Part shown: positions 1-52,687 of the stretch, one piece after another | How positions within the stretch are numbered: the stretch's first letter is position 1 | Layout of the letters: each line of letters begins with the position of its first letter | Assembly (NCBI GenBank): GCA_017444825.1 | Contig: JAFSVU010000055.1 | Span: 1 to 52,687, forward strand | Direction: 5' to 3' | Source: Clostridia bacterium | GTDB lineage: Bacteria > Bacillota > Clostridia > UBA1212 | Length of the DNA: 52,687 nt | The notes under the pieces: generated by a model | Seen by the model: only the letters and a program-made list of their open reading frames with translations | Database searches by the model: none | What the model was told of the DNA's origin: nothing | Program-made: the position numbers and the translations under genes

Positions 1-10
1 ATTCATATCG

Positions 11-106
11 ATGACCTCCATTTGTATGCGGTAACTCCTGTCACCACTAATGTTTACGACTTGTAGTATACAGGTAAATCCACGAAACTACAAATCTGGA
101 GGTCAT
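11..106. repeat. Short element bounded by imperfect inverted repeats
   Basis: Positions 11-26 and 89-106 are inverted copies. Ten bases (ATGACCTCCA) match perfectly, then two extra bases occur in the right arm, then six more match. The arms enclose about 62 bp with no convincing ORF. It could be a small non-autonomous element (MITE-like), the end of an insertion sequence lying mostly outside the window, or a long hairpin. Only one copy is visible here. Confidence 0.4.
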
Positions 107-117
107 TACATATTGTC

Positions 118-226
118 TTTTACTTATTACCTTAGCGGCACTCCCTCTAACTCTTACTTATTACCTGAGCGGCACCCCTTTAACTATTACTTATTACCTA
201 AGCGGCACCCCTTGAACTATTACTTC
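118..226. repeat. 33-bp intergenic repeat array, locus 1 (three units)
   Basis: Three units have an AT-rich half (cttattacct) and a GC-rich half (GCGGCACCCCTT or GCGGCACTCCCT), with a period of about 33 bp. The array runs to the stop codon of the SGNH gene that ends at 220. The same family occurs near 10.1, 18.9 and 31.2 kb, always in this orientation on the plus strand. Because 33 is a multiple of three, the array creates spurious periodic ORFs. Confidence 0.75.
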
Positions 227-1644
227 AAAATAGTCATCCGCCCGCTGTACTCGCTCCACCAATACCCCGTGACGAAGCTTTCGAAGCTCTCAGCGTCGGG
301 CAGGCATATCACGGCAGTCAGGTTCGAGCCAAAGATCGTGTCGCCGGCCTCGATCTGCTCGGCGTCATTGGCGTCAATGAAGAGCTTTTGGAGCGTCGGG
401 ATCGCGAAGGCGTCGTTTTCGATGAAGGTGATGTTGTCGTGGATAGTCACTTCCCGGAGGGATGTGCAGCCGGAGAAGGCATTGGCGAGGATGGCGTAAA
501 CAGGCGTGCCGGAGAATTCCCGCGGTATCTCTGCTTCGGTCATGGTCTTTGCGGCATCGGTGGTGCCTATGACGGCGAGGCCCTTGCCGAAGGGTTTGTA
601 GATGTACGTGCCGTCGGAGTCATTCCGGATCGGTGTGGGCTCCGGTGTGGTGTCCGCGGGTGTGGCGGGGGTGTCGATGGCGACTGCCCTGTTGTTACCC
701 TCTGCCCGGAGAATGTCTCTGGAAAGGAGCTGGGTGCGGAGCCTGACGCCCGTGTCGTTCAGGTGGAAGTTTGTGTCGTAGAACAGTTCCTGCGGCAATA
801 TATAGTCGTTGATGTCGGATATGACCCTGCAGTGAAGTTTTTCGGTAAGATACGAGAAAAACGCATATATGGAATCGTCGGTGGTGCCCTCCTTGAGACC
901 GCTCTTGTTGATGGGGCAGAAGGAGAACCAGACGTCGGCGCCCTTTGACGTGCAGTAGTCAATGTAGTCGTTGAGGACGGTTATAAAATCGTCGGAGACG
1001 ATGTCGGGTGAAAGGTCCACCGGGCGGTTCGCGTCGTAGCCAAGGGTCATGACATTGGTTTCGCGGGGGTATGAAATGTCGCCGTATTCGTTAAACGAGG
1101 ACCGGTTGTAGATTCCGGAGGGGTCGGGGGCGATGCCCTGCCGTTTGAGAGAGGAGGCCTTCGAAACGTACGTCAGAAAGCCGCCTGCCACCTCGCCAAG
1201 GTTATCGGAACCAATGTCGCGAAGCATGTCATAGCGGCCGTCCAGCGCCTCCAGGACTGCGCCCTGATTGAAATACGTGGAGAGAGTCTGGGAATCCAGC
1301 TCGGGGGCGATAACCACAGTGTCGCCGGATCTTATGGCCCGCCTTGAGAGGTCCAGCATGACCTTGGTTCCCAGGGTGGCATAGAGGCCGAAATCCACCG
1401 CCTTGCGGCCAGTCTCCTGCTCGAGGAGCGCGGAATCCAGGCCAAAACAGACTGAACTGCCGCCCACCACCACGATCTTGGGGCTCTCGGTCTTGTACAG
1501 GAGGTCGTATTTATCGGCAAGTTCCGCCGTAAAGGTGTGGCTGTAGACGCCCTTGACGCTGCCTGCCGCCGCCAGCACCGCTATGACCGGCGTAATGAGC
1601 AATGCTATCGAGATCAGTATGACTAAAAATCTTTTCACCGCCAT
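220..1644 (-). CDS. SGNH-fold (AlgJ/DltD-like) protein with C-terminal BspA leucine-rich repeat
   Basis: Of 474 residues, the first 25 or so form a signal peptide or N-terminal anchor (hydrophobic ILISIALLITPVIAVLA). Residues 55-315 form an SGNH-type fold: nucleophile motif GGSSVCFG at 61-68, then an Asp/His pair at D290 and H294 in FYDTNFHLND. A Thr/Pro-rich linker near 325-345 leads to a BspA-type LRR_5 segment at about 375-450. In MBOAT systems such extracytoplasmic SGNH proteins pass acyl groups to polysaccharide. It is the last gene of the cluster, 12 bp after the MBOAT gene, which supports a partnership. The glycan acceptor is unknown. Its stop codon abuts a 33-bp repeat array. The downstream SGNH paralogue in this cluster has the domains in the opposite order. 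Confidence 0.8.
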   Translation of the reverse strand: MAVKRFLVILISIALLITPVIAVLAAAGSVKGVYSHTFTAELADKYDLLYKTESPKIVVVGGSSVCFGLDSALLEQETGRKAVDFGLYATLGTKVMLDLSRRAIRSGDTVVIAPELDSQTLSTYFNQGAVLEALDGRYDMLRDIGSDNLGEVAGGFLTYVSKASSLKRQGIAPDPSGIYNRSSFNEYGDISYPRETNVMTLGYDANRPVDLSPDIVSDDFITVLNDYIDYCTSKGADVWFSFCPINKSGLKEGTTDDSIYAFFSYLTEKLHCRVISDINDYILPQELFYDTNFHLNDTGVRLRTQLLSRDILRAEGNNRAVAIDTPATPADTTPEPTPIRNDSDGTYIYKPFGKGLAVIGTTDAAKTMTEAEIPREFSGTPVYAILANAFSGCTSLREVTIHDNITFIENDAFAIPTLQKLFIDANDAEQIEAGDTIFGSNLTAVICLPDAESFESFVTGYWWSEYSGRMTILK

Positions 1645-1656
1645 CGCCTCCCTCTG

Positions 1657-3132
1657 TCAGAATTGGAAATAAATGAAGGCGCTCGTTGCCGCACTTGAGG
1701 AAAGAAGCAGCCAGGCAAGTGCCACAGTCCAGATCATCAGTATGATAACTCCGGGGGATACGTGTTTTACGCGTGAGGCATTGGTTTGTCCAAGACCTTC
1801 GGAAACGGGCAGACTGTAACCAATGCGCCCGCTGTCGATAAGTACCAGCAAAACAGCGCTGAGTATCGCGATGAATATGCTCGCGGTGTCGGTGAATATG
1901 CCCGCGGCGCTCCCTCCCTTAAACGAGAAGACGGTGCCTATGACTTTAAACGCCTCAGACATGTTCTCCGCGCGGAAGAATATCCAGAGGAAGCAGACCA
2001 CGATGAAGGTCACGATGCGTCTCAGGGTCAATACGAACCTGCCGTCGGGGCTGACGTGGATGCGGGTCCAGAGCCCGTCCCGGAGCTTTCTCGTAAGGCG
2101 TTCAAATACTATCAGGACGCCGTGGAGCAGGCCCCAGATGATGAAATGCCATGCGGCGCCGTGCCAAAGACCGCTCACAAAAAACACTATTATAAGGTTG
2201 ATGCAAGTGCGGACCTCGCCCTTCCGGTTGCCGCCCAAGGGGATGTAGACGTAATCCCGGAGCCAGCCCGACAGGGAAATGTGCCAGCGGCGCCAGAAAT
2301 CGTTGAGAGACCTGGCGGAGTAGGGCTTGTCGAAGTTTTTGGAAAGCTCGATGCCGAGAAGCTCCGCGGCGCCTTTTGCAATGTCTGTGTATCCGGAAAA
2401 ATCGCAGAATATCTGCACCGCAAACATGGCCGCTCCGAGAGCCGTAAGACCGCTCCCCGCTTTTTCGGGATCCGCAAATATCGCATTGACGGGTCCTGCG
2501 AGCATATCCGCCACCGCGATCTTCTTGAAGAAGCCCAGAAGTATCTTCATAAGGCCCGAGACGACGTTCTGCCTGTTTAGTTTTTTCTCCGCCTTGATGC
2601 GCGGTATAAGATCTGTGGCCTTTTCAATGGGTCCCGCCACCAGCTGGGGAAAGAAGGACACGAAGAGCGCGTAATAGCCGAAGTGGTGCTCCGCCCCGGA
2701 CTTTCCCTTGGCCACGTCTATCACGTAGCCTATCGCCTGGAAGGTGTAAAACGAGATGCCCACCGGCAGCACGATGTCAGGAACGCTTATGGTTTTGCCC
2801 CCGAGAGCCGCAAGCCCCGCGACATTTTCCATCAAAAAGCCGAAATATTTAAAGAATATCAGCGCACCTATTGAGAGGCCGCAGGATATAACGCCCGAGA
2901 GGACCGTGCCCGCCCTGTTGTTTTTCTTCCTGAAATGCTCAGCAGCCAGGCCTCCTAAGTACGACACCAACGTCACGGAGAATATCAAAAGCGCCATCTC
3001 GGGCCGCCAGGTCATGTAGAAGAAATAGCTGGCCAGAAGCAGCCACACCCACCTGACCTTGTGGGGCAGGAGATAGTGGATGATCACGGTCACCGGGAGG
3101 AATATCAAAAAACCAACGGAATTAAAACTCAT
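1657..3132 (-). CDS. MBOAT family O-acyltransferase (AlgI/DltB-like)
   Basis: This is a 491-residue polytopic membrane protein of normal family length. The conserved MBOAT motifs are present: RRWHISLSGWLRDYVYIPLG around 281-300 and the invariant-His motif SGLWHG with H324. The N-terminal part carries several membrane helices and the typical KYFGF, LPVGISFYTFQ and QLVAGPI motifs. The family moves acyl groups, usually acetyl, across the membrane for attachment to polysaccharides or teichoic acids, in concert with SGNH proteins. The neighbours on both sides (small membrane protein and lipoprotein SGNH upstream, SGNH downstream) fit a surface-glycan acylation cassette. No glycan-synthesis genes lie in the window, so the acceptor cannot be named. 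Confidence 0.92.
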   Translation of the reverse strand: MSFNSVGFLIFLPVTVIIHYLLPHKVRWVWLLLASYFFYMTWRPEMALLIFSVTLVSYLGGLAAEHFRKKNNRAGTVLSGVISCGLSIGALIFFKYFGFLMENVAGLAALGGKTISVPDIVLPVGISFYTFQAIGYVIDVAKGKSGAEHHFGYYALFVSFFPQLVAGPIEKATDLIPRIKAEKKLNRQNVVSGLMKILLGFFKKIAVADMLAGPVNAIFADPEKAGSGLTALGAAMFAVQIFCDFSGYTDIAKGAAELLGIELSKNFDKPYSARSLNDFWRRWHISLSGWLRDYVYIPLGGNRKGEVRTCINLIIVFFVSGLWHGAAWHFIIWGLLHGVLIVFERLTRKLRDGLWTRIHVSPDGRFVLTLRRIVTFIVVCFLWIFFRAENMSEAFKVIGTVFSFKGGSAAGIFTDTASIFIAILSAVLLVLIDSGRIGYSLPVSEGLGQTNASRVKHVSPGVIILMIWTVALAWLLLSSSAATSAFIYFQF

Positions 3133-3141
3133 GGCGCCCTC

Positions 3142-3426
3142 CTATATGACCAATGCCAGCAGCATGGCGAGGACCGCCGCAAGCTGCACCGTGTGGGAGG
3201 CACCCGTGACGATCAGAACGATGAAGACTGCCGCCGCACAGCCGCAGGAAAGGAGAGAGAAAGCGATCCTCGCCCTCTCGTGATGACCAAGGTTTGCAGG
3301 CTCCCTGCCGTCTTTGATGGCTTTGGCGTCGAGCCTCAGATTTCTTCTGAAGACTTTTTCGCAGACTGCCGACAGCAGGAACGCCGCGCAAAGTATTACA
3401 GTCAGGATAATCTCGGAATTGCTCAT
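3142..3426 (-). CDS. Small integral membrane protein of the MBOAT cluster
   Basis: Ninety-four residues with about three hydrophobic segments (residues 5-22, 54-72 and 75-93) and a basic charged loop (about 25-50: FRRNLRLDAKAIKDGREPANLGHHERAR region). I do not recognise a family. It sits 9 bp upstream of the MBOAT gene and 12 bp downstream of the SGNH lipoprotein gene, so it is almost certainly co-transcribed with them and could be an accessory membrane subunit. That role is inferred from position only. Confidence 0.7.
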   Translation of the reverse strand: MSNSEIILTVILCAAFLLSAVCEKVFRRNLRLDAKAIKDGREPANLGHHERARIAFSLLSCGCAAAVFIVLIVTGASHTVQLAAVLAMLLALVI

Positions 3427-3438
3427 TTCATCTCCATT

Positions 3439-5772
3439 TTACTCGCCCTGCTCCTCGAGGCTCACAAAGTATGCATTGACGTCGTTTGCAAGCCTGGCGG
3501 TCCTGAGCTTTCTGCCCTCTCCCGTCACGTGCCACTCGGAGTTCCAGAAATACCTCGGATTGAAGATGCTGTCCTCCGCTTTGGATATCACCACCGCGTC
3601 CAGATACTTGCCAATGGTCTCCTCGTATAGCTTTATCTCGTCCACCGGTTCCTCCGTGGTAGTTCCGTCCGTCGGCTCCGGAGTCGTTTTCTTTATCACG
3701 TGGTATCCCCCGGAGGCTTCGGTGAGGCAGCACCTGTCTATCGGTGCAAAGGAGAAAAGCACCTCGCAGCCGAGCTCCCTGATCTCCTTTATACGCCTGT
3801 TAAGGTTTTTACCGTAGTTTTTCAGAAGATTTACACCTTCCACAAAGGACATGGTGCCACCTTCTTTCAGGTACATGTCCTGCTTCGTCTTATAGTTCGC
3901 GGTGGTGGAGCCCACCTCATAGGACAGGTCGCCGTTTGTGTTTATCTCCCAGTGGTGATCCCTGTATGATTTTTCGGGCATATTGGTCCTGGTGCCGTTG
4001 AAATCCGCAAAGGTGGAAAAGACGTTGGTGTAGCTGCTTATGTCCACGGCGGCAATGGCGTCATAAGACCCCTCAAGGCACTGCCACATGGTGGTGTTGA
4101 AGCTTCTTAAGCCGCACTGGTAGCCGTTCATTTCCGGCGCGAAGATCACCACGTCGTCTTCACCTGCGACACGCTTCACCGTATCCAGCATAAACGATGC
4201 GCTGAAGCTGGCATGAAGGCCCAGGTTTATCACGTCGATCGCCTCTCCCAGTCTCTCCTTCAGCCTGTCCGAGTCGATGCCGAAAAGACCGCTGGAGCCT
4301 GACACGTGGATGAGCTTGCGCCCCTGCACCGTCATCAGTCTCTCGTATTTCACCGCGCTGCCCGTACCAAGCACCGAGGAGGTGTAGGCCGGGTTCCTGA
4401 CAGCCAGCATATTGAGAGTTTTAAGGTTTTCGCAGGAATCAAAGGCGGTGTCGTCCATTGAGATCACGCTGTCTGAAAGGAACAACGTCTCCAGCTTATC
4501 GCAGCCCTTGAACGCGTTTTCGCCAATGACCTCCACGTATTTGGGTACGTAGACTTCCGTTACCGGCTTCTCCTTAAATGCGCCATCATCTATCATGAGG
4601 ACCTTGAGCCCTTCGATCTTTTCGGGGATGACCACCGTATCGCCGGTGCCCTTGTACTCCTTTATGATCACAAAATCGTCCTTGATCTCATAGTCAAAAT
4701 CTTCTTCAGACGCATAAGGCACCCAAAGACAATATACTTCTTTGCCCTGCCATGGCTCCGGGGTGGTCTCAGGTTCCGGGGTCGCCGTGGTATCGGTCTC
4801 ATCAAGCCCGCTCTCAGGCTCATCGGTCGTTACAGGCGTCTCCGTAGGATCCCCCTGTGAGGCCCCGGAGGACTCTCCTTCCGGATCGGGAGACGGGGTC
4901 ACGTCTGGCTCAGGCGTCGGGGTCGGAGTTTCAGCTTCAGGGGTCACGGACCCCTCCGGGGTCTCCGTTTCGGTCTCCATTGGTGGCGGTATTATGTTCC
5001 AGCCCGGGCCGTAAAACTCGCCGGTGCCGTCCTCATTTTCAGTGTAACCTGCCAGCATATACCCCTCGCGGACGAAATAGCCTGTGTCGGGGAGCGCATT
5101 GGGGCACGTATAGAAGTCTCTCGGGAAAAAGGCGGTGGCAACGTCCGAATCGGTTCCGGAAATGGAGCCGCCGTTTGCGTGGTAAACTATCTTAAATTCG
5201 GTTCTTGAGGGATCTTCGCCCGGAAGCAGAGTCTCGCTCTTTTTCGGCTCGCTAAGGGTTATGGCAAGAGGCGTGGGCTCGGGGGTGGGCGTTATGACCT
5301 CGCTGATGTCGGGGGTGGGTATCTCGGTCTCATCCGGAGGAGTTTCTCCGGGGATCAGGGTCTCCTTATGGTCATCGGTGGCGAATGGCGTTGGCGTGGG
5401 AGTCTCCCCTCCCGGGCCCGGCGTCACCACCGAAACAGCGCCCCTTCTGAGAGAAACTTTGAGAGTAGTCGGGTATCTCGCCCCTGACAGAATTATCCTG
5501 CCCGTGGTCTCATCGTAGAGGCCGTTGCTGAGGTCCGAAATGGCGTAACCGTCCTGAACGCCCACCTCAAAAACCGCCATACCGCCTGCCTCTATGTCCA
5601 CGTAGGAAGCGGATCTGATGATCAATCCGTCCGCCTGCTCCAGCATGACCCGGATCTTTCCGTCCCCGCTGTTTCCCGAGCCTCCCGGCGTGCCAAAAAT
5701 GCCGCAGCCCGCAACGGTAAATGCAAGCAGCAGCATGATCAAGGCTATTGGTTTTGTGAGGAATCTTTTCAC
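3439..5772 (-). CDS. Lipoprotein with List_Bact repeat, BspA LRR and SGNH-like domain
   Basis: The 777-residue protein has a lipoprotein signal peptide with lipobox VAGC (C23). After it come a small beta domain (about 35-115), a Thr/Pro/Glu linker, a Listeria-Bacteroides (Flg_new) repeat at about 190-260, a second Thr/Pro/Glu linker (265-340), BspA-type LRR_5 repeats at about 375-455, and an SGNH-like domain from about 480 to the C terminus. The SGNH nucleophile motif SGSSG is at 491-495, but the position matching the catalytic Asp of its cluster paralogue is Asn (motif FWNSEWH), so activity is uncertain. It is exported and lipid-anchored, 12 bp upstream of the small membrane protein and the MBOAT gene. 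It may position glycan at the membrane or transfer acyl groups. Confidence 0.8.
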   Translation of the reverse strand: MKRFLTKPIALIMLLLAFTVAGCGIFGTPGGSGNSGDGKIRVMLEQADGLIIRSASYVDIEAGGMAVFEVGVQDGYAISDLSNGLYDETTGRIILSGARYPTTLKVSLRRGAVSVVTPGPGGETPTPTPFATDDHKETLIPGETPPDETEIPTPDISEVITPTPEPTPLAITLSEPKKSETLLPGEDPSRTEFKIVYHANGGSISGTDSDVATAFFPRDFYTCPNALPDTGYFVREGYMLAGYTENEDGTGEFYGPGWNIIPPPMETETETPEGSVTPEAETPTPTPEPDVTPSPDPEGESSGASQGDPTETPVTTDEPESGLDETDTTATPEPETTPEPWQGKEVYCLWVPYASEEDFDYEIKDDFVIIKEYKGTGDTVVIPEKIEGLKVLMIDDGAFKEKPVTEVYVPKYVEVIGENAFKGCDKLETLFLSDSVISMDDTAFDSCENLKTLNMLAVRNPAYTSSVLGTGSAVKYERLMTVQGRKLIHVSGSSGLFGIDSDRLKERLGEAIDVINLGLHASFSASFMLDTVKRVAGEDDVVIFAPEMNGYQCGLRSFNTTMWQCLEGSYDAIAAVDISSYTNVFSTFADFNGTRTNMPEKSYRDHHWEINTNGDLSYEVGSTTANYKTKQDMYLKEGGTMSFVEGVNLLKNYGKNLNRRIKEIRELGCEVLFSFAPIDRCCLTEASGGYHVIKKTTPEPTDGTTTEEPVDEIKLYEETIGKYLDAVVISKAEDSIFNPRYFWNSEWHVTGEGRKLRTARLANDVNAYFVSLEEQGE

Positions 5773-5805
5773 GACTTTATCCTGGGCGGCTTCAGACAGC
5801 GCTGA

Positions 5806-6714
5806 TCAAACGTCCTCCACCTCTATCGATATCGCATTCTTTACGGTCCCGCCCGGCGCCAATTCCCTGCCGGTCACATGCTCATCCAGCCAGCTCGTCG
5901 CGGGTTCGAGGCCTATCGTATAATCTCCGCTGCCCATGCTTTTCCACTCGATCAGGTAGGGAAGCGTGTCAATTGAATATGAAAGTGTAAATTTTTTACC
6001 TATTTTTTCGTTTATAATACTTACCCTCGGCTCGCTCTCCCGGTGGAAATAGACCATCTCCTCCTCGTTGTCGCAGGGAGGTTCGATCTTAAGCATGGTC
6101 TTCACGTTCTGCTCCGCCCAGGGGGTCCTCGGGTGGCTCTCGATAAAGCTGCCCTCGATATACGCGCCGTCGTCCACCAGCGGGTAACCGGCATTGACGT
6201 GGTAGAGCATTGAATATTTCTCGGTCCTGTAGCCGTTGTTCGTTATCTCGTCCGAAAGGTCTATGCGCCCCGAACCGTATTCCGTGGTAATAGTCCTTAC
6301 GATGGTGACGTTCTCGCCAAAGAGCTCCGTGAGCCTTATCTCGCCCACGATCTTTACGCCGCTCTCGTCCGCCTTAAGCTCTCTTATGGAAGCGGGCACC
6401 GAATGGAGCCGTCCGTGTATCTTAAAGCCCTCTCTTGCGCCAATGTTATCCAGCCCGCAGGTATAGAGCATCCCCGCGGGGAAGGTCCTTCCGAACTCGT
6501 CGGGCACATTGTAGAGGCCGTTTTTGGTCAAAAAACCGATGTTCGTCCCGCCGTGCCAGAGTCTCACGATGTCCAGGGCGTTTGTGACGCTGAGCACAAA
6601 GTTCAGCTTTCCGTTGCTGACGTATATGAGGTCCGCGCCTCTTGCGGGGCCGTCCTGCGCCGTCACGCGCATCGCTTCACAGAGCTGTGCCGGATTTCCG
6701 ATTCTTCTGTCCAC
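5806..6714 (-). CDS. DUF4432 / aldose 1-epimerase-like protein
   Basis: About 300 residues resembling the DUF4432 branch of the galactose-mutarotase-like beta-sandwich superfamily, with motifs such as LWHGGTNIGF near the N terminus, GREFxxGMLYTCGLDNIG-like and EIHGRLHS-like segments (here KIHGRLHSVPA) and YHVNAGYPL. The family is predicted to bind sugars; substrates are mostly undefined. I chose the GTG at 6714 because AAAGGAG sits 8-9 bases before it; an ATG nine codons upstream (6741) is the alternative. There is no signal peptide, so it is cytoplasmic. It lies between ktrA (43 bp upstream) and the SGNH lipoprotein gene (33 bp downstream). Confidence 0.75.
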   Translation of the reverse strand: MDRRIGNPAQLCEAMRVTAQDGPARGADLIYVSNGKLNFVLSVTNALDIVRLWHGGTNIGFLTKNGLYNVPDEFGRTFPAGMLYTCGLDNIGAREGFKIHGRLHSVPASIRELKADESGVKIVGEIRLTELFGENVTIVRTITTEYGSGRIDLSDEITNNGYRTEKYSMLYHVNAGYPLVDDGAYIEGSFIESHPRTPWAEQNVKTMLKIEPPCDNEEEMVYFHRESEPRVSIINEKIGKKFTLSYSIDTLPYLIEWKSMGSGDYTIGLEPATSWLDEHVTGRELAPGGTVKNAISIEVEDV

Positions 6715-6757
6715 GGGGATCGCTCCTTTCGCATACTGCATTGGCCATGCAGTGATG

Positions 6758-7402
6758 TCACTTGAAAAACTTTTCTATGGTCGCCTTGTCGCCGATGGCC
6801 ATCAGGTGGTCCTCCTCGGTGAAAACGTACTCTGCGTTGACTGTCTTGATCTTTCCCTTGATCTTCACGGCCACGATGCTGATGTTATAGTTGTTGCGCA
6901 CGTCCACCTGTCTGATGGTCTTTCCGATCCACTTCTTAAGGGGCTGGATCTCGTAGATGCCGTAGTCCTCCGAAAGCTGGACAAAGTCGAAAATACTGCT
7001 GCTGGAAAGGCTCGTGGCCATTCTCTCGGCAATATCACGCTCCGGGTAGATGACCTGATCCGCACCGTTTCTCAGCAGGAACTTCTCCTGTACGTCCTCT
7101 TCAGCCTTTGAAATGACCACCTTCGCGCCAAGGTCCTTCAGCAGTGACGTGATCTGGATACTGCTCTGAAAATCGCTTCCTATGCACACCACGCAGGCGT
7201 CAAAGGAGGGAACGTCAAAGGTCCTCAGCACCTTCTCATCGCAACAGTCCGCCACCTTCGCGCTTACAACGTACGGCAGCAGATCCTCAAGATTTTCGGA
7301 CTTCTTGTCAACGATCATGATCTCGCAGTGCTTTTTCTTCGCGAGGCTCATGCAAAAATGGTGTCCGAAGGTACCCATTCCAATAAGTAAAAACGATTTC
7401 AT
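6758..7402 (-). CDS. ktrA: Ktr/Trk potassium uptake regulatory subunit (RCK protein)
   Basis: The 214-residue protein has an N-terminal Rossmann RCK_N domain (nucleotide-binding LIGMGTFG, acidic end of beta-2 at IMIVDKK, CIGSDFQSSI) and a C-terminal RCK_C/TrkA-C domain from about 140 (YEIQPLKKWIGKTIRQ...). It forms the cytosolic ring that gates the KtrB pore in response to nucleotides. I chose the ATG at 7402 because it starts the conserved Rossmann strand and follows AAGGAAGGG; the longer frame adds 11 unlikely residues. It lies directly downstream of ktrB with a 63-bp gap. Confidence 0.9.
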   Translation of the reverse strand: MKSFLLIGMGTFGHHFCMSLAKKKHCEIMIVDKKSENLEDLLPYVVSAKVADCCDEKVLRTFDVPSFDACVVCIGSDFQSSIQITSLLKDLGAKVVISKAEEDVQEKFLLRNGADQVIYPERDIAERMATSLSSSSIFDFVQLSEDYGIYEIQPLKKWIGKTIRQVDVRNNYNISIVAVKIKGKIKTVNAEYVFTEEDHLMAIGDKATIEKFFK

Positions 7403-7465
7403 TACGCACCCTTCCTTTCGATATCTCCGGAACAAACCAGTGACCGGAGCGCTGCGCTTTGGTTA

Positions 7466-8845
7466 TTATCCTACCGTTATCGATTCGGTGGGATATGTGA
7501 CGGCAGGTCTTGCTTTCCTTTCAAGCATGGCGAGGCCGAAGGAAACGCTGCCCACCCTTCCGAGATACATAAGAAGCATTATCGCAAGCTTTCCCACGGG
7601 CAGCAGCTGTGACGTTATACCCATGGTCATGCCGACGGTTCCGATGGCGGAGAACACTTCAAACAGTATTCTGTCTATTCCCAGCTCCGGCTGGATGGCT
7701 CCGATGACCAATGCTCCGACTATGGCCAGCATCAGGTTGAAGGAGATCACATAGATGGACTGCTTGAGGGCATCCTCGTGGATCCTGCGGCCGAATACAT
7801 TGGCGTCGGGCTTTCTCCTGATCCCGCTGATCGCAAAAACCAATACCACCAGCACCGAAGTGGTCTTGACTCCGCCCGCCGTGGATCCTGAATTTCCGCC
7901 GATGAACATCAGCATGTAGCAAAGTATGAGGGTTGAGGCAGACATTGCCCCGGTGTCCACTGTGTTAAAGCCCGCTGTTCTGGTGGTGACTGACGTAAAG
8001 AGGGCCGTGAGTATACGCTCTCCCACGCCCATGTCCTTTCCCGTGGCTCCTTTTTCAAATATGAATATGAGCACCGCACCCGTGACCACAAGCACCGCAG
8101 TCATAAACAGAACGGCCTTGGTCTGCAGCCTGTACCTCTTCCAGCGGAAACCGTGGACCCTGATATCCTCCCACACCAGGAAACCGAGACCTCCGATGAT
8201 TATGAGCAGGATTATCACGATATTGACCACAGGATCTGCGGAAAATCTCATCAGCGAATTTGAGAAGCCGTCCTTCCCCATTATGTCGAAGCCCGCATTG
8301 CAGAAAGCGGACACCGAGTGGAAAATTCCGTACCATATGCCCTCGCCCACGCTGAAGCCGTAGCCTGTTATGAACCTCACAGCCAATATGATCGCCCCGG
8401 TGCCCTCAAAGAGAAGGGTTCCCAGGAGGATGACCTTGGTTATTGAGAGAATGCCTCCGATGCTGGACGCGTTGATGCTCTCGGTCATGATCTGGCGTTC
8501 CTGAAGACCCACCTTGCGGCGCATCACGATGAGGAAAAACGTGACCAACGTCATAAACCCGAGACCGCCGATCTGGATCAGAATGAGTAAAACGATCTGG
8601 CCGAACAGGGTCCACTGGGCCCCCGTATTCACGACAATGAGACCCGTCACACAGGACGCGGAAGTTGAGGTAAAGAGCGCATCAAAAAACGACACCGGCT
8701 TTCCTACAGACGCGATGGGCAGCGAAAGGAGAAGTGCCCCCGTAAATATCAGGAGCAAAAAACCAAGGGCGATGATCTGCGTATGCGAAAGCCTCAGCGC
8801 AAATATGTGGGGCTTAAGCGTTGATTCCTGACTGTCCCTACTCAA
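7466..8845 (-). CDS. ktrB: Ktr/Trk potassium transporter membrane subunit
   Basis: An approximately 459-residue polytopic membrane protein with the four pore-loop pattern of the TrkH/KtrB family. Selectivity-filter regions are visible: TSASCVTGL, SAFCNAGFD, TTRTAGFNT and SAIGTVGMT. The intramembrane loop GGNSGSTAGGVKT is also present. It imports K+ with KtrA. A TTG start at 8845 is preferred: AGAAGG precedes it by 7 bases and the N terminus then matches the usual length before the first helix. An ATG at 8893 would add 16 residues, but it lies inside a 17-bp tandem repeat. It is probably the second gene of a ddh-ktrB-ktrA transcript. Confidence 0.9.
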   Translation of the reverse strand: MSRDSQESTLKPHIFALRLSHTQIIALGFLLLIFTGALLLSLPIASVGKPVSFFDALFTSTSASCVTGLIVVNTGAQWTLFGQIVLLILIQIGGLGFMTLVTFFLIVMRRKVGLQERQIMTESINASSIGGILSITKVILLGTLLFEGTGAIILAVRFITGYGFSVGEGIWYGIFHSVSAFCNAGFDIMGKDGFSNSLMRFSADPVVNIVIILLIIIGGLGFLVWEDIRVHGFRWKRYRLQTKAVLFMTAVLVVTGAVLIFIFEKGATGKDMGVGERILTALFTSVTTRTAGFNTVDTGAMSASTLILCYMLMFIGGNSGSTAGGVKTTSVLVVLVFAISGIRRKPDANVFGRRIHEDALKQSIYVISFNLMLAIVGALVIGAIQPELGIDRILFEVFSAIGTVGMTMGITSQLLPVGKLAIMLLMYLGRVGSVSFGLAMLERKARPAVTYPTESITVG

Positions 8846-8860
8846 AAAACTACCTTCTTT

Positions 8861-8912
8861 CAAATCTTTGCGGCGATTCAAACCTTGCGGCATTTCAAGC
8901 CTTGCGGCTCTT
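8861..8912. repeat. Three tandem 17-18-bp units between ddh and ktrB
   Basis: Three adjacent copies of a unit of the form caa(a/g)(c/t)ctTTGCGGc(g)att, 18, 17 and 17 bp long, fill the space between ddh and the preferred TTG start of ktrB. The minus-strand ktrB ribosome binding site lies just beyond them. Variation in copy number would change the ddh-ktrB spacing. Confidence 0.6.
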
Positions 8913-8936
8913 AAGTCTGCTCATCTCCCACCGGGA

Positions 8937-9920
8937 TCAAAGCATGGTCTTTCTGATCTCTTCACCGGAAAGAGGCGAGAGATATGCGGGCGCAATATCA
9001 AAAACGGTCTTGCACCCCGTGGACCCTTCCTTTGCCAGCCTTGCCACCGCACGGCAATACGCCAATATCGCGGAAGCCGTAAATTCGGGGTTTGAGTCAA
9101 GCTGCAGGTCATACTCGATGACGTGCCTGTTCTCGTGATCCTTTCCGGTCACGCCGGTCCTGATCACAAACCCGCCGTGGGGGATGCCCGCATGGTCCCG
9201 CTTCAGCTCCTCCATGGTTATGAAATGAACTGTTGTGTCGTAGTCCGCGAAGTAGTTCGGCATGGTCTTGATCTCTCTTTCGATCCTCTCAAGATCGGCC
9301 CCCTCCTCGGCCACCACGAAGCACTCTCTCGTGTGCATTTCTCTGGCAGTGAGCTCCGGCTGCTCGCCGCTTCTCACCTTCTCCAGCGCCTCAGGCACCG
9401 GGATCGTATACTGTCTGGCGTCTTTCACGCCTTCTATTCTTCTTATGGCATCCGAGTGGCCCTGGCTCACGCCCTTGCCCCAGAACGTGTAGTTCTTTCC
9501 GTTCGGCAATATGCAGCTTGAATAAAGTCTGTTCACCGAGAACATTCCCGGGTCCCAGCCCGCCGAGATCAGCGCCACGTGCCCCGTCTCCTTAGCCGCA
9601 TTGTCCACGTTCGCAAAATGCTGCGGTATCTTTTTATGGGTGTCAAAGCTGTCCACCACGTTGAAAAGCCTGGCGCATGCGGGAGTCTGCTCGGGCATAT
9701 CCGTGGCGCTTCCTCCGCAAATAACCAATACGTCGATCTTTCCCTGCCACTTCGCAAGGTCCGCCGCCGGCACCACCGGCACATTTTTCGACAATATCTT
9801 AACGTTCTCCGGCGCCCTCCTGGTAAAGACCGCCGCCAGCTCCATATCCTCATTATCGGCAATTCCGCACTCAACGCCTCTGCCGAGATTACCGTAACCA
9901 AGTATTCCTATTCTGATCAT
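8937..9920 (-). CDS. ddh: meso-diaminopimelate D-dehydrogenase
   Basis: The 327 residues match the usual length of Ddh. The N terminus MIRIGILGYGNLGRG is the Rossmann NADP-binding motif of this family, followed by AVFTRRAPE and the GGSATD and DSFDTH segments; the substrate domain includes SAGWDPGMFS, TFWGKGVSQGHSDA and a C-terminal KEGSTGCKTVFDIAPAYLSP. The enzyme makes meso-diaminopimelate from tetrahydrodipicolinate, NADPH and ammonia in one step, feeding lysine and peptidoglycan. The start at 9920 follows GGGGA by about 7 bases; the frame is open 29 codons further upstream but those residues do not fit the family. An extended -10 promoter lies about 85 bp upstream. Confidence 0.93.
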   Translation of the reverse strand: MIRIGILGYGNLGRGVECGIADNEDMELAAVFTRRAPENVKILSKNVPVVPAADLAKWQGKIDVLVICGGSATDMPEQTPACARLFNVVDSFDTHKKIPQHFANVDNAAKETGHVALISAGWDPGMFSVNRLYSSCILPNGKNYTFWGKGVSQGHSDAIRRIEGVKDARQYTIPVPEALEKVRSGEQPELTAREMHTRECFVVAEEGADLERIEREIKTMPNYFADYDTTVHFITMEELKRDHAGIPHGGFVIRTGVTGKDHENRHVIEYDLQLDSNPEFTASAILAYCRAVARLAKEGSTGCKTVFDIAPAYLSPLSGEEIRKTML

Positions 9921-10005
9921 GATGAGATCCCCGCTCTCTTTAAAGCAATTTCTTTCTGCATATCCGGCCCGACGCCAATGGACAAACCAAGGCAGATTAC
10001 AGGTC

Positions 10006-10014
10006 ATTATACCA
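10006..10014 (-). promoter_or_regulatory. Extended -10 promoter for ddh operon
   Basis: On the minus strand this reads TGGTATAAT, a perfect -10 hexamer with the upstream TGn extension. I see no good -35 at 17 bp, which is common for extended -10 promoters. Predicted transcription start is near 9999, giving a leader of about 80 nt before ddh that contains one copy of the CATTGGCG octamer. Confidence 0.6.
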
Positions 10015-10047
10015 TCTCACCACCCTTCTTTTCCACCTTTTTTATCA

Positions 10048-10234
10048 ACGTCTCGCACCTTGCATCTCGTCACTTGTTACCTTGAGCGGCACTCCCTCAA
10101 ACTATTACTTATTACCTGGGCGGCACCCCTTGAACTATTACTTATTACCTGGGCGGCACCCCTTGAACTATTACCTATTACTTATTACTTTGTCCGGCAC
10201 CGCTCACGTCTCGCACCTTGCATCTCGTCACTTG
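10048..10234. repeat. 29-bp direct repeat flanking locus-2 array
   Basis: A perfect 29-bp sequence beginning acgtctcgcaccttgcatct occurs at 10048-10076 and again at 10206-10234, flanking most of the 33-bp array. The second copy is followed by a small hairpin, CTTCAC-TTC-GTGAAG, at 10236-10250. A duplication of this size suggests array growth by recombination or slippage. Confidence 0.7.
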
Positions 10235-10342
10235 GCTTCACTTCGTGAAGAATCGCTCCTCGATGAAATGTGGTCGACGTGTGCCCCTCTTACCTTTTAC
10301 TTCTTACCTGTTACTTCTTACCTTGGGCGGCACCCCCTTTTG
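10077..10342. repeat. 33-bp intergenic repeat array, locus 2
   Basis: Four clear units carry the GCGGCACTCCC or GCGGCACCCC core, near 10086, 10121, 10153 and 10328, plus a diverged core near 10194. They are embedded in ttaccttttacttctt-type AT-rich filler. Unlike the other loci, this one lies between two divergent genes (ddh and the GH84 gene), between their promoters. No gene is supported in this stretch; the apparent ORFs here are the repeat read in frame. Confidence 0.75.
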
Positions 10343-10352
10343 CCGCAGCGCC

Positions 10353-10381
10353 TTGACTTTCCCCCAACTTTATTGGATAAT
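10353..10381 (+). promoter_or_regulatory. Promoter of the GH84 gene
   Basis: TTGACT at 10353-10358 and GATAAT at 10376-10381 are separated by exactly 17 bp, a good housekeeping-type promoter. It begins right after the last repeat unit. The ribosome binding site GAGGTGAT precedes the ATG at 10402. Confidence 0.65.
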
Positions 10382-10401
10382 CTCAAACGAGGTGATAATT
10401 A

Positions 10402-12903
10402 ATGAAACAAAACCTTTCAAAAATACTGATTTTAGGGATGATCTTTATGCTTTTACTAACTTCGTGCACCCCCGGGACCGATCCCGGCGCGACCTCCTCC
10501 CCTGAGACCGGAACCGACGACAGCCCCGCAGCGACCCAGGCTCCGTGGGAGGACTACGACAGCGACGATTACGTTGTCTCCGTTTATCCGAAGCCGGTGT
10601 CAATAACTGTCAGCGAAAACGAGACCGTGGACGGTTCTCTTCTTTCGCCCTTCGACAGGAGCTTTGACGACGTGTTTGCGCACTTTGGTTTCGATCTAAG
10701 TTTTGACGGCAGCGAAGGACTGCCTGTTGATATCAAAATCGATCCTTCCCTTGGCGAGGAGGAATACAAGCTCGTCACCTCAAAGAGCGGCGTCACCGTC
10801 ACGGCAAGCGGCAGGCGCGGCGTTTACACAGCCGTCTCCACTCTCCGCCAGCTCTGCAAGAAGGGCAGGATCGCTGTTTCGGAAGTCTCCGACAAACCCT
10901 CCGTGCCGATAAGAGGCGTTATCGAGGGGTTCTACGGGCAGGCATGGACCCACGCATTCAGACTCGATCTTTTCGATTTTATGGGCAAATACAAGCTCAA
11001 CGCATACATCTACGCGCCGAAGGACGACGCAAAGCACAGATCCCAGTGGAGGTCTCTCTACACCGAGGAAGAACTGAAACTGATGAAGGAGCTGGTGGAC
11101 CGCGCCACCGGCAACAACGTCCGCTTCATCTACGCCCTCTCCCCGGGTCTCGACATGAAATTCGGCAACGGCTACGAAAAGGACCTCGACAGCCTGTTTA
11201 AAAAGTGTGAATCGATGTATGACATTGGCGTGCGTGATTTCGCGATTCTCCTTGACGACATCCCCACCCTCGACGCCAATGGCCACGCAAAGCTCGTCAA
11301 TGACTTCCAGAACAAGTTCGTTAAGACCCACGAGGGCTGCTCCGATCTCATCATGATCACCACCGAGTACTGCGACGCGTTCATAACCTCCTACTCCAGC
11401 GAGATCGCACCGCTTATCCAGGAAGATATAAAGGTGATGTGGACCGGCGCAAGCGTCATACCCGACAAGATCAACGAAAAAACACTTAAGCGGGCCACGG
11501 AGCTCATGGGCAGAAAGCTCTTCATCTGGTGGAACTTCCCCGTGAACGACACCATGCCCAACAACCTCTTCCTCGGCCCCTGCGAAGGTTTGGGAAAGAA
11601 CATCAACGAGGCGATCAACGGTCTCGTGTCAAACCCAATGAACCAGGGCTACGCGTCCATGCTCCCTCTCCTGACCACAGCAGATTTTCTCTGGAATTCC
11701 GAGGGCTACGACAAGGACGAGTCTCTGGAAAGCGCCGTCCGGAAATACATGCCAAAGTGCTCCGATGCGCTCTATACTTTTGCGGACCTTTGCCGTGCCA
11801 CGTTGCTGAACGGAAGCAGATCGTCCCTCGAGTTTTCGACCGAGGTGAAGGATTTCACAAAGGGCAAGGACGGGGCCCTTGCAGCACTGAAGCCAAAGCT
11901 GGAAAAAGCAAAAGCCGACCTTGCGGAGCTGCGCGACAAAGGCGATGAGGCCTTTCTTAACGAGGTGTCCCGCTGGCTCACCAAGGCGGAGTATATGATC
12001 GATGCGGCGCTGAGCTACATTGGTTTTGAGGAGGCAGAAGACACTGAATCAAAAGTTACCTTTGCCCTGGAGTTTACCTCTCTTTACAGCAAAACGGTCA
12101 GGTCACAGGCCATCGTGAGCAATGACGTCCTGATGGCGTTCCTCGATGCCGCCAAGACGAAAATTGACGCTGTTTTAGGCGAAGCCGACGGGGAAGCGAT
12201 CCTGCCGGAGAGCGTTTCCACAAACATGCCGACGTACCTTGAATACGCCCCTGAAAATGCAATTGACGGCAGCACCTCGACCTATTTCTGGTCAAACGGC
12301 GCGCCGTCCTCGGGCAGCACATTTACGTATGATCTTGGGAGAGTCGCGGAGATCACCGGCGTGAAACTCACTATGGGCGCATCCGGCCACACGGACGACT
12401 ATATAAGAAAAGGCGTGATCGAGTATTCGTCCGACGGATCGAAATACACTAAGCTTTGCGACCTAAGCGGCCGCGTGGTCTCGAGCGACGTGGAATTCAC
12501 CGCAAGATACGTAAGGGTCCGCTGTACCGCCGGCCAGACAAACTGGGCGATCATTGCCGAGTTCGACGTCTCAAGAAAGATGCTGGTTCCCGACGGCACC
12601 ACCTTCGACGGAAACAAGGCCCTCGATCTCACGTGTCTCTTCGACCGCAGTCTGTTTACGGGGCTTGACTCGAAGAAAGCGGCCCTGGGCGGGAAGACTC
12701 TCACCCTGGACGTGTCGAAGCACTCCTCCGCAGAGCTTTTCTTTACCGAGACAGGCTCGGTGACGATATCCGTCACGGACGAAAGCGGGGAGACAAAAAC
12801 CGAGGACGTTTCAAATCACACTACCGTGAGCCTGACGGGAAAGACCACGCTTTCGGTCAAGTTCGGCGGCACCTTCTACCTTGCGGAAATTATACTGAAT
12901 TAG
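10402..12903 (+). CDS. GH84 beta-N-acetylglucosaminidase lipoprotein
   Basis: The 833 residues begin with a lipoprotein signal peptide (lipobox LTSC, C22). A GH20b-like alpha/beta domain (about 55-165) is followed by the GH84 TIM barrel from RGVIEGFYGQAW (171-182). The catalytic Asp pair D285-D286 lies in AILLDDI, as in clostridial NagJ and human O-GlcNAcase, which use substrate-assisted catalysis. A helical region follows the barrel, then an F5/8-type C (CBM32-like) domain at about 605-725 and a final beta domain. It would remove terminal GlcNAc from host mucins or glycoproteins at the cell surface. Its 3' end overlaps the convergent GH2 gene by 14 bp. Confidence 0.92.
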   Translation: MKQNLSKILILGMIFMLLLTSCTPGTDPGATSSPETGTDDSPAATQAPWEDYDSDDYVVSVYPKPVSITVSENETVDGSLLSPFDRSFDDVFAHFGFDLSFDGSEGLPVDIKIDPSLGEEEYKLVTSKSGVTVTASGRRGVYTAVSTLRQLCKKGRIAVSEVSDKPSVPIRGVIEGFYGQAWTHAFRLDLFDFMGKYKLNAYIYAPKDDAKHRSQWRSLYTEEELKLMKELVDRATGNNVRFIYALSPGLDMKFGNGYEKDLDSLFKKCESMYDIGVRDFAILLDDIPTLDANGHAKLVNDFQNKFVKTHEGCSDLIMITTEYCDAFITSYSSEIAPLIQEDIKVMWTGASVIPDKINEKTLKRATELMGRKLFIWWNFPVNDTMPNNLFLGPCEGLGKNINEAINGLVSNPMNQGYASMLPLLTTADFLWNSEGYDKDESLESAVRKYMPKCSDALYTFADLCRATLLNGSRSSLEFSTEVKDFTKGKDGALAALKPKLEKAKADLAELRDKGDEAFLNEVSRWLTKAEYMIDAALSYIGFEEAEDTESKVTFALEFTSLYSKTVRSQAIVSNDVLMAFLDAAKTKIDAVLGEADGEAILPESVSTNMPTYLEYAPENAIDGSTSTYFWSNGAPSSGSTFTYDLGRVAEITGVKLTMGASGHTDDYIRKGVIEYSSDGSKYTKLCDLSGRVVSSDVEFTARYVRVRCTAGQTNWAIIAEFDVSRKMLVPDGTTFDGNKALDLTCLFDRSLFTGLDSKKAALGGKTLTLDVSKHSSAELFFTETGSVTISVTDESGETKTEDVSNHTTVSLTGKTTLSVKFGGTFYLAEIILN

Positions 12904-15900
12904 GTTTTTTACGCTTTAAAAGCACAAGGCACGCGCCAGCGAGCATCGGCACCGCAAGCACTGAAACCGTTGTTCCGTTGCACCCCTTGTTGCATCCCGA
13001 AACCTCGTCCTTGAAGTCTCCAACCTCTACCACACAGCAGTCAATGTATTTCCCGCCGGTGGTCTTGACGGTTATTATCGTCTCGCCGTCCGCAATTGCG
13101 GTGAGGTTTCCGCCCTGGTCCACCGTCGCCACAGTCTCGTCGGAGCTTGACCATACGAGGGCGACATTGGCGTCGACGTTCACAAAGTTTACTTTGAGCT
13201 TGGTTTCGGTGCCCGGCCTCACGCGGTGGCTTGACTTTTCAAGGCTTATCTCGCTGATGAAACTTCCTTCGTAAAGAGCTTTTACGGTCGCGGCGGCACT
13301 GCTCGTCTTAACGATAGTGAGCTCGTCAAATTCACCGTCGCAGGCAAACTGACCGCCCTGAAGAGAGCCCAGAATAAGCTCGAAATTCCTCGGCGCGACA
13401 TCGTTTTTGATCGTGACCCGGCCCGCCTTCTCGCCGTTGATCCAGCATATGACGTCCGCGCCGTTGCCGGTGAAGCAGAAGTGGGTCCACTTGCCTGCAT
13501 ACTTTTTCAGGTTCACGCCGAAGGAGCTGTCGCAGATGTCGGGGCAGAAGAGCTTGAGTTCCCCTTCGTTTGCGTAAAATTCGAAATGTCCGGTGATCTT
13601 GTTTCCCTTGGCGAGGAGAACCTTGAACCCGTCAAAGGTGCCCCCCTTGAACCAGAATGAGTAGACCGTATCCTTGAGCGTCAGGTCTGTCTCGGTGAGC
13701 ACGATGTCTTCTCTTCCGGGAACTATCGCCGCGCCGGATCTGCCCTCCGTGTATTTTGCGCCGGAGGCATTGCCGTCAATGGTGTGGTAGTTTGATCCGT
13801 CGTGAAGGACCGCGGACTTGTCGTCGAATGACCAGTAGCCCACCAGCTTATTGTCCAACTTAAAACAGCTCCGAAGAGCCCTGTTGCCCTTAGCCGAGGT
13901 ATCCTTCACACCGAAGACCGTAAGAGTGCGCCCCGCAAGGCCCCCCTCGAGCCCCTCAAGCTTCAGCTCCACCGTAATACCGTCGTCAAGAGGCGTCGCG
14001 CTGACCACCTTGCCCCCAAGGTTCAGCACGTAATATGCGGTGTTGGCGGCGGACTCTTTGTCCACTTTCCTGTTAAACGTCACAGTCGCGGAATCTGTTC
14101 CGTTCATCTCAAGAGACACCGCGTAGGGCGAATTCTCGTCGTTCAGCGTCTTGCATTTTACCGCCTTGGTTTTGTCCGATTTGTTGCCCGCCTTGTCCAC
14201 GGCAACGATCTGAAACTCGTACTCCGTGACCTCTTTAAGGTCTGTTACCGCGTACTGCGTCGCATTGTTTTTGATATAACCAATGAACTCGCCGTCCACG
14301 TAGAGCTCGTAGTAACGGAGAGTGGAGGGATCTTTTGGCTTGTCCCATGTAAGAACGACCGTGTCGTAGCTTTCCGCAGTCGCTTTTAAGTTCTTTGGCG
14401 TGGCCGGAGGGGCATATTCGCCGCTCTTGCCGAGGGTATTGAAACCCTCAACGGATGTGACGGTGCCCGCCTTGATCTCGACGGTGTATTCCTCACCCGG
14501 CTCAAGCCAGAAGTAGTTGTCGGAGGGCCTGAAGGTGTCGGAATTTCCGCCGCCTAAGAGATACACGCCCACCGCCGGAATATCGCTGTTGTTCTTAAGC
14601 GTCACGGAGGAGCCGCTGATATTACAGCTGACGTCCGCCGCAGGTATGGCGAAGAGACATCCGGGATCCTTGCCGGAGTTCATGAACATGTAGTTCCGGG
14701 CCACGAATTTTCCGTCCTTATAAAGGGACGTGACCAGAAAGAGAGGAGCGGTATTGGTTTGTTCCTCGGTGAGGGTAAAGTGCCCCACCTCTTTTGTCAT
14801 TTCTATGCTTCCGCTGCCCGTGAACCTTTCCTCTTTGACCACCGTGAGGCTGCTGTTGTAGGCCTTTACCACGACCTCCCAGTTCGAACCGGAAAGAGCG
14901 TCCGCGTCGTCCAGCACTACCACGGGGAAGTCCACCGTTTTGTCGGATTTGTTGTAGGTATCGTAGCGGTCCGCCTTGAGACCCGCGGTCAGAGGCGCAT
15001 ATGCATCCTGCAAAAACCAATAGGCCATCTTCGGGGAACCATAATAATCAACGATGGCCCAGGAGGCCCCGGGATAAACGTCGTTGAACTTGTACACCAT
15101 CACCATGGACTGTGTCGGGAAGTTGACTCTGGAGTTGAAGGCCGAGAAGTAGTCCGCCATGGTCTGGGCGATCTGACTGCCCTTTACAAGGCTCTCGAGG
15201 CTGTCCACCTCCACAAACTGTGAAGCATAGTGGATGAACGTGTCTATATCGTATCCGTAGGGCGTCTGCTGCCAGCCCTTCATACCGTTGAAGGTGGCGG
15301 TATGGTAGGCGATGGTGCCCTCAGGATCTATCGGCCACTGCTCCATCTCCTCTTTTGTCGCATATTTGGCAATGGAATCCAGGTTCATCATCGCATCGAG
15401 GCCGTACTCGTGGAGATTGCTGGTCCAGTTGTAGTAGAGCTCCGCATAGTTCTCCGGGTCCTCGCCGCCCCAGTGGATGTGGTTGTGGCTGATGCCATTG
15501 GCGCCGACGCCGCCGTCCTGACGCCAGAAATCCCTGGTGCCGTCATATTTGTACGTCAGTGTGCCGATGAGGTTAGTCATCTCATCCGTGGGGATCGCCT
15601 CGCCCTCATTGCCGCCGCCGTAGACCATAAGGCTCGCGCGGTTCCTGATGCGCTTGGTGTTCAGTATTACGGTCTCCATCAGGACGTCCCTGGGCTGGGT
15701 CTTCTGGCTGTCCCAGCAGCAGGGCCATTCCTGGTAGACCATGATGCCGTATTCGTCGCAAAGGTCGTAGTAATTGTCGGTCTCGACCATGCCGCCGCCC
15801 CAGGAGCGGAACACGTTGAGTCCCTGGTCATAAGCCCTGCAGAGGATCCTGTCGTAGTCCTCCCGGGTGAAGTTCATTGTCGCGTCAATGGTGCACCAGT

Positions 15901-17056
15901 TGGCGCCCTTGAGAAAAACAGTCTTACCGTTTATAACCGCTGTGCGGTTGTAGTATCCCGGGGATTCCTTTCTGGGGCCCGACGTAAGCTTGAGGGTCCT
16001 GACGCCAAAGTCCGACTTTGCGTATGAGCGGCCACCCGAAGGATCCACAAACAGCGTCTCAAGCGTGTAAAGATTCTGCTCTCCGTATCCGTTGGGCCAC
16101 CAGAGCTTGAAGGTGGGAAGGTCGAAACGCAGCCTTACGTTTCTGTCCCCGGAAAATGAGGAAGCCTTGAGATCGTATTTAAACGAATAAGTGTCGCCGT
16201 TGAAATTTTTCGGAGAAATAGTGCAGTAGATGGTGCCGCCGATCCTCTTGTTGGCGAGTGTCAGGTCGTTGATGTCAATGGACATGTCCATCGTGCCCGT
16301 TTCGTGGGAGACAGTTGTTATAAACGGGTGGTCCAGGACCGCGCTTGACCTGTCTTCAATGCGCACCGAATTCCAGATCCCTATTGGCGGGAGGTCTGCG
16401 TAGTGCCACGCGTAGGAGCAGTTGAAAACCACCGTCCTGGTGTAGTCGATGACCGCCTTAAGCTGGACGACCAGCTCATTCTCGCCTTTTTTGATATAGT
16501 CCGACACGTCAATGTAAGGCCCGCCGAACATTCCCTGGTGGCTGCCCACCTTGGTTCCGTTGACGTATGCCTCCATGCGGTCCGCGACGCCGTCAAAGCA
16601 GAGGTAGACGTTTTTACCGCTTCCGCTGTAATTGAAAACCTTCCGGAAATACCAGGTGCGGGTGCCGAGGGCCTTTGCCTCCGCGTCGTTCCTTCCCACG
16701 GTGGGGTCCGGGATCTCGCCGATCTTAAAGAGCGCGCTGCTGAGACTCGACGGAACGCTCACGGTATACGCATTTTTCCAGCTGTTTTTCGTGCTTGTCA
16801 TCGCCCAGTCGTCGCCGTCAAGGAGAAGGCTGTATCCGCATGACGGGCCGGCCCCGGCAGCCTCGTTGGGCCCCTTGTTCACCGAAATGATCTCCGGCTC
16901 CTTGTCCATTGGCGAATCCGTCTCCATGGTACTCATCCGCTCCGCATCCGCCATGCTCCGGGCATACGAAACCAATACACCAAGTCCCAGAACACCTGCC
17001 GCAATGCACACCGTTAACAAAATAACCAACAGCTTTTTAGAATGACGTCCAACCAT
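12890..17056 (-). CDS. Surface-anchored GH2 glycoside hydrolase with FN3, LamG and Ig-like domains
   Basis: About 1,388 residues. I chose the ATG at 17056, which follows CGGAGCGG; the frame also opens at a TTG 14 codons earlier. An N-terminal hydrophobic helix is followed by the GH2 sugar-binding jelly roll, an Ig-like domain and a TIM barrel of the mannosidase/exo-glucosaminidase branch (LNVFRSWGGGMVETDNYYDL; acid/base Glu in YGGGNEGE). The residue expected as nucleophile (SEFG-like) reads SQF here, so activity needs care. Beyond the barrel lie an FN3 domain, a Big_5-like domain, a LamG domain, a Big_2 Ig-like domain and a C-terminal Cys-containing anchor (GCNKGCNG, hydrophobic helix, KRKK). 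It is probably co-transcribed with the upstream LamG gene and acts on host or dietary glycans outside the cell. Confidence 0.85.
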   Translation of the reverse strand: MVGRHSKKLLVILLTVCIAAGVLGLGVLVSYARSMADAERMSTMETDSPMDKEPEIISVNKGPNEAAGAGPSCGYSLLLDGDDWAMTSTKNSWKNAYTVSVPSSLSSALFKIGEIPDPTVGRNDAEAKALGTRTWYFRKVFNYSGSGKNVYLCFDGVADRMEAYVNGTKVGSHQGMFGGPYIDVSDYIKKGENELVVQLKAVIDYTRTVVFNCSYAWHYADLPPIGIWNSVRIEDRSSAVLDHPFITTVSHETGTMDMSIDINDLTLANKRIGGTIYCTISPKNFNGDTYSFKYDLKASSFSGDRNVRLRFDLPTFKLWWPNGYGEQNLYTLETLFVDPSGGRSYAKSDFGVRTLKLTSGPRKESPGYYNRTAVINGKTVFLKGANWCTIDATMNFTREDYDRILCRAYDQGLNVFRSWGGGMVETDNYYDLCDEYGIMVYQEWPCCWDSQKTQPRDVLMETVILNTKRIRNRASLMVYGGGNEGEAIPTDEMTNLIGTLTYKYDGTRDFWRQDGGVGANGISHNHIHWGGEDPENYAELYYNWTSNLHEYGLDAMMNLDSIAKYATKEEMEQWPIDPEGTIAYHTATFNGMKGWQQTPYGYDIDTFIHYASQFVEVDSLESLVKGSQIAQTMADYFSAFNSRVNFPTQSMVMVYKFNDVYPGASWAIVDYYGSPKMAYWFLQDAYAPLTAGLKADRYDTYNKSDKTVDFPVVVLDDADALSGSNWEVVVKAYNSSLTVVKEERFTGSGSIEMTKEVGHFTLTEEQTNTAPLFLVTSLYKDGKFVARNYMFMNSGKDPGCLFAIPAADVSCNISGSSVTLKNNSDIPAVGVYLLGGGNSDTFRPSDNYFWLEPGEEYTVEIKAGTVTSVEGFNTLGKSGEYAPPATPKNLKATAESYDTVVLTWDKPKDPSTLRYYELYVDGEFIGYIKNNATQYAVTDLKEVTEYEFQIVAVDKAGNKSDKTKAVKCKTLNDENSPYAVSLEMNGTDSATVTFNRKVDKESAANTAYYVLNLGGKVVSATPLDDGITVELKLEGLEGGLAGRTLTVFGVKDTSAKGNRALRSCFKLDNKLVGYWSFDDKSAVLHDGSNYHTIDGNASGAKYTEGRSGAAIVPGREDIVLTETDLTLKDTVYSFWFKGGTFDGFKVLLAKGNKITGHFEFYANEGELKLFCPDICDSSFGVNLKKYAGKWTHFCFTGNGADVICWINGEKAGRVTIKNDVAPRNFELILGSLQGGQFACDGEFDELTIVKTSSAAATVKALYEGSFISEISLEKSSHRVRPGTETKLKVNFVNVDANVALVWSSSDETVATVDQGGNLTAIADGETIITVKTTGGKYIDCCVVEVGDFKDEVSGCNKGCNGTTVSVLAVPMLAGACLVLLKRKKPNSV

Positions 17057-17075
17057 TTCGCCGCTCCGTTTCTTT

Positions 17076-18866
17076 TTATCTTTCTCTTTTTTTAGCAAAT
17101 ATTACAAACGCCAATGCGACCGCCGCCCCGGCTCCGAAGGACAGTGTGCCTCCGCAGCCCTTCTTCTGACCCTCGGGAGTAGCCGTGGGCTCTTCAGGCT
17201 CCGGTGTGGCCGTCGGCTCCGAATTGTCAGGCGTGGGAGTTTCTTCAGGCTCTGTGGCCTCGGGCGTAGGCTCCTTGGTCGGCGCTTCCGTCGGCTCCGG
17301 AGTTTTCTCAGGCGGTGTGTACCCCTCGGGGTAGTTGCTCTCCACCAGCTTCTCAATGTCTGCCCGCGCCCCTGCCGGGTCTGAATAAAGCTTAGTGATA
17401 AACTCATCGGGCATCTCATATGCCGCAATAAGCAGCTCGTCATATTCGCCCATGCACTTAAGCGTAAGGTCGTTGAGTCCGCCGAGGGTTATAAAGTCGT
17501 CGGTGGTGCCGAGGCCGCTTGTGTTGACCGGCCTTGCCGCCTCGTAAATGACCTCTCCGTTCAGGAATATCCTGAATCCGTTCTCGCCGCTCACGGCGGC
17601 TATGTGGGTGTACTCGTCCCTCTCCACATTGGCGATGTTCTCAAGGTTCCAGCCCGTCCTTGTCTCGTAGAATGACAGTCCGCCGGTGTTCTCGTCGACT
17701 CTGAAATAGAGCTCAAAATGGTGGTCCGTCTCTTTACCGGCAAAGGCAATGGGCGCGGTGTAGGCGCCGTTGTCGTTTTCCTCCCACTTGACCCAGAAGG
17801 CGATGGTGAAAGCCGAAAGGTTCGTGTCCGCCGGCAGATAGTCGCCGGAAAGAGGCTCCACGACCGTGACCGCCTTGCCCACCTTTCCGTCGGTGTAGCC
17901 GTCATTCACATCCTCTGTGTCGATGTTCATTTCGTTGTGGGATATGTCCTTGGTCGACCCGTCAAAAGGCCAGAAGTATATGGGCCCTTTTCCGGTCTCC
18001 GGCTGCGCCGTCTCCTGCTCTCCGGCTTCGGGCGTCGCATCGGCAGGCTCTTCAGTGGCGGTTCCTCCCGGAACGTCCGGGGTTATCGCAATGCTTCCGT
18101 CCGCAAAGCCCTTCAGCTTTTCGGGGCTGTCGAAGGCCGCCTTGACATCCGCCTCTTTCATGGCAAAATTAGCATAAAATGCATCGTCAATAAGTCCGCA
18201 GAACCTGAAGGTGCTTCCGTCATGGTTCAGGGCTCCCACCGTGATGGTGTTCATATTGCCCAGGGCCTCTTTGAGATCGTAATGGGCCTCTCTCTCAGCA
18301 AAAAGCTCTCCGTTGATGTACATTCGGAGCACGCTGAGGTTGTAGGTCACCGTGATCTGATACCAGGTGTCGTAGGATATGGGCTTGCCGTCGTTCTCAT
18401 TGGAAAGCTGCGCCGCCGTCGCCGGGGAATACGTCAGGAGCATTCCGCCGTTGTTCGCCGCCGAAGCATGGCCAACGTGTATCTGCACCCTGTCCTGCTG
18501 GGCATCCGTCGTGTTTCCCTTGGACATGATTATGTTCCACTCGGTGGCGCCGCTGCTGAGCTTTATCCACGCACCCATCGTAAACCCGGCCGTGGTCTTT
18601 TCGGTGAGTTTTTTCGTCCTCATCGCGTCGCCGTTCTCGGTGTCGAGAGCCTTCCCGTGCCTGCCCTCCGCAAATTCGGGTAAATCCGCCGAAAGATCAA
18701 GCTTGCCCGACGCATCATCTCCGCTGCCGTCAAACGACCAGTAATGGAAATTGTATTCATAATTCGCCGCATCGACTGATGTAAGCGGCAACGCCATCCC
18801 GGCAAAGATCAAAATAGCGGTAATGACCGCTAAAACATTAACAACTATTCCGCCTTTTCTAAACAT
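17076..18866 (-). CDS. Surface protein with two LamG-like domains and C-terminal anchor
   Basis: The 596 residues comprise a signal peptide (about 1-33), a concanavalin/LamG-type domain at about 40-250 (beginning YWSFDGSG), a short Thr/Glu/Pro linker, a second LamG domain at about 305-505 (YFWPFDGSTKD), and a long Pro/Thr/Glu spacer (about 525-570). The C terminus is GCGG, a hydrophobic stretch and KKRER, the same Cys-containing anchor type as in the GH2 protein downstream. No catalytic domain is visible, so it is probably a carbohydrate-binding partner of the GH2 enzyme, whose start lies 20 bp downstream. The ribosome binding site is AAGGGGA. Confidence 0.82.
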   Translation of the reverse strand: MFRKGGIVVNVLAVITAILIFAGMALPLTSVDAANYEYNFHYWSFDGSGDDASGKLDLSADLPEFAEGRHGKALDTENGDAMRTKKLTEKTTAGFTMGAWIKLSSGATEWNIIMSKGNTTDAQQDRVQIHVGHASAANNGGMLLTYSPATAAQLSNENDGKPISYDTWYQITVTYNLSVLRMYINGELFAEREAHYDLKEALGNMNTITVGALNHDGSTFRFCGLIDDAFYANFAMKEADVKAAFDSPEKLKGFADGSIAITPDVPGGTATEEPADATPEAGEQETAQPETGKGPIYFWPFDGSTKDISHNEMNIDTEDVNDGYTDGKVGKAVTVVEPLSGDYLPADTNLSAFTIAFWVKWEENDNGAYTAPIAFAGKETDHHFELYFRVDENTGGLSFYETRTGWNLENIANVERDEYTHIAAVSGENGFRIFLNGEVIYEAARPVNTSGLGTTDDFITLGGLNDLTLKCMGEYDELLIAAYEMPDEFITKLYSDPAGARADIEKLVESNYPEGYTPPEKTPEPTEAPTKEPTPEATEPEETPTPDNSEPTATPEPEEPTATPEGQKKGCGGTLSFGAGAAVALAFVIFAKKRER

Positions 18867-18896
18867 CTCCGTATCCCCTTTTACTTAGCACCTGTA

Positions 18897-19035
18897 GCTA
18901 TTCCCTTTTACCTCTTACCTCTTACTTATTACCTAAGCGGCACCCCTTGAACTATTACCTTGAGCGGCACTCCCTCGCGCAGCGCCCTCTTACCTCTTAC
19001 CTCTTACTTATTACCTTAAGCGGCACCCCTTAAAC
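18897..19035. repeat. 33-bp intergenic repeat array, locus 3
   Basis: Three cores (near 18937, 18964 and 19020) lie in ttacctcttactt filler between the upstream end of the LamG gene and the stop codon of the iclR-type gene at 19036. The last unit directly abuts that stop codon, as at locus 1. Confidence 0.75.
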
Positions 19036-19797
19036 TTAATACCCCAGCTTTCTGGAAATCTTCTCCGCTATCTGGCACACCGTCTCCGCGTACCTCGGTA
19101 TCATTTCCTTCCTGACCCTGTCCACGGGCCCGGAAATGCCTATGGCCGCCACCACCTGGCCGCTGAAATCAAACACCGGAGCCGCAACGCAGCGCATTCC
19201 GAGGGTGGTCTCCTCCTCGTCAATGGCATACCCCCGCTCCCGGTTCCTCTTCGCCTCTTCGAGAAGTTCCTCTTCGCCGATGATGGTATTGGCGGTGTGC
19301 TTTTCTCTCGGAACGGTTTTGAGAAGTCTCAGCTTTTCATCCTCGGGCATCGACGCGAACATTGCCTTGCCGTGGGCTGTGCTGTGGAGCTCCTCCCTGT
19401 CGCCCACCTGCAGAATAACGCCCAGATACTGAGGGCTGCTGAGGCAGTCGATCAGGTAAATGAGGTCTCCCTTGCGCACACTGAGACCCGCCGCCTCGCC
19501 GGTGATGCGGTTCAGTTCCTCCAGAAATGGATGGGCAATGGCCCGGATCTCGTACCTGTCCAGCACCCGCTCTCTGAATTTACAGAGCTTCAGGCCCAGA
19601 GCATACTTTCCGCCCTCGCCGATCTGTTCCACGTAGCCGTTTTCCTCCAGCGTCTTCAAAAGCCTGTAGGCGCTGCTCTTATTAACTTCCAGTATTTTGC
19701 TTAATTCTGTAACACCAATTGAACCGTGTTCGTGAATTATATCGAGGATCATCAATCCCCGCGACAATGAATTAATAGTCTGCACTTGTTTATCCAT
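19036..19797 (-). CDS. IclR family transcriptional regulator
   Basis: The 253 residues have the usual IclR layout. A winged helix-turn-helix occupies about 5-65 (SLSRGLMILDIIHEHGSIGVTELSKILEVNKSSAYRLLKTLEENGYV region). An effector-binding GAF-like domain runs from about 75 to the end (GEAAGLSVRKGD, HSTAHGKAMFASM, DEEETTLGMRCVAAPVFD). I chose the ATG at 19797, which gives MDKQVQTINSLSRG and the family's normal length; the frame is open 15 codons further. It is divergent from the catabolic operon at 20020 and is the obvious candidate to control it, probably responding to a pathway intermediate. It has its own promoter at 19828-19856. Confidence 0.92.
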   Translation of the reverse strand: MDKQVQTINSLSRGLMILDIIHEHGSIGVTELSKILEVNKSSAYRLLKTLEENGYVEQIGEGGKYALGLKLCKFRERVLDRYEIRAIAHPFLEELNRITGEAAGLSVRKGDLIYLIDCLSSPQYLGVILQVGDREELHSTAHGKAMFASMPEDEKLRLLKTVPREKHTANTIIGEEELLEEAKRNRERGYAIDEEETTLGMRCVAAPVFDFSGQVVAAIGISGPVDRVRKEMIPRYAETVCQIAEKISRKLGY

Positions 19798-19827
19798 AAA
19801 TGTGCCCTGCCTTTCGAAGGTACAAAA

Positions 19828-19856
19828 ATGATAACATATCACGCAGGATCAGTCAA
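19828..19856 (-). promoter_or_regulatory. Promoter of the iclR-type gene
   Basis: On the minus strand, TTGACT (19856-19851) and TATCAT (19833-19828) are separated by exactly 17 bp, with TG just before the -10. Predicted start is near 19821, giving a leader of about 24 nt. Confidence 0.65.
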
Positions 19857-19872
19857 ACGTTACCCGGCACTT

Positions 19873-19887
19873 GCCAATGCCATTGGC
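19873..19887. repeat. Inverted pair of the octamer core between divergent promoters
   Basis: GCCAATG-C-CATTGGC forms a 7-bp inverted repeat with a single central base. It is the only place in the window where two copies of the over-represented CATTGGC word face each other. It lies between the divergent iclR and operon promoters, so it could also be an operator. Confidence 0.5.
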
Positions 19888-19927
19888 GAAAGTATCATTA
19901 AAATCCCTAAATAAATTATAAAGCGTA

Positions 19928-19956
19928 TTGACACGCCAAACACCGGGTGATAGAAT
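19928..19956 (+). promoter_or_regulatory. Promoter of the catabolic operon
   Basis: A consensus TTGACA at 19928-19933 and TAGAAT at 19951-19956 are separated by 17 bp. Predicted transcription start is near 19963, immediately before the repeated AGAAACG boxes. A core this strong suggests that repression, rather than activation, sets expression. Confidence 0.75.
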
Positions 19957-19964
19957 ATAAAAAT

Positions 19965-19993
19965 AGAAACGCGTTGCATAATAAGAAACGTTT
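19965..19993. promoter_or_regulatory. Putative IclR operator boxes
   Basis: AGAAACG is repeated at 19965-19971 and 19984-19990, a 19-bp spacing or about two helical turns. Each copy begins a small palindrome: AACGCGTT at 19968-19975 and AAACGTTT at 19986-19993. The boxes sit at and just after the predicted start site, where a bound regulator would block transcription. The link to the adjacent IclR protein is inferred from position. Confidence 0.45.
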
Positions 19994-20019
19994 TTAAGAG
20001 TTTTACGAGGTGACACGAT

Positions 20020-20871
20020 ATGAAATTAGGATTTTTGGCAAACGGAGAGATGCTTGGTTGGGATTACGGAAAGCTTTGCGCTTTTATCCGCGAGTCCGGT
20101 TACGACTGCGTTGAGCTGATCGACGACATCATTTTTGCTCCGGGGAAAACAGACAAGGACAACGAAGACCTCCTCAAGGCCCTGAAGGAGAACGGGATCG
20201 AGATCTCGGAGATACTTCTCCAGCACGATTTTGTCATTCCGGATCCCGCAGCGAGGCGCGCTTCCATCGATACCGTTAAGGCAAACATCCCGAAGGTCGC
20301 GGCCCTCGGAGTCAAGATCGCCAATCTCTTCACAGGCCCCGTGCCGTGGATGCCGGACCCCGTCATTGTGGGCCGCCAGGTCTCCATGGAGCAGGCGTGG
20401 CAATGGGTGTTTGAGGCCTTTGACGAGATAATCCCGGTGGCGGAGCAGTACGGCGTAAAGCTTGCCGTGGAAAACGTTTGGGGCATGCTCGTGCACGATT
20501 TTTACACAAACCAGTACCTGCAGAACCACTATGAATCGAAATTCCTTGGCGTCAACCTCGACCCGTCCCACGACGCTCTCTACGGAAATACGGACCCCGC
20601 ATTCCTGGTGAAGGGCTGGGGCAGGGATAAGATATTCCACGTCCACGTTAAGGACGCCGTCGGTGTGGCCGAGATGGGCAAGTTCACGTTCCCGGTCATT
20701 GGCGAGGGTGTGATCAACTTTAAGGCCTTCTTTAACGCGCTCAAAGAGATCGGCTACGATGGATGCGCCAGCGTGGAGTTCGAATCCTGGACATACCGCA
20801 ACGTAATGTGGGAAGGTCAGCATGCGCCCGCAGCTCCCGAAATGCGGAGAATACTCGACCGCTTTATCTGA
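20020..20871 (+). CDS. Xylose-isomerase-like TIM-barrel protein (sugar isomerase/dehydratase)
   Basis: The 283-residue protein belongs to the AP-endonuclease-2/xylose-isomerase-like superfamily. Metal-site residues are recognisable: Glu in LAVENVWG, Asp/His in GVNLDPSHDA, His-x-His in FHVHVKD and Glu near the C terminus in SVEFESW. The family includes inosose dehydratase (IolE), inosose isomerase (IolI) and hydroxypyruvate isomerase. As first gene of an operon with a Gfo/Idh dehydrogenase and an IolD-like enzyme, an inosose dehydratase-like or epimerase role is the best inference, but the sequence alone does not decide it. The ribosome binding site is ACGAGGTGA. It is cytoplasmic. Confidence 0.85.
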   Translation: MKLGFLANGEMLGWDYGKLCAFIRESGYDCVELIDDIIFAPGKTDKDNEDLLKALKENGIEISEILLQHDFVIPDPAARRASIDTVKANIPKVAALGVKIANLFTGPVPWMPDPVIVGRQVSMEQAWQWVFEAFDEIIPVAEQYGVKLAVENVWGMLVHDFYTNQYLQNHYESKFLGVNLDPSHDALYGNTDPAFLVKGWGRDKIFHVHVKDAVGVAEMGKFTFPVIGEGVINFKAFFNALKEIGYDGCASVEFESWTYRNVMWEGQHAPAAPEMRRILDRFI

Positions 20872-20898
20872 ATATATCCGCCCGCGCGGAAATATATA
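20872..20898 (+). other. Intercistronic stem-loop
   Basis: ATATAT-CCGC-[CCGC]-GCGG-AA-ATATAT can fold into a bulged hairpin between the first and second genes of the operon. There is no T-run, so it is more likely an mRNA-processing or stability element than a terminator. Confidence 0.35.
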
Positions 20899-20928
20899 AA
20901 CATCTATTATAGTAAGGGGAAATGAATT

Positions 20929-21981
20929 ATGATCAAACACAACATTATTATGGTTGGATGCGGTGCCATCGCATTCCGTTGGCTGGACCACATTACTAAA
21001 CGTGACGATTGCCGCATTATTGCGCTGGTGGACAAAAATCCCGACAACGCAAAAAAGTACAGCGAGAGATACAATCTCACCTGCCCGATCTACGAGGATC
21101 TGGACGTGGCTCTTGAAAAAGAGAAAGGCGACCTCCTCATCGACCTCACCTTCGTAACGGTCCACCATCAGATCGTAACCAAGGCTCTTAAGGCAGGCTA
21201 CAACGTATTCGGCGAGAAACCGATGGCTTTCACAGTTGAACAGGTCAATAAGATCCTTAAGACCGTTGACGAGACCGGCAAAAAGTATTTCGTAATGCAG
21301 AACCGCCGCTTCATCGACAGAGTCGCTAAGATCAGAGAGCTTCTCAAATCCGGACTTCTCGGCGCTCCCACCCTTCTTTCCGGTGAGATCTACGTCAACG
21401 CCGACATGGGAAGCATCAGAAATTCATTCAAATATCCCCAGCTTCAGGACAACAACATCCACAGCTTTGACATGGCCCGCTACCTCGTTGACGGTAAGCC
21501 GAAGGCAGTTACATATCACAGCTTCCGTCCAAAGGATTCAATGTACGACGGTGACTCCGCCTGCGACGCAGTGTTCGAGTTCGACAACGACGTGACGTAC
21601 CTCTTCCGCGGATACAACGGCGCTCAGGCATGCTGGACATCCTGGGACAACGTCTGGAGGATCGACTGCGAGAAGGGATCGCTGGTTTGGGACGGCGAAG
21701 GCGACGTTAAGTACCAGTATTATGAACACTCCAATGACCTCTTCAACGGCAAGTGGTTCCAGGAAGGCGTTTTCAAGAAGCCCGACGTAGTGCGCGACCA
21801 GCACGACGGCGCTCTTGAGGACCTTTTCGATGCGCTCGACACAGGACGCACACCCGGAACGGACTGCAAAGACAACGTTTACAGTATCGCTATGGTATTG
21901 GCGAGTATCAAGAGCATCGAGGAGAAGAGAAGAGTCGAGATCGAGGTTAATGATACGTATCCTTACCTTGTTTTGAAGTAA
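20929..21981 (+). CDS. Gfo/Idh/MocA family oxidoreductase
   Basis: The 350 residues are the usual length. The N-terminal Rossmann fold carries VGCGAIAFRWL (nucleotide binding), and the family lysine is in FGEKPMAF, where EKP is diagnostic. The C-terminal alpha/beta domain has HSFDMARYLVDG as the expected His/Asp-containing helix. Family members oxidise or reduce a secondary alcohol of sugars or cyclitols with NAD(P); inositol 2-dehydrogenases belong here. The ribosome binding site AAGGGGAA precedes the ATG. Context suggests it produces the keto-cyclitol or keto-sugar consumed by the TIM-barrel and TPP enzymes. Confidence 0.9.
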   Translation: MIKHNIIMVGCGAIAFRWLDHITKRDDCRIIALVDKNPDNAKKYSERYNLTCPIYEDLDVALEKEKGDLLIDLTFVTVHHQIVTKALKAGYNVFGEKPMAFTVEQVNKILKTVDETGKKYFVMQNRRFIDRVAKIRELLKSGLLGAPTLLSGEIYVNADMGSIRNSFKYPQLQDNNIHSFDMARYLVDGKPKAVTYHSFRPKDSMYDGDSACDAVFEFDNDVTYLFRGYNGAQACWTSWDNVWRIDCEKGSLVWDGEGDVKYQYYEHSNDLFNGKWFQEGVFKKPDVVRDQHDGALEDLFDALDTGRTPGTDCKDNVYSIAMVLASIKSIEEKRRVEIEVNDTYPYLVLK

Positions 21982-21992
21982 AGGGGAAAGCC

Positions 21993-23780
21993 ATGAAAAG
22001 AACAGGCGGAGAAGTAGTAGTAGATAAATTGATACAGGAGCAAGTCCCGTATGTTATAGGTATCCCGGGACACGGCGTACTTGGTTTGTTTGACGCCATA
22101 CGCAAAGCCGACGCGGACGGCAAGATCCGTTACCTCCAGGTAAAGCACGAGCAGGCAGCCACGGCAATGGCCGACGGTTACTACCGTGTTTCCGGAAGGC
22201 CCCTCGCAGTTTTTGCGTCCATAGGCCCCGGCACACTTAATCTTTCGATAGGTCTTGCAACGGCTTTCGTTGACTCGACACCTTTCCTGGCGCTCTGCGG
22301 CGACACACACACGAACATGTACGGCGTTGGCGTGCTTCAGGAAGTCGAGAGATACCACGACAGCAATATCCAGAGAGCCCTCGAGCCCCTGGTTAAGCGC
22401 TGCTGGAGAGTCGAGACGGCGGATCAGCTTCCGAGAACCATGAACAATGCATTCAAGGAGATGCTCTCCGGAAGACGTGGCCCCTGCGCCATCACCCTTC
22501 CGATGGACGTTCAGGCGGACAGCACCGAGAAAAACATACCGGTAATAAAGCAGCCCGAGTGGGAGCTTCCTCACGCAGACGAAAAAGCGATCGACAAGGC
22601 CATTGCCCTTATGAAGACCGCAAAACGTCCTCTCATATTCGTGGGCGGCGGAGCGCTCAGGACCAAGGCCGGCGCTGTGATCGAGAAGCTTGCCGAAAAA
22701 TGGGGAGCCGCCATCATCACCACCCTCGCGGCTAAAGGCACAATCAGTGAAACACATCCCCAGTACTGCTTCCACACAGGAAGTAAGGGAACGAAGATAG
22801 GTCTTGAGATCAGCCGCAGCGCAGACGTTGTGCTGGCCCTCGGAACACGCTTCGCGGACGAGTCCACGTGCTCCTACCGCAAGGGCGTCGCCTTCAACTT
22901 CCCTGACACGAAGCTGGTGCAGGTGGACCTTGACGGCCACGAGATCGGAAAGAACTACCTCGCGGACGTGGGCGTCATATCCGACGTGACCGCTTTCGTA
23001 AACAGGGTTCTCGAGAAGGATCCCGACTTTACGGTCAACAAGGCTTACCTTGACGAGATCACAGAGCACCGCAAAGCGTGGTTTGAGTTCGTTGACGCAA
23101 AAGAAAACGCCAAAACTGAAGAGATGACCATCTCCCGCATGATCGGCGTCATGAAGAAGGTCCTTCCCAAGGACACCATCATTTCCACCTCGTCCGGAAA
23201 CACGCAGGCGCAGCTCTTCCAGGAATATTGCTATGAGGAGCGCTACTGCAACCTGACGACCGGCGGATTCTCCACCATGGGCTGGGCAATGCCCGCAGCC
23301 TTCGGCGCAAAGCTGGCAGCTCCGGACAAACCGGTGGTCACCTTCCTCGGGGACGGCGACTTCATGATGGTAATGCAGGAGCTTTCAACAGCGGCACAGT
23401 ACAACATACCGGTGATCACCATCCTTGCCGACAACCAGGGCTGGATGGCCATCAAAGATCTCCAGGTGGACGTGCTCGGAAAAGAGAACACATTCGGCAA
23501 CGACTTTGAGCAGAACGGAAAGGCTTACCGCCCCGACTTCAAAGCCATCGCAGAGGGCTTCGGCATCAGCGCATATCGCGCCGACGACAACGACTCCTTC
23601 AAGGCGGCCCTCGAGGATGCGCTTAAGCAAAAAGGCCCGTCTCTGATCCACGTCAATGTATCCTCGACTCATCCCTACTCCGGCGGAGAAGCCTTCGGCT
23701 GGTGGGACGTTCCGATTCCCGGCTACATGGAAGAGAAGAGAAAGGTATACGAAAATGCCATCAAAGAAGAAACCGTTTGA
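21993..23780 (+). CDS. Thiamine-diphosphate enzyme, IolD / acetolactate-synthase superfamily
   Basis: The 595 residues have the three-domain TPP layout. The N-terminal Pyr domain has VIGIPGHGVLGLFDAI and the activating Glu in KHEQAATAMADGY. A central domain includes FVGGGALR. The C-terminal PP domain carries the TPP/Mg motif GDGDFMMVMQELSTAAQ...ADNQGW. The C-terminal AFGWWDVPIPGY is reminiscent of IolD (trihydroxycyclohexane-dione hydrolase), which opens the cyclitol ring to 5-deoxyglucuronate. It is slightly shorter than classical IolD, and the PGHGVLGLF segment differs, so the exact reaction is inferred from similarity plus operon context. The next gene starts 26 bp before its stop codon. 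Confidence 0.85.
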   Translation: MKRTGGEVVVDKLIQEQVPYVIGIPGHGVLGLFDAIRKADADGKIRYLQVKHEQAATAMADGYYRVSGRPLAVFASIGPGTLNLSIGLATAFVDSTPFLALCGDTHTNMYGVGVLQEVERYHDSNIQRALEPLVKRCWRVETADQLPRTMNNAFKEMLSGRRGPCAITLPMDVQADSTEKNIPVIKQPEWELPHADEKAIDKAIALMKTAKRPLIFVGGGALRTKAGAVIEKLAEKWGAAIITTLAAKGTISETHPQYCFHTGSKGTKIGLEISRSADVVLALGTRFADESTCSYRKGVAFNFPDTKLVQVDLDGHEIGKNYLADVGVISDVTAFVNRVLEKDPDFTVNKAYLDEITEHRKAWFEFVDAKENAKTEEMTISRMIGVMKKVLPKDTIISTSSGNTQAQLFQEYCYEERYCNLTTGGFSTMGWAMPAAFGAKLAAPDKPVVTFLGDGDFMMVMQELSTAAQYNIPVITILADNQGWMAIKDLQVDVLGKENTFGNDFEQNGKAYRPDFKAIAEGFGISAYRADDNDSFKAALEDALKQKGPSLIHVNVSSTHPYSGGEAFGWWDVPIPGYMEEKRKVYENAIKEETV

Positions 23781-24603
23781 CAAGCGCGAAACGATGCGCA
23801 CAGCCGCAGAAATACGCAAGGGCGTGATCCGTGCTCTCGAAGCCGCGGGCTCGGGACACATTGGCGGAAGCATGTCCCTGGCGGAGATCCTGGCCGTGCT
23901 GTATACGGATATTCTTAACGTCGACCCGAAGGACCCGAAAAAGAGGGATCGCGACTACGTGGTACTCTCCAAGGGTCACTGCGGACCGGCTCTTTACGCC
24001 ACGCTGGCTTACAAGGGCTATTTCGACCCCTCAGAGCTTCTCACTCTTAATCAAGGCGGTACGAACCTTCCCAGCCACTGCGACAGGCTGAAGACCACCG
24101 GCATCGATATTAGCACAGGGTCCCTCGGCCAGGGGCTGTCCCTCGCAACAGGCGTTGCCCTCGGTAAAAAACTGCAGGGAATACCCGGAAAGGTGTTTGC
24201 CATCGTGGGAGACGGAGAGCTTCAGGAGGGTCAGAACTGGGAAGCGTTCCTGTTCATCGCCCACCAAAAGGTCACGAACCTTGTCACTGTTGTGGATAAC
24301 AACCGAAGGCAGCTGGACGGCTACACCGCGGACATCTGCGACGAGGCTGACCTTGGCGAGAAGCTCAGCGCCTTTGGTTTTGAAGTGAGACGGGTGGACG
24401 GACACGACGTCACCGCCCTTTACGAGGCCTTTGCGACAGCAGGCGAAGGTTCAAAGCCCACGGTAGTCATCTGCGACACCGAAAAAGGCCACGGCTGCTG
24501 CATATCCGAGATCGGCGGATTCAACCACTACATGCCTGTTTCCCAAGAGGATGCAAAACGCGCCATCGAGGACATTGACAGGAGACTGGAGGCGTCATTA
24601 TGA
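23755..24603 (+). CDS. Transketolase, N-terminal subunit
   Basis: The 282 residues form the TPP-binding half of a split transketolase: AAGSGHIGGSMS (His motif), SKGHCGPALYATLA, STGSLGQGLSLATG and the TPP-binding GDGELQEGQNWEA. I chose the ATG at 23755, which overlaps the IolD-like gene by 26 bp and follows GAAAGG; an ATG at 23794 is also possible. It pairs with the next gene, whose start overlaps its stop codon. Transketolases move a two-carbon ketol unit from a ketose to an aldose. Its place inside this operon, rather than in a pentose-phosphate locus, suggests a dedicated catabolic substrate. Confidence 0.92.
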   Translation: MPSKKKPFDKRETMRTAAEIRKGVIRALEAAGSGHIGGSMSLAEILAVLYTDILNVDPKDPKKRDRDYVVLSKGHCGPALYATLAYKGYFDPSELLTLNQGGTNLPSHCDRLKTTGIDISTGSLGQGLSLATGVALGKKLQGIPGKVFAIVGDGELQEGQNWEAFLFIAHQKVTNLVTVVDNNRRQLDGYTADICDEADLGEKLSAFGFEVRRVDGHDVTALYEAFATAGEGSKPTVVICDTEKGHGCCISEIGGFNHYMPVSQEDAKRAIEDIDRRLEASL

Positions 24604-25571
24604 GCGAATTCTTACTTGATACCTTCGAGGTCGATCCAAAGGAAATGAGGCAGGCCTACTGCGACGCGCTGATCAAAGAAGCCAATGTGAACGACAAGCT
24701 CATGGTCATCGACGTTGACGTCAGCCACTCTGTGGGCACAGGAAAGTTTTACGAAGCTTTCCCGGACAGAGCCATCAACTGCGGCATTATGGAAGCCCAT
24801 GCCATAGGAATGTGCGCGGGCATGTCGGAGACGGGTCTCATCCCCTTCTTCCACGCTTTCGGAGTTTTCGCCACAAGGCGTATATTCGACCAGATATTCA
24901 TATCCTGCGCATACCAGGACCTGAACGTAAAGATCATCGGCGCGGACCCTGGCGTCACCGCACAAACCAATGGCGGCACCCACATGCCCTTTGAGGACCT
25001 CGGTCTCATGAGGCTGATCCCGAACGCCACAATAGTGGAGCCCGCTGACAGCACGATGTACGATTATATCGTCCACGCCATGGCGGAGCAGTACGGGGTG
25101 TTCTATCTCCGCACCTCCCGCCGGAAGACCGTGAAGCTGTACAAGCCCGGCACCGAATTTAAGGTCGGAAAGGCCATGAAGCTCTTTGACGGAAAAGACG
25201 TTTGCATCATCGCCTGCGGCATAATGGTCTACGAGGCGATCCGCGCAAGGGAGATCCTAAAGGCTGAGGGCATTGACGCCGCTGTCATCGACATGCACAC
25301 CATAAAGCCTCTCGACGGTGAAGCGGTCCTCGAAGCCGCCCGAAAATGCGGAGCGGTGGTGACGGCCGAAAACCACAACAAAGTCGGGGGCCTCGGCAGC
25401 GCGGTCTGCGAGTTCCTGGCGGAGAAGCATCCGGTGCCCGTTGAAAGAGTCGGCGTAGACGAATCCTTCGGCGAGGTCGGTACCCAGGCATATCTTCAGA
25501 AGCGCTTCGGACTCACCGGCGAAGAGATCGCGCGGAAAGCTAAAATTGCAATTCAAAGAAAAGGAGCTTAA
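24600..25571 (+). CDS. Transketolase, C-terminal subunit
   Basis: The 323 residues contain the pyrimidine-binding and C-terminal domains of transketolase. MEAHAIGMCAGMSETGLIPFFHAF supplies the catalytic Glu, followed by GVTAQTNGGTHMPFEDLGLMR, YLRTSR and the C-terminal domain with VIDMHTIKPLD and VTAENHNKVGGLGS. It starts in an ATGA overlap with the upstream subunit, the usual arrangement for translational coupling of a heteromer. It would complete a heterotetrameric transketolase. Confidence 0.93.
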   Translation: MSEFLLDTFEVDPKEMRQAYCDALIKEANVNDKLMVIDVDVSHSVGTGKFYEAFPDRAINCGIMEAHAIGMCAGMSETGLIPFFHAFGVFATRRIFDQIFISCAYQDLNVKIIGADPGVTAQTNGGTHMPFEDLGLMRLIPNATIVEPADSTMYDYIVHAMAEQYGVFYLRTSRRKTVKLYKPGTEFKVGKAMKLFDGKDVCIIACGIMVYEAIRAREILKAEGIDAAVIDMHTIKPLDGEAVLEAARKCGAVVTAENHNKVGGLGSAVCEFLAEKHPVPVERVGVDESFGEVGTQAYLQKRFGLTGEEIARKAKIAIQRKGA

Positions 25572-25573
25572 AG

Positions 25574-26176
25574 ATGAGAATCGCGGTAATTAATGAAGTT
25601 TCGTCCCAGGACAAAAACGAGAAAGTCATGAAGGCTCTTGAGCCCTTCGGCCACGAAGTGTTCAACGTGGGTATGACAGGCGCGGGGAACGAGCCCGAGC
25701 TCACGTACATCCACACAGGTCTCATGGCAGGCATTGCGCTCAACTCCGGCGCTGTCGATCTGGTCATCGGCGGCTGCGGCACCGGTCAGGGCTTCCTGAT
25801 CTCGGCCATGCAGTACCCCGGAGTATTCTGCGGACTTATTCTCGATTCCCTTGACGCCTGGCTGTTCTCGCAGATCAACGGCGGAAACTGTGTCTCATTG
25901 GCGTTAAACAAGGGCTTCGGCTGGGCTGCAGACATTAATCTTTCCTATATTTTCGAGAAACTTTTCCAGGACCCCATGGGCCGCGGATATCCCCCTCACA
26001 GGGCAGAGAGCCAGCAGGCGAGCCGTGTAAAACTCACAGAAGTCAGCACCGCCTCCCACAAGGACTTTCAGGAGATCCTTAACGCCATCGATCCCGCACT
26101 TATTAAACAAGTGTTCTCACATAAGCCATTTAAGGAGTTGATAGAAGAAAATGCAAGAGTTAAATTTATTTATTGA
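25574..26176 (+). CDS. RpiB/LacA/LacB-family sugar isomerase
   Basis: The 200 residues start MRIAVINEVS and contain the family motif VIGGCGTGQGF, whose Cys matches the base of RpiB (CGTGIG in E. coli), then LDSLDAWLFSQINGGNCVSLAL in place of the common HN-x-ANVL segment. It is longer than RpiB (about 150 aa), with a C-terminal extension of about 50 residues. The family interconverts aldoses and ketoses, usually phosphorylated. In this operon it could isomerise the ring-opened aldose acid into the ketose the transketolase needs; that is inference. It follows the transketolase gene by 2 bp and overlaps the next gene by 26 bp. Confidence 0.85.
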   Translation: MRIAVINEVSSQDKNEKVMKALEPFGHEVFNVGMTGAGNEPELTYIHTGLMAGIALNSGAVDLVIGGCGTGQGFLISAMQYPGVFCGLILDSLDAWLFSQINGGNCVSLALNKGFGWAADINLSYIFEKLFQDPMGRGYPPHRAESQQASRVKLTEVSTASHKDFQEILNAIDPALIKQVFSHKPFKELIEENARVKFIY

Positions 26177-27659
26177 TAACCAATACGTCCCTTCCAAGGC
26201 CACCGAGTGGTCGGACGTTTACAACCCCAGCACCGGTGAGATCATCGCCAAGGCACCGAAGTGCACACAGGACGAGGCCCTTGCCGCCGTCGCATCCGCC
26301 TACAAGGCGTTCCCCGGCTGGCGCGACACCCCCGTTCTCAAGCGTATGCAGGTCCTCTACAAGGTTCGCCAGATCCTGGTGGAAAGAATGGACGAGCTCA
26401 CCATGAGCGTTGCCCGCGAAAACGGCAAGGCATGGGAAGAGGCAAAAGGCGACGTTCTCAAGGCTAAAGAGGCCACAGAGCACGCTCTCGCAATGCCCGA
26501 CCTTATGCTCGGCGACTCGATGATGAACGCGTCGAACGGCTACGACACACAGATGATCCGTGAGTCCGTTGGCGTCTTCCTCGGCATCGTTCCCTTCAAC
26601 TTCCCCGCAATGATCCCCATGGGCTGGATGGCTCCTATGTGCATCGCCTGCGGAAACTGCATCGTTATCAAGGCTTCAAGCTCCACCCCGATGACGGCCC
26701 TCAAGATCGCCGACATATACCGCGAAGCAGGCCTCCCCGACGGTGTTCTCAACGTGATCACCTGCGGCAGGGACGTAACCGACGTTCTTCTCGCTGACGA
26801 CCGCATCAAAGGCGTTTCCTTCGTAGGATCCACCAAGGTCGGTCTCTCGATCTACGAGAAAGCCTCCAAGTACGGAAAGAGAGTTCAGACTCTTTGCGAA
26901 GCGAAAAACCACGCTCTGGTGCTCAAGGACGCCCCGATAGGACGTACGGCTGCCGGCATAATCAACGCCTCCTTCGGCTGCGCAGGCGAGCGCTGCATGG
27001 CTCTCCCCGTAGTGGTCGCTGAGGAAGAGATCGCCGATGAGCTCGTTGCCGAGATAGTCAAACTCGCCAAGGACATCAAGGTGGGGCCCGCATACGACAA
27101 GACCACAAAGCTGGGCCCTGTCTACAGCGCGGCTCACAAGCAAAAGATCTGTGCAGACATAGAAGGCGGCATCAAGGACGGAGCTGTCTGCGTTCTCGAC
27201 GGACGTAACGTGGTGGTTGAAGGCTATGAAAACGGCTTCTACCTCGGTCCCACGGTCCTCGACCACGTCACCGGCGACATGTACGTCGGTTCCCGCGAGA
27301 TATTCGGGCCCGTGCTCTCCATCAAGAGGGTTAAAGACTTTGAGGAAGGCCTCCGCGAGATGAACAGCAACCCCTTCGCAAACGGCTCGGTCATCTACAC
27401 ACAAAACGGTTACTACGCCCGCGAATTTGCAAAACGTACCGACGGCGGTATGGTAGGCATCAACGTAGGCATCCCGGTTCCGGTAGGAGTTTTCCCCTTC
27501 TCCGGCCATAAAAAATCATTCTTCGGCGCTCTGCACACTCTCGGCAAGGACGGTGTGAACTTCTACACAGACGCCAAGTGCATCACCCAGCACTGGTTCG
27601 CCGAGGAAGAGAAAAAGTCCCGAACGGTCAGCACGTGGGATGGTACCCTGAACGGCTGA
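26151..27659 (+). CDS. CoA-acylating methylmalonate/malonate-semialdehyde dehydrogenase-like (IolA/MmsA)
   Basis: The 502-residue aldehyde dehydrogenase is of the MmsA/IolA type. Signatures are FNFPAMIPM, IKASSSTPM, VSFVGSTKVG and the catalytic Cys in FGCAGERCMA (C282), where the preceding Arg (R281) corresponds to the carboxylate-binding Arg typical of this subfamily. EIFGPVLSIKRV follows. In inositol degradation IolA turns malonate semialdehyde into acetyl-CoA and CO2 with NAD. In this operon no aldolase that makes malonate semialdehyde is present, so its true substrate may be another acidic semialdehyde. It is the last gene of the operon; a bidirectional terminator follows about 150 bp downstream. 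Confidence 0.9.
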   Translation: MQELNLFIDNQYVPSKATEWSDVYNPSTGEIIAKAPKCTQDEALAAVASAYKAFPGWRDTPVLKRMQVLYKVRQILVERMDELTMSVARENGKAWEEAKGDVLKAKEATEHALAMPDLMLGDSMMNASNGYDTQMIRESVGVFLGIVPFNFPAMIPMGWMAPMCIACGNCIVIKASSSTPMTALKIADIYREAGLPDGVLNVITCGRDVTDVLLADDRIKGVSFVGSTKVGLSIYEKASKYGKRVQTLCEAKNHALVLKDAPIGRTAAGIINASFGCAGERCMALPVVVAEEEIADELVAEIVKLAKDIKVGPAYDKTTKLGPVYSAAHKQKICADIEGGIKDGAVCVLDGRNVVVEGYENGFYLGPTVLDHVTGDMYVGSREIFGPVLSIKRVKDFEEGLREMNSNPFANGSVIYTQNGYYAREFAKRTDGGMVGINVGIPVPVGVFPFSGHKKSFFGALHTLGKDGVNFYTDAKCITQHWFAEEEKKSRTVSTWDGTLNG

Positions 27660-27806
27660 TCCGAACGAGTCGTCGCGGCGCGCTGCGCATTGTTTAATTG
27701 GTAATTGTAGATGCGCAGTCCCAAGCGGCGTTGATCGGTAATGTTTGTTTGATATCCCCTTGTTGTTTTAACTGATCTGATTGTTTGTTTGCTGTTTGTT
27801 TTATGG

Positions 27807-27846
27807 AAAAGAGAGGCACGTCCGCGCGGGTCGCACCTCTCTTTTT
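27807..27846. terminator. Bidirectional terminator between convergent operons
   Basis: GAGAGG at 27811-27816 pairs with CCTCTC at 27836-27841, extended by a CG/CG pair inside two mismatches. A-runs stand on the left and T-runs on the right (gaaaa...ctttttc). It lies between the catabolic operon (ends 27659) and the convergent EEP lipoprotein gene (ends 27865). The rest of 27660-27864 holds nothing else I can support, apart from one CATTGGCG octamer. Confidence 0.7.
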
Positions 27847-27864
27847 CATTGCATTGGCGCCTTC

Positions 27865-29697
27865 TTATCTGATCGTAAAAGTGCCCAGAACCGGCAGATG
27901 GTCAGATATCCAGTAGGATCCCCGGTTTATCAAAAACGTCTCGTAGGTGCGGGCGTCGGTGGTCTCGGAACTGTAAAAGATATAGTCAATGGGCTCCTTG
28001 GCGGGGTTGTAGGAGGAGCCGTTTGCGTCGTAGTTTGACACCATTGTCGAGGCGTGGTTTTCGTCCACAGTCACAGGCGCACCGTCCCGGGAATCGGCAA
28101 GCTTCATCTTGAACTTGGTCCCGTCCAGGTCCTCCACCTTGCTCTTGCCGGTGATCATCTTATACAGCGCATAGAATTCCCCCGATGAGGTTGTGCGGCG
28201 GTTGTTCAGATCGCCTGTTAGGAAGATCGGCGTGTCGCCGAAACGGCGGGAGAACCGCAGTATGACTTTGATCTGCTCCTTGCGGATGGTATTGCCGTCG
28301 GTGGAGTTGTTGTTTCCGGTGTGGTCAAGGTGGGTGTTGAAATGGACGAACTCCCTGCCCGTCGCTTTGTCTCTGAAACGGCCCCACGTGCAGATGCGGG
28401 GGTAATTGGCTTTTTCGAAGGAAGATCCCGCAACGTCGGGAGTTTCCGAAAGCCAGAAGGTGCCGCTCTCCAGAAGGTCGAACTTATCCTTCCTGTAGTA
28501 GATCGGGTTCGCCTCGCCTCCGGTGCTTCTGGGTTCGCCAAATCCGGCGTACGAATCGTTGAAGACAAACGCGTCGAGCCACTTTCTCCAGGTGGTGGTG
28601 ACCTCCTGCATGGCCACGATATCAGGCATCTGTTCGTCCAGCAGCTGCCTGAACATATCTGACTTCACCCTTACGGGGGTGGAATTTCCGTTTTCGGTCT
28701 GAATGTTAAACTGCAATATTTTAATGTCCGCGCCGCTGCCGGAAGAGGCTTTTATCTCATACACGTCAGGGTTTGCAAATGTTGCGGCCTCATCCTGCGT
28801 CAGGAACTTTATCTCGCTTATGAGAAGCGTCTCATTGTTTCCTCCCGCGAACTGCTCCGGTATTATCCTGAACATAGTGACGTTCTTTCCGTAGCTGAGC
28901 CCGGAAAAATCAAAAAGAATATATTGCCACTCACCCTGTTTTACGAACCGGAACACCTCTTTGCGCAGCGTCTCGGTCTCCCCGGTGGACGTGGCGCACA
29001 TTAAACTCATGACCTTCCCCGAGTAATTCTCTGCCTTGACCTTTAGAACAACGAAGGGTTTCAGATCAAGCGTCGCGCAGGACAAACCAATGGAATTGCA
29101 AAAATCCTTATACTTGAAAAATATCTGAGGCGTACTCGTGCCGGAAGAGCCCACGGAGCCGGTCTTCAGGGCCAGCACACGCCCCTCCGCACCGTCGTTT
29201 ACCACCTCCGCGGAAAGACATTTCGGGCTTGCGAAATATGTCAGCACACCGTAGTCAGCCGCCCTTCCGAGATCGATGTTCTCAGGGTCTATCACAGGGG
29301 GCGTAGGCGTTGGGGCCTCAGTCGGAGCGGGAGTGGGAGCAGCTGTCTCTTCGGGCTCAGGCGTTACGGTTTCTGCGGCTTCGGTGGCCTTTTCCGTCTC
29401 TTCACCCGCCTTTTCGGTCGGCTCCTCCGGTTTTTCGGTAGCGTCATCCGCTTTTTGGGTGGCCTCGCCGGGACCCTCCGTCTCACCCGGTGTCTTTCCG
29501 GGCTCTTCCGTAGCAGGCGCAGTCTCTTCGCTCACATAGTCCGTCGCCAATGGAGTCTCTTCCGGGACAGGCCCCTTCGTGCCTTCGGGAACAGGACTGA
29601 CGTTTGCGGCGCAGGCCCCAAGGACCACCGCCAATATCATCATCAAAACCAGGGAAACTGTCATTTCGGGGTACCGGGCTCTCTTTTTTGATTTCAT
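27865..29697 (-). CDS. Endonuclease/exonuclease/phosphatase-family lipoprotein
   Basis: The 610 residues start with a lipoprotein signal peptide (lipobox LGAC, C29), a long Glu/Thr/Pro linker (about 30-140) and a beta-sandwich region (about 145-330) that resembles a carbohydrate-binding module. The C-terminal EEP domain (about 335-610) has the expected residues: N in ILQFNIQ, Glu in VAMQEVTT, HFNTHLDH, LTGDLNN and SDHLPV. EEP enzymes cleave phosphodiesters or phosphate esters in nucleic acids, sphingolipids or inositol phosphates; the substrate here is unknown but must be extracellular. The ribosome binding site is CGGAG. The gene lies 15 bp after the NlpC-like lipoprotein gene, so they form an operon. 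Confidence 0.88.
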   Translation of the reverse strand: MKSKKRARYPEMTVSLVLMMILAVVLGACAANVSPVPEGTKGPVPEETPLATDYVSEETAPATEEPGKTPGETEGPGEATQKADDATEKPEEPTEKAGEETEKATEAAETVTPEPEETAAPTPAPTEAPTPTPPVIDPENIDLGRAADYGVLTYFASPKCLSAEVVNDGAEGRVLALKTGSVGSSGTSTPQIFFKYKDFCNSIGLSCATLDLKPFVVLKVKAENYSGKVMSLMCATSTGETETLRKEVFRFVKQGEWQYILFDFSGLSYGKNVTMFRIIPEQFAGGNNETLLISEIKFLTQDEAATFANPDVYEIKASSGSGADIKILQFNIQTENGNSTPVRVKSDMFRQLLDEQMPDIVAMQEVTTTWRKWLDAFVFNDSYAGFGEPRSTGGEANPIYYRKDKFDLLESGTFWLSETPDVAGSSFEKANYPRICTWGRFRDKATGREFVHFNTHLDHTGNNNSTDGNTIRKEQIKVILRFSRRFGDTPIFLTGDLNNRRTTSSGEFYALYKMITGKSKVEDLDGTKFKMKLADSRDGAPVTVDENHASTMVSNYDANGSSYNPAKEPIDYIFYSSETTDARTYETFLINRGSYWISDHLPVLGTFTIR

Positions 29698-29712
29698 CTG
29701 CTTATCTCCGGA

Positions 29713-31104
29713 TCACTGTTTGCTGTAGTAGTCAAAATATATGTTGTTGGTCTCTGTGGCCACAGGCCTGTAGGCAAAAATGAACGGTGCGTCCGGGTAG
29801 CTCACCGGCTCAAAGGTCGGCTGGTCCGGGTTCATGATGCGGGTGTCGGAACCGTGGTCGTAGCGCAGGGCCTTGCCGTCGCTCACATCGGAAGCCAGCA
29901 TAAACACGTGCTGGGGCCCTCCGTCAGCCGCGGGCCTTACAAACACGATGTCGCCGGCCTTGAGGTCGCCGGCATTGGTTATTTTCTCAAAGCCCATCTT
30001 TTTGCACCAAACGTGGAGGTTCGCAACAACGCAGCCCTGTATCAGCGGCTGTCCGAAAACAAACCCCGCCCGGTACACTATCCAGTCCATCAGACGGTCG
30101 CAGCTGCTGTTCCCGGGCCTGTGGTTGATCGCCGGATTTGTGCAGGAATCGCCGTACGTGAACTCCTGCTCCCGCGCGTAATTAACGATGTAATGCCCCT
30201 CTCTGAGAAGGTTGCACACGAGAAGCGAATAGGGCGTGTAGACTATCGTCCCGTTTTCATCCGCCACCCTGCAGCCGTACTGTTTGTTCCGGTCGCAAAA
30301 ATCCTTCGCATCCTCAAGTGTCGAAAAGGCGCTGCCCCGGACGTTTCCCTCGGGAATATGCAGCCGGTCCTCGTACTGGCACACGTAGAAGCCCTTCGCG
30401 ACTTGCGGTTTCTCCGCCTGCGGCTCACTGTCCTCCAGGATAAACGCATTGGCTTCGTCAATGCTCCCGCAGAAAGCCGCCTTCTCAAGCAGAAACGTGT
30501 CCCCCTCTTTCACAAAATTGGTGTAGTCAAGCCGGAAGCCGTCGTTGAACCTGGTCATCCAGCCATTGGCGTCAGATGTGTCGAAAATGACGTACTGGGA
30601 GACCCTCTCGCCAAAGAACTCCGAGTCACCTCCGTAGGTCTCGATAACGGAGAAGCCCGCCTGAGCATCGCTGCGCTCTTCAGTTGCGTAAAAGAGCTCA
30701 AAAGCGCCTCCCCATTCCGCACGGATCTTTAGGACCACAGCCTTGATCTCCTCTGGCGTGAAGGGAACGTTGGTCTTACCGTCAGCGGAAGTTCCGTAAC
30801 CCGCCGCCTTGTACATGCTGCTGAGATTCCAGTAAACGTTGGGATCCCTTGACTCCCCGGTGGCCACAACGGCCACGCCGCCCTCTTCAAGCCTCGGCTC
30901 CGATGAGTTTCCCGCGGCAAAGGAAGCCCGGAAAAGCTTCTTTGACATCTTCGAAAAATCGATCCGCTTAGGGGTCGAAATAACGTCTGACCGCGCCCCG
31001 GAACCAATGTCCTCCCCCGTGCTCACACAGGACACAAGACACATCGGAAGCGCCAGCACACCCAGTATCAGCGAAATAATCCTCTTGACCATTTTACCTC
31101 TCAT
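29713..31104 (-). CDS. NlpC/P60-like (papain-fold) lipoprotein
   Basis: The 463 residues carry a lipobox LVSC near residue 26. An N-terminal beta-rich region (about 50-250) of unknown family is followed by a short Cys-containing segment (STLEDAKDFCDRNKQYGCRV). The C-terminal papain-like domain has the candidate nucleophile in NSSCDRLMDWIVY, a catalytic His in GGPQHVFMLAS, and GDLKAGDIVFVRP, the phrase typical of NlpC/P60 and CHAP hydrolases before the His. A cell-wall hydrolase or amidase role is likely. The ATG at 31104 or one four codons downstream (31092) could be used. The 33-bp repeat array begins just upstream. Confidence 0.75.
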   Translation of the reverse strand: MRGKMVKRIISLILGVLALPMCLVSCVSTGEDIGSGARSDVISTPKRIDFSKMSKKLFRASFAAGNSSEPRLEEGGVAVVATGESRDPNVYWNLSSMYKAAGYGTSADGKTNVPFTPEEIKAVVLKIRAEWGGAFELFYATEERSDAQAGFSVIETYGGDSEFFGERVSQYVIFDTSDANGWMTRFNDGFRLDYTNFVKEGDTFLLEKAAFCGSIDEANAFILEDSEPQAEKPQVAKGFYVCQYEDRLHIPEGNVRGSAFSTLEDAKDFCDRNKQYGCRVADENGTIVYTPYSLLVCNLLREGHYIVNYAREQEFTYGDSCTNPAINHRPGNSSCDRLMDWIVYRAGFVFGQPLIQGCVVANLHVWCKKMGFEKITNAGDLKAGDIVFVRPAADGGPQHVFMLASDVSDGKALRYDHGSDTRIMNPDQPTFEPVSYPDAPFIFAYRPVATETNNIYFDYYSKQ

Positions 31105-31110
31105 CTTTTA

Positions 31111-31275
31111 CCTCTTACCTTTTACTTTTTACCTTTTACTTATTACCTGAGCGGCACCCCTTTAACCATTACTTATTACCTTGAGCGGCACTCCCTTAAG
31201 CAGTTTACCTATTACCTGTTACTTATTACCTGAGCGGCACCCCTTTAACCATTACTTATTACCTGATGCGGCACC
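31111..31275. repeat. 33-bp intergenic repeat array, locus 4
   Basis: Four GCGGCAC cores (near 31151, 31185, 31232 and 31268) lie between the start of the NlpC-like gene and the end of the GDSL hydrolase gene. The last unit is read as the final codons of the GDSL gene and supplies its stop codon at 31252-31254, so the repeat has replaced or extended that gene's natural C terminus. Confidence 0.75.
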
Positions 31276-32022
31276 CCTTCTTAAAATGCAGTGTCTAACA
31301 ATAAAATCGATATACGACCCAACCATCTTCGCCACCAGGTAGTACCCCGCATTGTTCAGATGCCCGCCGGTGTAAAACAGCCTGTGAAATTCCGCGTCGT
31401 GGGGCGGCCCGTACTTTGCCAGATCGATCACGTACGTGTCCGTGAAGAAGTCCGCAAGGTCGTACATTAGCTTTTGGTGCGCGGCGTGGTTTTCTGCCCA
31501 CTCGGGTGTGACAAAAGGCTCGGGCTCCACAGGCATCGTCACTGGGAAAAAGACCGCCCCTGGTGAGATCTCCTTGTAGCGCCGGATGATCTTGGCGTAG
31601 TCGCCAGCAAACGTGGGCCTGTTCCGGTGCCAGTCCGGGTCAATATCGTCAATGCTCCCGAGCTCCTGATGAAACTCGTCCAGGTCATTGACGCCCAGAG
31701 CTATTATATATGCATCCGCCGCCTTGGCTTTGTCCCAGAAGCCCTTCTCATCCGCAAAAGAGTTGTTGTACTCGCGGCAGGTCATATTACCCCGTGTGAA
31801 ATTATACACAGTGGTGCCGCTCATCCGCGCAAGATACTGCGGCCAGGAAATATCAAAAATGTCATGGTAATCCCTCGGCTCCCCGGGAACGCCTATGGAC
31901 TCCAGGTCCCCCGACGCCAATGAATCGCCTATGACAGCGATGGTCCTGAAAATGCTTGTGAGCCCGCCGTCGTCCTTAATAACGTCAAGCGGCTGCTCGT
32001 CCCTGATATCGATCATAACCAA
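31252..32022 (-). CDS. GDSL/SGNH-family hydrolase, cytoplasmic
   Basis: The 256 residues carry block I AVIGDSLASGD (Ser nucleophile), block II-like NFTRGNMTCREYN, block III ALGVNDLDEFH (Asn) and block V YTGGHLNNAGY (His). These make a complete SGNH set. There is no signal peptide, so it probably acts inside the cell, perhaps on acyl or acetyl groups of sugars. The last 10 or so residues (RRGAASGNK) are encoded by an invading 33-bp repeat unit. It is transcribed away from the ricin-lectin gene terminator at 32101-32131. Confidence 0.85.
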   Translation of the reverse strand: MVMIDIRDEQPLDVIKDDGGLTSIFRTIAVIGDSLASGDLESIGVPGEPRDYHDIFDISWPQYLARMSGTTVYNFTRGNMTCREYNNSFADEKGFWDKAKAADAYIIALGVNDLDEFHQELGSIDDIDPDWHRNRPTFAGDYAKIIRRYKEISPGAVFFPVTMPVEPEPFVTPEWAENHAAHQKLMYDLADFFTDTYVIDLAKYGPPHDAEFHRLFYTGGHLNNAGYYLVAKMVGSYIDFIVRHCILRRGAASGNK

Positions 32023-32100
32023 TTCTCCGAATGCTATTCCGCCTCATAAGGCCAATACGATCCACTGCATATATTATCACTTTTGGCGTCTGCGGACAAT

Positions 32101-32131
32101 AAAAAAGGCACAGCCGTGAAAACTGCGCCTT
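32101..32131 (-). terminator. Rho-independent terminator of the ricin-lectin gene
   Basis: On the minus strand, AAGGCGCAG at 32131-32123 pairs with CTGTGCCTT at 32113-32105 (one G-T wobble, 9-nt loop), followed by a run of six T. It lies 24 bp after the stop codon of the gene ending at 32155. Confidence 0.8.
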
Positions 32132-32154
32132 TATGCTCACAGAACAAATTACTG

Positions 32155-33699
32155 TCAGTTGGCGATCCGGATCAGCCACTCGTCATGGCGTTTCGCGTCG
32201 TTGATGAACGCCCTCTGGGCCACCACGTTCGTAGAGCCGATCAGGCTTTCCTTCTGGGCAAGGACCAGGTTGTGTATCCATGCGGAGCGGGCCTTGATAG
32301 CCAGACCGTTGGGGATCTTGTACACGAACCATTGGTTTCTCGTGATGTTTGAGGCGTTCAGCTGAAGCTGCACAGCGCCGTTGTCCGAGAAAATATTGCC
32401 GTTTGCGGGGCGGAGATACGTGTAGGAGTTCCTGTTCTTGATCATATAGGAGCCTGTGGTCGAGATATCCGTGGGTACAAGGTACCATTCATCCTTGAAG
32501 CTTTCGTTGTAAACATAGGGCCGCTGGGTCACGAGTGCTCCGTCGCCGCTGTTCCCGTCTGCCACCGACATGGTGTGATCGGTCCACCCCGTTCCGCCGC
32601 TGCCGCCGCAGGAGGATCTCGGTTTAATGGCAAAGCCTCCGTATGAGGTCATGTAGATGCGCCACTGCTGGCCTTCCGCCAATGTGTTGGCCGACTGGAT
32701 CAGCTGCACGTCGTATGCCGAATATGAGGACGGGGGCACCGTTATGACCAGACTGCTCCGGGCCGATTTGATGGTGTAGTAGCCGTTTCCGAGGGACGTG
32801 ACCTCCCATTTCTGGGCACTCGATCCGGTGTAGCTTCTGAGCTCCAGCCCCGCGCCAACAGCTGCCGAACCGTTGACCGGCTGAAGGTACTTGTCAATGT
32901 GCCTGTTTCTTATATAGTACGTACCGGTCTCCATCAGGTTTTTGATCCGGTATGTGAAGGTGATCATGGGCCTGTAGGAGGAGTATACCGATTCAGAGGA
33001 GCCGAATTCCTTGGCGCCGGTCGCGCTGCCTGACGTGAGGATGATCCTATTCGTGTCTGTGTACGTAAGTCTTTTCCAACCCTTGCAGAAGGAGGTGATA
33101 TCAAAATAAACCCTGCTCCCCTGGACGGCCATCGCCCCGCAATTCACCGAGGTGTCATACGTGCCGACGTTTAAATTGGTTACAGTGTTCTCATATATCG
33201 TGGGATCCACCGTAACGGGATAGACCGTGTCCGGGTCCTTCAAAAAGCTCTCCGGCACACTGACTGTCAGAACATACGCGGAACCCTTCCCCTTCGCATA
33301 CGTAACGGAACCGCCAACAGTATTTCCCGTGCTGTCGTAGGCAATTATTTCGCCCAGCCTCATGACGGTCTCTTTTTTCCCGTTGAGCAGTACAAGTCCG
33401 CCCTCATCCCTCGCCAATGTGAGGCCGCCGGCATCAAGGGTGAATCTGAAGGAATTCCTGCCTGTGTATTTTTCGAGTATTATGTCTTCTTTAATACCGT
33501 TGAGAAGAGGAGTATAACGGACCTTTGTGTTTTCACCGAAAACATTCGAATATGATACGGTCTCTTTCTCTTTAACGAGCTTTCCTCCCGTTTTTTCGGG
33601 AGCCAGTTTTATCTTCCCGCCCAGGTAACCAAAGGAAATACCGTCACTGATATCCTTCGGAAAAAGGACCGAGTAGTCGTTTGCTTTTACCTTGCTCAT
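32155..33699 (-). CDS. Ricin-type beta-trefoil protein, apparently missing its N terminus
   Basis: About 514 residues. The first half (about 10-225) resembles the region ahead of DNRLRE domains in WapA-like wall proteins: VRYTPLLNGIKEDIILEKY, TVYPVTVDPT and VYFDITSFCKGW. The second half has ricin-type beta-trefoil repeats with Q-x-W-like motifs (SSAQKWEV, EGQQWRIY, RNQWFVYK). Relatives are secreted, but there is no signal peptide after the chosen ATG (MSKVKANDYS) and the upstream open frame does not supply a convincing one. A 5'-truncated gene is therefore likely. A proper terminator follows it. Confidence 0.7.
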   Translation of the reverse strand: MSKVKANDYSVLFPKDISDGISFGYLGGKIKLAPEKTGGKLVKEKETVSYSNVFGENTKVRYTPLLNGIKEDIILEKYTGRNSFRFTLDAGGLTLARDEGGLVLLNGKKETVMRLGEIIAYDSTGNTVGGSVTYAKGKGSAYVLTVSVPESFLKDPDTVYPVTVDPTIYENTVTNLNVGTYDTSVNCGAMAVQGSRVYFDITSFCKGWKRLTYTDTNRIILTSGSATGAKEFGSSESVYSSYRPMITFTYRIKNLMETGTYYIRNRHIDKYLQPVNGSAAVGAGLELRSYTGSSAQKWEVTSLGNGYYTIKSARSSLVITVPPSSYSAYDVQLIQSANTLAEGQQWRIYMTSYGGFAIKPRSSCGGSGGTGWTDHTMSVADGNSGDGALVTQRPYVYNESFKDEWYLVPTDISTTGSYMIKNRNSYTYLRPANGNIFSDNGAVQLQLNASNITRNQWFVYKIPNGLAIKARSAWIHNLVLAQKESLIGSTNVVAQRAFINDAKRHDEWLIRIAN

Positions 33700-33904
33700 A
33701 AAAAACCCCAAATAAACCATTCGGCAAATTAACCGGAAAAATGATTGCGAAGCATCAGCCGTATAAAAATGCTGCAAGATGTCGCAAGCCTTTCTGCTGT
33801 GTCATAATCGGGTCACATTTTACTACTTAGCGCCAAATGATTCAAATGGGGGTTTTTGAGTGTCGGTTTGTTTTATCTGTTTACTATTCGGTTTTTATCC
33901 TTTT

Positions 33905-35650
33905 TTAGGGAACAATACTCCCCCGGACGTTTTCGAAAACAGTCTTCGGGAATTCATATACGCCAATGTCGGAACCTCCGGTCAGAGGAATTCCGGGCTC
34001 TACGGAAACACAGAAGCAGTCGCTGTATTCTATGAAATAAACTATCAGCTCTCCGCAGGTCAACGTTCCTGCCACAACGCCTCCGTCGCCTTCCATGCGT
34101 CGCTCTCTGTAGACTTTTCCTCTTGACTCGAGACATTTCAGCAGAATATCTCTGAAGAGGATCATGTCGTCCTTTTCTATCTCATAAAATCTGCCCTCAC
34201 CCGAAGCTGCAGGCTCTCCAAAATAAAATGAAGTCTCTTTTTCAAAATTCAGGTGCTTCAGATACCTGTACTCGTCCCAGAAAGCCGAATCCGTTTTTTC
34301 GTCTTCATATTCCGGTACGATATCTTTTTTAACTATTTTTCTTGTGTAGTATACCGAGGCGTTTCCCGGCGCGTTTCCCGCTGCCAGGTAGTAGTTTTCA
34401 AACACCGCATAAGACTGTTTGTCTACGGTCTCGGTCTTCTCGGCAAAGCCCTTCACATCCCCGGTCTTCCATTTTCCGGACTCCGTGAAGTAGCAGAGCA
34501 GTTTTCCGTACCCGGCCGAATACGCGTAGAAGCACGAGAAATCGCTGCTCCATGTGCAGCAGTTCCCGTCATAATCGTCAAGCAGTACGGTCTCCTCGCC
34601 TGTGGTCGTGTCTTTGAGCAGTATCTTCCCAGTGCCGTCATCGAAGGCGGTCATCACAAGAACCTTTTCGTTTGAAAGCTCCCTGCCTGTTTTTGCGTCG
34701 TATGCCGCTACGACGACGCCGTTTTCCGCCAGCCAGCCGCCGTTTTTAACGGAAAAGACCTTGCCTCCGCAGGAGTAATTGGTTTCTCCCGCGACCTCGG
34801 TAAGGACGTTGGTGACGGTATTGATGAAATAGACACTGTCGTCTTTCTTTATCAGGATAATATCTTCGGCAAGAAACTCTGCGGCGACGAATTCCGCATC
34901 TTTGCTGTCCGCCAGCTTAACGTATTTTCCGAAGGCCGTGTCATATGCGTATACCGAATGGGTGCCTTTCCCGTCGTTTACCGCCAGGCAGAGGATGCCG
35001 TTGCAGAGACTCTTTGATGAAGAAACAGTTATGCTGTCATAGCTTCTGCAGCCTTCGGGGAGAGGAACACGCCGGGCCTTGTCCGACTTTCTGTCCAATA
35101 TCCAAAGGCCTGTCACCTTTTCTCCTGAAGTCTCCCTAATCACTGCGGCGGCCAGGTTCCCGTCCGCACTGTCAACGGCAAAATCAATGCAGGACATCTT
35201 CGGGAGACTGATGCCGGAGGCGTTTAGAAACGCGTGTTCAAAGCAGCAGAGCTCGCCGGTGTATTGGTTATAGAAAACACCGCTGCAGTTCGCATGGACA
35301 CCTTTTACGTCCGTCGAGATGAGTTTTGCCCCGTAGTTTTCCGCATTGAAAGTTACTATATCGTCGTTCAGTCCCTTGTAGGACAATTTAGTTGCGCTGA
35401 GTGTCTGCCCCGATGGAGGGTTTTGGTCCGGTGTCTCACCCGGGTCTTTTCCTCCGATCATCTTCGGGAGAAATATGCTTAACACCACCGCAGCCGTAAT
35501 AATGATAGCGGCGCAGGAAGCTGCAATCGGGAGTATCCTGCTGAAGAACAGCTGCTTTCTCGGGACCGGCCGCTGTTCCAGTTCATAGGCCTGCTGCTGA
35601 AGATCCTCGTCAAGCCTTGCTATTACATCATAAAGTTCGCTTCTTTTCAT
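33905..35650 (-). CDS. Anti-sigma-factor-like single-pass membrane protein
   Basis: About 581 residues from the ATG at 35650. A short cytoplasmic N-terminal helix (MKRSELYDVIARLDEDLQQQAY) precedes one membrane helix at about 38-62, then a Pro-rich stretch and a large extracytoplasmic region that looks like a beta-propeller (repeated short strands, e.g. VYAYDTAFGKYVKLAD, VYFINTVTNVLTEV, VVAAYDAKTGREL). The start overlaps the stop codon of the XRE-sigma gene (TGATG), implying translational coupling. By analogy with sigma/anti-sigma pairs it would hold the regulator at the membrane and sense an external signal. I do not recognise a named family. Confidence 0.7.
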   Translation of the reverse strand: MKRSELYDVIARLDEDLQQQAYELEQRPVPRKQLFFSRILPIAASCAAIIITAAVVLSIFLPKMIGGKDPGETPDQNPPSGQTLSATKLSYKGLNDDIVTFNAENYGAKLISTDVKGVHANCSGVFYNQYTGELCCFEHAFLNASGISLPKMSCIDFAVDSADGNLAAAVIRETSGEKVTGLWILDRKSDKARRVPLPEGCRSYDSITVSSSKSLCNGILCLAVNDGKGTHSVYAYDTAFGKYVKLADSKDAEFVAAEFLAEDIILIKKDDSVYFINTVTNVLTEVAGETNYSCGGKVFSVKNGGWLAENGVVVAAYDAKTGRELSNEKVLVMTAFDDGTGKILLKDTTTGEETVLLDDYDGNCCTWSSDFSCFYAYSAGYGKLLCYFTESGKWKTGDVKGFAEKTETVDKQSYAVFENYYLAAGNAPGNASVYYTRKIVKKDIVPEYEDEKTDSAFWDEYRYLKHLNFEKETSFYFGEPAASGEGRFYEIEKDDMILFRDILLKCLESRGKVYRERRMEGDGGVVAGTLTCGELIVYFIEYSDCFCVSVEPGIPLTGGSDIGVYEFPKTVFENVRGSIVP

Positions 35651-36099
35651 CACACACACCTGTCCAAAAACTCTCTGAGCGTCTTTCTAATAACAACCAA
35701 TCTGTTTCTTACTGTGCCGTAGCCCTTTCCAATCTTGCGCGCAATGCCTTTAGAGCTCATGAACCTCACATACCTCAAAAGGAATATCTCTCGATCCCGT
35801 TTATCGAGAGACTCGGAAAACTCATCGATCAGCTTTGACGCTGTTTCGGATTTCATTCCCCTTGGGATGCAAGAGTCAAGTTCTTCATAGACAGTTGAAT
35901 CGCCAAGAATAAGGAGCTCGGGTTCGACGTCGAAATACTCAGCCATCATTTCCACCGCATCGTAACCCGGCAGCCTTTGGCCGAGTTCCCATTTGCTGAC
36001 AAGATGCCGTGAAATACCAAGCCTGTCGGCAAGCTCGTCTTGCGTCAGGCCCTTATTTATTCTAAGGTTTTTGATTTTCTCGCCAACGTCAAGACCCAT
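35650..36099 (-). CDS. Fusion of XRE helix-turn-helix and sigma-70 region 4
   Basis: The 149 residues have an N-terminal XRE/Cro-CI domain (about 5-62: IKNLRINKGLTQDELADRLG, ISRHLVSKWELGQRLPGYDAV). A C-terminal sigma-70 region-4-like segment follows (about 95-145: SLDKRDREIFLLRYVRFMSSKGIARKIG, YGTVRNRLVVIRKTLREFL). Region 2, which contacts the -10 element, is absent, so it is probably not a free-standing sigma factor. It could bind its operator through the XRE part and touch RNA polymerase or a -35-like site through the other. The ribosome binding site is strong (GGAGGAGA). It is coupled to the anti-sigma-like gene by a one-base overlap. Confidence 0.85.
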   Translation of the reverse strand: MGLDVGEKIKNLRINKGLTQDELADRLGISRHLVSKWELGQRLPGYDAVEMMAEYFDVEPELLILGDSTVYEELDSCIPRGMKSETASKLIDEFSESLDKRDREIFLLRYVRFMSSKGIARKIGKGYGTVRNRLVVIRKTLREFLDRCV

Positions 36100-36117
36100 T
36101 AAGTCTCCTCCGGATCG

Positions 36118-36159
36118 ATTGTAGCACGATTAAAATGCAAAAAAAAGAGACAAATTGTC
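36118..36159 (-). promoter_or_regulatory. Promoter region and candidate operator of the XRE-sigma gene
   Basis: On the minus strand a TACAAT -10 lies at 36123-36118, about 20 bp before the ribosome binding site. No good -35 is visible; a T-rich run occupies that place. Upstream, GACAA-a-TTTGTC-type symmetry (gacaaattgtc, 36149-36159) is a perfect inverted repeat with one central base, a plausible XRE autoregulatory site. Confidence 0.5.
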
Positions 36160-36200
36160 ACTTTTTATAAAATTTGATTTTTATTGAAAAACTTCGGATC

Positions 36201-36232
36201 CCGGACCCTTTGCACGCAGTCAAAGGGTCCGG
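36201..36232 (-). terminator. Strong hairpin after the giant surface-protein gene
   Basis: CCGGACCCTTTG at 36201-36212 and CAAAGGGTCCGG at 36221-36232 form a perfect 12-bp stem with an 8-nt loop. On the minus strand a run of five T follows after nine bases. It lies 18 bp downstream of the giant gene and upstream of the XRE-sigma promoter, so it probably separates the two units. Confidence 0.65.
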
Positions 36233-36249
36233 TTATTTGCACTCAGGCT

Positions 36250-39200
36250 TCAGCCTTCGTTTTTCTTTCTCTTTTTTTGCATGAAAATGCAGGGTGCGAT
36301 GAGAGATGCGGTTATCACTATCACCGGCACAAGGGCGAATGGATTCCCTGCGTCGCCCGTTGGCGGCACCGGAGGATGTGCGATGACGTTCACTTCCACC
36401 GTCTTTGAGAAAACGGTATCTTCCCGTCCGGAAACGTTCATAAGCCCCGCAGGCTGGCCGTACTCGTTCAGTGTAAGAGACGCGCCGCCGGAGGAAGCCC
36501 TGTAGCTGTCCGTAATGAAAAGTGACGTGTTTTCTTTCACCACGGAAACGGTGACTGTGGCCGTGCCCTCTTTGAGAGCAGTGACGTTGCCGAGAGCGTC
36601 AACGGAAGCCACAGACGGGTCGTCAACACTGTAAACGATGCGGTAGCCGTTTCTTGCGTCATAGGGTGCTATCGTGCCGCCAAGGGCCAGAGTTTCGCCT
36701 GCGTCTATATCAGCCTTCCCGTTCTCGGCGTTCAGCAATATATCTTCAGGCTGAGCGGCTTTTTTGACCGTCCTGTAGATGTACAGCTTTTCGGTTTTTG
36801 CGGCCTCTCCGTTTGCGTAAACGGCCACCTCGAGCTCGCAGACACCGTCTTCGTCATAGAGCCCGTCAGGCACGTTGAAACGGAGCATTTTCCTCTCGGT
36901 CTCGCCCACGCCAAGCTTCAGCTCTTCGGCGTCGGTCAGCGACTTGTATACGGTCTGCTTTTCGTCCCCTTCTCCCTCCGTCACGGCATAACCTACTGCG
37001 ATATATCCGTCGTAGGCTTTATTGCCGTCGTTTGACACGTCAACGTAAAATTCAAAGGAGCCGTCCGCCTTGGTTATGAGGTCCGCGGAGTCGTAGTCTA
37101 TCTTTGCGCTGTAGGGCAGCCTGAAATAATTTACGACCGGGTAATCGCACAGGTCATCGTCCCATGAAGTCACCCTCAAAAGATAGTCGTCCGGGGCATC
37201 CGGATAGACAAGATCTTCGAAGACGGCGTTAACCTTGTCGTCTGACTGAAAATGGTCCTCAAACACCTTTGTTCCGATGGGTGTTTCGTTCCTGTCCTTG
37301 TCGATGAGGTCGACTTTGACCGTTATCTTATTGCTGGGTAGAGACGCAAGGTTCTTGACTGTCACCGAAAGGTCCGTCTTCTCGCCCGGCAAAGGAAGAC
37401 CGCTCGGGTTAAGTTTTAAGCTTATTTCCTGTCTGTTGCCGCCCTTGAGAAGCATGAGATTGCTGTCGTAGGACGAAACAGTGCCCTCGTCATCCTTGTT
37501 TACGGTCTTGAAGGAGATGAGCATTTTGCGGCCGACACCAATGTAAGCCACCTCGGATATGTCCTGATCCTTTTCGACGGAAGCCACTTTGGTGATGTTG
37601 CCCCACATTCCGTAGGGCTGATCCACGCCCTCGTCATCCTTGAACGTGCCGTAATCGGGGTCGTATTCCCGGAAGTAGACGGCGGGCACGTTGCCCTCAT
37701 CCGTTTCCTCCCAGTCGATCCAGACTATGCAGAGGTTCCCGTCGGGCTGTACCGTCACGAAATAGCTGGCGGCCGCATTGGCGATCTCACCCATGTTGTT
37801 CACGCCGTAAACCGCCTGATTTGCCACGTATTCCGAGTGGTCGTAAGTGCTGCTTAGGTATCCCACCACGTCGCCGCAGTTCAGCTTGCCGTCCTGGTTC
37901 CAGTACATCAGCACCGTCCCGTCGTAAGCGATGAGCTGAGGATTGGTGTCCGAGGTCTCTTCGTCCGAAAGAAGGATCGGGCTTGACTGCTCCATGGTCA
38001 CAAGGTCGCAGGTCACAAGAAGAAGCTCTCTGTCCTTGTCTGTCTGAACGGATCTGTCGGTGTCGACCGAGTAGACCACGTACGCCTTGCCGCCAACCGC
38101 CGCAGCCGAGACCTCGCGGATCGTGGACTGGGAAACTTTTCTGTCGCTCTGGGTGCTAAGGTAGCGCATTCCGTTCAGAACGCCCTTGCCATTGGCGGAT
38201 TCGTAGGCCTTATAGCCGGCCTCCTTTTCCGTGTAGTCTTTTACTATCTCGCCGTTTTGATCAAGGACCTTGAAGCAGACGTTGCTGTAGGAGTTATACA
38301 GGAAGTCGCCGATCCGGTCCAGATCGTCCTCCGTGAGGGTCAGGCCCTCTGTCTGGTAGTCTGTGGAGATATATGCGACAAAAACGTTCCCGGTGGCTTC
38401 GTCATATGCGATGGAAGGCACTCCCTCGAAACCGTAGTCTGACGTGAGCTTTTTGATCTCGCCCGGTACGCCGTTTTCGTCGAAAATGCAGTAACTGATG
38501 TCTGCGCAGTTCAGCATCTCGCCAATGTTTTCAACCTCCGCGTTTCCGAAGGATCTGTCAAGGTCGCTCCAAAGGACAAGAACGCGCCCTCCGCCGATCT
38601 GAGCCGCTTTGAGATTGAAGTCAAAGGTGCCGTCGTTATCAAGATAGACCGGCTCTGTCTCGTTGCCCTCCCAGTCAATAATACTGCAGGCCACCGAGGA
38701 GTAGTCGCTCGCTCCCCTTCTGCTGTCATCGTCGAGCCTCAGGTAGAGGACCTTGCTTCCGTCGCCAATGGGAACCAGCGCCGGATCCAGGGCCTTAACA
38801 GTGTTTTCGATCTTTTTCTCCGCAAGGATCCTGTTGTATGGGTCGGTGCTGCCCGAGGACGTCATGGCATATGCGCCGGATAAGAGTGAACTGCCCCTGG
38901 GGTTGTTTTCAAGGTCGCCGTAGACTTTGGTGTCGGATCTGGCGTCTCTGTATGACCTCAGAAGCTTTTTGTTTTGGAATTTCGATGCGTTTTCCACGCC
39001 GGAGAAGTCCATCAGACCTGTGTAACCGTCGGTCTTGAACATGCCGTAGCTTGCTCTCGCCATGGATATCCTCGCGGTCACCTTCATAATGACAGCCTCC
39101 GCGTCAAGGTTGAACGACACGATGCCTGCGCCGTTTTTCCAGGGCTGATAGTCGATGTCCATCACCATGGATCCCGCGATACCTATGGTCATCAGACCGA

Positions 39201-42200
39201 GCTTGCCGACGCCTGCGCCGAGTTCAAAGAATATTTTTAAATGGAAAGCGCTTCCGGATTCCATTTGATCCTGGACAGTCTTGTTGAAATAACTCCATTC
39301 GCCGGTGAGCTTGATGGGCTTTCCGCTCTGTGCGTCGCCGTAAAAGAGAAATTCACCTTCCGCCAGGCCGTTAAACTTTATGTACGTCGGAACGCCCCAG
39401 ATAGTATATTCTCTGGTTGCCGAGCCCTGCACTTTGAAGTCTGCGTACATCGTGAGACAGTCAAAATACATCTGATCGTCCGTAACGACAAACGATAAGA
39501 GCACGTTGATGGAGTATGTGAAAACAACGTCTGATTTCCTGTTTCCGGCCTTGATGGCAGGGGGGTTCTGCATTTCGCCTCCGTTATCTTCAGCGCCGTC
39601 AATGAACTCCCAGTCGTCCGCAGCTATATCCGCCGGGGTCTCGGGATTTGACGGATCTGCGGGGTCTGACTGGCCAATGGGCTCCGGCTGTCCTTCGGGA
39701 TCCGTTTGAGGCACTTCGCCTCCGGTTCCTGTATCGGTTGTGCTCCCGCCGCCGGTGCCTGTATCGCCGGTGCCTGTATCACCGGTGTCCGTTCCTCCGG
39801 TGTCCGTTCCTCCGGTCTCTGTCCCGGTGCCTGCATCAGAGGTTCCGGTACCCTCCGTCTGAGTTCCGGTTCCCGTAGGAGGATCTTTGTATATCACCTT
39901 GCCGCCTGTGTCCGCCACGTTGTTAATGTGGCTCAGGATACGGATCGCCCGTTCGTTTGCGCTCATCTCGGAATAGCCCGGTGTCTTTCGGGTGGCCTGA
40001 ACCGCTTTCTTAATAGCTCCCGCGGAGCCGTAAGTGATCGTAAAGAAGTGCTTCATCTTGCTTCCGCTGCTTCCGGAGCTGCCTGCAAGCGCTGTGGAGG
40101 ATGATCCCTGAGCTTCCTTGGGCTCCACGTCATAGTCGCTTCCGAAAGAGAAGTTGGCGGTCATTTCGCCGAGCACAGGCAGCGTCACGCTGTCCAAAGG
40201 ATCAAAATCCGGGAACTCCACCGAACCTTTGCCCGGTTTCAGCTTCATGGAATAGCCCGTGTCGAACTCGCCAAGGCCCCTGCCCTTCTGATCGTAAAGC
40301 TCGACCGTCAATGTTCCGTTGACGGTAAGCTTGTCGCTTACGACAAATGCTGACTCATAGGTCCAGCCCTCCGTGTCACTCTCCTCTGCGATCCACTCCT
40401 TAAAGAGGGCCCCATTGCAGTCATAACTTCTCAAAACAAGCTTCTGAGCCCGGTAACCGGGGGCAATGACCGCGTGGATGCCCAGCTTGATGATGTTATT
40501 GGTTATGTCTATGCCGGTGGTGTCCATGTCGGAGCCCACCGTCATACGGTCTATCTGATAGTTCGGATTCTGGTAGGGAAGAACGTAAACCGTGGTACCG
40601 TTGCGGGTAAAGATCGAAACGCCCTGGTAGATCCTGTCGTCCATGGTTATAGCGATGCAATAGCCAAGGTTGTCCGCATAGGCAGGCAGGTAAACGGTGA
40701 AGCAGCCGTTTTTGTCTGTCGTTGCATTGGTGTAGTAATCCACGTTGTTGACCGTGATCTTTTCCCCGGGATCGGAAGACAATACAGCCACATTGGCGCC
40801 TGCCACGGGTATGCCCGCCACGTCAACGTTCTCCGCGGTTATATCCACAAAGCTCGGCCTCTTGATCGTTCCGCCCTTGGTCACGACCTTGCCTCTCACA
40901 AGGGTGCCGCCCTCATCCACGGCCCTGTCCACAAGGTAAAACGTGAATTCCATATCGTGGTCATCCACCTCAAAGGCATATATATCGCCAATGCAGGGAA
41001 CGAATCTCACGTCGTCGTTGAGACGCACTTCGCCCTCCACCGCGTTTCTGGTCCAGTAGCCGGTGCGCGATCTTGTAAAGCCTTTTTCATCCGGGTTTTC
41101 GGGTAAGACGTAGAGGGTCACAATGTCCCCCGGAGTCATGTTGCGGAAAGTGTACGTTCCGTCGCCGTTGTCGGTGTATTCGCAGTTTGCCGTAAACGCA
41201 TATCCGGCCATGTTTGTTGCCCGGTTCTGATATTGAATGAAGGAGCCCGGGTACTTCCAGGAGACGGTTATCTCAATATTCTCCTCGTAGAAAAGGGGCT
41301 TCACCGACATGCCTTTGGTGAGCATGACTTTTTCGCCGGGGGCAATGTGCTCCAGGGTGCCGTCAGCCCTTGTGATTTCGATCTTATCGCATTTATAGCC
41401 GTGAGAAGGATATGCAAATATGAACAGCTCGTCGCCCTCGCGCCACTCGCCGCTTGCAACGTCTTCATTTCGGTACGTTTTATCGCCAATGCGGAGCTCT
41501 CCCCGTTCCGGGTCGTAATCCTCGACCGCGACAGAGCCGATATATGCTCCTCTGACCACCGGAATTACCGAAATATAGTAGCAGATTATCCCGGGATCCG
41601 TGTCGTCGTACACGACTGTCTTGATGTCATTGGCGTTAAGGGTGTCGCTGCAGGATTTCAGGACCTGACCCGAGCCCTTGACATTATACTCCACGGTAAA
41701 TGCTTTTCGTGAAGCAGCCGCTTCGGTAATTTGATAGTCGATGGTGGAAAGATCAAAGCCTCTGTATACCCACTCGGGAAGATCAAAGTTTCCGGCCTTA
41801 TAGGTCACTGTTCTTACGATATCCGCCGCCGAGGTGCCGTTAAACTCACGGTATTCCCCTTTAACGTTCCGGGCGTCCGTATCCGCCCATGCTTCATTGT
41901 ACAAAGTTAAAGGATAGAGCCTGATCTCGTTGATCTCTATATCGTTCCACGTGAGTTCTTCCACGGTATATTCGCGATTGTTCTTCCACTTCAGCATGAA
42001 GCGCTGAAGCTCATCGGGCCACATCCCGCTTGCACCCCTATAGAAAGAGGGCAGTCCGAGAGACCTGTAAAATTTAAACGACATCTGGTCGGTGCTCCAG
42101 GAGGTGTATTTCTGTTCGCCCCAGGCTTCTCTGACGCCAAGAGTCAAAGTGCCTGATTCCCCTTGATCAAGCTTAACTGCCGGAAGCGCATCATAGACCT

Positions 42201-43764
42201 GTTCTCCCACTAAGATGGGATGCCCGTATATTCCGAAATAATATGAGTCCTTTTTATTCAAAAAAGACCAGGTCTGTGGCTTGGAGCTGCTGTCCCTTTT
42301 TACGGTAAAACTGACTTCTATTTTCTTTACGCCCATCATATTTGCGTAAAAACCGTTCAGATCGTTGAAAAGACCTGCGAAACTGCCGCTGTCCTTAACA
42401 CTGTCAACGTCGATCGTGAAATACTTGAGCGTGCTGTCACTGTCGTAAACGGGTGTGGCGCCGCCCCTTAATGCAGCCCTCGGGAGGATCTGAATGACCG
42501 TATTGGAGACGTCCGCTTCCGCGCTTCCCGCCTCCACGTCCAGCACAACGCCAATTTCCTTCACCTCGGTCTGATCCCGGGTGGACGTCTTGAGAGGGAC
42601 TATAAGCGTCTTTTGCTTTTCGCCCGGCAGGAACACTGACGTTGTGTCAACAGGAAGATAGTCCTTTGCGGCGTCTGCGTTCAGGCTCACCGTGGCCACT
42701 CTCACCTCTGTAAAATCGTTCAGACATCCTTCGCGGACAATATCTACCGAGGCGCAGATCTCATCCGATCCCACCGTGACAAAAGACGACGCAAAACCGA
42801 CAGTGCCGGGCTCCGTCTCATCGTTGTCTTCGATCACCACCGTGCTTCCCACGATCTCGCCGATCTCAGCACCTCCCTCGGGGTTGCAAATACCGAGGGA
42901 AAAGATCTCCTCGGGGTCATATTCTTTGTCTTCGAGAGCTTTTATGACGATGACTTTTTCGTTCTGGCCGTCCTCGAAAACCACCCTCAGCGAGGCTCCC
43001 ACCGTCGCGTCATACACTGCGGATGCAACGAGGTTCTCATCGTTGTTGCCAATGAGACTCTCCATATCCACCAGGTCGGTGTCCACCATTCCGTTCGGAG
43101 CCGTCTTCTCGCCAAGGATACTGTCCTTCAGTTCGTGGAGCGGCGACTTATACGGTGCATCCGTGTCGTCCTGCCCGCTCTCCGCGGCCTTCTTTTTGTT
43201 CGTACCGTCCACAATGCGCTCCGCTTCCTCATCAGACACCTTGAGGATATCCGAAACAAGCTCTATCGAGGCCTCCCGGAGCTCGGCGGCCTCCTCGTCG
43301 CTGAGGGTATTGGCGTTTTCGTCATAGCCGATTATTTTCTTGTAGACCTCGTCCGTCAGGATCTCATCTGCCGTGATGTAGTCGCCGCCGCTCTCTTCAA
43401 GGTAGATCTCCGTCAAAGTACCTGTGTACTCGTCGCTCTGTTTCAGCTTCCTGTTTTTAACGCTGACGGTGTAGTCGGTTCCGAACTTCGCGGTGATGTC
43501 GATCGCTTTGAGTTCCACCGAGACCCTGCCTTCCGTTCCGCCCATGCGTATGAGCTTCAACGCGGTCTCTTTGCCTTCATTTACCGATATCTCCGACTCG
43601 AAAAGCTCGATGACGCCTTTAGGATAGCGGGCGGCATAGTCAGGCGAGATACTGTAGTCCGCAGTTATCTCGTCCCCTCCGCCGAATACGCCGACCGGAA
43701 CGTAAGCTTCGAGCATGATGACAGTGAGAAAAATACATATGATTTTTGGAAAGACCTTTTTCAT
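36250..43764 (-). CDS. Giant Calx-beta surface protein with sortase-type C terminus
   Basis: About 2,504 residues. I chose the ATG at 43764, preceded by TGAGGTC; an in-frame ATG lies four codons earlier. After a signal peptide come Calx-beta-like repeats (about 45-450; e.g. ELFESEISVNEGKETALKLIR and VNEG/DYT phrases), beta-rich domains, a carboxypeptidase-regulatory-like domain (GKVVTKGGTIKRPSFVDI), and a Gly/Thr/Asp-rich linker (about 1295-1385) of repeated GTGDTGTG-type units. The second half has a beta-propeller-like region (VLYLRLDDDSR, RVLVLWSDLD, NVFVAYISTD), CARDB-like domains and a Big_2 domain near the end. The C terminus is PPTGD, a hydrophobic helix and KKRKK, a sortase-substrate pattern. 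It is probably a long adhesin or matrix protein. Confidence 0.85.
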   Translation of the reverse strand: MKKVFPKIICIFLTVIMLEAYVPVGVFGGGDEITADYSISPDYAARYPKGVIELFESEISVNEGKETALKLIRMGGTEGRVSVELKAIDITAKFGTDYTVSVKNRKLKQSDEYTGTLTEIYLEESGGDYITADEILTDEVYKKIIGYDENANTLSDEEAAELREASIELVSDILKVSDEEAERIVDGTNKKKAAESGQDDTDAPYKSPLHELKDSILGEKTAPNGMVDTDLVDMESLIGNNDENLVASAVYDATVGASLRVVFEDGQNEKVIVIKALEDKEYDPEEIFSLGICNPEGGAEIGEIVGSTVVIEDNDETEPGTVGFASSFVTVGSDEICASVDIVREGCLNDFTEVRVATVSLNADAAKDYLPVDTTSVFLPGEKQKTLIVPLKTSTRDQTEVKEIGVVLDVEAGSAEADVSNTVIQILPRAALRGGATPVYDSDSTLKYFTIDVDSVKDSGSFAGLFNDLNGFYANMMGVKKIEVSFTVKRDSSSKPQTWSFLNKKDSYYFGIYGHPILVGEQVYDALPAVKLDQGESGTLTLGVREAWGEQKYTSWSTDQMSFKFYRSLGLPSFYRGASGMWPDELQRFMLKWKNNREYTVEELTWNDIEINEIRLYPLTLYNEAWADTDARNVKGEYREFNGTSAADIVRTVTYKAGNFDLPEWVYRGFDLSTIDYQITEAAASRKAFTVEYNVKGSGQVLKSCSDTLNANDIKTVVYDDTDPGIICYYISVIPVVRGAYIGSVAVEDYDPERGELRIGDKTYRNEDVASGEWREGDELFIFAYPSHGYKCDKIEITRADGTLEHIAPGEKVMLTKGMSVKPLFYEENIEITVSWKYPGSFIQYQNRATNMAGYAFTANCEYTDNGDGTYTFRNMTPGDIVTLYVLPENPDEKGFTRSRTGYWTRNAVEGEVRLNDDVRFVPCIGDIYAFEVDDHDMEFTFYLVDRAVDEGGTLVRGKVVTKGGTIKRPSFVDITAENVDVAGIPVAGANVAVLSSDPGEKITVNNVDYYTNATTDKNGCFTVYLPAYADNLGYCIAITMDDRIYQGVSIFTRNGTTVYVLPYQNPNYQIDRMTVGSDMDTTGIDITNNIIKLGIHAVIAPGYRAQKLVLRSYDCNGALFKEWIAEESDTEGWTYESAFVVSDKLTVNGTLTVELYDQKGRGLGEFDTGYSMKLKPGKGSVEFPDFDPLDSVTLPVLGEMTANFSFGSDYDVEPKEAQGSSSTALAGSSGSSGSKMKHFFTITYGSAGAIKKAVQATRKTPGYSEMSANERAIRILSHINNVADTGGKVIYKDPPTGTGTQTEGTGTSDAGTGTETGGTDTGGTDTGDTGTGDTGTGGGSTTDTGTGGEVPQTDPEGQPEPIGQSDPADPSNPETPADIAADDWEFIDGAEDNGGEMQNPPAIKAGNRKSDVVFTYSINVLLSFVVTDDQMYFDCLTMYADFKVQGSATREYTIWGVPTYIKFNGLAEGEFLFYGDAQSGKPIKLTGEWSYFNKTVQDQMESGSAFHLKIFFELGAGVGKLGLMTIGIAGSMVMDIDYQPWKNGAGIVSFNLDAEAVIMKVTARISMARASYGMFKTDGYTGLMDFSGVENASKFQNKKLLRSYRDARSDTKVYGDLENNPRGSSLLSGAYAMTSSGSTDPYNRILAEKKIENTVKALDPALVPIGDGSKVLYLRLDDDSRRGASDYSSVACSIIDWEGNETEPVYLDNDGTFDFNLKAAQIGGGRVLVLWSDLDRSFGNAEVENIGEMLNCADISYCIFDENGVPGEIKKLTSDYGFEGVPSIAYDEATGNVFVAYISTDYQTEGLTLTEDDLDRIGDFLYNSYSNVCFKVLDQNGEIVKDYTEKEAGYKAYESANGKGVLNGMRYLSTQSDRKVSQSTIREVSAAAVGGKAYVVYSVDTDRSVQTDKDRELLLVTCDLVTMEQSSPILLSDEETSDTNPQLIAYDGTVLMYWNQDGKLNCGDVVGYLSSTYDHSEYVANQAVYGVNNMGEIANAAASYFVTVQPDGNLCIVWIDWEETDEGNVPAVYFREYDPDYGTFKDDEGVDQPYGMWGNITKVASVEKDQDISEVAYIGVGRKMLISFKTVNKDDEGTVSSYDSNLMLLKGGNRQEISLKLNPSGLPLPGEKTDLSVTVKNLASLPSNKITVKVDLIDKDRNETPIGTKVFEDHFQSDDKVNAVFEDLVYPDAPDDYLLRVTSWDDDLCDYPVVNYFRLPYSAKIDYDSADLITKADGSFEFYVDVSNDGNKAYDGYIAVGYAVTEGEGDEKQTVYKSLTDAEELKLGVGETERKMLRFNVPDGLYDEDGVCELEVAVYANGEAAKTEKLYIYRTVKKAAQPEDILLNAENGKADIDAGETLALGGTIAPYDARNGYRIVYSVDDPSVASVDALGNVTALKEGTATVTVSVVKENTSLFITDSYRASSGGASLTLNEYGQPAGLMNVSGREDTVFSKTVEVNVIAHPPVPPTGDAGNPFALVPVIVITASLIAPCIFMQKKRKKNEG

Positions 43765-43780
43765 AGACGACCTCATAAAT

Positions 43781-43870
43781 AAAAAAGCACTCGGCAGACA
43801 GGTTCAGCCGGTGCGATCAGTGGTTTGAATTCTTTCTGCTTTCTACGACGTTGGCAATATCCGCCACGTC
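43781..43870 (-). ncRNA. Structured leader with terminator hairpin (candidate attenuator/riboswitch)
   Basis: The predicted transcript begins near 43870 and immediately forms a hairpin: GACGT at 43870-43866 pairs with ACGTC at 43851-43847, GGC with GCC, one bulged base, 7-nt loop. It ends in a terminator-like hairpin (GCAC at 43814-43811 with GTGC at 43790-43787, plus an inner GGC/GCC) followed by six T at 43786-43781. That terminator lies only 17 nt before the start codon of the giant surface-protein gene, just ahead of its ribosome binding site, the geometry of transcription attenuation. I do not recognise a known riboswitch consensus, including c-di-GMP-I, despite the EAL gene nearby. Confidence 0.5.
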
Positions 43871-43876
43871 CATATA

Positions 43877-43907
43877 ATTTTAGCATGACAACCCATGGTC
43901 ATGTCAA
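43877..43907 (-). promoter_or_regulatory. Promoter and inverted-repeat operator of the giant surface-protein gene
   Basis: On the minus strand a consensus TTGACA (43907-43902) and TAAAAT (43882-43877) are 19 bp apart, slightly long. CATGAC at 43884-43889 and GTCATG at 43898-43903 form an inverted repeat across the spacer and the edge of the -35, a good position for a repressor or a MerR-like activator (which favours 19-bp spacers). The regulator is unknown. Confidence 0.55.
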
Positions 43908-43993
43908 TGGGCAAAAGCGGAAAAACATTGCTTTTTAAAGGAAAAAACATACTTTTTTACGATCTATGGGATGTGCAGGGTCAGCGGTATCTG

Positions 43994-44662
43994 TCAGACG
44001 ATCCTTCCGTCCGCCAGTTTTATCACCCTCCTGCATTTTTCCGCGACAATTGGGTCGTGAGTTATGACGATGACCGTTTTCCCCGCGTCGTTGAGATCCT
44101 TCAGCAGGTTCATGACGGTTTCGGAGCTCTCGCTGTCCAGTGCCCCCGTCGGCTCGTCCGCAAGAATAATGTCGGGGTCGTTCACCAGCGCCCTCGCTAT
44201 AGCCACCCGCTGCTTCTGTCCACCGGAGAGCAGCTTGACCTTGTTCTTCATATGAGTCTCCGGGAAGCCGGCTTTTTTCAGGGCTTCGATGGCTTTCTTT
44301 CGCATTTTCCCCATCGACATCTTCGTGAAATACAGGGGGAGCATCACGTTGAAGACGGCGTTTTCATTGGCGATAAGGGAGTAGTCCTGGAACACAAAAC
44401 CGATACGGTCATTCCTTATGACCGCGTTCTTCGAATCCTTGGAAAAATCAACGGTCTCCCCGAACAGCTCAAGCTCGCCGCTGTCCTGACGGTCCAGCAG
44501 CCCGATTATATTGAGAAGTGTCGTCTTCCCGGACCCGGAGGCGCCTATAACAGCCACCATATCCCCCTCTTCAACGGAAAAAGAGACTCCGTCGAGGGCC
44601 TTCACCGACATATCCTTCAGCACGAAAGTTTTGTGCAGATCTTTAACATTAAGAACAGTCAT
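43994..44662 (-). CDS. ABC transporter ATP-binding protein, MacB/LolD/FtsE type
   Basis: The 222 residues carry a complete ATPase: Walker [10 protein letters not shown] (40-48), Q-loop in FVFQDYSLI, signature LSGGQ (145-149), Walker B IILADE (165-170) and the D-loop, plus a switch His in VIVITHDP. The length and the PTGALDSES phrase place it with the MacB/LolD/bacitracin-export type that works with FtsX-like permeases. It begins directly after the stop codon of the permease gene upstream. The substrate may be a peptide, lipoprotein or antibiotic; none is named by context. Confidence 0.93.
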
Positions 44663-45835
44663 TTATATCTCCTCTATTACTCTTTGAACGTGTGAATTCT
44701 GCCTTTTAAGAAGGACAGACGTAAGTGCGATGATCGCAAGAAACGCCAATACCGTCCCTCCAAGCAGCAAAAAACTCTCGCAGGTTATCAAAACGTTGTC
44801 AATGAGCTGCTTCCCGCCGGCAACCACCGCAAAAATGACCCCGCCGTTCACGATCACACCCGGTATCAGAAGTATCGAAAACGCCGAGATGAGAAGGCCG
44901 GTTCCCATAGCTTTTGAACAGCCCACCAGCTCTATAAGCGATATCGTCTTCGCTTCGCTGTCGATGGACATCACGATAATGGCAAAGGTCGAGGCAAGTG
45001 ATAAGGCCATAATGAGCAGCGGTATCGCGGAATAAGTGTCGATACTGTTCTTTGAAACCAGCCTTGTTCTCTCTTCCAGTTCCGTGTCCTCCTGGACGCT
45101 GACGTCATTGGCAAGAAGGGTGCGTATCACTTCAATGCGGGAGCTTTGGTCAGCGCCTTCCTTAAACAGCACTATCCCGTTGCCCGGGTAAAGGATGCTC
45201 TCGTCCGCCGAGGCTGTCTCAGCCAGGAGCCTCAATTCCGGTTCGTCGCCGAAAACGTATATGTCGTTTCCGCACTGTGAAAAAATACTGTATGCCGAAG
45301 CCGCATTCGAACCGTTGTTGAAATTCAGCACAAGCGCATCCTCGCTAAGAATACCGCCCACCTCAAATTCCGCATCCACCGGGTCGTTTCCCACGAGAAG
45401 AGTCATCCTGACCTTTTCGCCAATGCCGTTCCCGTCAAGAACCTGCCGCGAGCCCGCGATCTTAAGCGTCTTCCCGTCATCACCGGCCTTTTTGTTAAGC
45501 GACACACCAAAGCATTTTTCCGAGGACACAGCCCTCAGGAAGTAGTATTCCCCGTTGTATTTTACATTGGCGATGAAATTAACGTAAAGCACGTCCTCCA
45601 CCGCGCCTTCATTGGCAAGGAGTGCTTCCACGTCAGTCTTCCGGCCCAACGTGTCAAAATACACGCAGCCGCTTTTTGAAAGCTCCGCAAATCTTCTCTG
45701 ATACTGCTTCGGAAGGTTGTAGAGGCCCGCAAGATACACCACCGCCGCTTCTGCCACCAGGGTGATCAGCACCAGGACTGCAGCCTTTGACTTTAACTGT
45801 TTTATGATCTTGAAAAGCAGGCTGAATCTATTCAT
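44663..45835 (-). CDS. FtsX/MacB-like ABC permease 1
   Basis: The 390 residues have one membrane helix near 17-38, a large extracytoplasmic domain (about 40-270) and three membrane helices in the last 120 residues (e.g. AIPLLIMALSLASTFAIIVMS, ISAFSILLIPGVIVNGGVIFAVV, FLLLGGTVLAFLAIIALTSVLL). This is the FtsX/MacB topology. The gene overlaps the upstream permease gene by 8 bp and abuts the ATPase gene with no gap, so three subunits are made from one transcript. Sequence similarity to named families is weak; the call rests on topology and context. Confidence 0.75.
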   Translation of the reverse strand: MNRFSLLFKIIKQLKSKAAVLVLITLVAEAAVVYLAGLYNLPKQYQRRFAELSKSGCVYFDTLGRKTDVEALLANEGAVEDVLYVNFIANVKYNGEYYFLRAVSSEKCFGVSLNKKAGDDGKTLKIAGSRQVLDGNGIGEKVRMTLLVGNDPVDAEFEVGGILSEDALVLNFNNGSNAASAYSIFSQCGNDIYVFGDEPELRLLAETASADESILYPGNGIVLFKEGADQSSRIEVIRTLLANDVSVQEDTELEERTRLVSKNSIDTYSAIPLLIMALSLASTFAIIVMSIDSEAKTISLIELVGCSKAMGTGLLISAFSILLIPGVIVNGGVIFAVVAGGKQLIDNVLITCESFLLLGGTVLAFLAIIALTSVLLKRQNSHVQRVIEEI

Positions 45836-46910
45836 AATGCTTCACCACCGTAGTGTAGGAGTTTTTGACGTAATAGACCGCAAACGGGATCGACGAGAAC
45901 ACGGAAGCGAGCACGATTATTCCCACAGCCACCGCGTATTCCTTAAGCCCCATCCGGCATTCCGGTATCATAAGAAACCCGTGAAGAAGATCTCTGACAG
46001 CAAAATGGATCACCGCCGACACCGTCATGATCGCAAACGTCGTGAGGATCCGTTCCAGCATCAGGAGGAAGATCGTATTCGCTTTGCTTGAGCCCAGTAT
46101 GCCCAGCAGGCTGTACGTGCGGCTGTTTTTTTGAGAGGTGTAGTTAAACAGGTAAAAACCGAGGACAAGCACAATGACGGCAAGTATACCGCTCCCGATA
46201 AGATCCACCGAGCTGTTTTGGACCGCTTCGTCGTAGGTCATGCCTCCGGTGAGCCTGGCCCTGCCGTCGCTGCAAAGATCGTACTCAAGCTTCTTTTCTT
46301 CAAACACCGAAAGCTTGCGGGACGTGTAGAAGGTCATATGGTTTACCTTGAGATCCGCCTTTTCAAACCAGACCATTGGAACAACTATCAGCCGTCCTAT
46401 CGGGTCATCGACGATCCCCGCCACCCGGAACTCACAGTCCCAGAAAGGAAGCGTGATCGTCTCGCCGGCCTCTTTGCAAAGATCGTTTGACACAAACACC
46501 GCAGGGACCTCGCCGGACATCTCGTCCTTCGTAAAAGTCAGACGCCCGTCACGGCAAACGTAGTAAAGCAGCTCATCGGTCTCACCGTAGTAGGTCGTCA
46601 CCCGGTATGTGCTTCCGTCAGCCCCGGCAGCCTGTGAATTCAGCTCCGTATACCGTCTGTTCCTGTAGAACCTGTTGCCGGTGTACTCATTCACACCCGT
46701 AAGGGTCTGCTCCTCGGCAAAGCTCACGACATGACTGCATTTCAGGTAGTCCTCGCTGTCGACGTCCGCAAAATATGACGTAAACGCCCCGAGCACGGAC
46801 AAAAAACTCACGCCAAAGAGCAAAGCCGCGCAGACAAAGACAGAAGCGATCAGCTTTTTGCTTCTGAAGAAATTGGCTATAATTTTAAAAACAAGGATGA
46901 TTTTTTTCAT
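45828..46910 (-). CDS. FtsX/MacB-like ABC permease 2
   Basis: The 360 residues repeat the topology of permease 1: an N-terminal helix (about 20-42), an extracytoplasmic domain (to about 225) and three C-terminal helices (SGILAVIVLVLGFYLFNYTS, ERILTTFAIMTVSAVIHFAV, EYAVAVGIIVLASVFSSIPFAVYYV). It is the first gene of the ABC operon; I see no clear Shine-Dalgarno before the ATG at 46910. With permease 1 it probably forms a heterodimeric pore or a mechanotransmission unit driven by the ATPase. Confidence 0.72.
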   Translation of the reverse strand: MKKIILVFKIIANFFRSKKLIASVFVCAALLFGVSFLSVLGAFTSYFADVDSEDYLKCSHVVSFAEEQTLTGVNEYTGNRFYRNRRYTELNSQAAGADGSTYRVTTYYGETDELLYYVCRDGRLTFTKDEMSGEVPAVFVSNDLCKEAGETITLPFWDCEFRVAGIVDDPIGRLIVVPMVWFEKADLKVNHMTFYTSRKLSVFEEKKLEYDLCSDGRARLTGGMTYDEAVQNSSVDLIGSGILAVIVLVLGFYLFNYTSQKNSRTYSLLGILGSSKANTIFLLMLERILTTFAIMTVSAVIHFAVRDLLHGFLMIPECRMGLKEYAVAVGIIVLASVFSSIPFAVYYVKNSYTTVVKHYE

Positions 46911-46960
46911 AAAAAGTGATCAACAACATTTCCTGCACCGTTTAGAAATACATGGCGCAG

Positions 46961-47000
46961 TAAAAACAGTTACAGTTATTGCTTTCTTAGGCTGTTTTTA
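46961..47000 (-). terminator. Possible terminator after the EAL gene
   Basis: TAAAAACAG at 46961-46969 and CTGTTTTTA at 46992-47000 form a 9-bp stem with a 22-nt loop directly after the EAL gene. The stem is AT-rich and its 3' arm carries the T-run on the minus strand. It is weak, but well placed between the EAL gene and the ABC operon. Confidence 0.4.
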
Positions 47001-47008
47001 CGGTTCCG

Positions 47009-48934
47009 TCATGCCGTCTTCTGCAGGAAGTCCTTCAGCTGCTCGATGGGCACAGGGCGTGAATACTTGTAGCCCTGAAGGTATGTGGCAGACATTTCCC
47101 GGCAGCGGGCTTCGTCGCCTTCGTTCTCAACGCCTTCATAAAGCACGGCGTAATTCATATCCCGAAACATGTTCGCCAGGTTTTCCACGATCCGCGCCGA
47201 ACGGGGATCCGCGCCGCTGGCGATGACCATGGTGCGGTCAAACTTGATGATGTCGAAGGGCAGCTCCATGATCCTCTCCATGTTAGAGTAGCCTGTGCCG
47301 AAATCGTCCAGATAGAAGCGAATGCCCTCCAGGTGCAGCTGCTCGACTTTCTCCTTCATGATGACGAAATCCGTCTCGTTGCGCGATTCGGTCAGCTCCA
47401 GGGCAATGCGCTCCCCGGGGATGCCGTTGCCGGCGATGATGCTGTCGATGTCGCTGCAAAAGGCGTCGTCCTTAAGCTCCAGCACAGACACGTTTACACT
47501 TATGCGCTCAATATTGAGGCCTGCCCCGATCAGCATTTTGATGGTCCTGCAGGTCTTATGGAGGATGATCTCCGTCAGCACGTGAATGTAGTTACGGTCC
47601 TCCGCGATGGAAATGAACTCATCCGGAAACACCAGACCCGTCTTTTCCAGCTTCAGGCGCATCAGAGCCTCAGCGGTGTCAAAACGCCCGGTGCGAAGGT
47701 TGTATACAGGCTGGCAAAACGCCAATACTCTCGGGTCGTCCAGGTCCCGTTTGTTGTAGATGTCCGTCAGCTCTTTCAGGATGTATTCATCCCGGTTGAA
47801 GCGATCGATCTCGTCAGGGCCCACGAAGCGCACAGTATTATCAGGCATACTGTACTCCACGCTGCGGATGAGGCTTTCGTATTCACCCTTCCGGCTGATC
47901 TCGTCGATAGATTCGCCGATCACGATCTTATAAGTGTTGTGCAAGCGCTGAAACTGCTCGTCAAAAGCTTTCAGCACGACACCGATCTGGGTCTCATAGT
48001 TCGGATTGAGTTTCTTCGGGAAGATAAGCACCAGCCGCCCGTTGGTAAGCTGGAACAGCACGCAGTTCCGGAAGCGGAATAACTCCACGGAGAAACGCCG
48101 GACCTGGGACCGGATATCCTCCGGCAGAGTCTTGCCCTCTTCGTCGTATTCAGGCAGCAGAAGACTCATAAAGACAAAAGCCTGACTCCGGGTGTACAGA
48201 CTCTGCACCAGGTTCGCCATAGCCCGCTTGTCCACGGCGCCAAGGGCCACGTTATACGGTGTGGAGTGCATGATATACAGCATGGCGACGGTGGGAAATG
48301 CAAACGACATGGTGGTCAGCGAAGAAAAGTTCATCGCAAGCTGGCAAAGCTGGATCAAAACGGAAACAGCCATAGTGCCGTAGAAACCGTACATTACCCG
48401 TTTGTACACAAGATGTCTCACCCGAGTCATCAGCACAACCAGGAATGTCACATAGGTCACAAAGCCGATCAAGTATACGGCGGCGTGGTTCACGACTATT
48501 CCGTCGGATGTGATATGGAACCCGACCCCAAGCAGTGACAAAACCGCGTCGGTCGCCACAATGGCGACGGTCAAAAAGGTGCAGAAGATCGCAACGTGCC
48601 GCGCTTTGCGACGCTCCAGTTCGGAGACCACTGTAATATATAGCGCAAAGAGGAAGAAAAGATTAAATATCGCAGCATTGTATAGAATGCGCATCCCGTA
48701 GATCGGTAAATAGCTCCCCGGATCGTTCGTCGTCAGCAACGCGTGATAAACAATGTTGATGACTGCGGCAACTGCCAATTGAACAATGACAGTCAAAAAA
48801 ATGCGCAGACTGCGGTTGCGGTTGACGTAACTGGCCAGCAGAAGTATCGCCATCACAATGCATATGGCGATCACCGCGAGGTCGCCCGCGGGCGAATAGT
48901 TATCAAAGCTGACTTGCGCAGAATGGGTTATCAT
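47009..48934 (-). CDS. Membrane-bound EAL-domain c-di-GMP phosphodiesterase
   Basis: The 641 residues have an N-terminal sensor of about seven membrane helices (20-220). A middle domain (about 235-370) looks like a GGDEF fold that has lost the GGDEF motif. The C-terminal EAL domain (about 400-640) keeps the key residues: EAL at 422-424 in AEALMRL, NVSV, the Glu in LELTES (513-517), DDFGTGYS at 543-550 and the Glu of YEGVENE near 600. It should hydrolyse c-di-GMP to pGpG at the membrane. The ribosome binding site is GAGGGAT. A remnant of a GGDEF gene lies just upstream, suggesting that a cyclase partner was lost. Confidence 0.9.
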   Translation of the reverse strand: MITHSAQVSFDNYSPAGDLAVIAICIVMAILLLASYVNRNRSLRIFLTVIVQLAVAAVINIVYHALLTTNDPGSYLPIYGMRILYNAAIFNLFFLFALYITVVSELERRKARHVAIFCTFLTVAIVATDAVLSLLGVGFHITSDGIVVNHAAVYLIGFVTYVTFLVVLMTRVRHLVYKRVMYGFYGTMAVSVLIQLCQLAMNFSSLTTMSFAFPTVAMLYIMHSTPYNVALGAVDKRAMANLVQSLYTRSQAFVFMSLLLPEYDEEGKTLPEDIRSQVRRFSVELFRFRNCVLFQLTNGRLVLIFPKKLNPNYETQIGVVLKAFDEQFQRLHNTYKIVIGESIDEISRKGEYESLIRSVEYSMPDNTVRFVGPDEIDRFNRDEYILKELTDIYNKRDLDDPRVLAFCQPVYNLRTGRFDTAEALMRLKLEKTGLVFPDEFISIAEDRNYIHVLTEIILHKTCRTIKMLIGAGLNIERISVNVSVLELKDDAFCSDIDSIIAGNGIPGERIALELTESRNETDFVIMKEKVEQLHLEGIRFYLDDFGTGYSNMERIMELPFDIIKFDRTMVIASGADPRSARIVENLANMFRDMNYAVLYEGVENEGDEARCREMSATYLQGYKYSRPVPIEQLKDFLQKTA

Positions 48935-48999
48935 GCGTATCCCTCTTTTTCCCGTGTCTAAAAATCTATCGCAAAGCTCAGTCCTATGCAGCGCTTTGA

Positions 49000-49077
49000 T
49001 TATGCATTGGCCTGTTTGAAGTCTCGTTTGTCCTCGTACATCAGCTCGTCGGCACGGCCAAACATTCTTTCATAGAA
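49000..49077 (-). pseudogene. 3' remnant of a GGDEF (diguanylate cyclase) gene
   Basis: The minus strand encodes FYERMFGRADELMYEDKRDFK and four more residues before a TAA stop at 49002-49000. This is the typical C-terminal helix of GGDEF domains (AD-x-x-MY-x-x-KR). An in-frame stop codon lies immediately upstream, and the homology ends at about 49080, so only about 26 codons survive. It lies 66 bp upstream of the EAL gene, in the same orientation. Confidence 0.7.
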
Positions 49078-49094
49078 TCAAGTCTACCTGTAAT

Positions 49095-49433
49095 ATGCTA
49101 ATTGGCTTGTTGATTTTAGCACAATCATCAACGTTTTTCCAAGCCCTATTTACAATAGATCTTCTTTCGAAGAAACAACCAAATGTTCAAGTAGCTCTTT
49201 ATACTTCTCAAAAGGGAAACAGGTTGACCGTCTCAGATATTGCAACGTTCAATATGCAATACCCCTCATTAACTATAAACTTTACAAGCAACTTTCATGA
49301 TCGCTTCCTGATTTTGGACCACACATCCATTTATCATATTGGTGCCTCACTTAAAGATGCAGGAAAAAAGTGTTTTGCAATTTCAATCATTCAAGATGGT
49401 TCAGTCCTTCAGAATCTCCTAAATCGTTTATAA
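49095..49433 (+). pseudogene. C-terminal fragment of an ORF6N/PLD-like protein
   Basis: The 112 residues include FHDRFLILDHTSIYHIGASLKD-type sequence, the HxDRF/GASLKD signature found at the C-terminal PLD-like end of ORF6N-domain and related mobile-element proteins, preceded by QPNVQVALYTSQKGNRLTVSDIATFN. The N-terminal part (DNA-binding ORF6N) is missing and the first residues (MLIGLLILAQSSTFFQALF) keep only part of the expected helix, so it is a 5'-truncated gene. Its AT-rich codons differ from the chromosome to the left, suggesting transfer. Confidence 0.65.
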
Positions 49434-49626
49434 GCATGACAATCTTAAGCCTCTGAAATAACAAACGGCCACTTTTTTGGTATGGCGGGCATGCCGTCTA
49501 TCTGTAGTAAAAGCCCACTGGGGCAAACATCATTCAAAAAAGCGCCTTGAACCTGCTGATGGCATCGTCACCTTGGCGAATCACAGACATTTACCCACAA
49601 CCATTATTCAGCTTGAGTTCACATTA
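49434..49626. other. Gene-free remnant DNA
   Basis: Short frames exist but none has a recognisable product or ribosome binding site. It lies between two decayed genes and a lipoprotein gene and is best read as debris of earlier insertions. Confidence 0.4.
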
Positions 49627-50241
49627 TTAATGCGCGTACACAACCGAAAAATCATCTATAGCACTGTCGTTTAAGGGCAGAAATCGGTCCGGAATGTTTA
49701 GTCCATCTCTGTCAAATCCGTCGTAGTGGACGTAGTACATGGCAAGATTTTCACGGTCGATAAGCATATATTCACTCGCTCCGCAAAAATCCTCCAACGT
49801 AACTATATATGCGGGAAAAGAAAAAACAGTATTGTCGAATTTGGCTTTTTGTCCGTCGTTAAACGTCAGCCCGGATATTCTGTCTGCCTCTGAATCAAAT
49901 ATCTCCTCAGAATCAAAAGTGAAAATAATATAGCACTGACACAAGTCATCGAGAATAAGCTTATAACAATCGCAATAAAAATAACATTCCTTTACCACAA
50001 TGTGACTGTTTGTTTCGGGAATTATTCTCGGCACGACCGGAGCCCACACATCATCGCCAATGTCTTCCATCTCGATATACTCCTTCCGACGATAGTTGAT
50101 ATAGGCTTTTAGGTTTTCCGGATAATTAGCTGTATCATCGTCCTTAAGGTCGCAAACATGGAGCGCGGAAGGCCCTACACACCCGCTCAGTAATAAGAGC
50201 AATGCGATCATAAAAAGAAAGATCGTCCTTTTGGCAAACAT
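49627..50241 (-). CDS. Putative lipoprotein
   Basis: The 204 residues start with a lipoprotein signal peptide (lipobox LSGC, Cys21). The mature part is acidic, with a cluster of Cys residues (CYFYCDCYKLILDDLCQC around 107-124), and no family I recognise. GGGAGG precedes the ATG by about 10 bases. It lies in the AT-richer, rearranged zone. Function unknown. Confidence 0.7.
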   Translation of the reverse strand: MFAKRTIFLFMIALLLLLSGCVGPSALHVCDLKDDDTANYPENLKAYINYRRKEYIEMEDIGDDVWAPVVPRIIPETNSHIVVKECYFYCDCYKLILDDLCQCYIIFTFDSEEIFDSEADRISGLTFNDGQKAKFDNTVFSFPAYIVTLEDFCGASEYMLIDRENLAMYYVHYDGFDRDGLNIPDRFLPLNDSAIDDFSVVYAH

Positions 50242-50317
50242 AACTTAAAGGCCTCCCTGTTTTAGTTTTTAAGGATGGATACAATTTGCAAAGCCACAAA
50301 TAGATTTCCACCAAACT

Positions 50318-50443
50318 TCACTTTACTCTCAGCAATACTTTCTGTACAGTGCCGTCGAGATCGATTTGATAAATGTTCCGCTCATAGCAGGCATACAGGC
50401 GGGTATCACTTTGACGCCGTTCTTTGTTGTATACGCCATCTAA
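50318..50443 (-). pseudogene. In-frame coding remnant after the peptidase gene
   Basis: Beyond the TAA of the HExxH gene, the same frame continues open for about 41 codons to a TGA at 50320-50318, ending RNIYQIDLDGTVQKVLLRVK. The phrase looks like real coding sequence (a beta-propeller-type strand) rather than random DNA. It could be a lost C-terminal domain of the peptidase gene or the tail of a different, deleted gene. Confidence 0.35.
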
Positions 50444-51490
50444 TTATTCTTCATTCCACCGGTACACGGCGGCGATGATCTTTTCGTCCTGCATTTTTAT
50501 CACGAAATTGCCTTGAAGTATCTTGTCCTCTTCCCCGTCACGGTACATTACGAAGTAAGTCGACGTGATGAAGCCACGCAGGCATCTTGCGTTATAGACG
50601 TTCACGCCCGTAAGCTCGAGCGGTCTGTTCACAACGACGAGGTCCTTTTCAAGTGCGGAACGAATGATGGAATCGGTTTCCTGTTGGAACGCCTCTACCG
50701 CGCTCGTTACACTTCCGAGGACGGCTTCTTTTTCGGGGAAAAGCCCGTCGAAAGGCTCGATATCCTTTATGACGGAAAAGATCGTCGGACGGTCGGCAGC
50801 CTCGAAGCGGTAGGCGCCCTTGCAACACAGCGCGTTTATCATGAGCGCACCGGTAAAGTAGCAGGAGATCCTGATCGGAAACAGGTATTCCGGTTTCGTC
50901 ATCACCGCGCGCATATGCTCGATCAATTCGTTTGCCCTGATCTTATCAAGTTGCTTCAAAGTCTGCCATTCCACATAGTTTGCAGTCCCTTCGATTTCCT
51001 CCACCTTGCTTTCGTAGGAGAATTCATAAGGGTATTTTATGCTTCTCAGCTTTCTCAGCGCCAGCAATTCCCTCAAGGCGGAATCGTCAAAGCGATCCAA
51101 CAAAGCGAGCAGTAGCTTATTTTCACGCAGCTTTAAACTCAGGTTTTCGGCGTCATATTGATAATGGTACAGGGCTTCAAGCTCATTTGCCCAACAGTTC
51201 CAACCATTGGCGCTTTGATAACCGTGGAACATTTCATGCACGATCTTTGAAGTCAATACGGAATTGTCTTGCTCCTGTTGAACCATCCATATTGCGATCT
51301 GCTCCCCTTCATAGACAATGGACGTGTTTGCGCAAAATGCATCGGTCTTTTCAATATAATGCCCGTCGAAAAAGCATTTTTCATCATCGAACAAGGCGTA
51401 TTTCAGCGGTTTGAAACCAGGCCAGATGTTGTTGAAATCCAGTGACGTGATTGCGTCCTTCACCTGCATATACTGCATTTCCAGATCCAT
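50444..51490 (-). CDS. Putative zinc metallopeptidase with HExxH motif
   Basis: The 348 residues contain KIVHEMFHGYQ (HExxH zinc motif near residue 86) and, about 80 residues on, EEIEGTANYVEW, where a Glu could be the third ligand, the gluzincin pattern. There is no signal peptide or membrane helix, so it is probably cytoplasmic. I do not recognise a named family beyond the motif. GAGGAAGT precedes the ATG at 51490. A terminator-like hairpin lies upstream at 51672-51699, so it has its own transcript. Confidence 0.75.
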   Translation of the reverse strand: MDLEMQYMQVKDAITSLDFNNIWPGFKPLKYALFDDEKCFFDGHYIEKTDAFCANTSIVYEGEQIAIWMVQQEQDNSVLTSKIVHEMFHGYQSANGWNCWANELEALYHYQYDAENLSLKLRENKLLLALLDRFDDSALRELLALRKLRSIKYPYEFSYESKVEEIEGTANYVEWQTLKQLDKIRANELIEHMRAVMTKPEYLFPIRISCYFTGALMINALCCKGAYRFEAADRPTIFSVIKDIEPFDGLFPEKEAVLGSVTSAVEAFQQETDSIIRSALEKDLVVVNRPLELTGVNVYNARCLRGFITSTYFVMYRDGEEDKILQGNFVIKMQDEKIIAAVYRWNEE

Positions 51491-51919
51491 ATGTAATACT
51501 TCCTCACAAATTCCGATTTGTCGAAATCATTTTAATACGAAACCATGTGGATATTAGACTGCCATAGAAAAGAATTAGTTGTTTTCCTAATCCTAATGCA
51601 TACAAACTCCACTAAAATGGTACTTCATCTTGACATCTCGGTCAACATTGAATTCTCTCTCAAGCAAAAGACAGCCCCGGGACTTTGATCTCGAGGCTGC
51701 TTAGTGGTGCGGAGCCGCCGCTTTGAACCTGTATGGAGTCGCCCCGACACGGACCTGATGGTAGCGTACCCTTGGTGAAAATCAACAGAAAGCCATCAAT
51801 GCTACTAACTCTTTTTCACCATACTTCGTTATCACCAAACGCACTGGTAAGACATTAGTATTTCGCCCGTTGGGTGTTATGAAATTGTTAGACGCTAAAC
51901 CGAGGAAAAATTAGCATTA
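51491..51919. other. Gene-free stretch with one terminator hairpin
   Basis: No ORF with a recognisable product is present. The segment around 51700-51780 is GC-rich within an AT-rich surrounding. Its minus strand has a GGTTCAAAGC...CACCA string that recalls a tRNA 3' end, but the T-stem does not pair, so I do not call a tRNA. Confidence 0.4.
51672..51699 (-). terminator. Terminator-like hairpin
   Basis: CAGCCCCGGGA at 51672-51682 pairs with TCTCGAGGCTG at 51689-51699 (one mismatch, one G-T wobble, 6-nt loop). On the minus strand it is followed by TCTTTT. It would stop transcripts coming from the IS-remnant side before the peptidase gene. Confidence 0.55.
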
Positions 51920-52150
51920 TTATTTTAGCAACTCGGAAATGTAGTTTTTTAATATACACAGAATCTCTGAATCTGCGTTATTTAGATAATTTATAATGGC
52001 TACACCCAAAATAATAGTCACTCCCCAGATCAATCCGGAAATAACATGAGGAAATGACAATAAAACGTTTACTAAAATAAGAGTCATAATCAAGAAAAAA
52101 TCGTAAAAACTAATCCCCCTTAATACAATACTTGATTCGGTCTGCTTCAA
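51920..52150 (-). CDS. Small two-helix membrane protein or fragment
   Basis: Seventy-six residues from a TTG, with two hydrophobic helices (about 15-35: FYDFFLIMTLILVNVLLSF; about 38-55) and a charged tail. The frame overlaps the end of the IS3 fragment and the ribosome binding site is weak, so it may be the 3' part of a membrane-protein gene cut by the insertion. Not recognised. Confidence 0.4.
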   Translation of the reverse strand: MKQTESSIVLRGISFYDFFLIMTLILVNVLLSFPHVISGLIWGVTIILGVAIINYLNNADSEILCILKNYISELLK

Positions 52151-52414
52151 AACACCTATTAAGGCTGCTGTGCAGCCGTTTGCGATTGTAAAATATCTCT
52201 ATGTAGTAAAACAGATCATTCTCTACATCTTTAATTGTAGCATATTCTTTCCTCAAAAAGTATTCTTTTTTCAAGCTGGCGAAAAAGCTTTCCATCGGGC
52301 TGTTGTCGTAATGATATCCGGCTTTACTCATGCTGCCCTCTATATTGTTTTCAACAAGCATTTTCTGATACTTTTTGCTGCTGTATTGACAGCCTCTGTC
52401 TGTTTTATCCCGAA
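52110..52414 (-). pseudogene. IS3-family transposase C-terminal fragment
   Basis: The minus strand encodes the catalytic C-terminal half of an IS3 OrfB integrase: TDRGCQYSSKKYQ with the second Asp, then 35 residues to the catalytic Glu in SPMESFFASLKKEY, then YYIEIFYNRKRLHSSL. The first catalytic Asp and everything before it are missing, cut at the palindrome axis (52414/52415). Family similarity ends near 52158 at HSSLN; the last 15 codons are foreign. Confidence 0.85.
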
Positions 52415-52436
52415 TTCGGGATAAAACAGACAGAGG
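52393..52436. repeat. Perfect 44-bp palindrome centred on GAATTC
   Basis: Every base from 52393 to 52414 is complementary to the mirrored base in 52415-52436. The axis is in the middle of GAATTC. Both halves encode DKTDRG outward on opposite strands, one leading into the IS3 fragment and the other into the IS30 fragment. Confidence 0.95.
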
Positions 52437-52687
52437 TTCAGAATTCACAGATCCTGTACCGATTGAGGTGGATCTATCTACCGGCGTTATTCAGACAAAG
52501 GTGTTCTACTGTGATCCAATGAATTCAAATCAAAAGTCAAAATGTGAAAGGAATCACGAACTGTTCCGCTACATTATTCCCAAAGGTAATTCGTTCACTG
52601 TTTTGAGTCCACAAAAGACAGAGCTGATAATGAACAATGTAAACTCATATCCGCGTAAGCGACTCGGAGGCAAAAGTCCCATTGCAG
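52414..52687 (+). pseudogene. IS30-family transposase fragment, running off the window
   Basis: The plus-strand frame from 52414 reads DKTDRGSEFTDPVPIEVD, then TKVFYCDPMNSNQKSKCERNHELFRYIIPKG and NSYPRKRLGGKSPIA at the window edge. These are the second catalytic Asp (TDRGSEF) and the Glu region (KCERNHE) of IS30-type DDE transposases. The N-terminal helix-turn-helix and first Asp are absent because the sequence folds back at the palindrome. The 3' end lies beyond the window. Confidence 0.85.

What the first reader, a model, noticed from the sequence alone, without database searches (positions are those of the whole stretch)
43764..43907. Leader with 5' hairpin and pre-RBS terminator ahead of a giant surface-protein gene
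A promoter with 19-bp spacer and inverted-repeat operator is followed by a leader of about 105 nt. The leader starts with a stable hairpin and ends in a terminator only 17 nt before the start codon. This geometry is typical of riboswitches or protein-controlled attenuators, yet I recognise no known class. Control of a huge adhesin by such a switch, near an EAL phosphodiesterase gene, is worth testing.
Basis: partly seen in the sequence, partly recalled or inferred. Interest (0 to 1): 0.52.

Follow-up and report, generated by a model that had tools for sequence, protein, structure and literature searches.

The report
Orphaned MerR-type promoter with leader terminator
A gene for a giant cell-surface protein is driven by a promoter built for a MerR-type regulator that this genome seems to have lost, and its transcript must pass a conserved stop-hairpin just before the start codon; it looks like a two-step brake made of known parts, not a new riboswitch.

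Summary
On the minus strand there is a TTGACA-19-TAAAAT promoter with a dyad, a hairpin starting near +1, and a terminator-like hairpin with six U ending 16 nt before ATG 43764. The same leader precedes the orthologous gene in two congeneric genomes (2 of 57 others searched). In both, a divergent MerR-family gene sits upstream; no upstream same-strand gene could own the terminator. Across the three species the promoter (24/31) and terminator (23/28) are more conserved than four-fold sites (0.379); the linker is neutral (8/30). The first hairpin's sequence is conserved only where merR is present, where it overlaps merR's own promoter.

In the window's genome merR is gone: an 86-nt relic remains and no MerR_1 domain is detected. 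So the 19-bp spacer and operator are best read as a MerR switch now without its regulator, and the terminator as a leader attenuator. Regulated read-through is not shown. No Rfam family, conserved leader peptide, shared antiterminator, LoaP or conserved EAL neighbour was found. The riboswitch reading is not supported. The parts are known kinds; the combination, and the orphaning of the promoter, are the modestly interesting points.

The parts
43877..43907 (-). MerR-type promoter: TTGACA, 19-nt spacer, TAAAAT (with TG upstream of the -10)
   Evidence: Sequence; identical at 24 of 31 columns in three species, against 0.379 at four-fold sites, P 8.5e-6
43884..43903 (-). Operator dyad CATGAC/GTCATG in the spacer region (its first arm overlaps the end of the -35), centred between 43893 and 43894
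43847..43870 (-). 5'-terminal hairpin, about +1 to +24
   Evidence: 5 of 1000 shuffles as stable in each of three species; stem register differs in the window
43815..43846 (-). Leader linker, unconserved
   Evidence: 8 of 30 columns (43844-43815) identical in three species, neutral
43781..43814 (-). Terminator-like hairpin (GCACCGGC ... GCCG-A-GTGC) plus TTTTTT
   Evidence: -13.2 kcal/mol, 2 of 1000 shuffles; stem-loop identical at 23 of 28 columns, P 2e-6; 7 aligned pairs formed in all three species, invariant, and an eighth closing pair only in the two relatives
43771..43774 (-). Shine-Dalgarno GAGG
   Evidence: Conserved in the three species
36250..43764 (-). Giant surface-protein gene (2504 aa from ATG 43764): signal-peptide-like N-terminus, Calx-beta, Big_2, C-terminal PPTGD plus hydrophobic stretch and KKRKK
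   Evidence: Pfam; orthologs 88% and 68% identical. Signal peptide and sortase-type anchor read by eye; no anchor family hit in Pfam or NCBIfam
43851..43878 (+). Relic of the divergent merR promoter, TTGGCA-16-TATAAT (TTGACA-17-TATAAT in G004)
   Evidence: Scan, 11 of 12; alignment
43908..43993 (+). Decayed 5' end of the divergent merR gene with its upstream leader
   Evidence: Global alignment to the merR 5' regions of G001 and G004: 0 of 2000 shuffles as high for either; local alignment to G001 runs to 44014
43994..44662 (-). ABC transporter ATPase now directly upstream, same strand
   Evidence: PF00005

Best explanation
The region is a MerR-type control region followed by a leader attenuator. 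In the arrangement kept in two related genomes, a MerR-family protein from a divergent gene binds the dyad inside an over-long 19-bp spacer, represses its own overlapping promoter and, when induced, untwists the DNA so that RNA polymerase can start the giant surface-protein gene (inferred from architecture and from what is established for the MerR family). Every such transcript must then pass an intrinsic terminator lying between the promoter and the ribosome-binding site, so that a share of transcripts ends as a roughly 90-nt RNA and output of this very large protein stays low (inferred). In the window's genome merR has been lost down to a relic. The promoter keeps spacer and operator but has a -10 nearer to consensus (TAAAAT for TACGAT/TAGGAT), and the terminator has a more stable hairpin with the U run directly adjacent. 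The gene should therefore be expressed weakly and without its inducer, perhaps helped by read-through from the ABC operon (inferred). The 5' hairpin most likely owes its sequence conservation in the relatives to the overlapping merR promoter; it may also protect the RNA's 5' end.
For: Divergent MerR_1 (PF13411) gene upstream of the ortholog in both relatives; it is the only over-threshold MerR_1 match in each of those two genomes, and the other four of the six genus genomes, the window's included, have none. 19-nt spacer and dyad centre conserved, with the same centre as in a mer operator that lies between merR and merT. MerR-target promoters have 19-20 bp spacers (PMC10028694, passages seen). 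merR relic in the window. Terminator conserved above neutral in all three pairs: 26/29, 23/29, 26/29, P 0.01, 3e-4, 8e-6. With a divergent upstream gene in both relatives the terminator serves no upstream same-strand gene. The 5'-hairpin segment is conserved between the two merR-bearing genomes (27/33, P 2e-4) but neutral in both comparisons with the merR-less one (22/33, 17/33).
Against: No expression data: promoter activity, start site, MerR binding and termination are all untested. Only three sequences, two of them probably metagenome assemblies. Terminator pairs are invariant, so covariation neither supports nor refutes an RNA hairpin. In G001 the U tract is short (UAUUUUUG), so termination may be weak there. 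The four-fold-site baseline is only a rough neutral yardstick, and gap placement can inflate identity; the loop alone is above it at P < 0.05 in only one of three pairs, and the promoter between window and G004 is borderline (P 0.056). The 5' hairpin is stable in the window too although its sequence is not conserved, so an RNA role cannot be excluded. MerR_1 absence rests on a 97.4%-complete draft in 56 contigs. The dyad matches 9 of 14 positions, and no shuffle test was made of it.
Confidence: 0.6

Rival explanations
1. Regulated attenuator: a trans-acting protein or small RNA recognises the conserved terminator hairpin and its loop and sets read-through, as a second input beside MerR.
For: Loop letters are kept at 8 of 11 positions in three species, P 0.02, and an unpaired A on the 3' side of the stem recurs.
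Against: Pairwise the loop exceeds neutral at P < 0.05 in only one of three pairs. No candidate factor: no LoaP above cut-off in any of 6 genus genomes. No antiterminator shared by the three species.
Confidence: 0.15
2. The hairpin is not a working terminator but an mRNA stability or translation element close to the ribosome-binding site, with the 5' hairpin as a 5'-end protector.
For: Both hairpins are individually stable in all three species; the U tract in G001 is weak.
Against: The U run right after the stem in the window and UAUUUUUU in G004 are terminator-like. A pairing of loop with Shine-Dalgarno has three invariant pairs and one pair changed on both sides in one of three sequences; the structure tested with it included did no better than shuffles (335 of 500).
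Confidence: 0.14
3. A riboswitch senses a small molecule (c-di-GMP was proposed) and switches the terminator.
For: Terminator shortly before a ribosome-binding site in a leader of about 105 nt; C. difficile controls the adhesin CD2831 by a c-di-GMP-II riboswitch (PMC6447587, passages seen).
Against: No Rfam match at gathering score in the window, and only two chance-level matches (E 1.7 and 2, eukaryotic families) up to E 10 in the region. No conserved aptamer-like core: linker 8/30. No alternative pairing common to the three species. Leader model confined to three genomes of 31.
Confidence: 0.05
4. The hairpin is simply the terminator of the ABC-transporter operon that lies upstream on the same strand.
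For: In the window it is, by eye, the first G+C-rich terminator-like hairpin after the ABC ATPase stop at 43994.
Against: It is present in G004 and G001, where the upstream gene is divergent, and it lies downstream of a promoter conserved with it.
Confidence: 0.06

Closest known systems
mer operator-promoter (merR/merT intergenic region)
   Same: Divergent regulator gene, TTGAC-type -35, 19-bp spacer, dyad at the same distance from the -35
   Different: Target is a giant surface protein; the leader holds a terminator; in the window the regulator gene is gone
Terminator-type leader attenuators (protein- or RNA-controlled)
   Same: Intrinsic terminator between promoter and ribosome-binding site
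   Different: No antiterminator, leader peptide or binding factor identified
c-di-GMP-II riboswitch upstream of CD2831 in Clostridioides difficile
   Same: Leader control of a sortase-anchored surface protein (PMC6447587, passages seen)
   Different: No Rfam match and no conserved aptamer here
LoaP antitermination leaders (recalled)
   Same: Hairpin plus downstream terminator in the leader of a long transcription unit
   Different: No LoaP above the family cut-off in any of 6 genus genomes

Membership tests
MerR-family-controlled promoter | 19-20 bp spacer between -35 and -10 | tested here: met
   19 nt in the window, G004 and G001
MerR-family-controlled promoter | Dyad operator in the spacer | tested here: met
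   9 of 14 symmetric positions, same centre in all three and in the mer operator; no shuffle test made
MerR-family-controlled promoter | Cognate MerR-family gene, usually nearby | tested here: inconclusive
   Met in G004 and G001; in the window only a relic and no MerR_1 domain genome-wide
MerR-family-controlled promoter | Activator binds and untwists the promoter | not testable with these tools
   Needs binding and transcription assays
Leader attenuator (intrinsic terminator) | G+C-rich hairpin followed by a U run between promoter and start codon | tested here: met
   conserved in relatives
Leader attenuator (intrinsic terminator) | Alternative antiterminator or a read-through factor | tested here: inconclusive
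   No alternative pairing shared by the three species; no LoaP over cut-off. Other factors not tested, and a fixed attenuator needs none
Known riboswitch classes (Rfam 15) | Covariance-model match | tested here: not met
Leader-peptide attenuator | Conserved short reading frame overlapping the leader | tested here: not met
   The window's 18-codon frame from 43873 has no counterpart start in G004 or G001 (read by eye)
ANTAR-type two-hairpin leader (recalled: hexaloops with A1 and G4) | Conserved hexaloop letters | tested here: not met
   First-hairpin loops are ACAGAC (G004) and AGACAG (G001); no hexaloop of this type in the window (read by eye)

The most novel reading that the evidence does not exclude
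The hairpin with its conserved loop is the docking site of an unknown antitermination factor that works together with MerR activation, so that initiation and escape of one giant surface-protein transcript are gated separately; the window's genome shows what selection does to such a gate (better -10, stronger terminator) after the activator is lost.
Probability: 0.12. Interest if true: 0.6.

Novelty: new member of a known kind. Interest (0 to 1): 0.36.

Why it matters
It turns a vague 'possible riboswitch' into a testable picture: an apparently single-target MerR-type switch for a giant surface protein, with a leader terminator that is still conserved in a genome that has lost the regulator. 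Three close relatives, two with and one without the regulator, form a natural experiment on how a promoter built to need an activator evolves without it.

Tried and rejected
Riboswitch: Rfam at gathering score and up to E 10, leader model over 31 genomes of the order: nothing beyond the three known copies. Leader peptide: not conserved. LoaP: none over cut-off in 6 genomes. Loop-to-Shine-Dalgarno pseudoknot: no better than shuffles. Column covariation of the 5' hairpin: my first reading as 'compensatory' (note) was wrong; the window uses a shifted register, and 4 of the 8 relative-type pairs are not formed there while one more has a gap. A second operator: near-matches with 3 mismatches in G001 and G004 lie inside a coding gene; the one in G000 (C22) also reads through open frames; the reversed-pattern control gave 2 hits in G001, 4 in G004 and 0 in G000 against 2 real hits in each. 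Other copies of the leader: none in plasmids or phages at blastn sensitivity. The giant protein alignment gave no relative in viral contigs, and in genome contigs two loci whose contig lengths equal those of the two relatives already in hand. Distant homologs at 25-28% identity (G050, G045, G039): their upstream sequences, printed, show no counterpart to my eye. That merR homology extends to 44014 is doubtful, since the last 20 nt also encode an ordinary ABC C-terminus; I place the end at 43993.

Full report
Observation. The region was read on the minus strand. A TTGACA box (43907-43902) and TAAAAT (43882-43877) are separated by 19 nt, and the arms CATGAC and GTCATG form a dyad there. The expected start, about 43870, is the first base of a hairpin (43870-43847). 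After a linker comes a second hairpin (43814-43787) followed by six T (43786-43781), then GAGG and ATG 43764. Each hairpin is more stable than nearly all dinucleotide shuffles (5 of 1000 and 2 of 1000 as good), while the whole leader is not (102 of 1000).

The gene. It encodes a protein of 2504 aa with Calx-beta and Big_2 domains and, read by eye, a signal peptide and a PPTGD-hydrophobic-KKRKK end. Of 57 other genomes searched, 13 gave some match, but only two hold near-full-length orthologs: G004 (88%) and G001 (68%). They probably correspond to the metagenome assemblies RUG12790 and UBA1243; contig lengths and contig numbers agree, but the identity is inferred.

Relatives explain the promoter. 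In G004 and G001 the gene upstream is divergent and belongs to the MerR family (PF13411). It is the only over-threshold MerR_1 match in each of these two genomes; the other four genus genomes, including the window's, have none. MerR-target promoters are described as having 19-20 bp spacers (PMC10028694, passages only). I therefore read the operator as a MerR operator. A pattern search found one exact match in each of the three genomes; each genome also has one match with three mismatches, and those of G001 and G004 are the same stretch of a coding gene.

The window has lost its regulator. Between the operator and the ABC ATPase stop codon, the plus strand aligns to the 5' region of merR (0 of 2000 shuffles reach the score, against either relative), but the gene is cut off there by the ABC cassette. 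No ortholog and no MerR_1 domain was found in this 97.4%-complete draft; the control search rang in 12 of 14 known genomes. A TTGGCA-16-TATAAT box on the plus strand is the relic of merR's own promoter (TTGACA-17-TATAAT in G004). Relatives of one ABC permease occur in G001 and G005 on other contigs, and not in G004.

What is under selection. Taking four-fold sites of the giant gene as a rough neutral yardstick (295 of 779 identical in all three), the promoter (24 of 31) and the terminator stem-loop (23 of 28) are conserved (P 8.5e-6 and 2e-6), the ribosome-binding region moderately (13 of 19, P 0.007), the linker not (8 of 30), and the 5'-hairpin segment marginally (17 of 32, P 0.057). Pairwise, the 5'-hairpin segment is conserved between the two genomes with merR (27 of 33 against 0.50) but neutral against the window (22 of 33 against 0.70, 17 of 33 against 0.46). 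This fits a segment that doubles as merR's promoter and was released when merR was lost. The terminator is above neutral in every pair (P 0.01, 3e-4, 8e-6); when in the window's lineage merR was lost is unknown, so this does not prove selection after the loss. Against a purely DNA reading of the 5' hairpin stands that the window still folds one, at least as stable, with a shifted register.

Terminator. In the relatives no same-strand gene lies directly upstream, so the hairpin cannot have arisen as an upstream gene's terminator; it is a leader element. Its aligned pairs never vary where both letters exist, so there is no covariation proof. The window's version is the most stable of the three (-13.2 against -8.5 and -11.7 kcal/mol for the segments folded) and lacks the ATAT between stem and U run. 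Whether read-through is fixed or regulated is not shown. I found no antiterminator shared by the three species, no conserved leader peptide, no Rfam family and no LoaP over cut-off.

EAL and c-di-GMP. The EAL gene (47009-48934) is separated from the leader by an ABC operon. In the relatives' neighbourhoods only 29-32% identical EAL stretches occur, both in the far part of the G004 contig (L036), none in the G001 stretch held. I see no basis for a c-di-GMP link.

Literature. Searches for MerR with spacer and divergence, MerR with attenuation and leader RNA and MerR with promoter and orphan terms returned no paper, as far as titles and abstract openings show, on a MerR-type promoter with a leader terminator on a surface-protein gene. 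Only the listings were seen except for the passages named (a look into PMC6200980 found none of the terms), and the library lacks most subscription journals.

Verdict. The structure is real and, judged by conservation, functional. It is best explained by known parts: a MerR-type promoter, here orphaned, and a leader terminator. It is not a new riboswitch on present evidence.

Noticed in passing
window 35650-36099 (-); L039:2840-3325 (-): HTH (Cro/CI type) plus sigma-70 region 4 protein near the giant gene in the window and beside merR in G001, 32% identical; possibly another regulator of the locus.
   Followed up: partly
L036:8852-8914: A 21-residue stretch matching the C-terminus of the window's ABC ATPase (71%) on the same contig as the giant gene in G004, apparently a truncated ABC gene; hints at repeated rearrangement here.
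   Followed up: partly
L039:4408-4467: In G001 an in-frame ATG inside the terminator hairpin would extend the giant protein by 19 residues (frame opens at 4408); in G004 the same frame stops after 13 codons, and in the window that ATG is absent.
   Followed up: partly
window 33905-35659 (-): 584-aa protein overlapping the HTH/sigma gene, no Pfam or NCBIfam match.
   Followed up: no
window 32155-33777 (-): Protein with ricin-type beta-trefoil lectin repeats, PF14200.
   Followed up: no
L037:11262-13958 (-): BspA-type leucine-rich-repeat protein gene beyond merR in G004, another likely surface protein.
   Followed up: no
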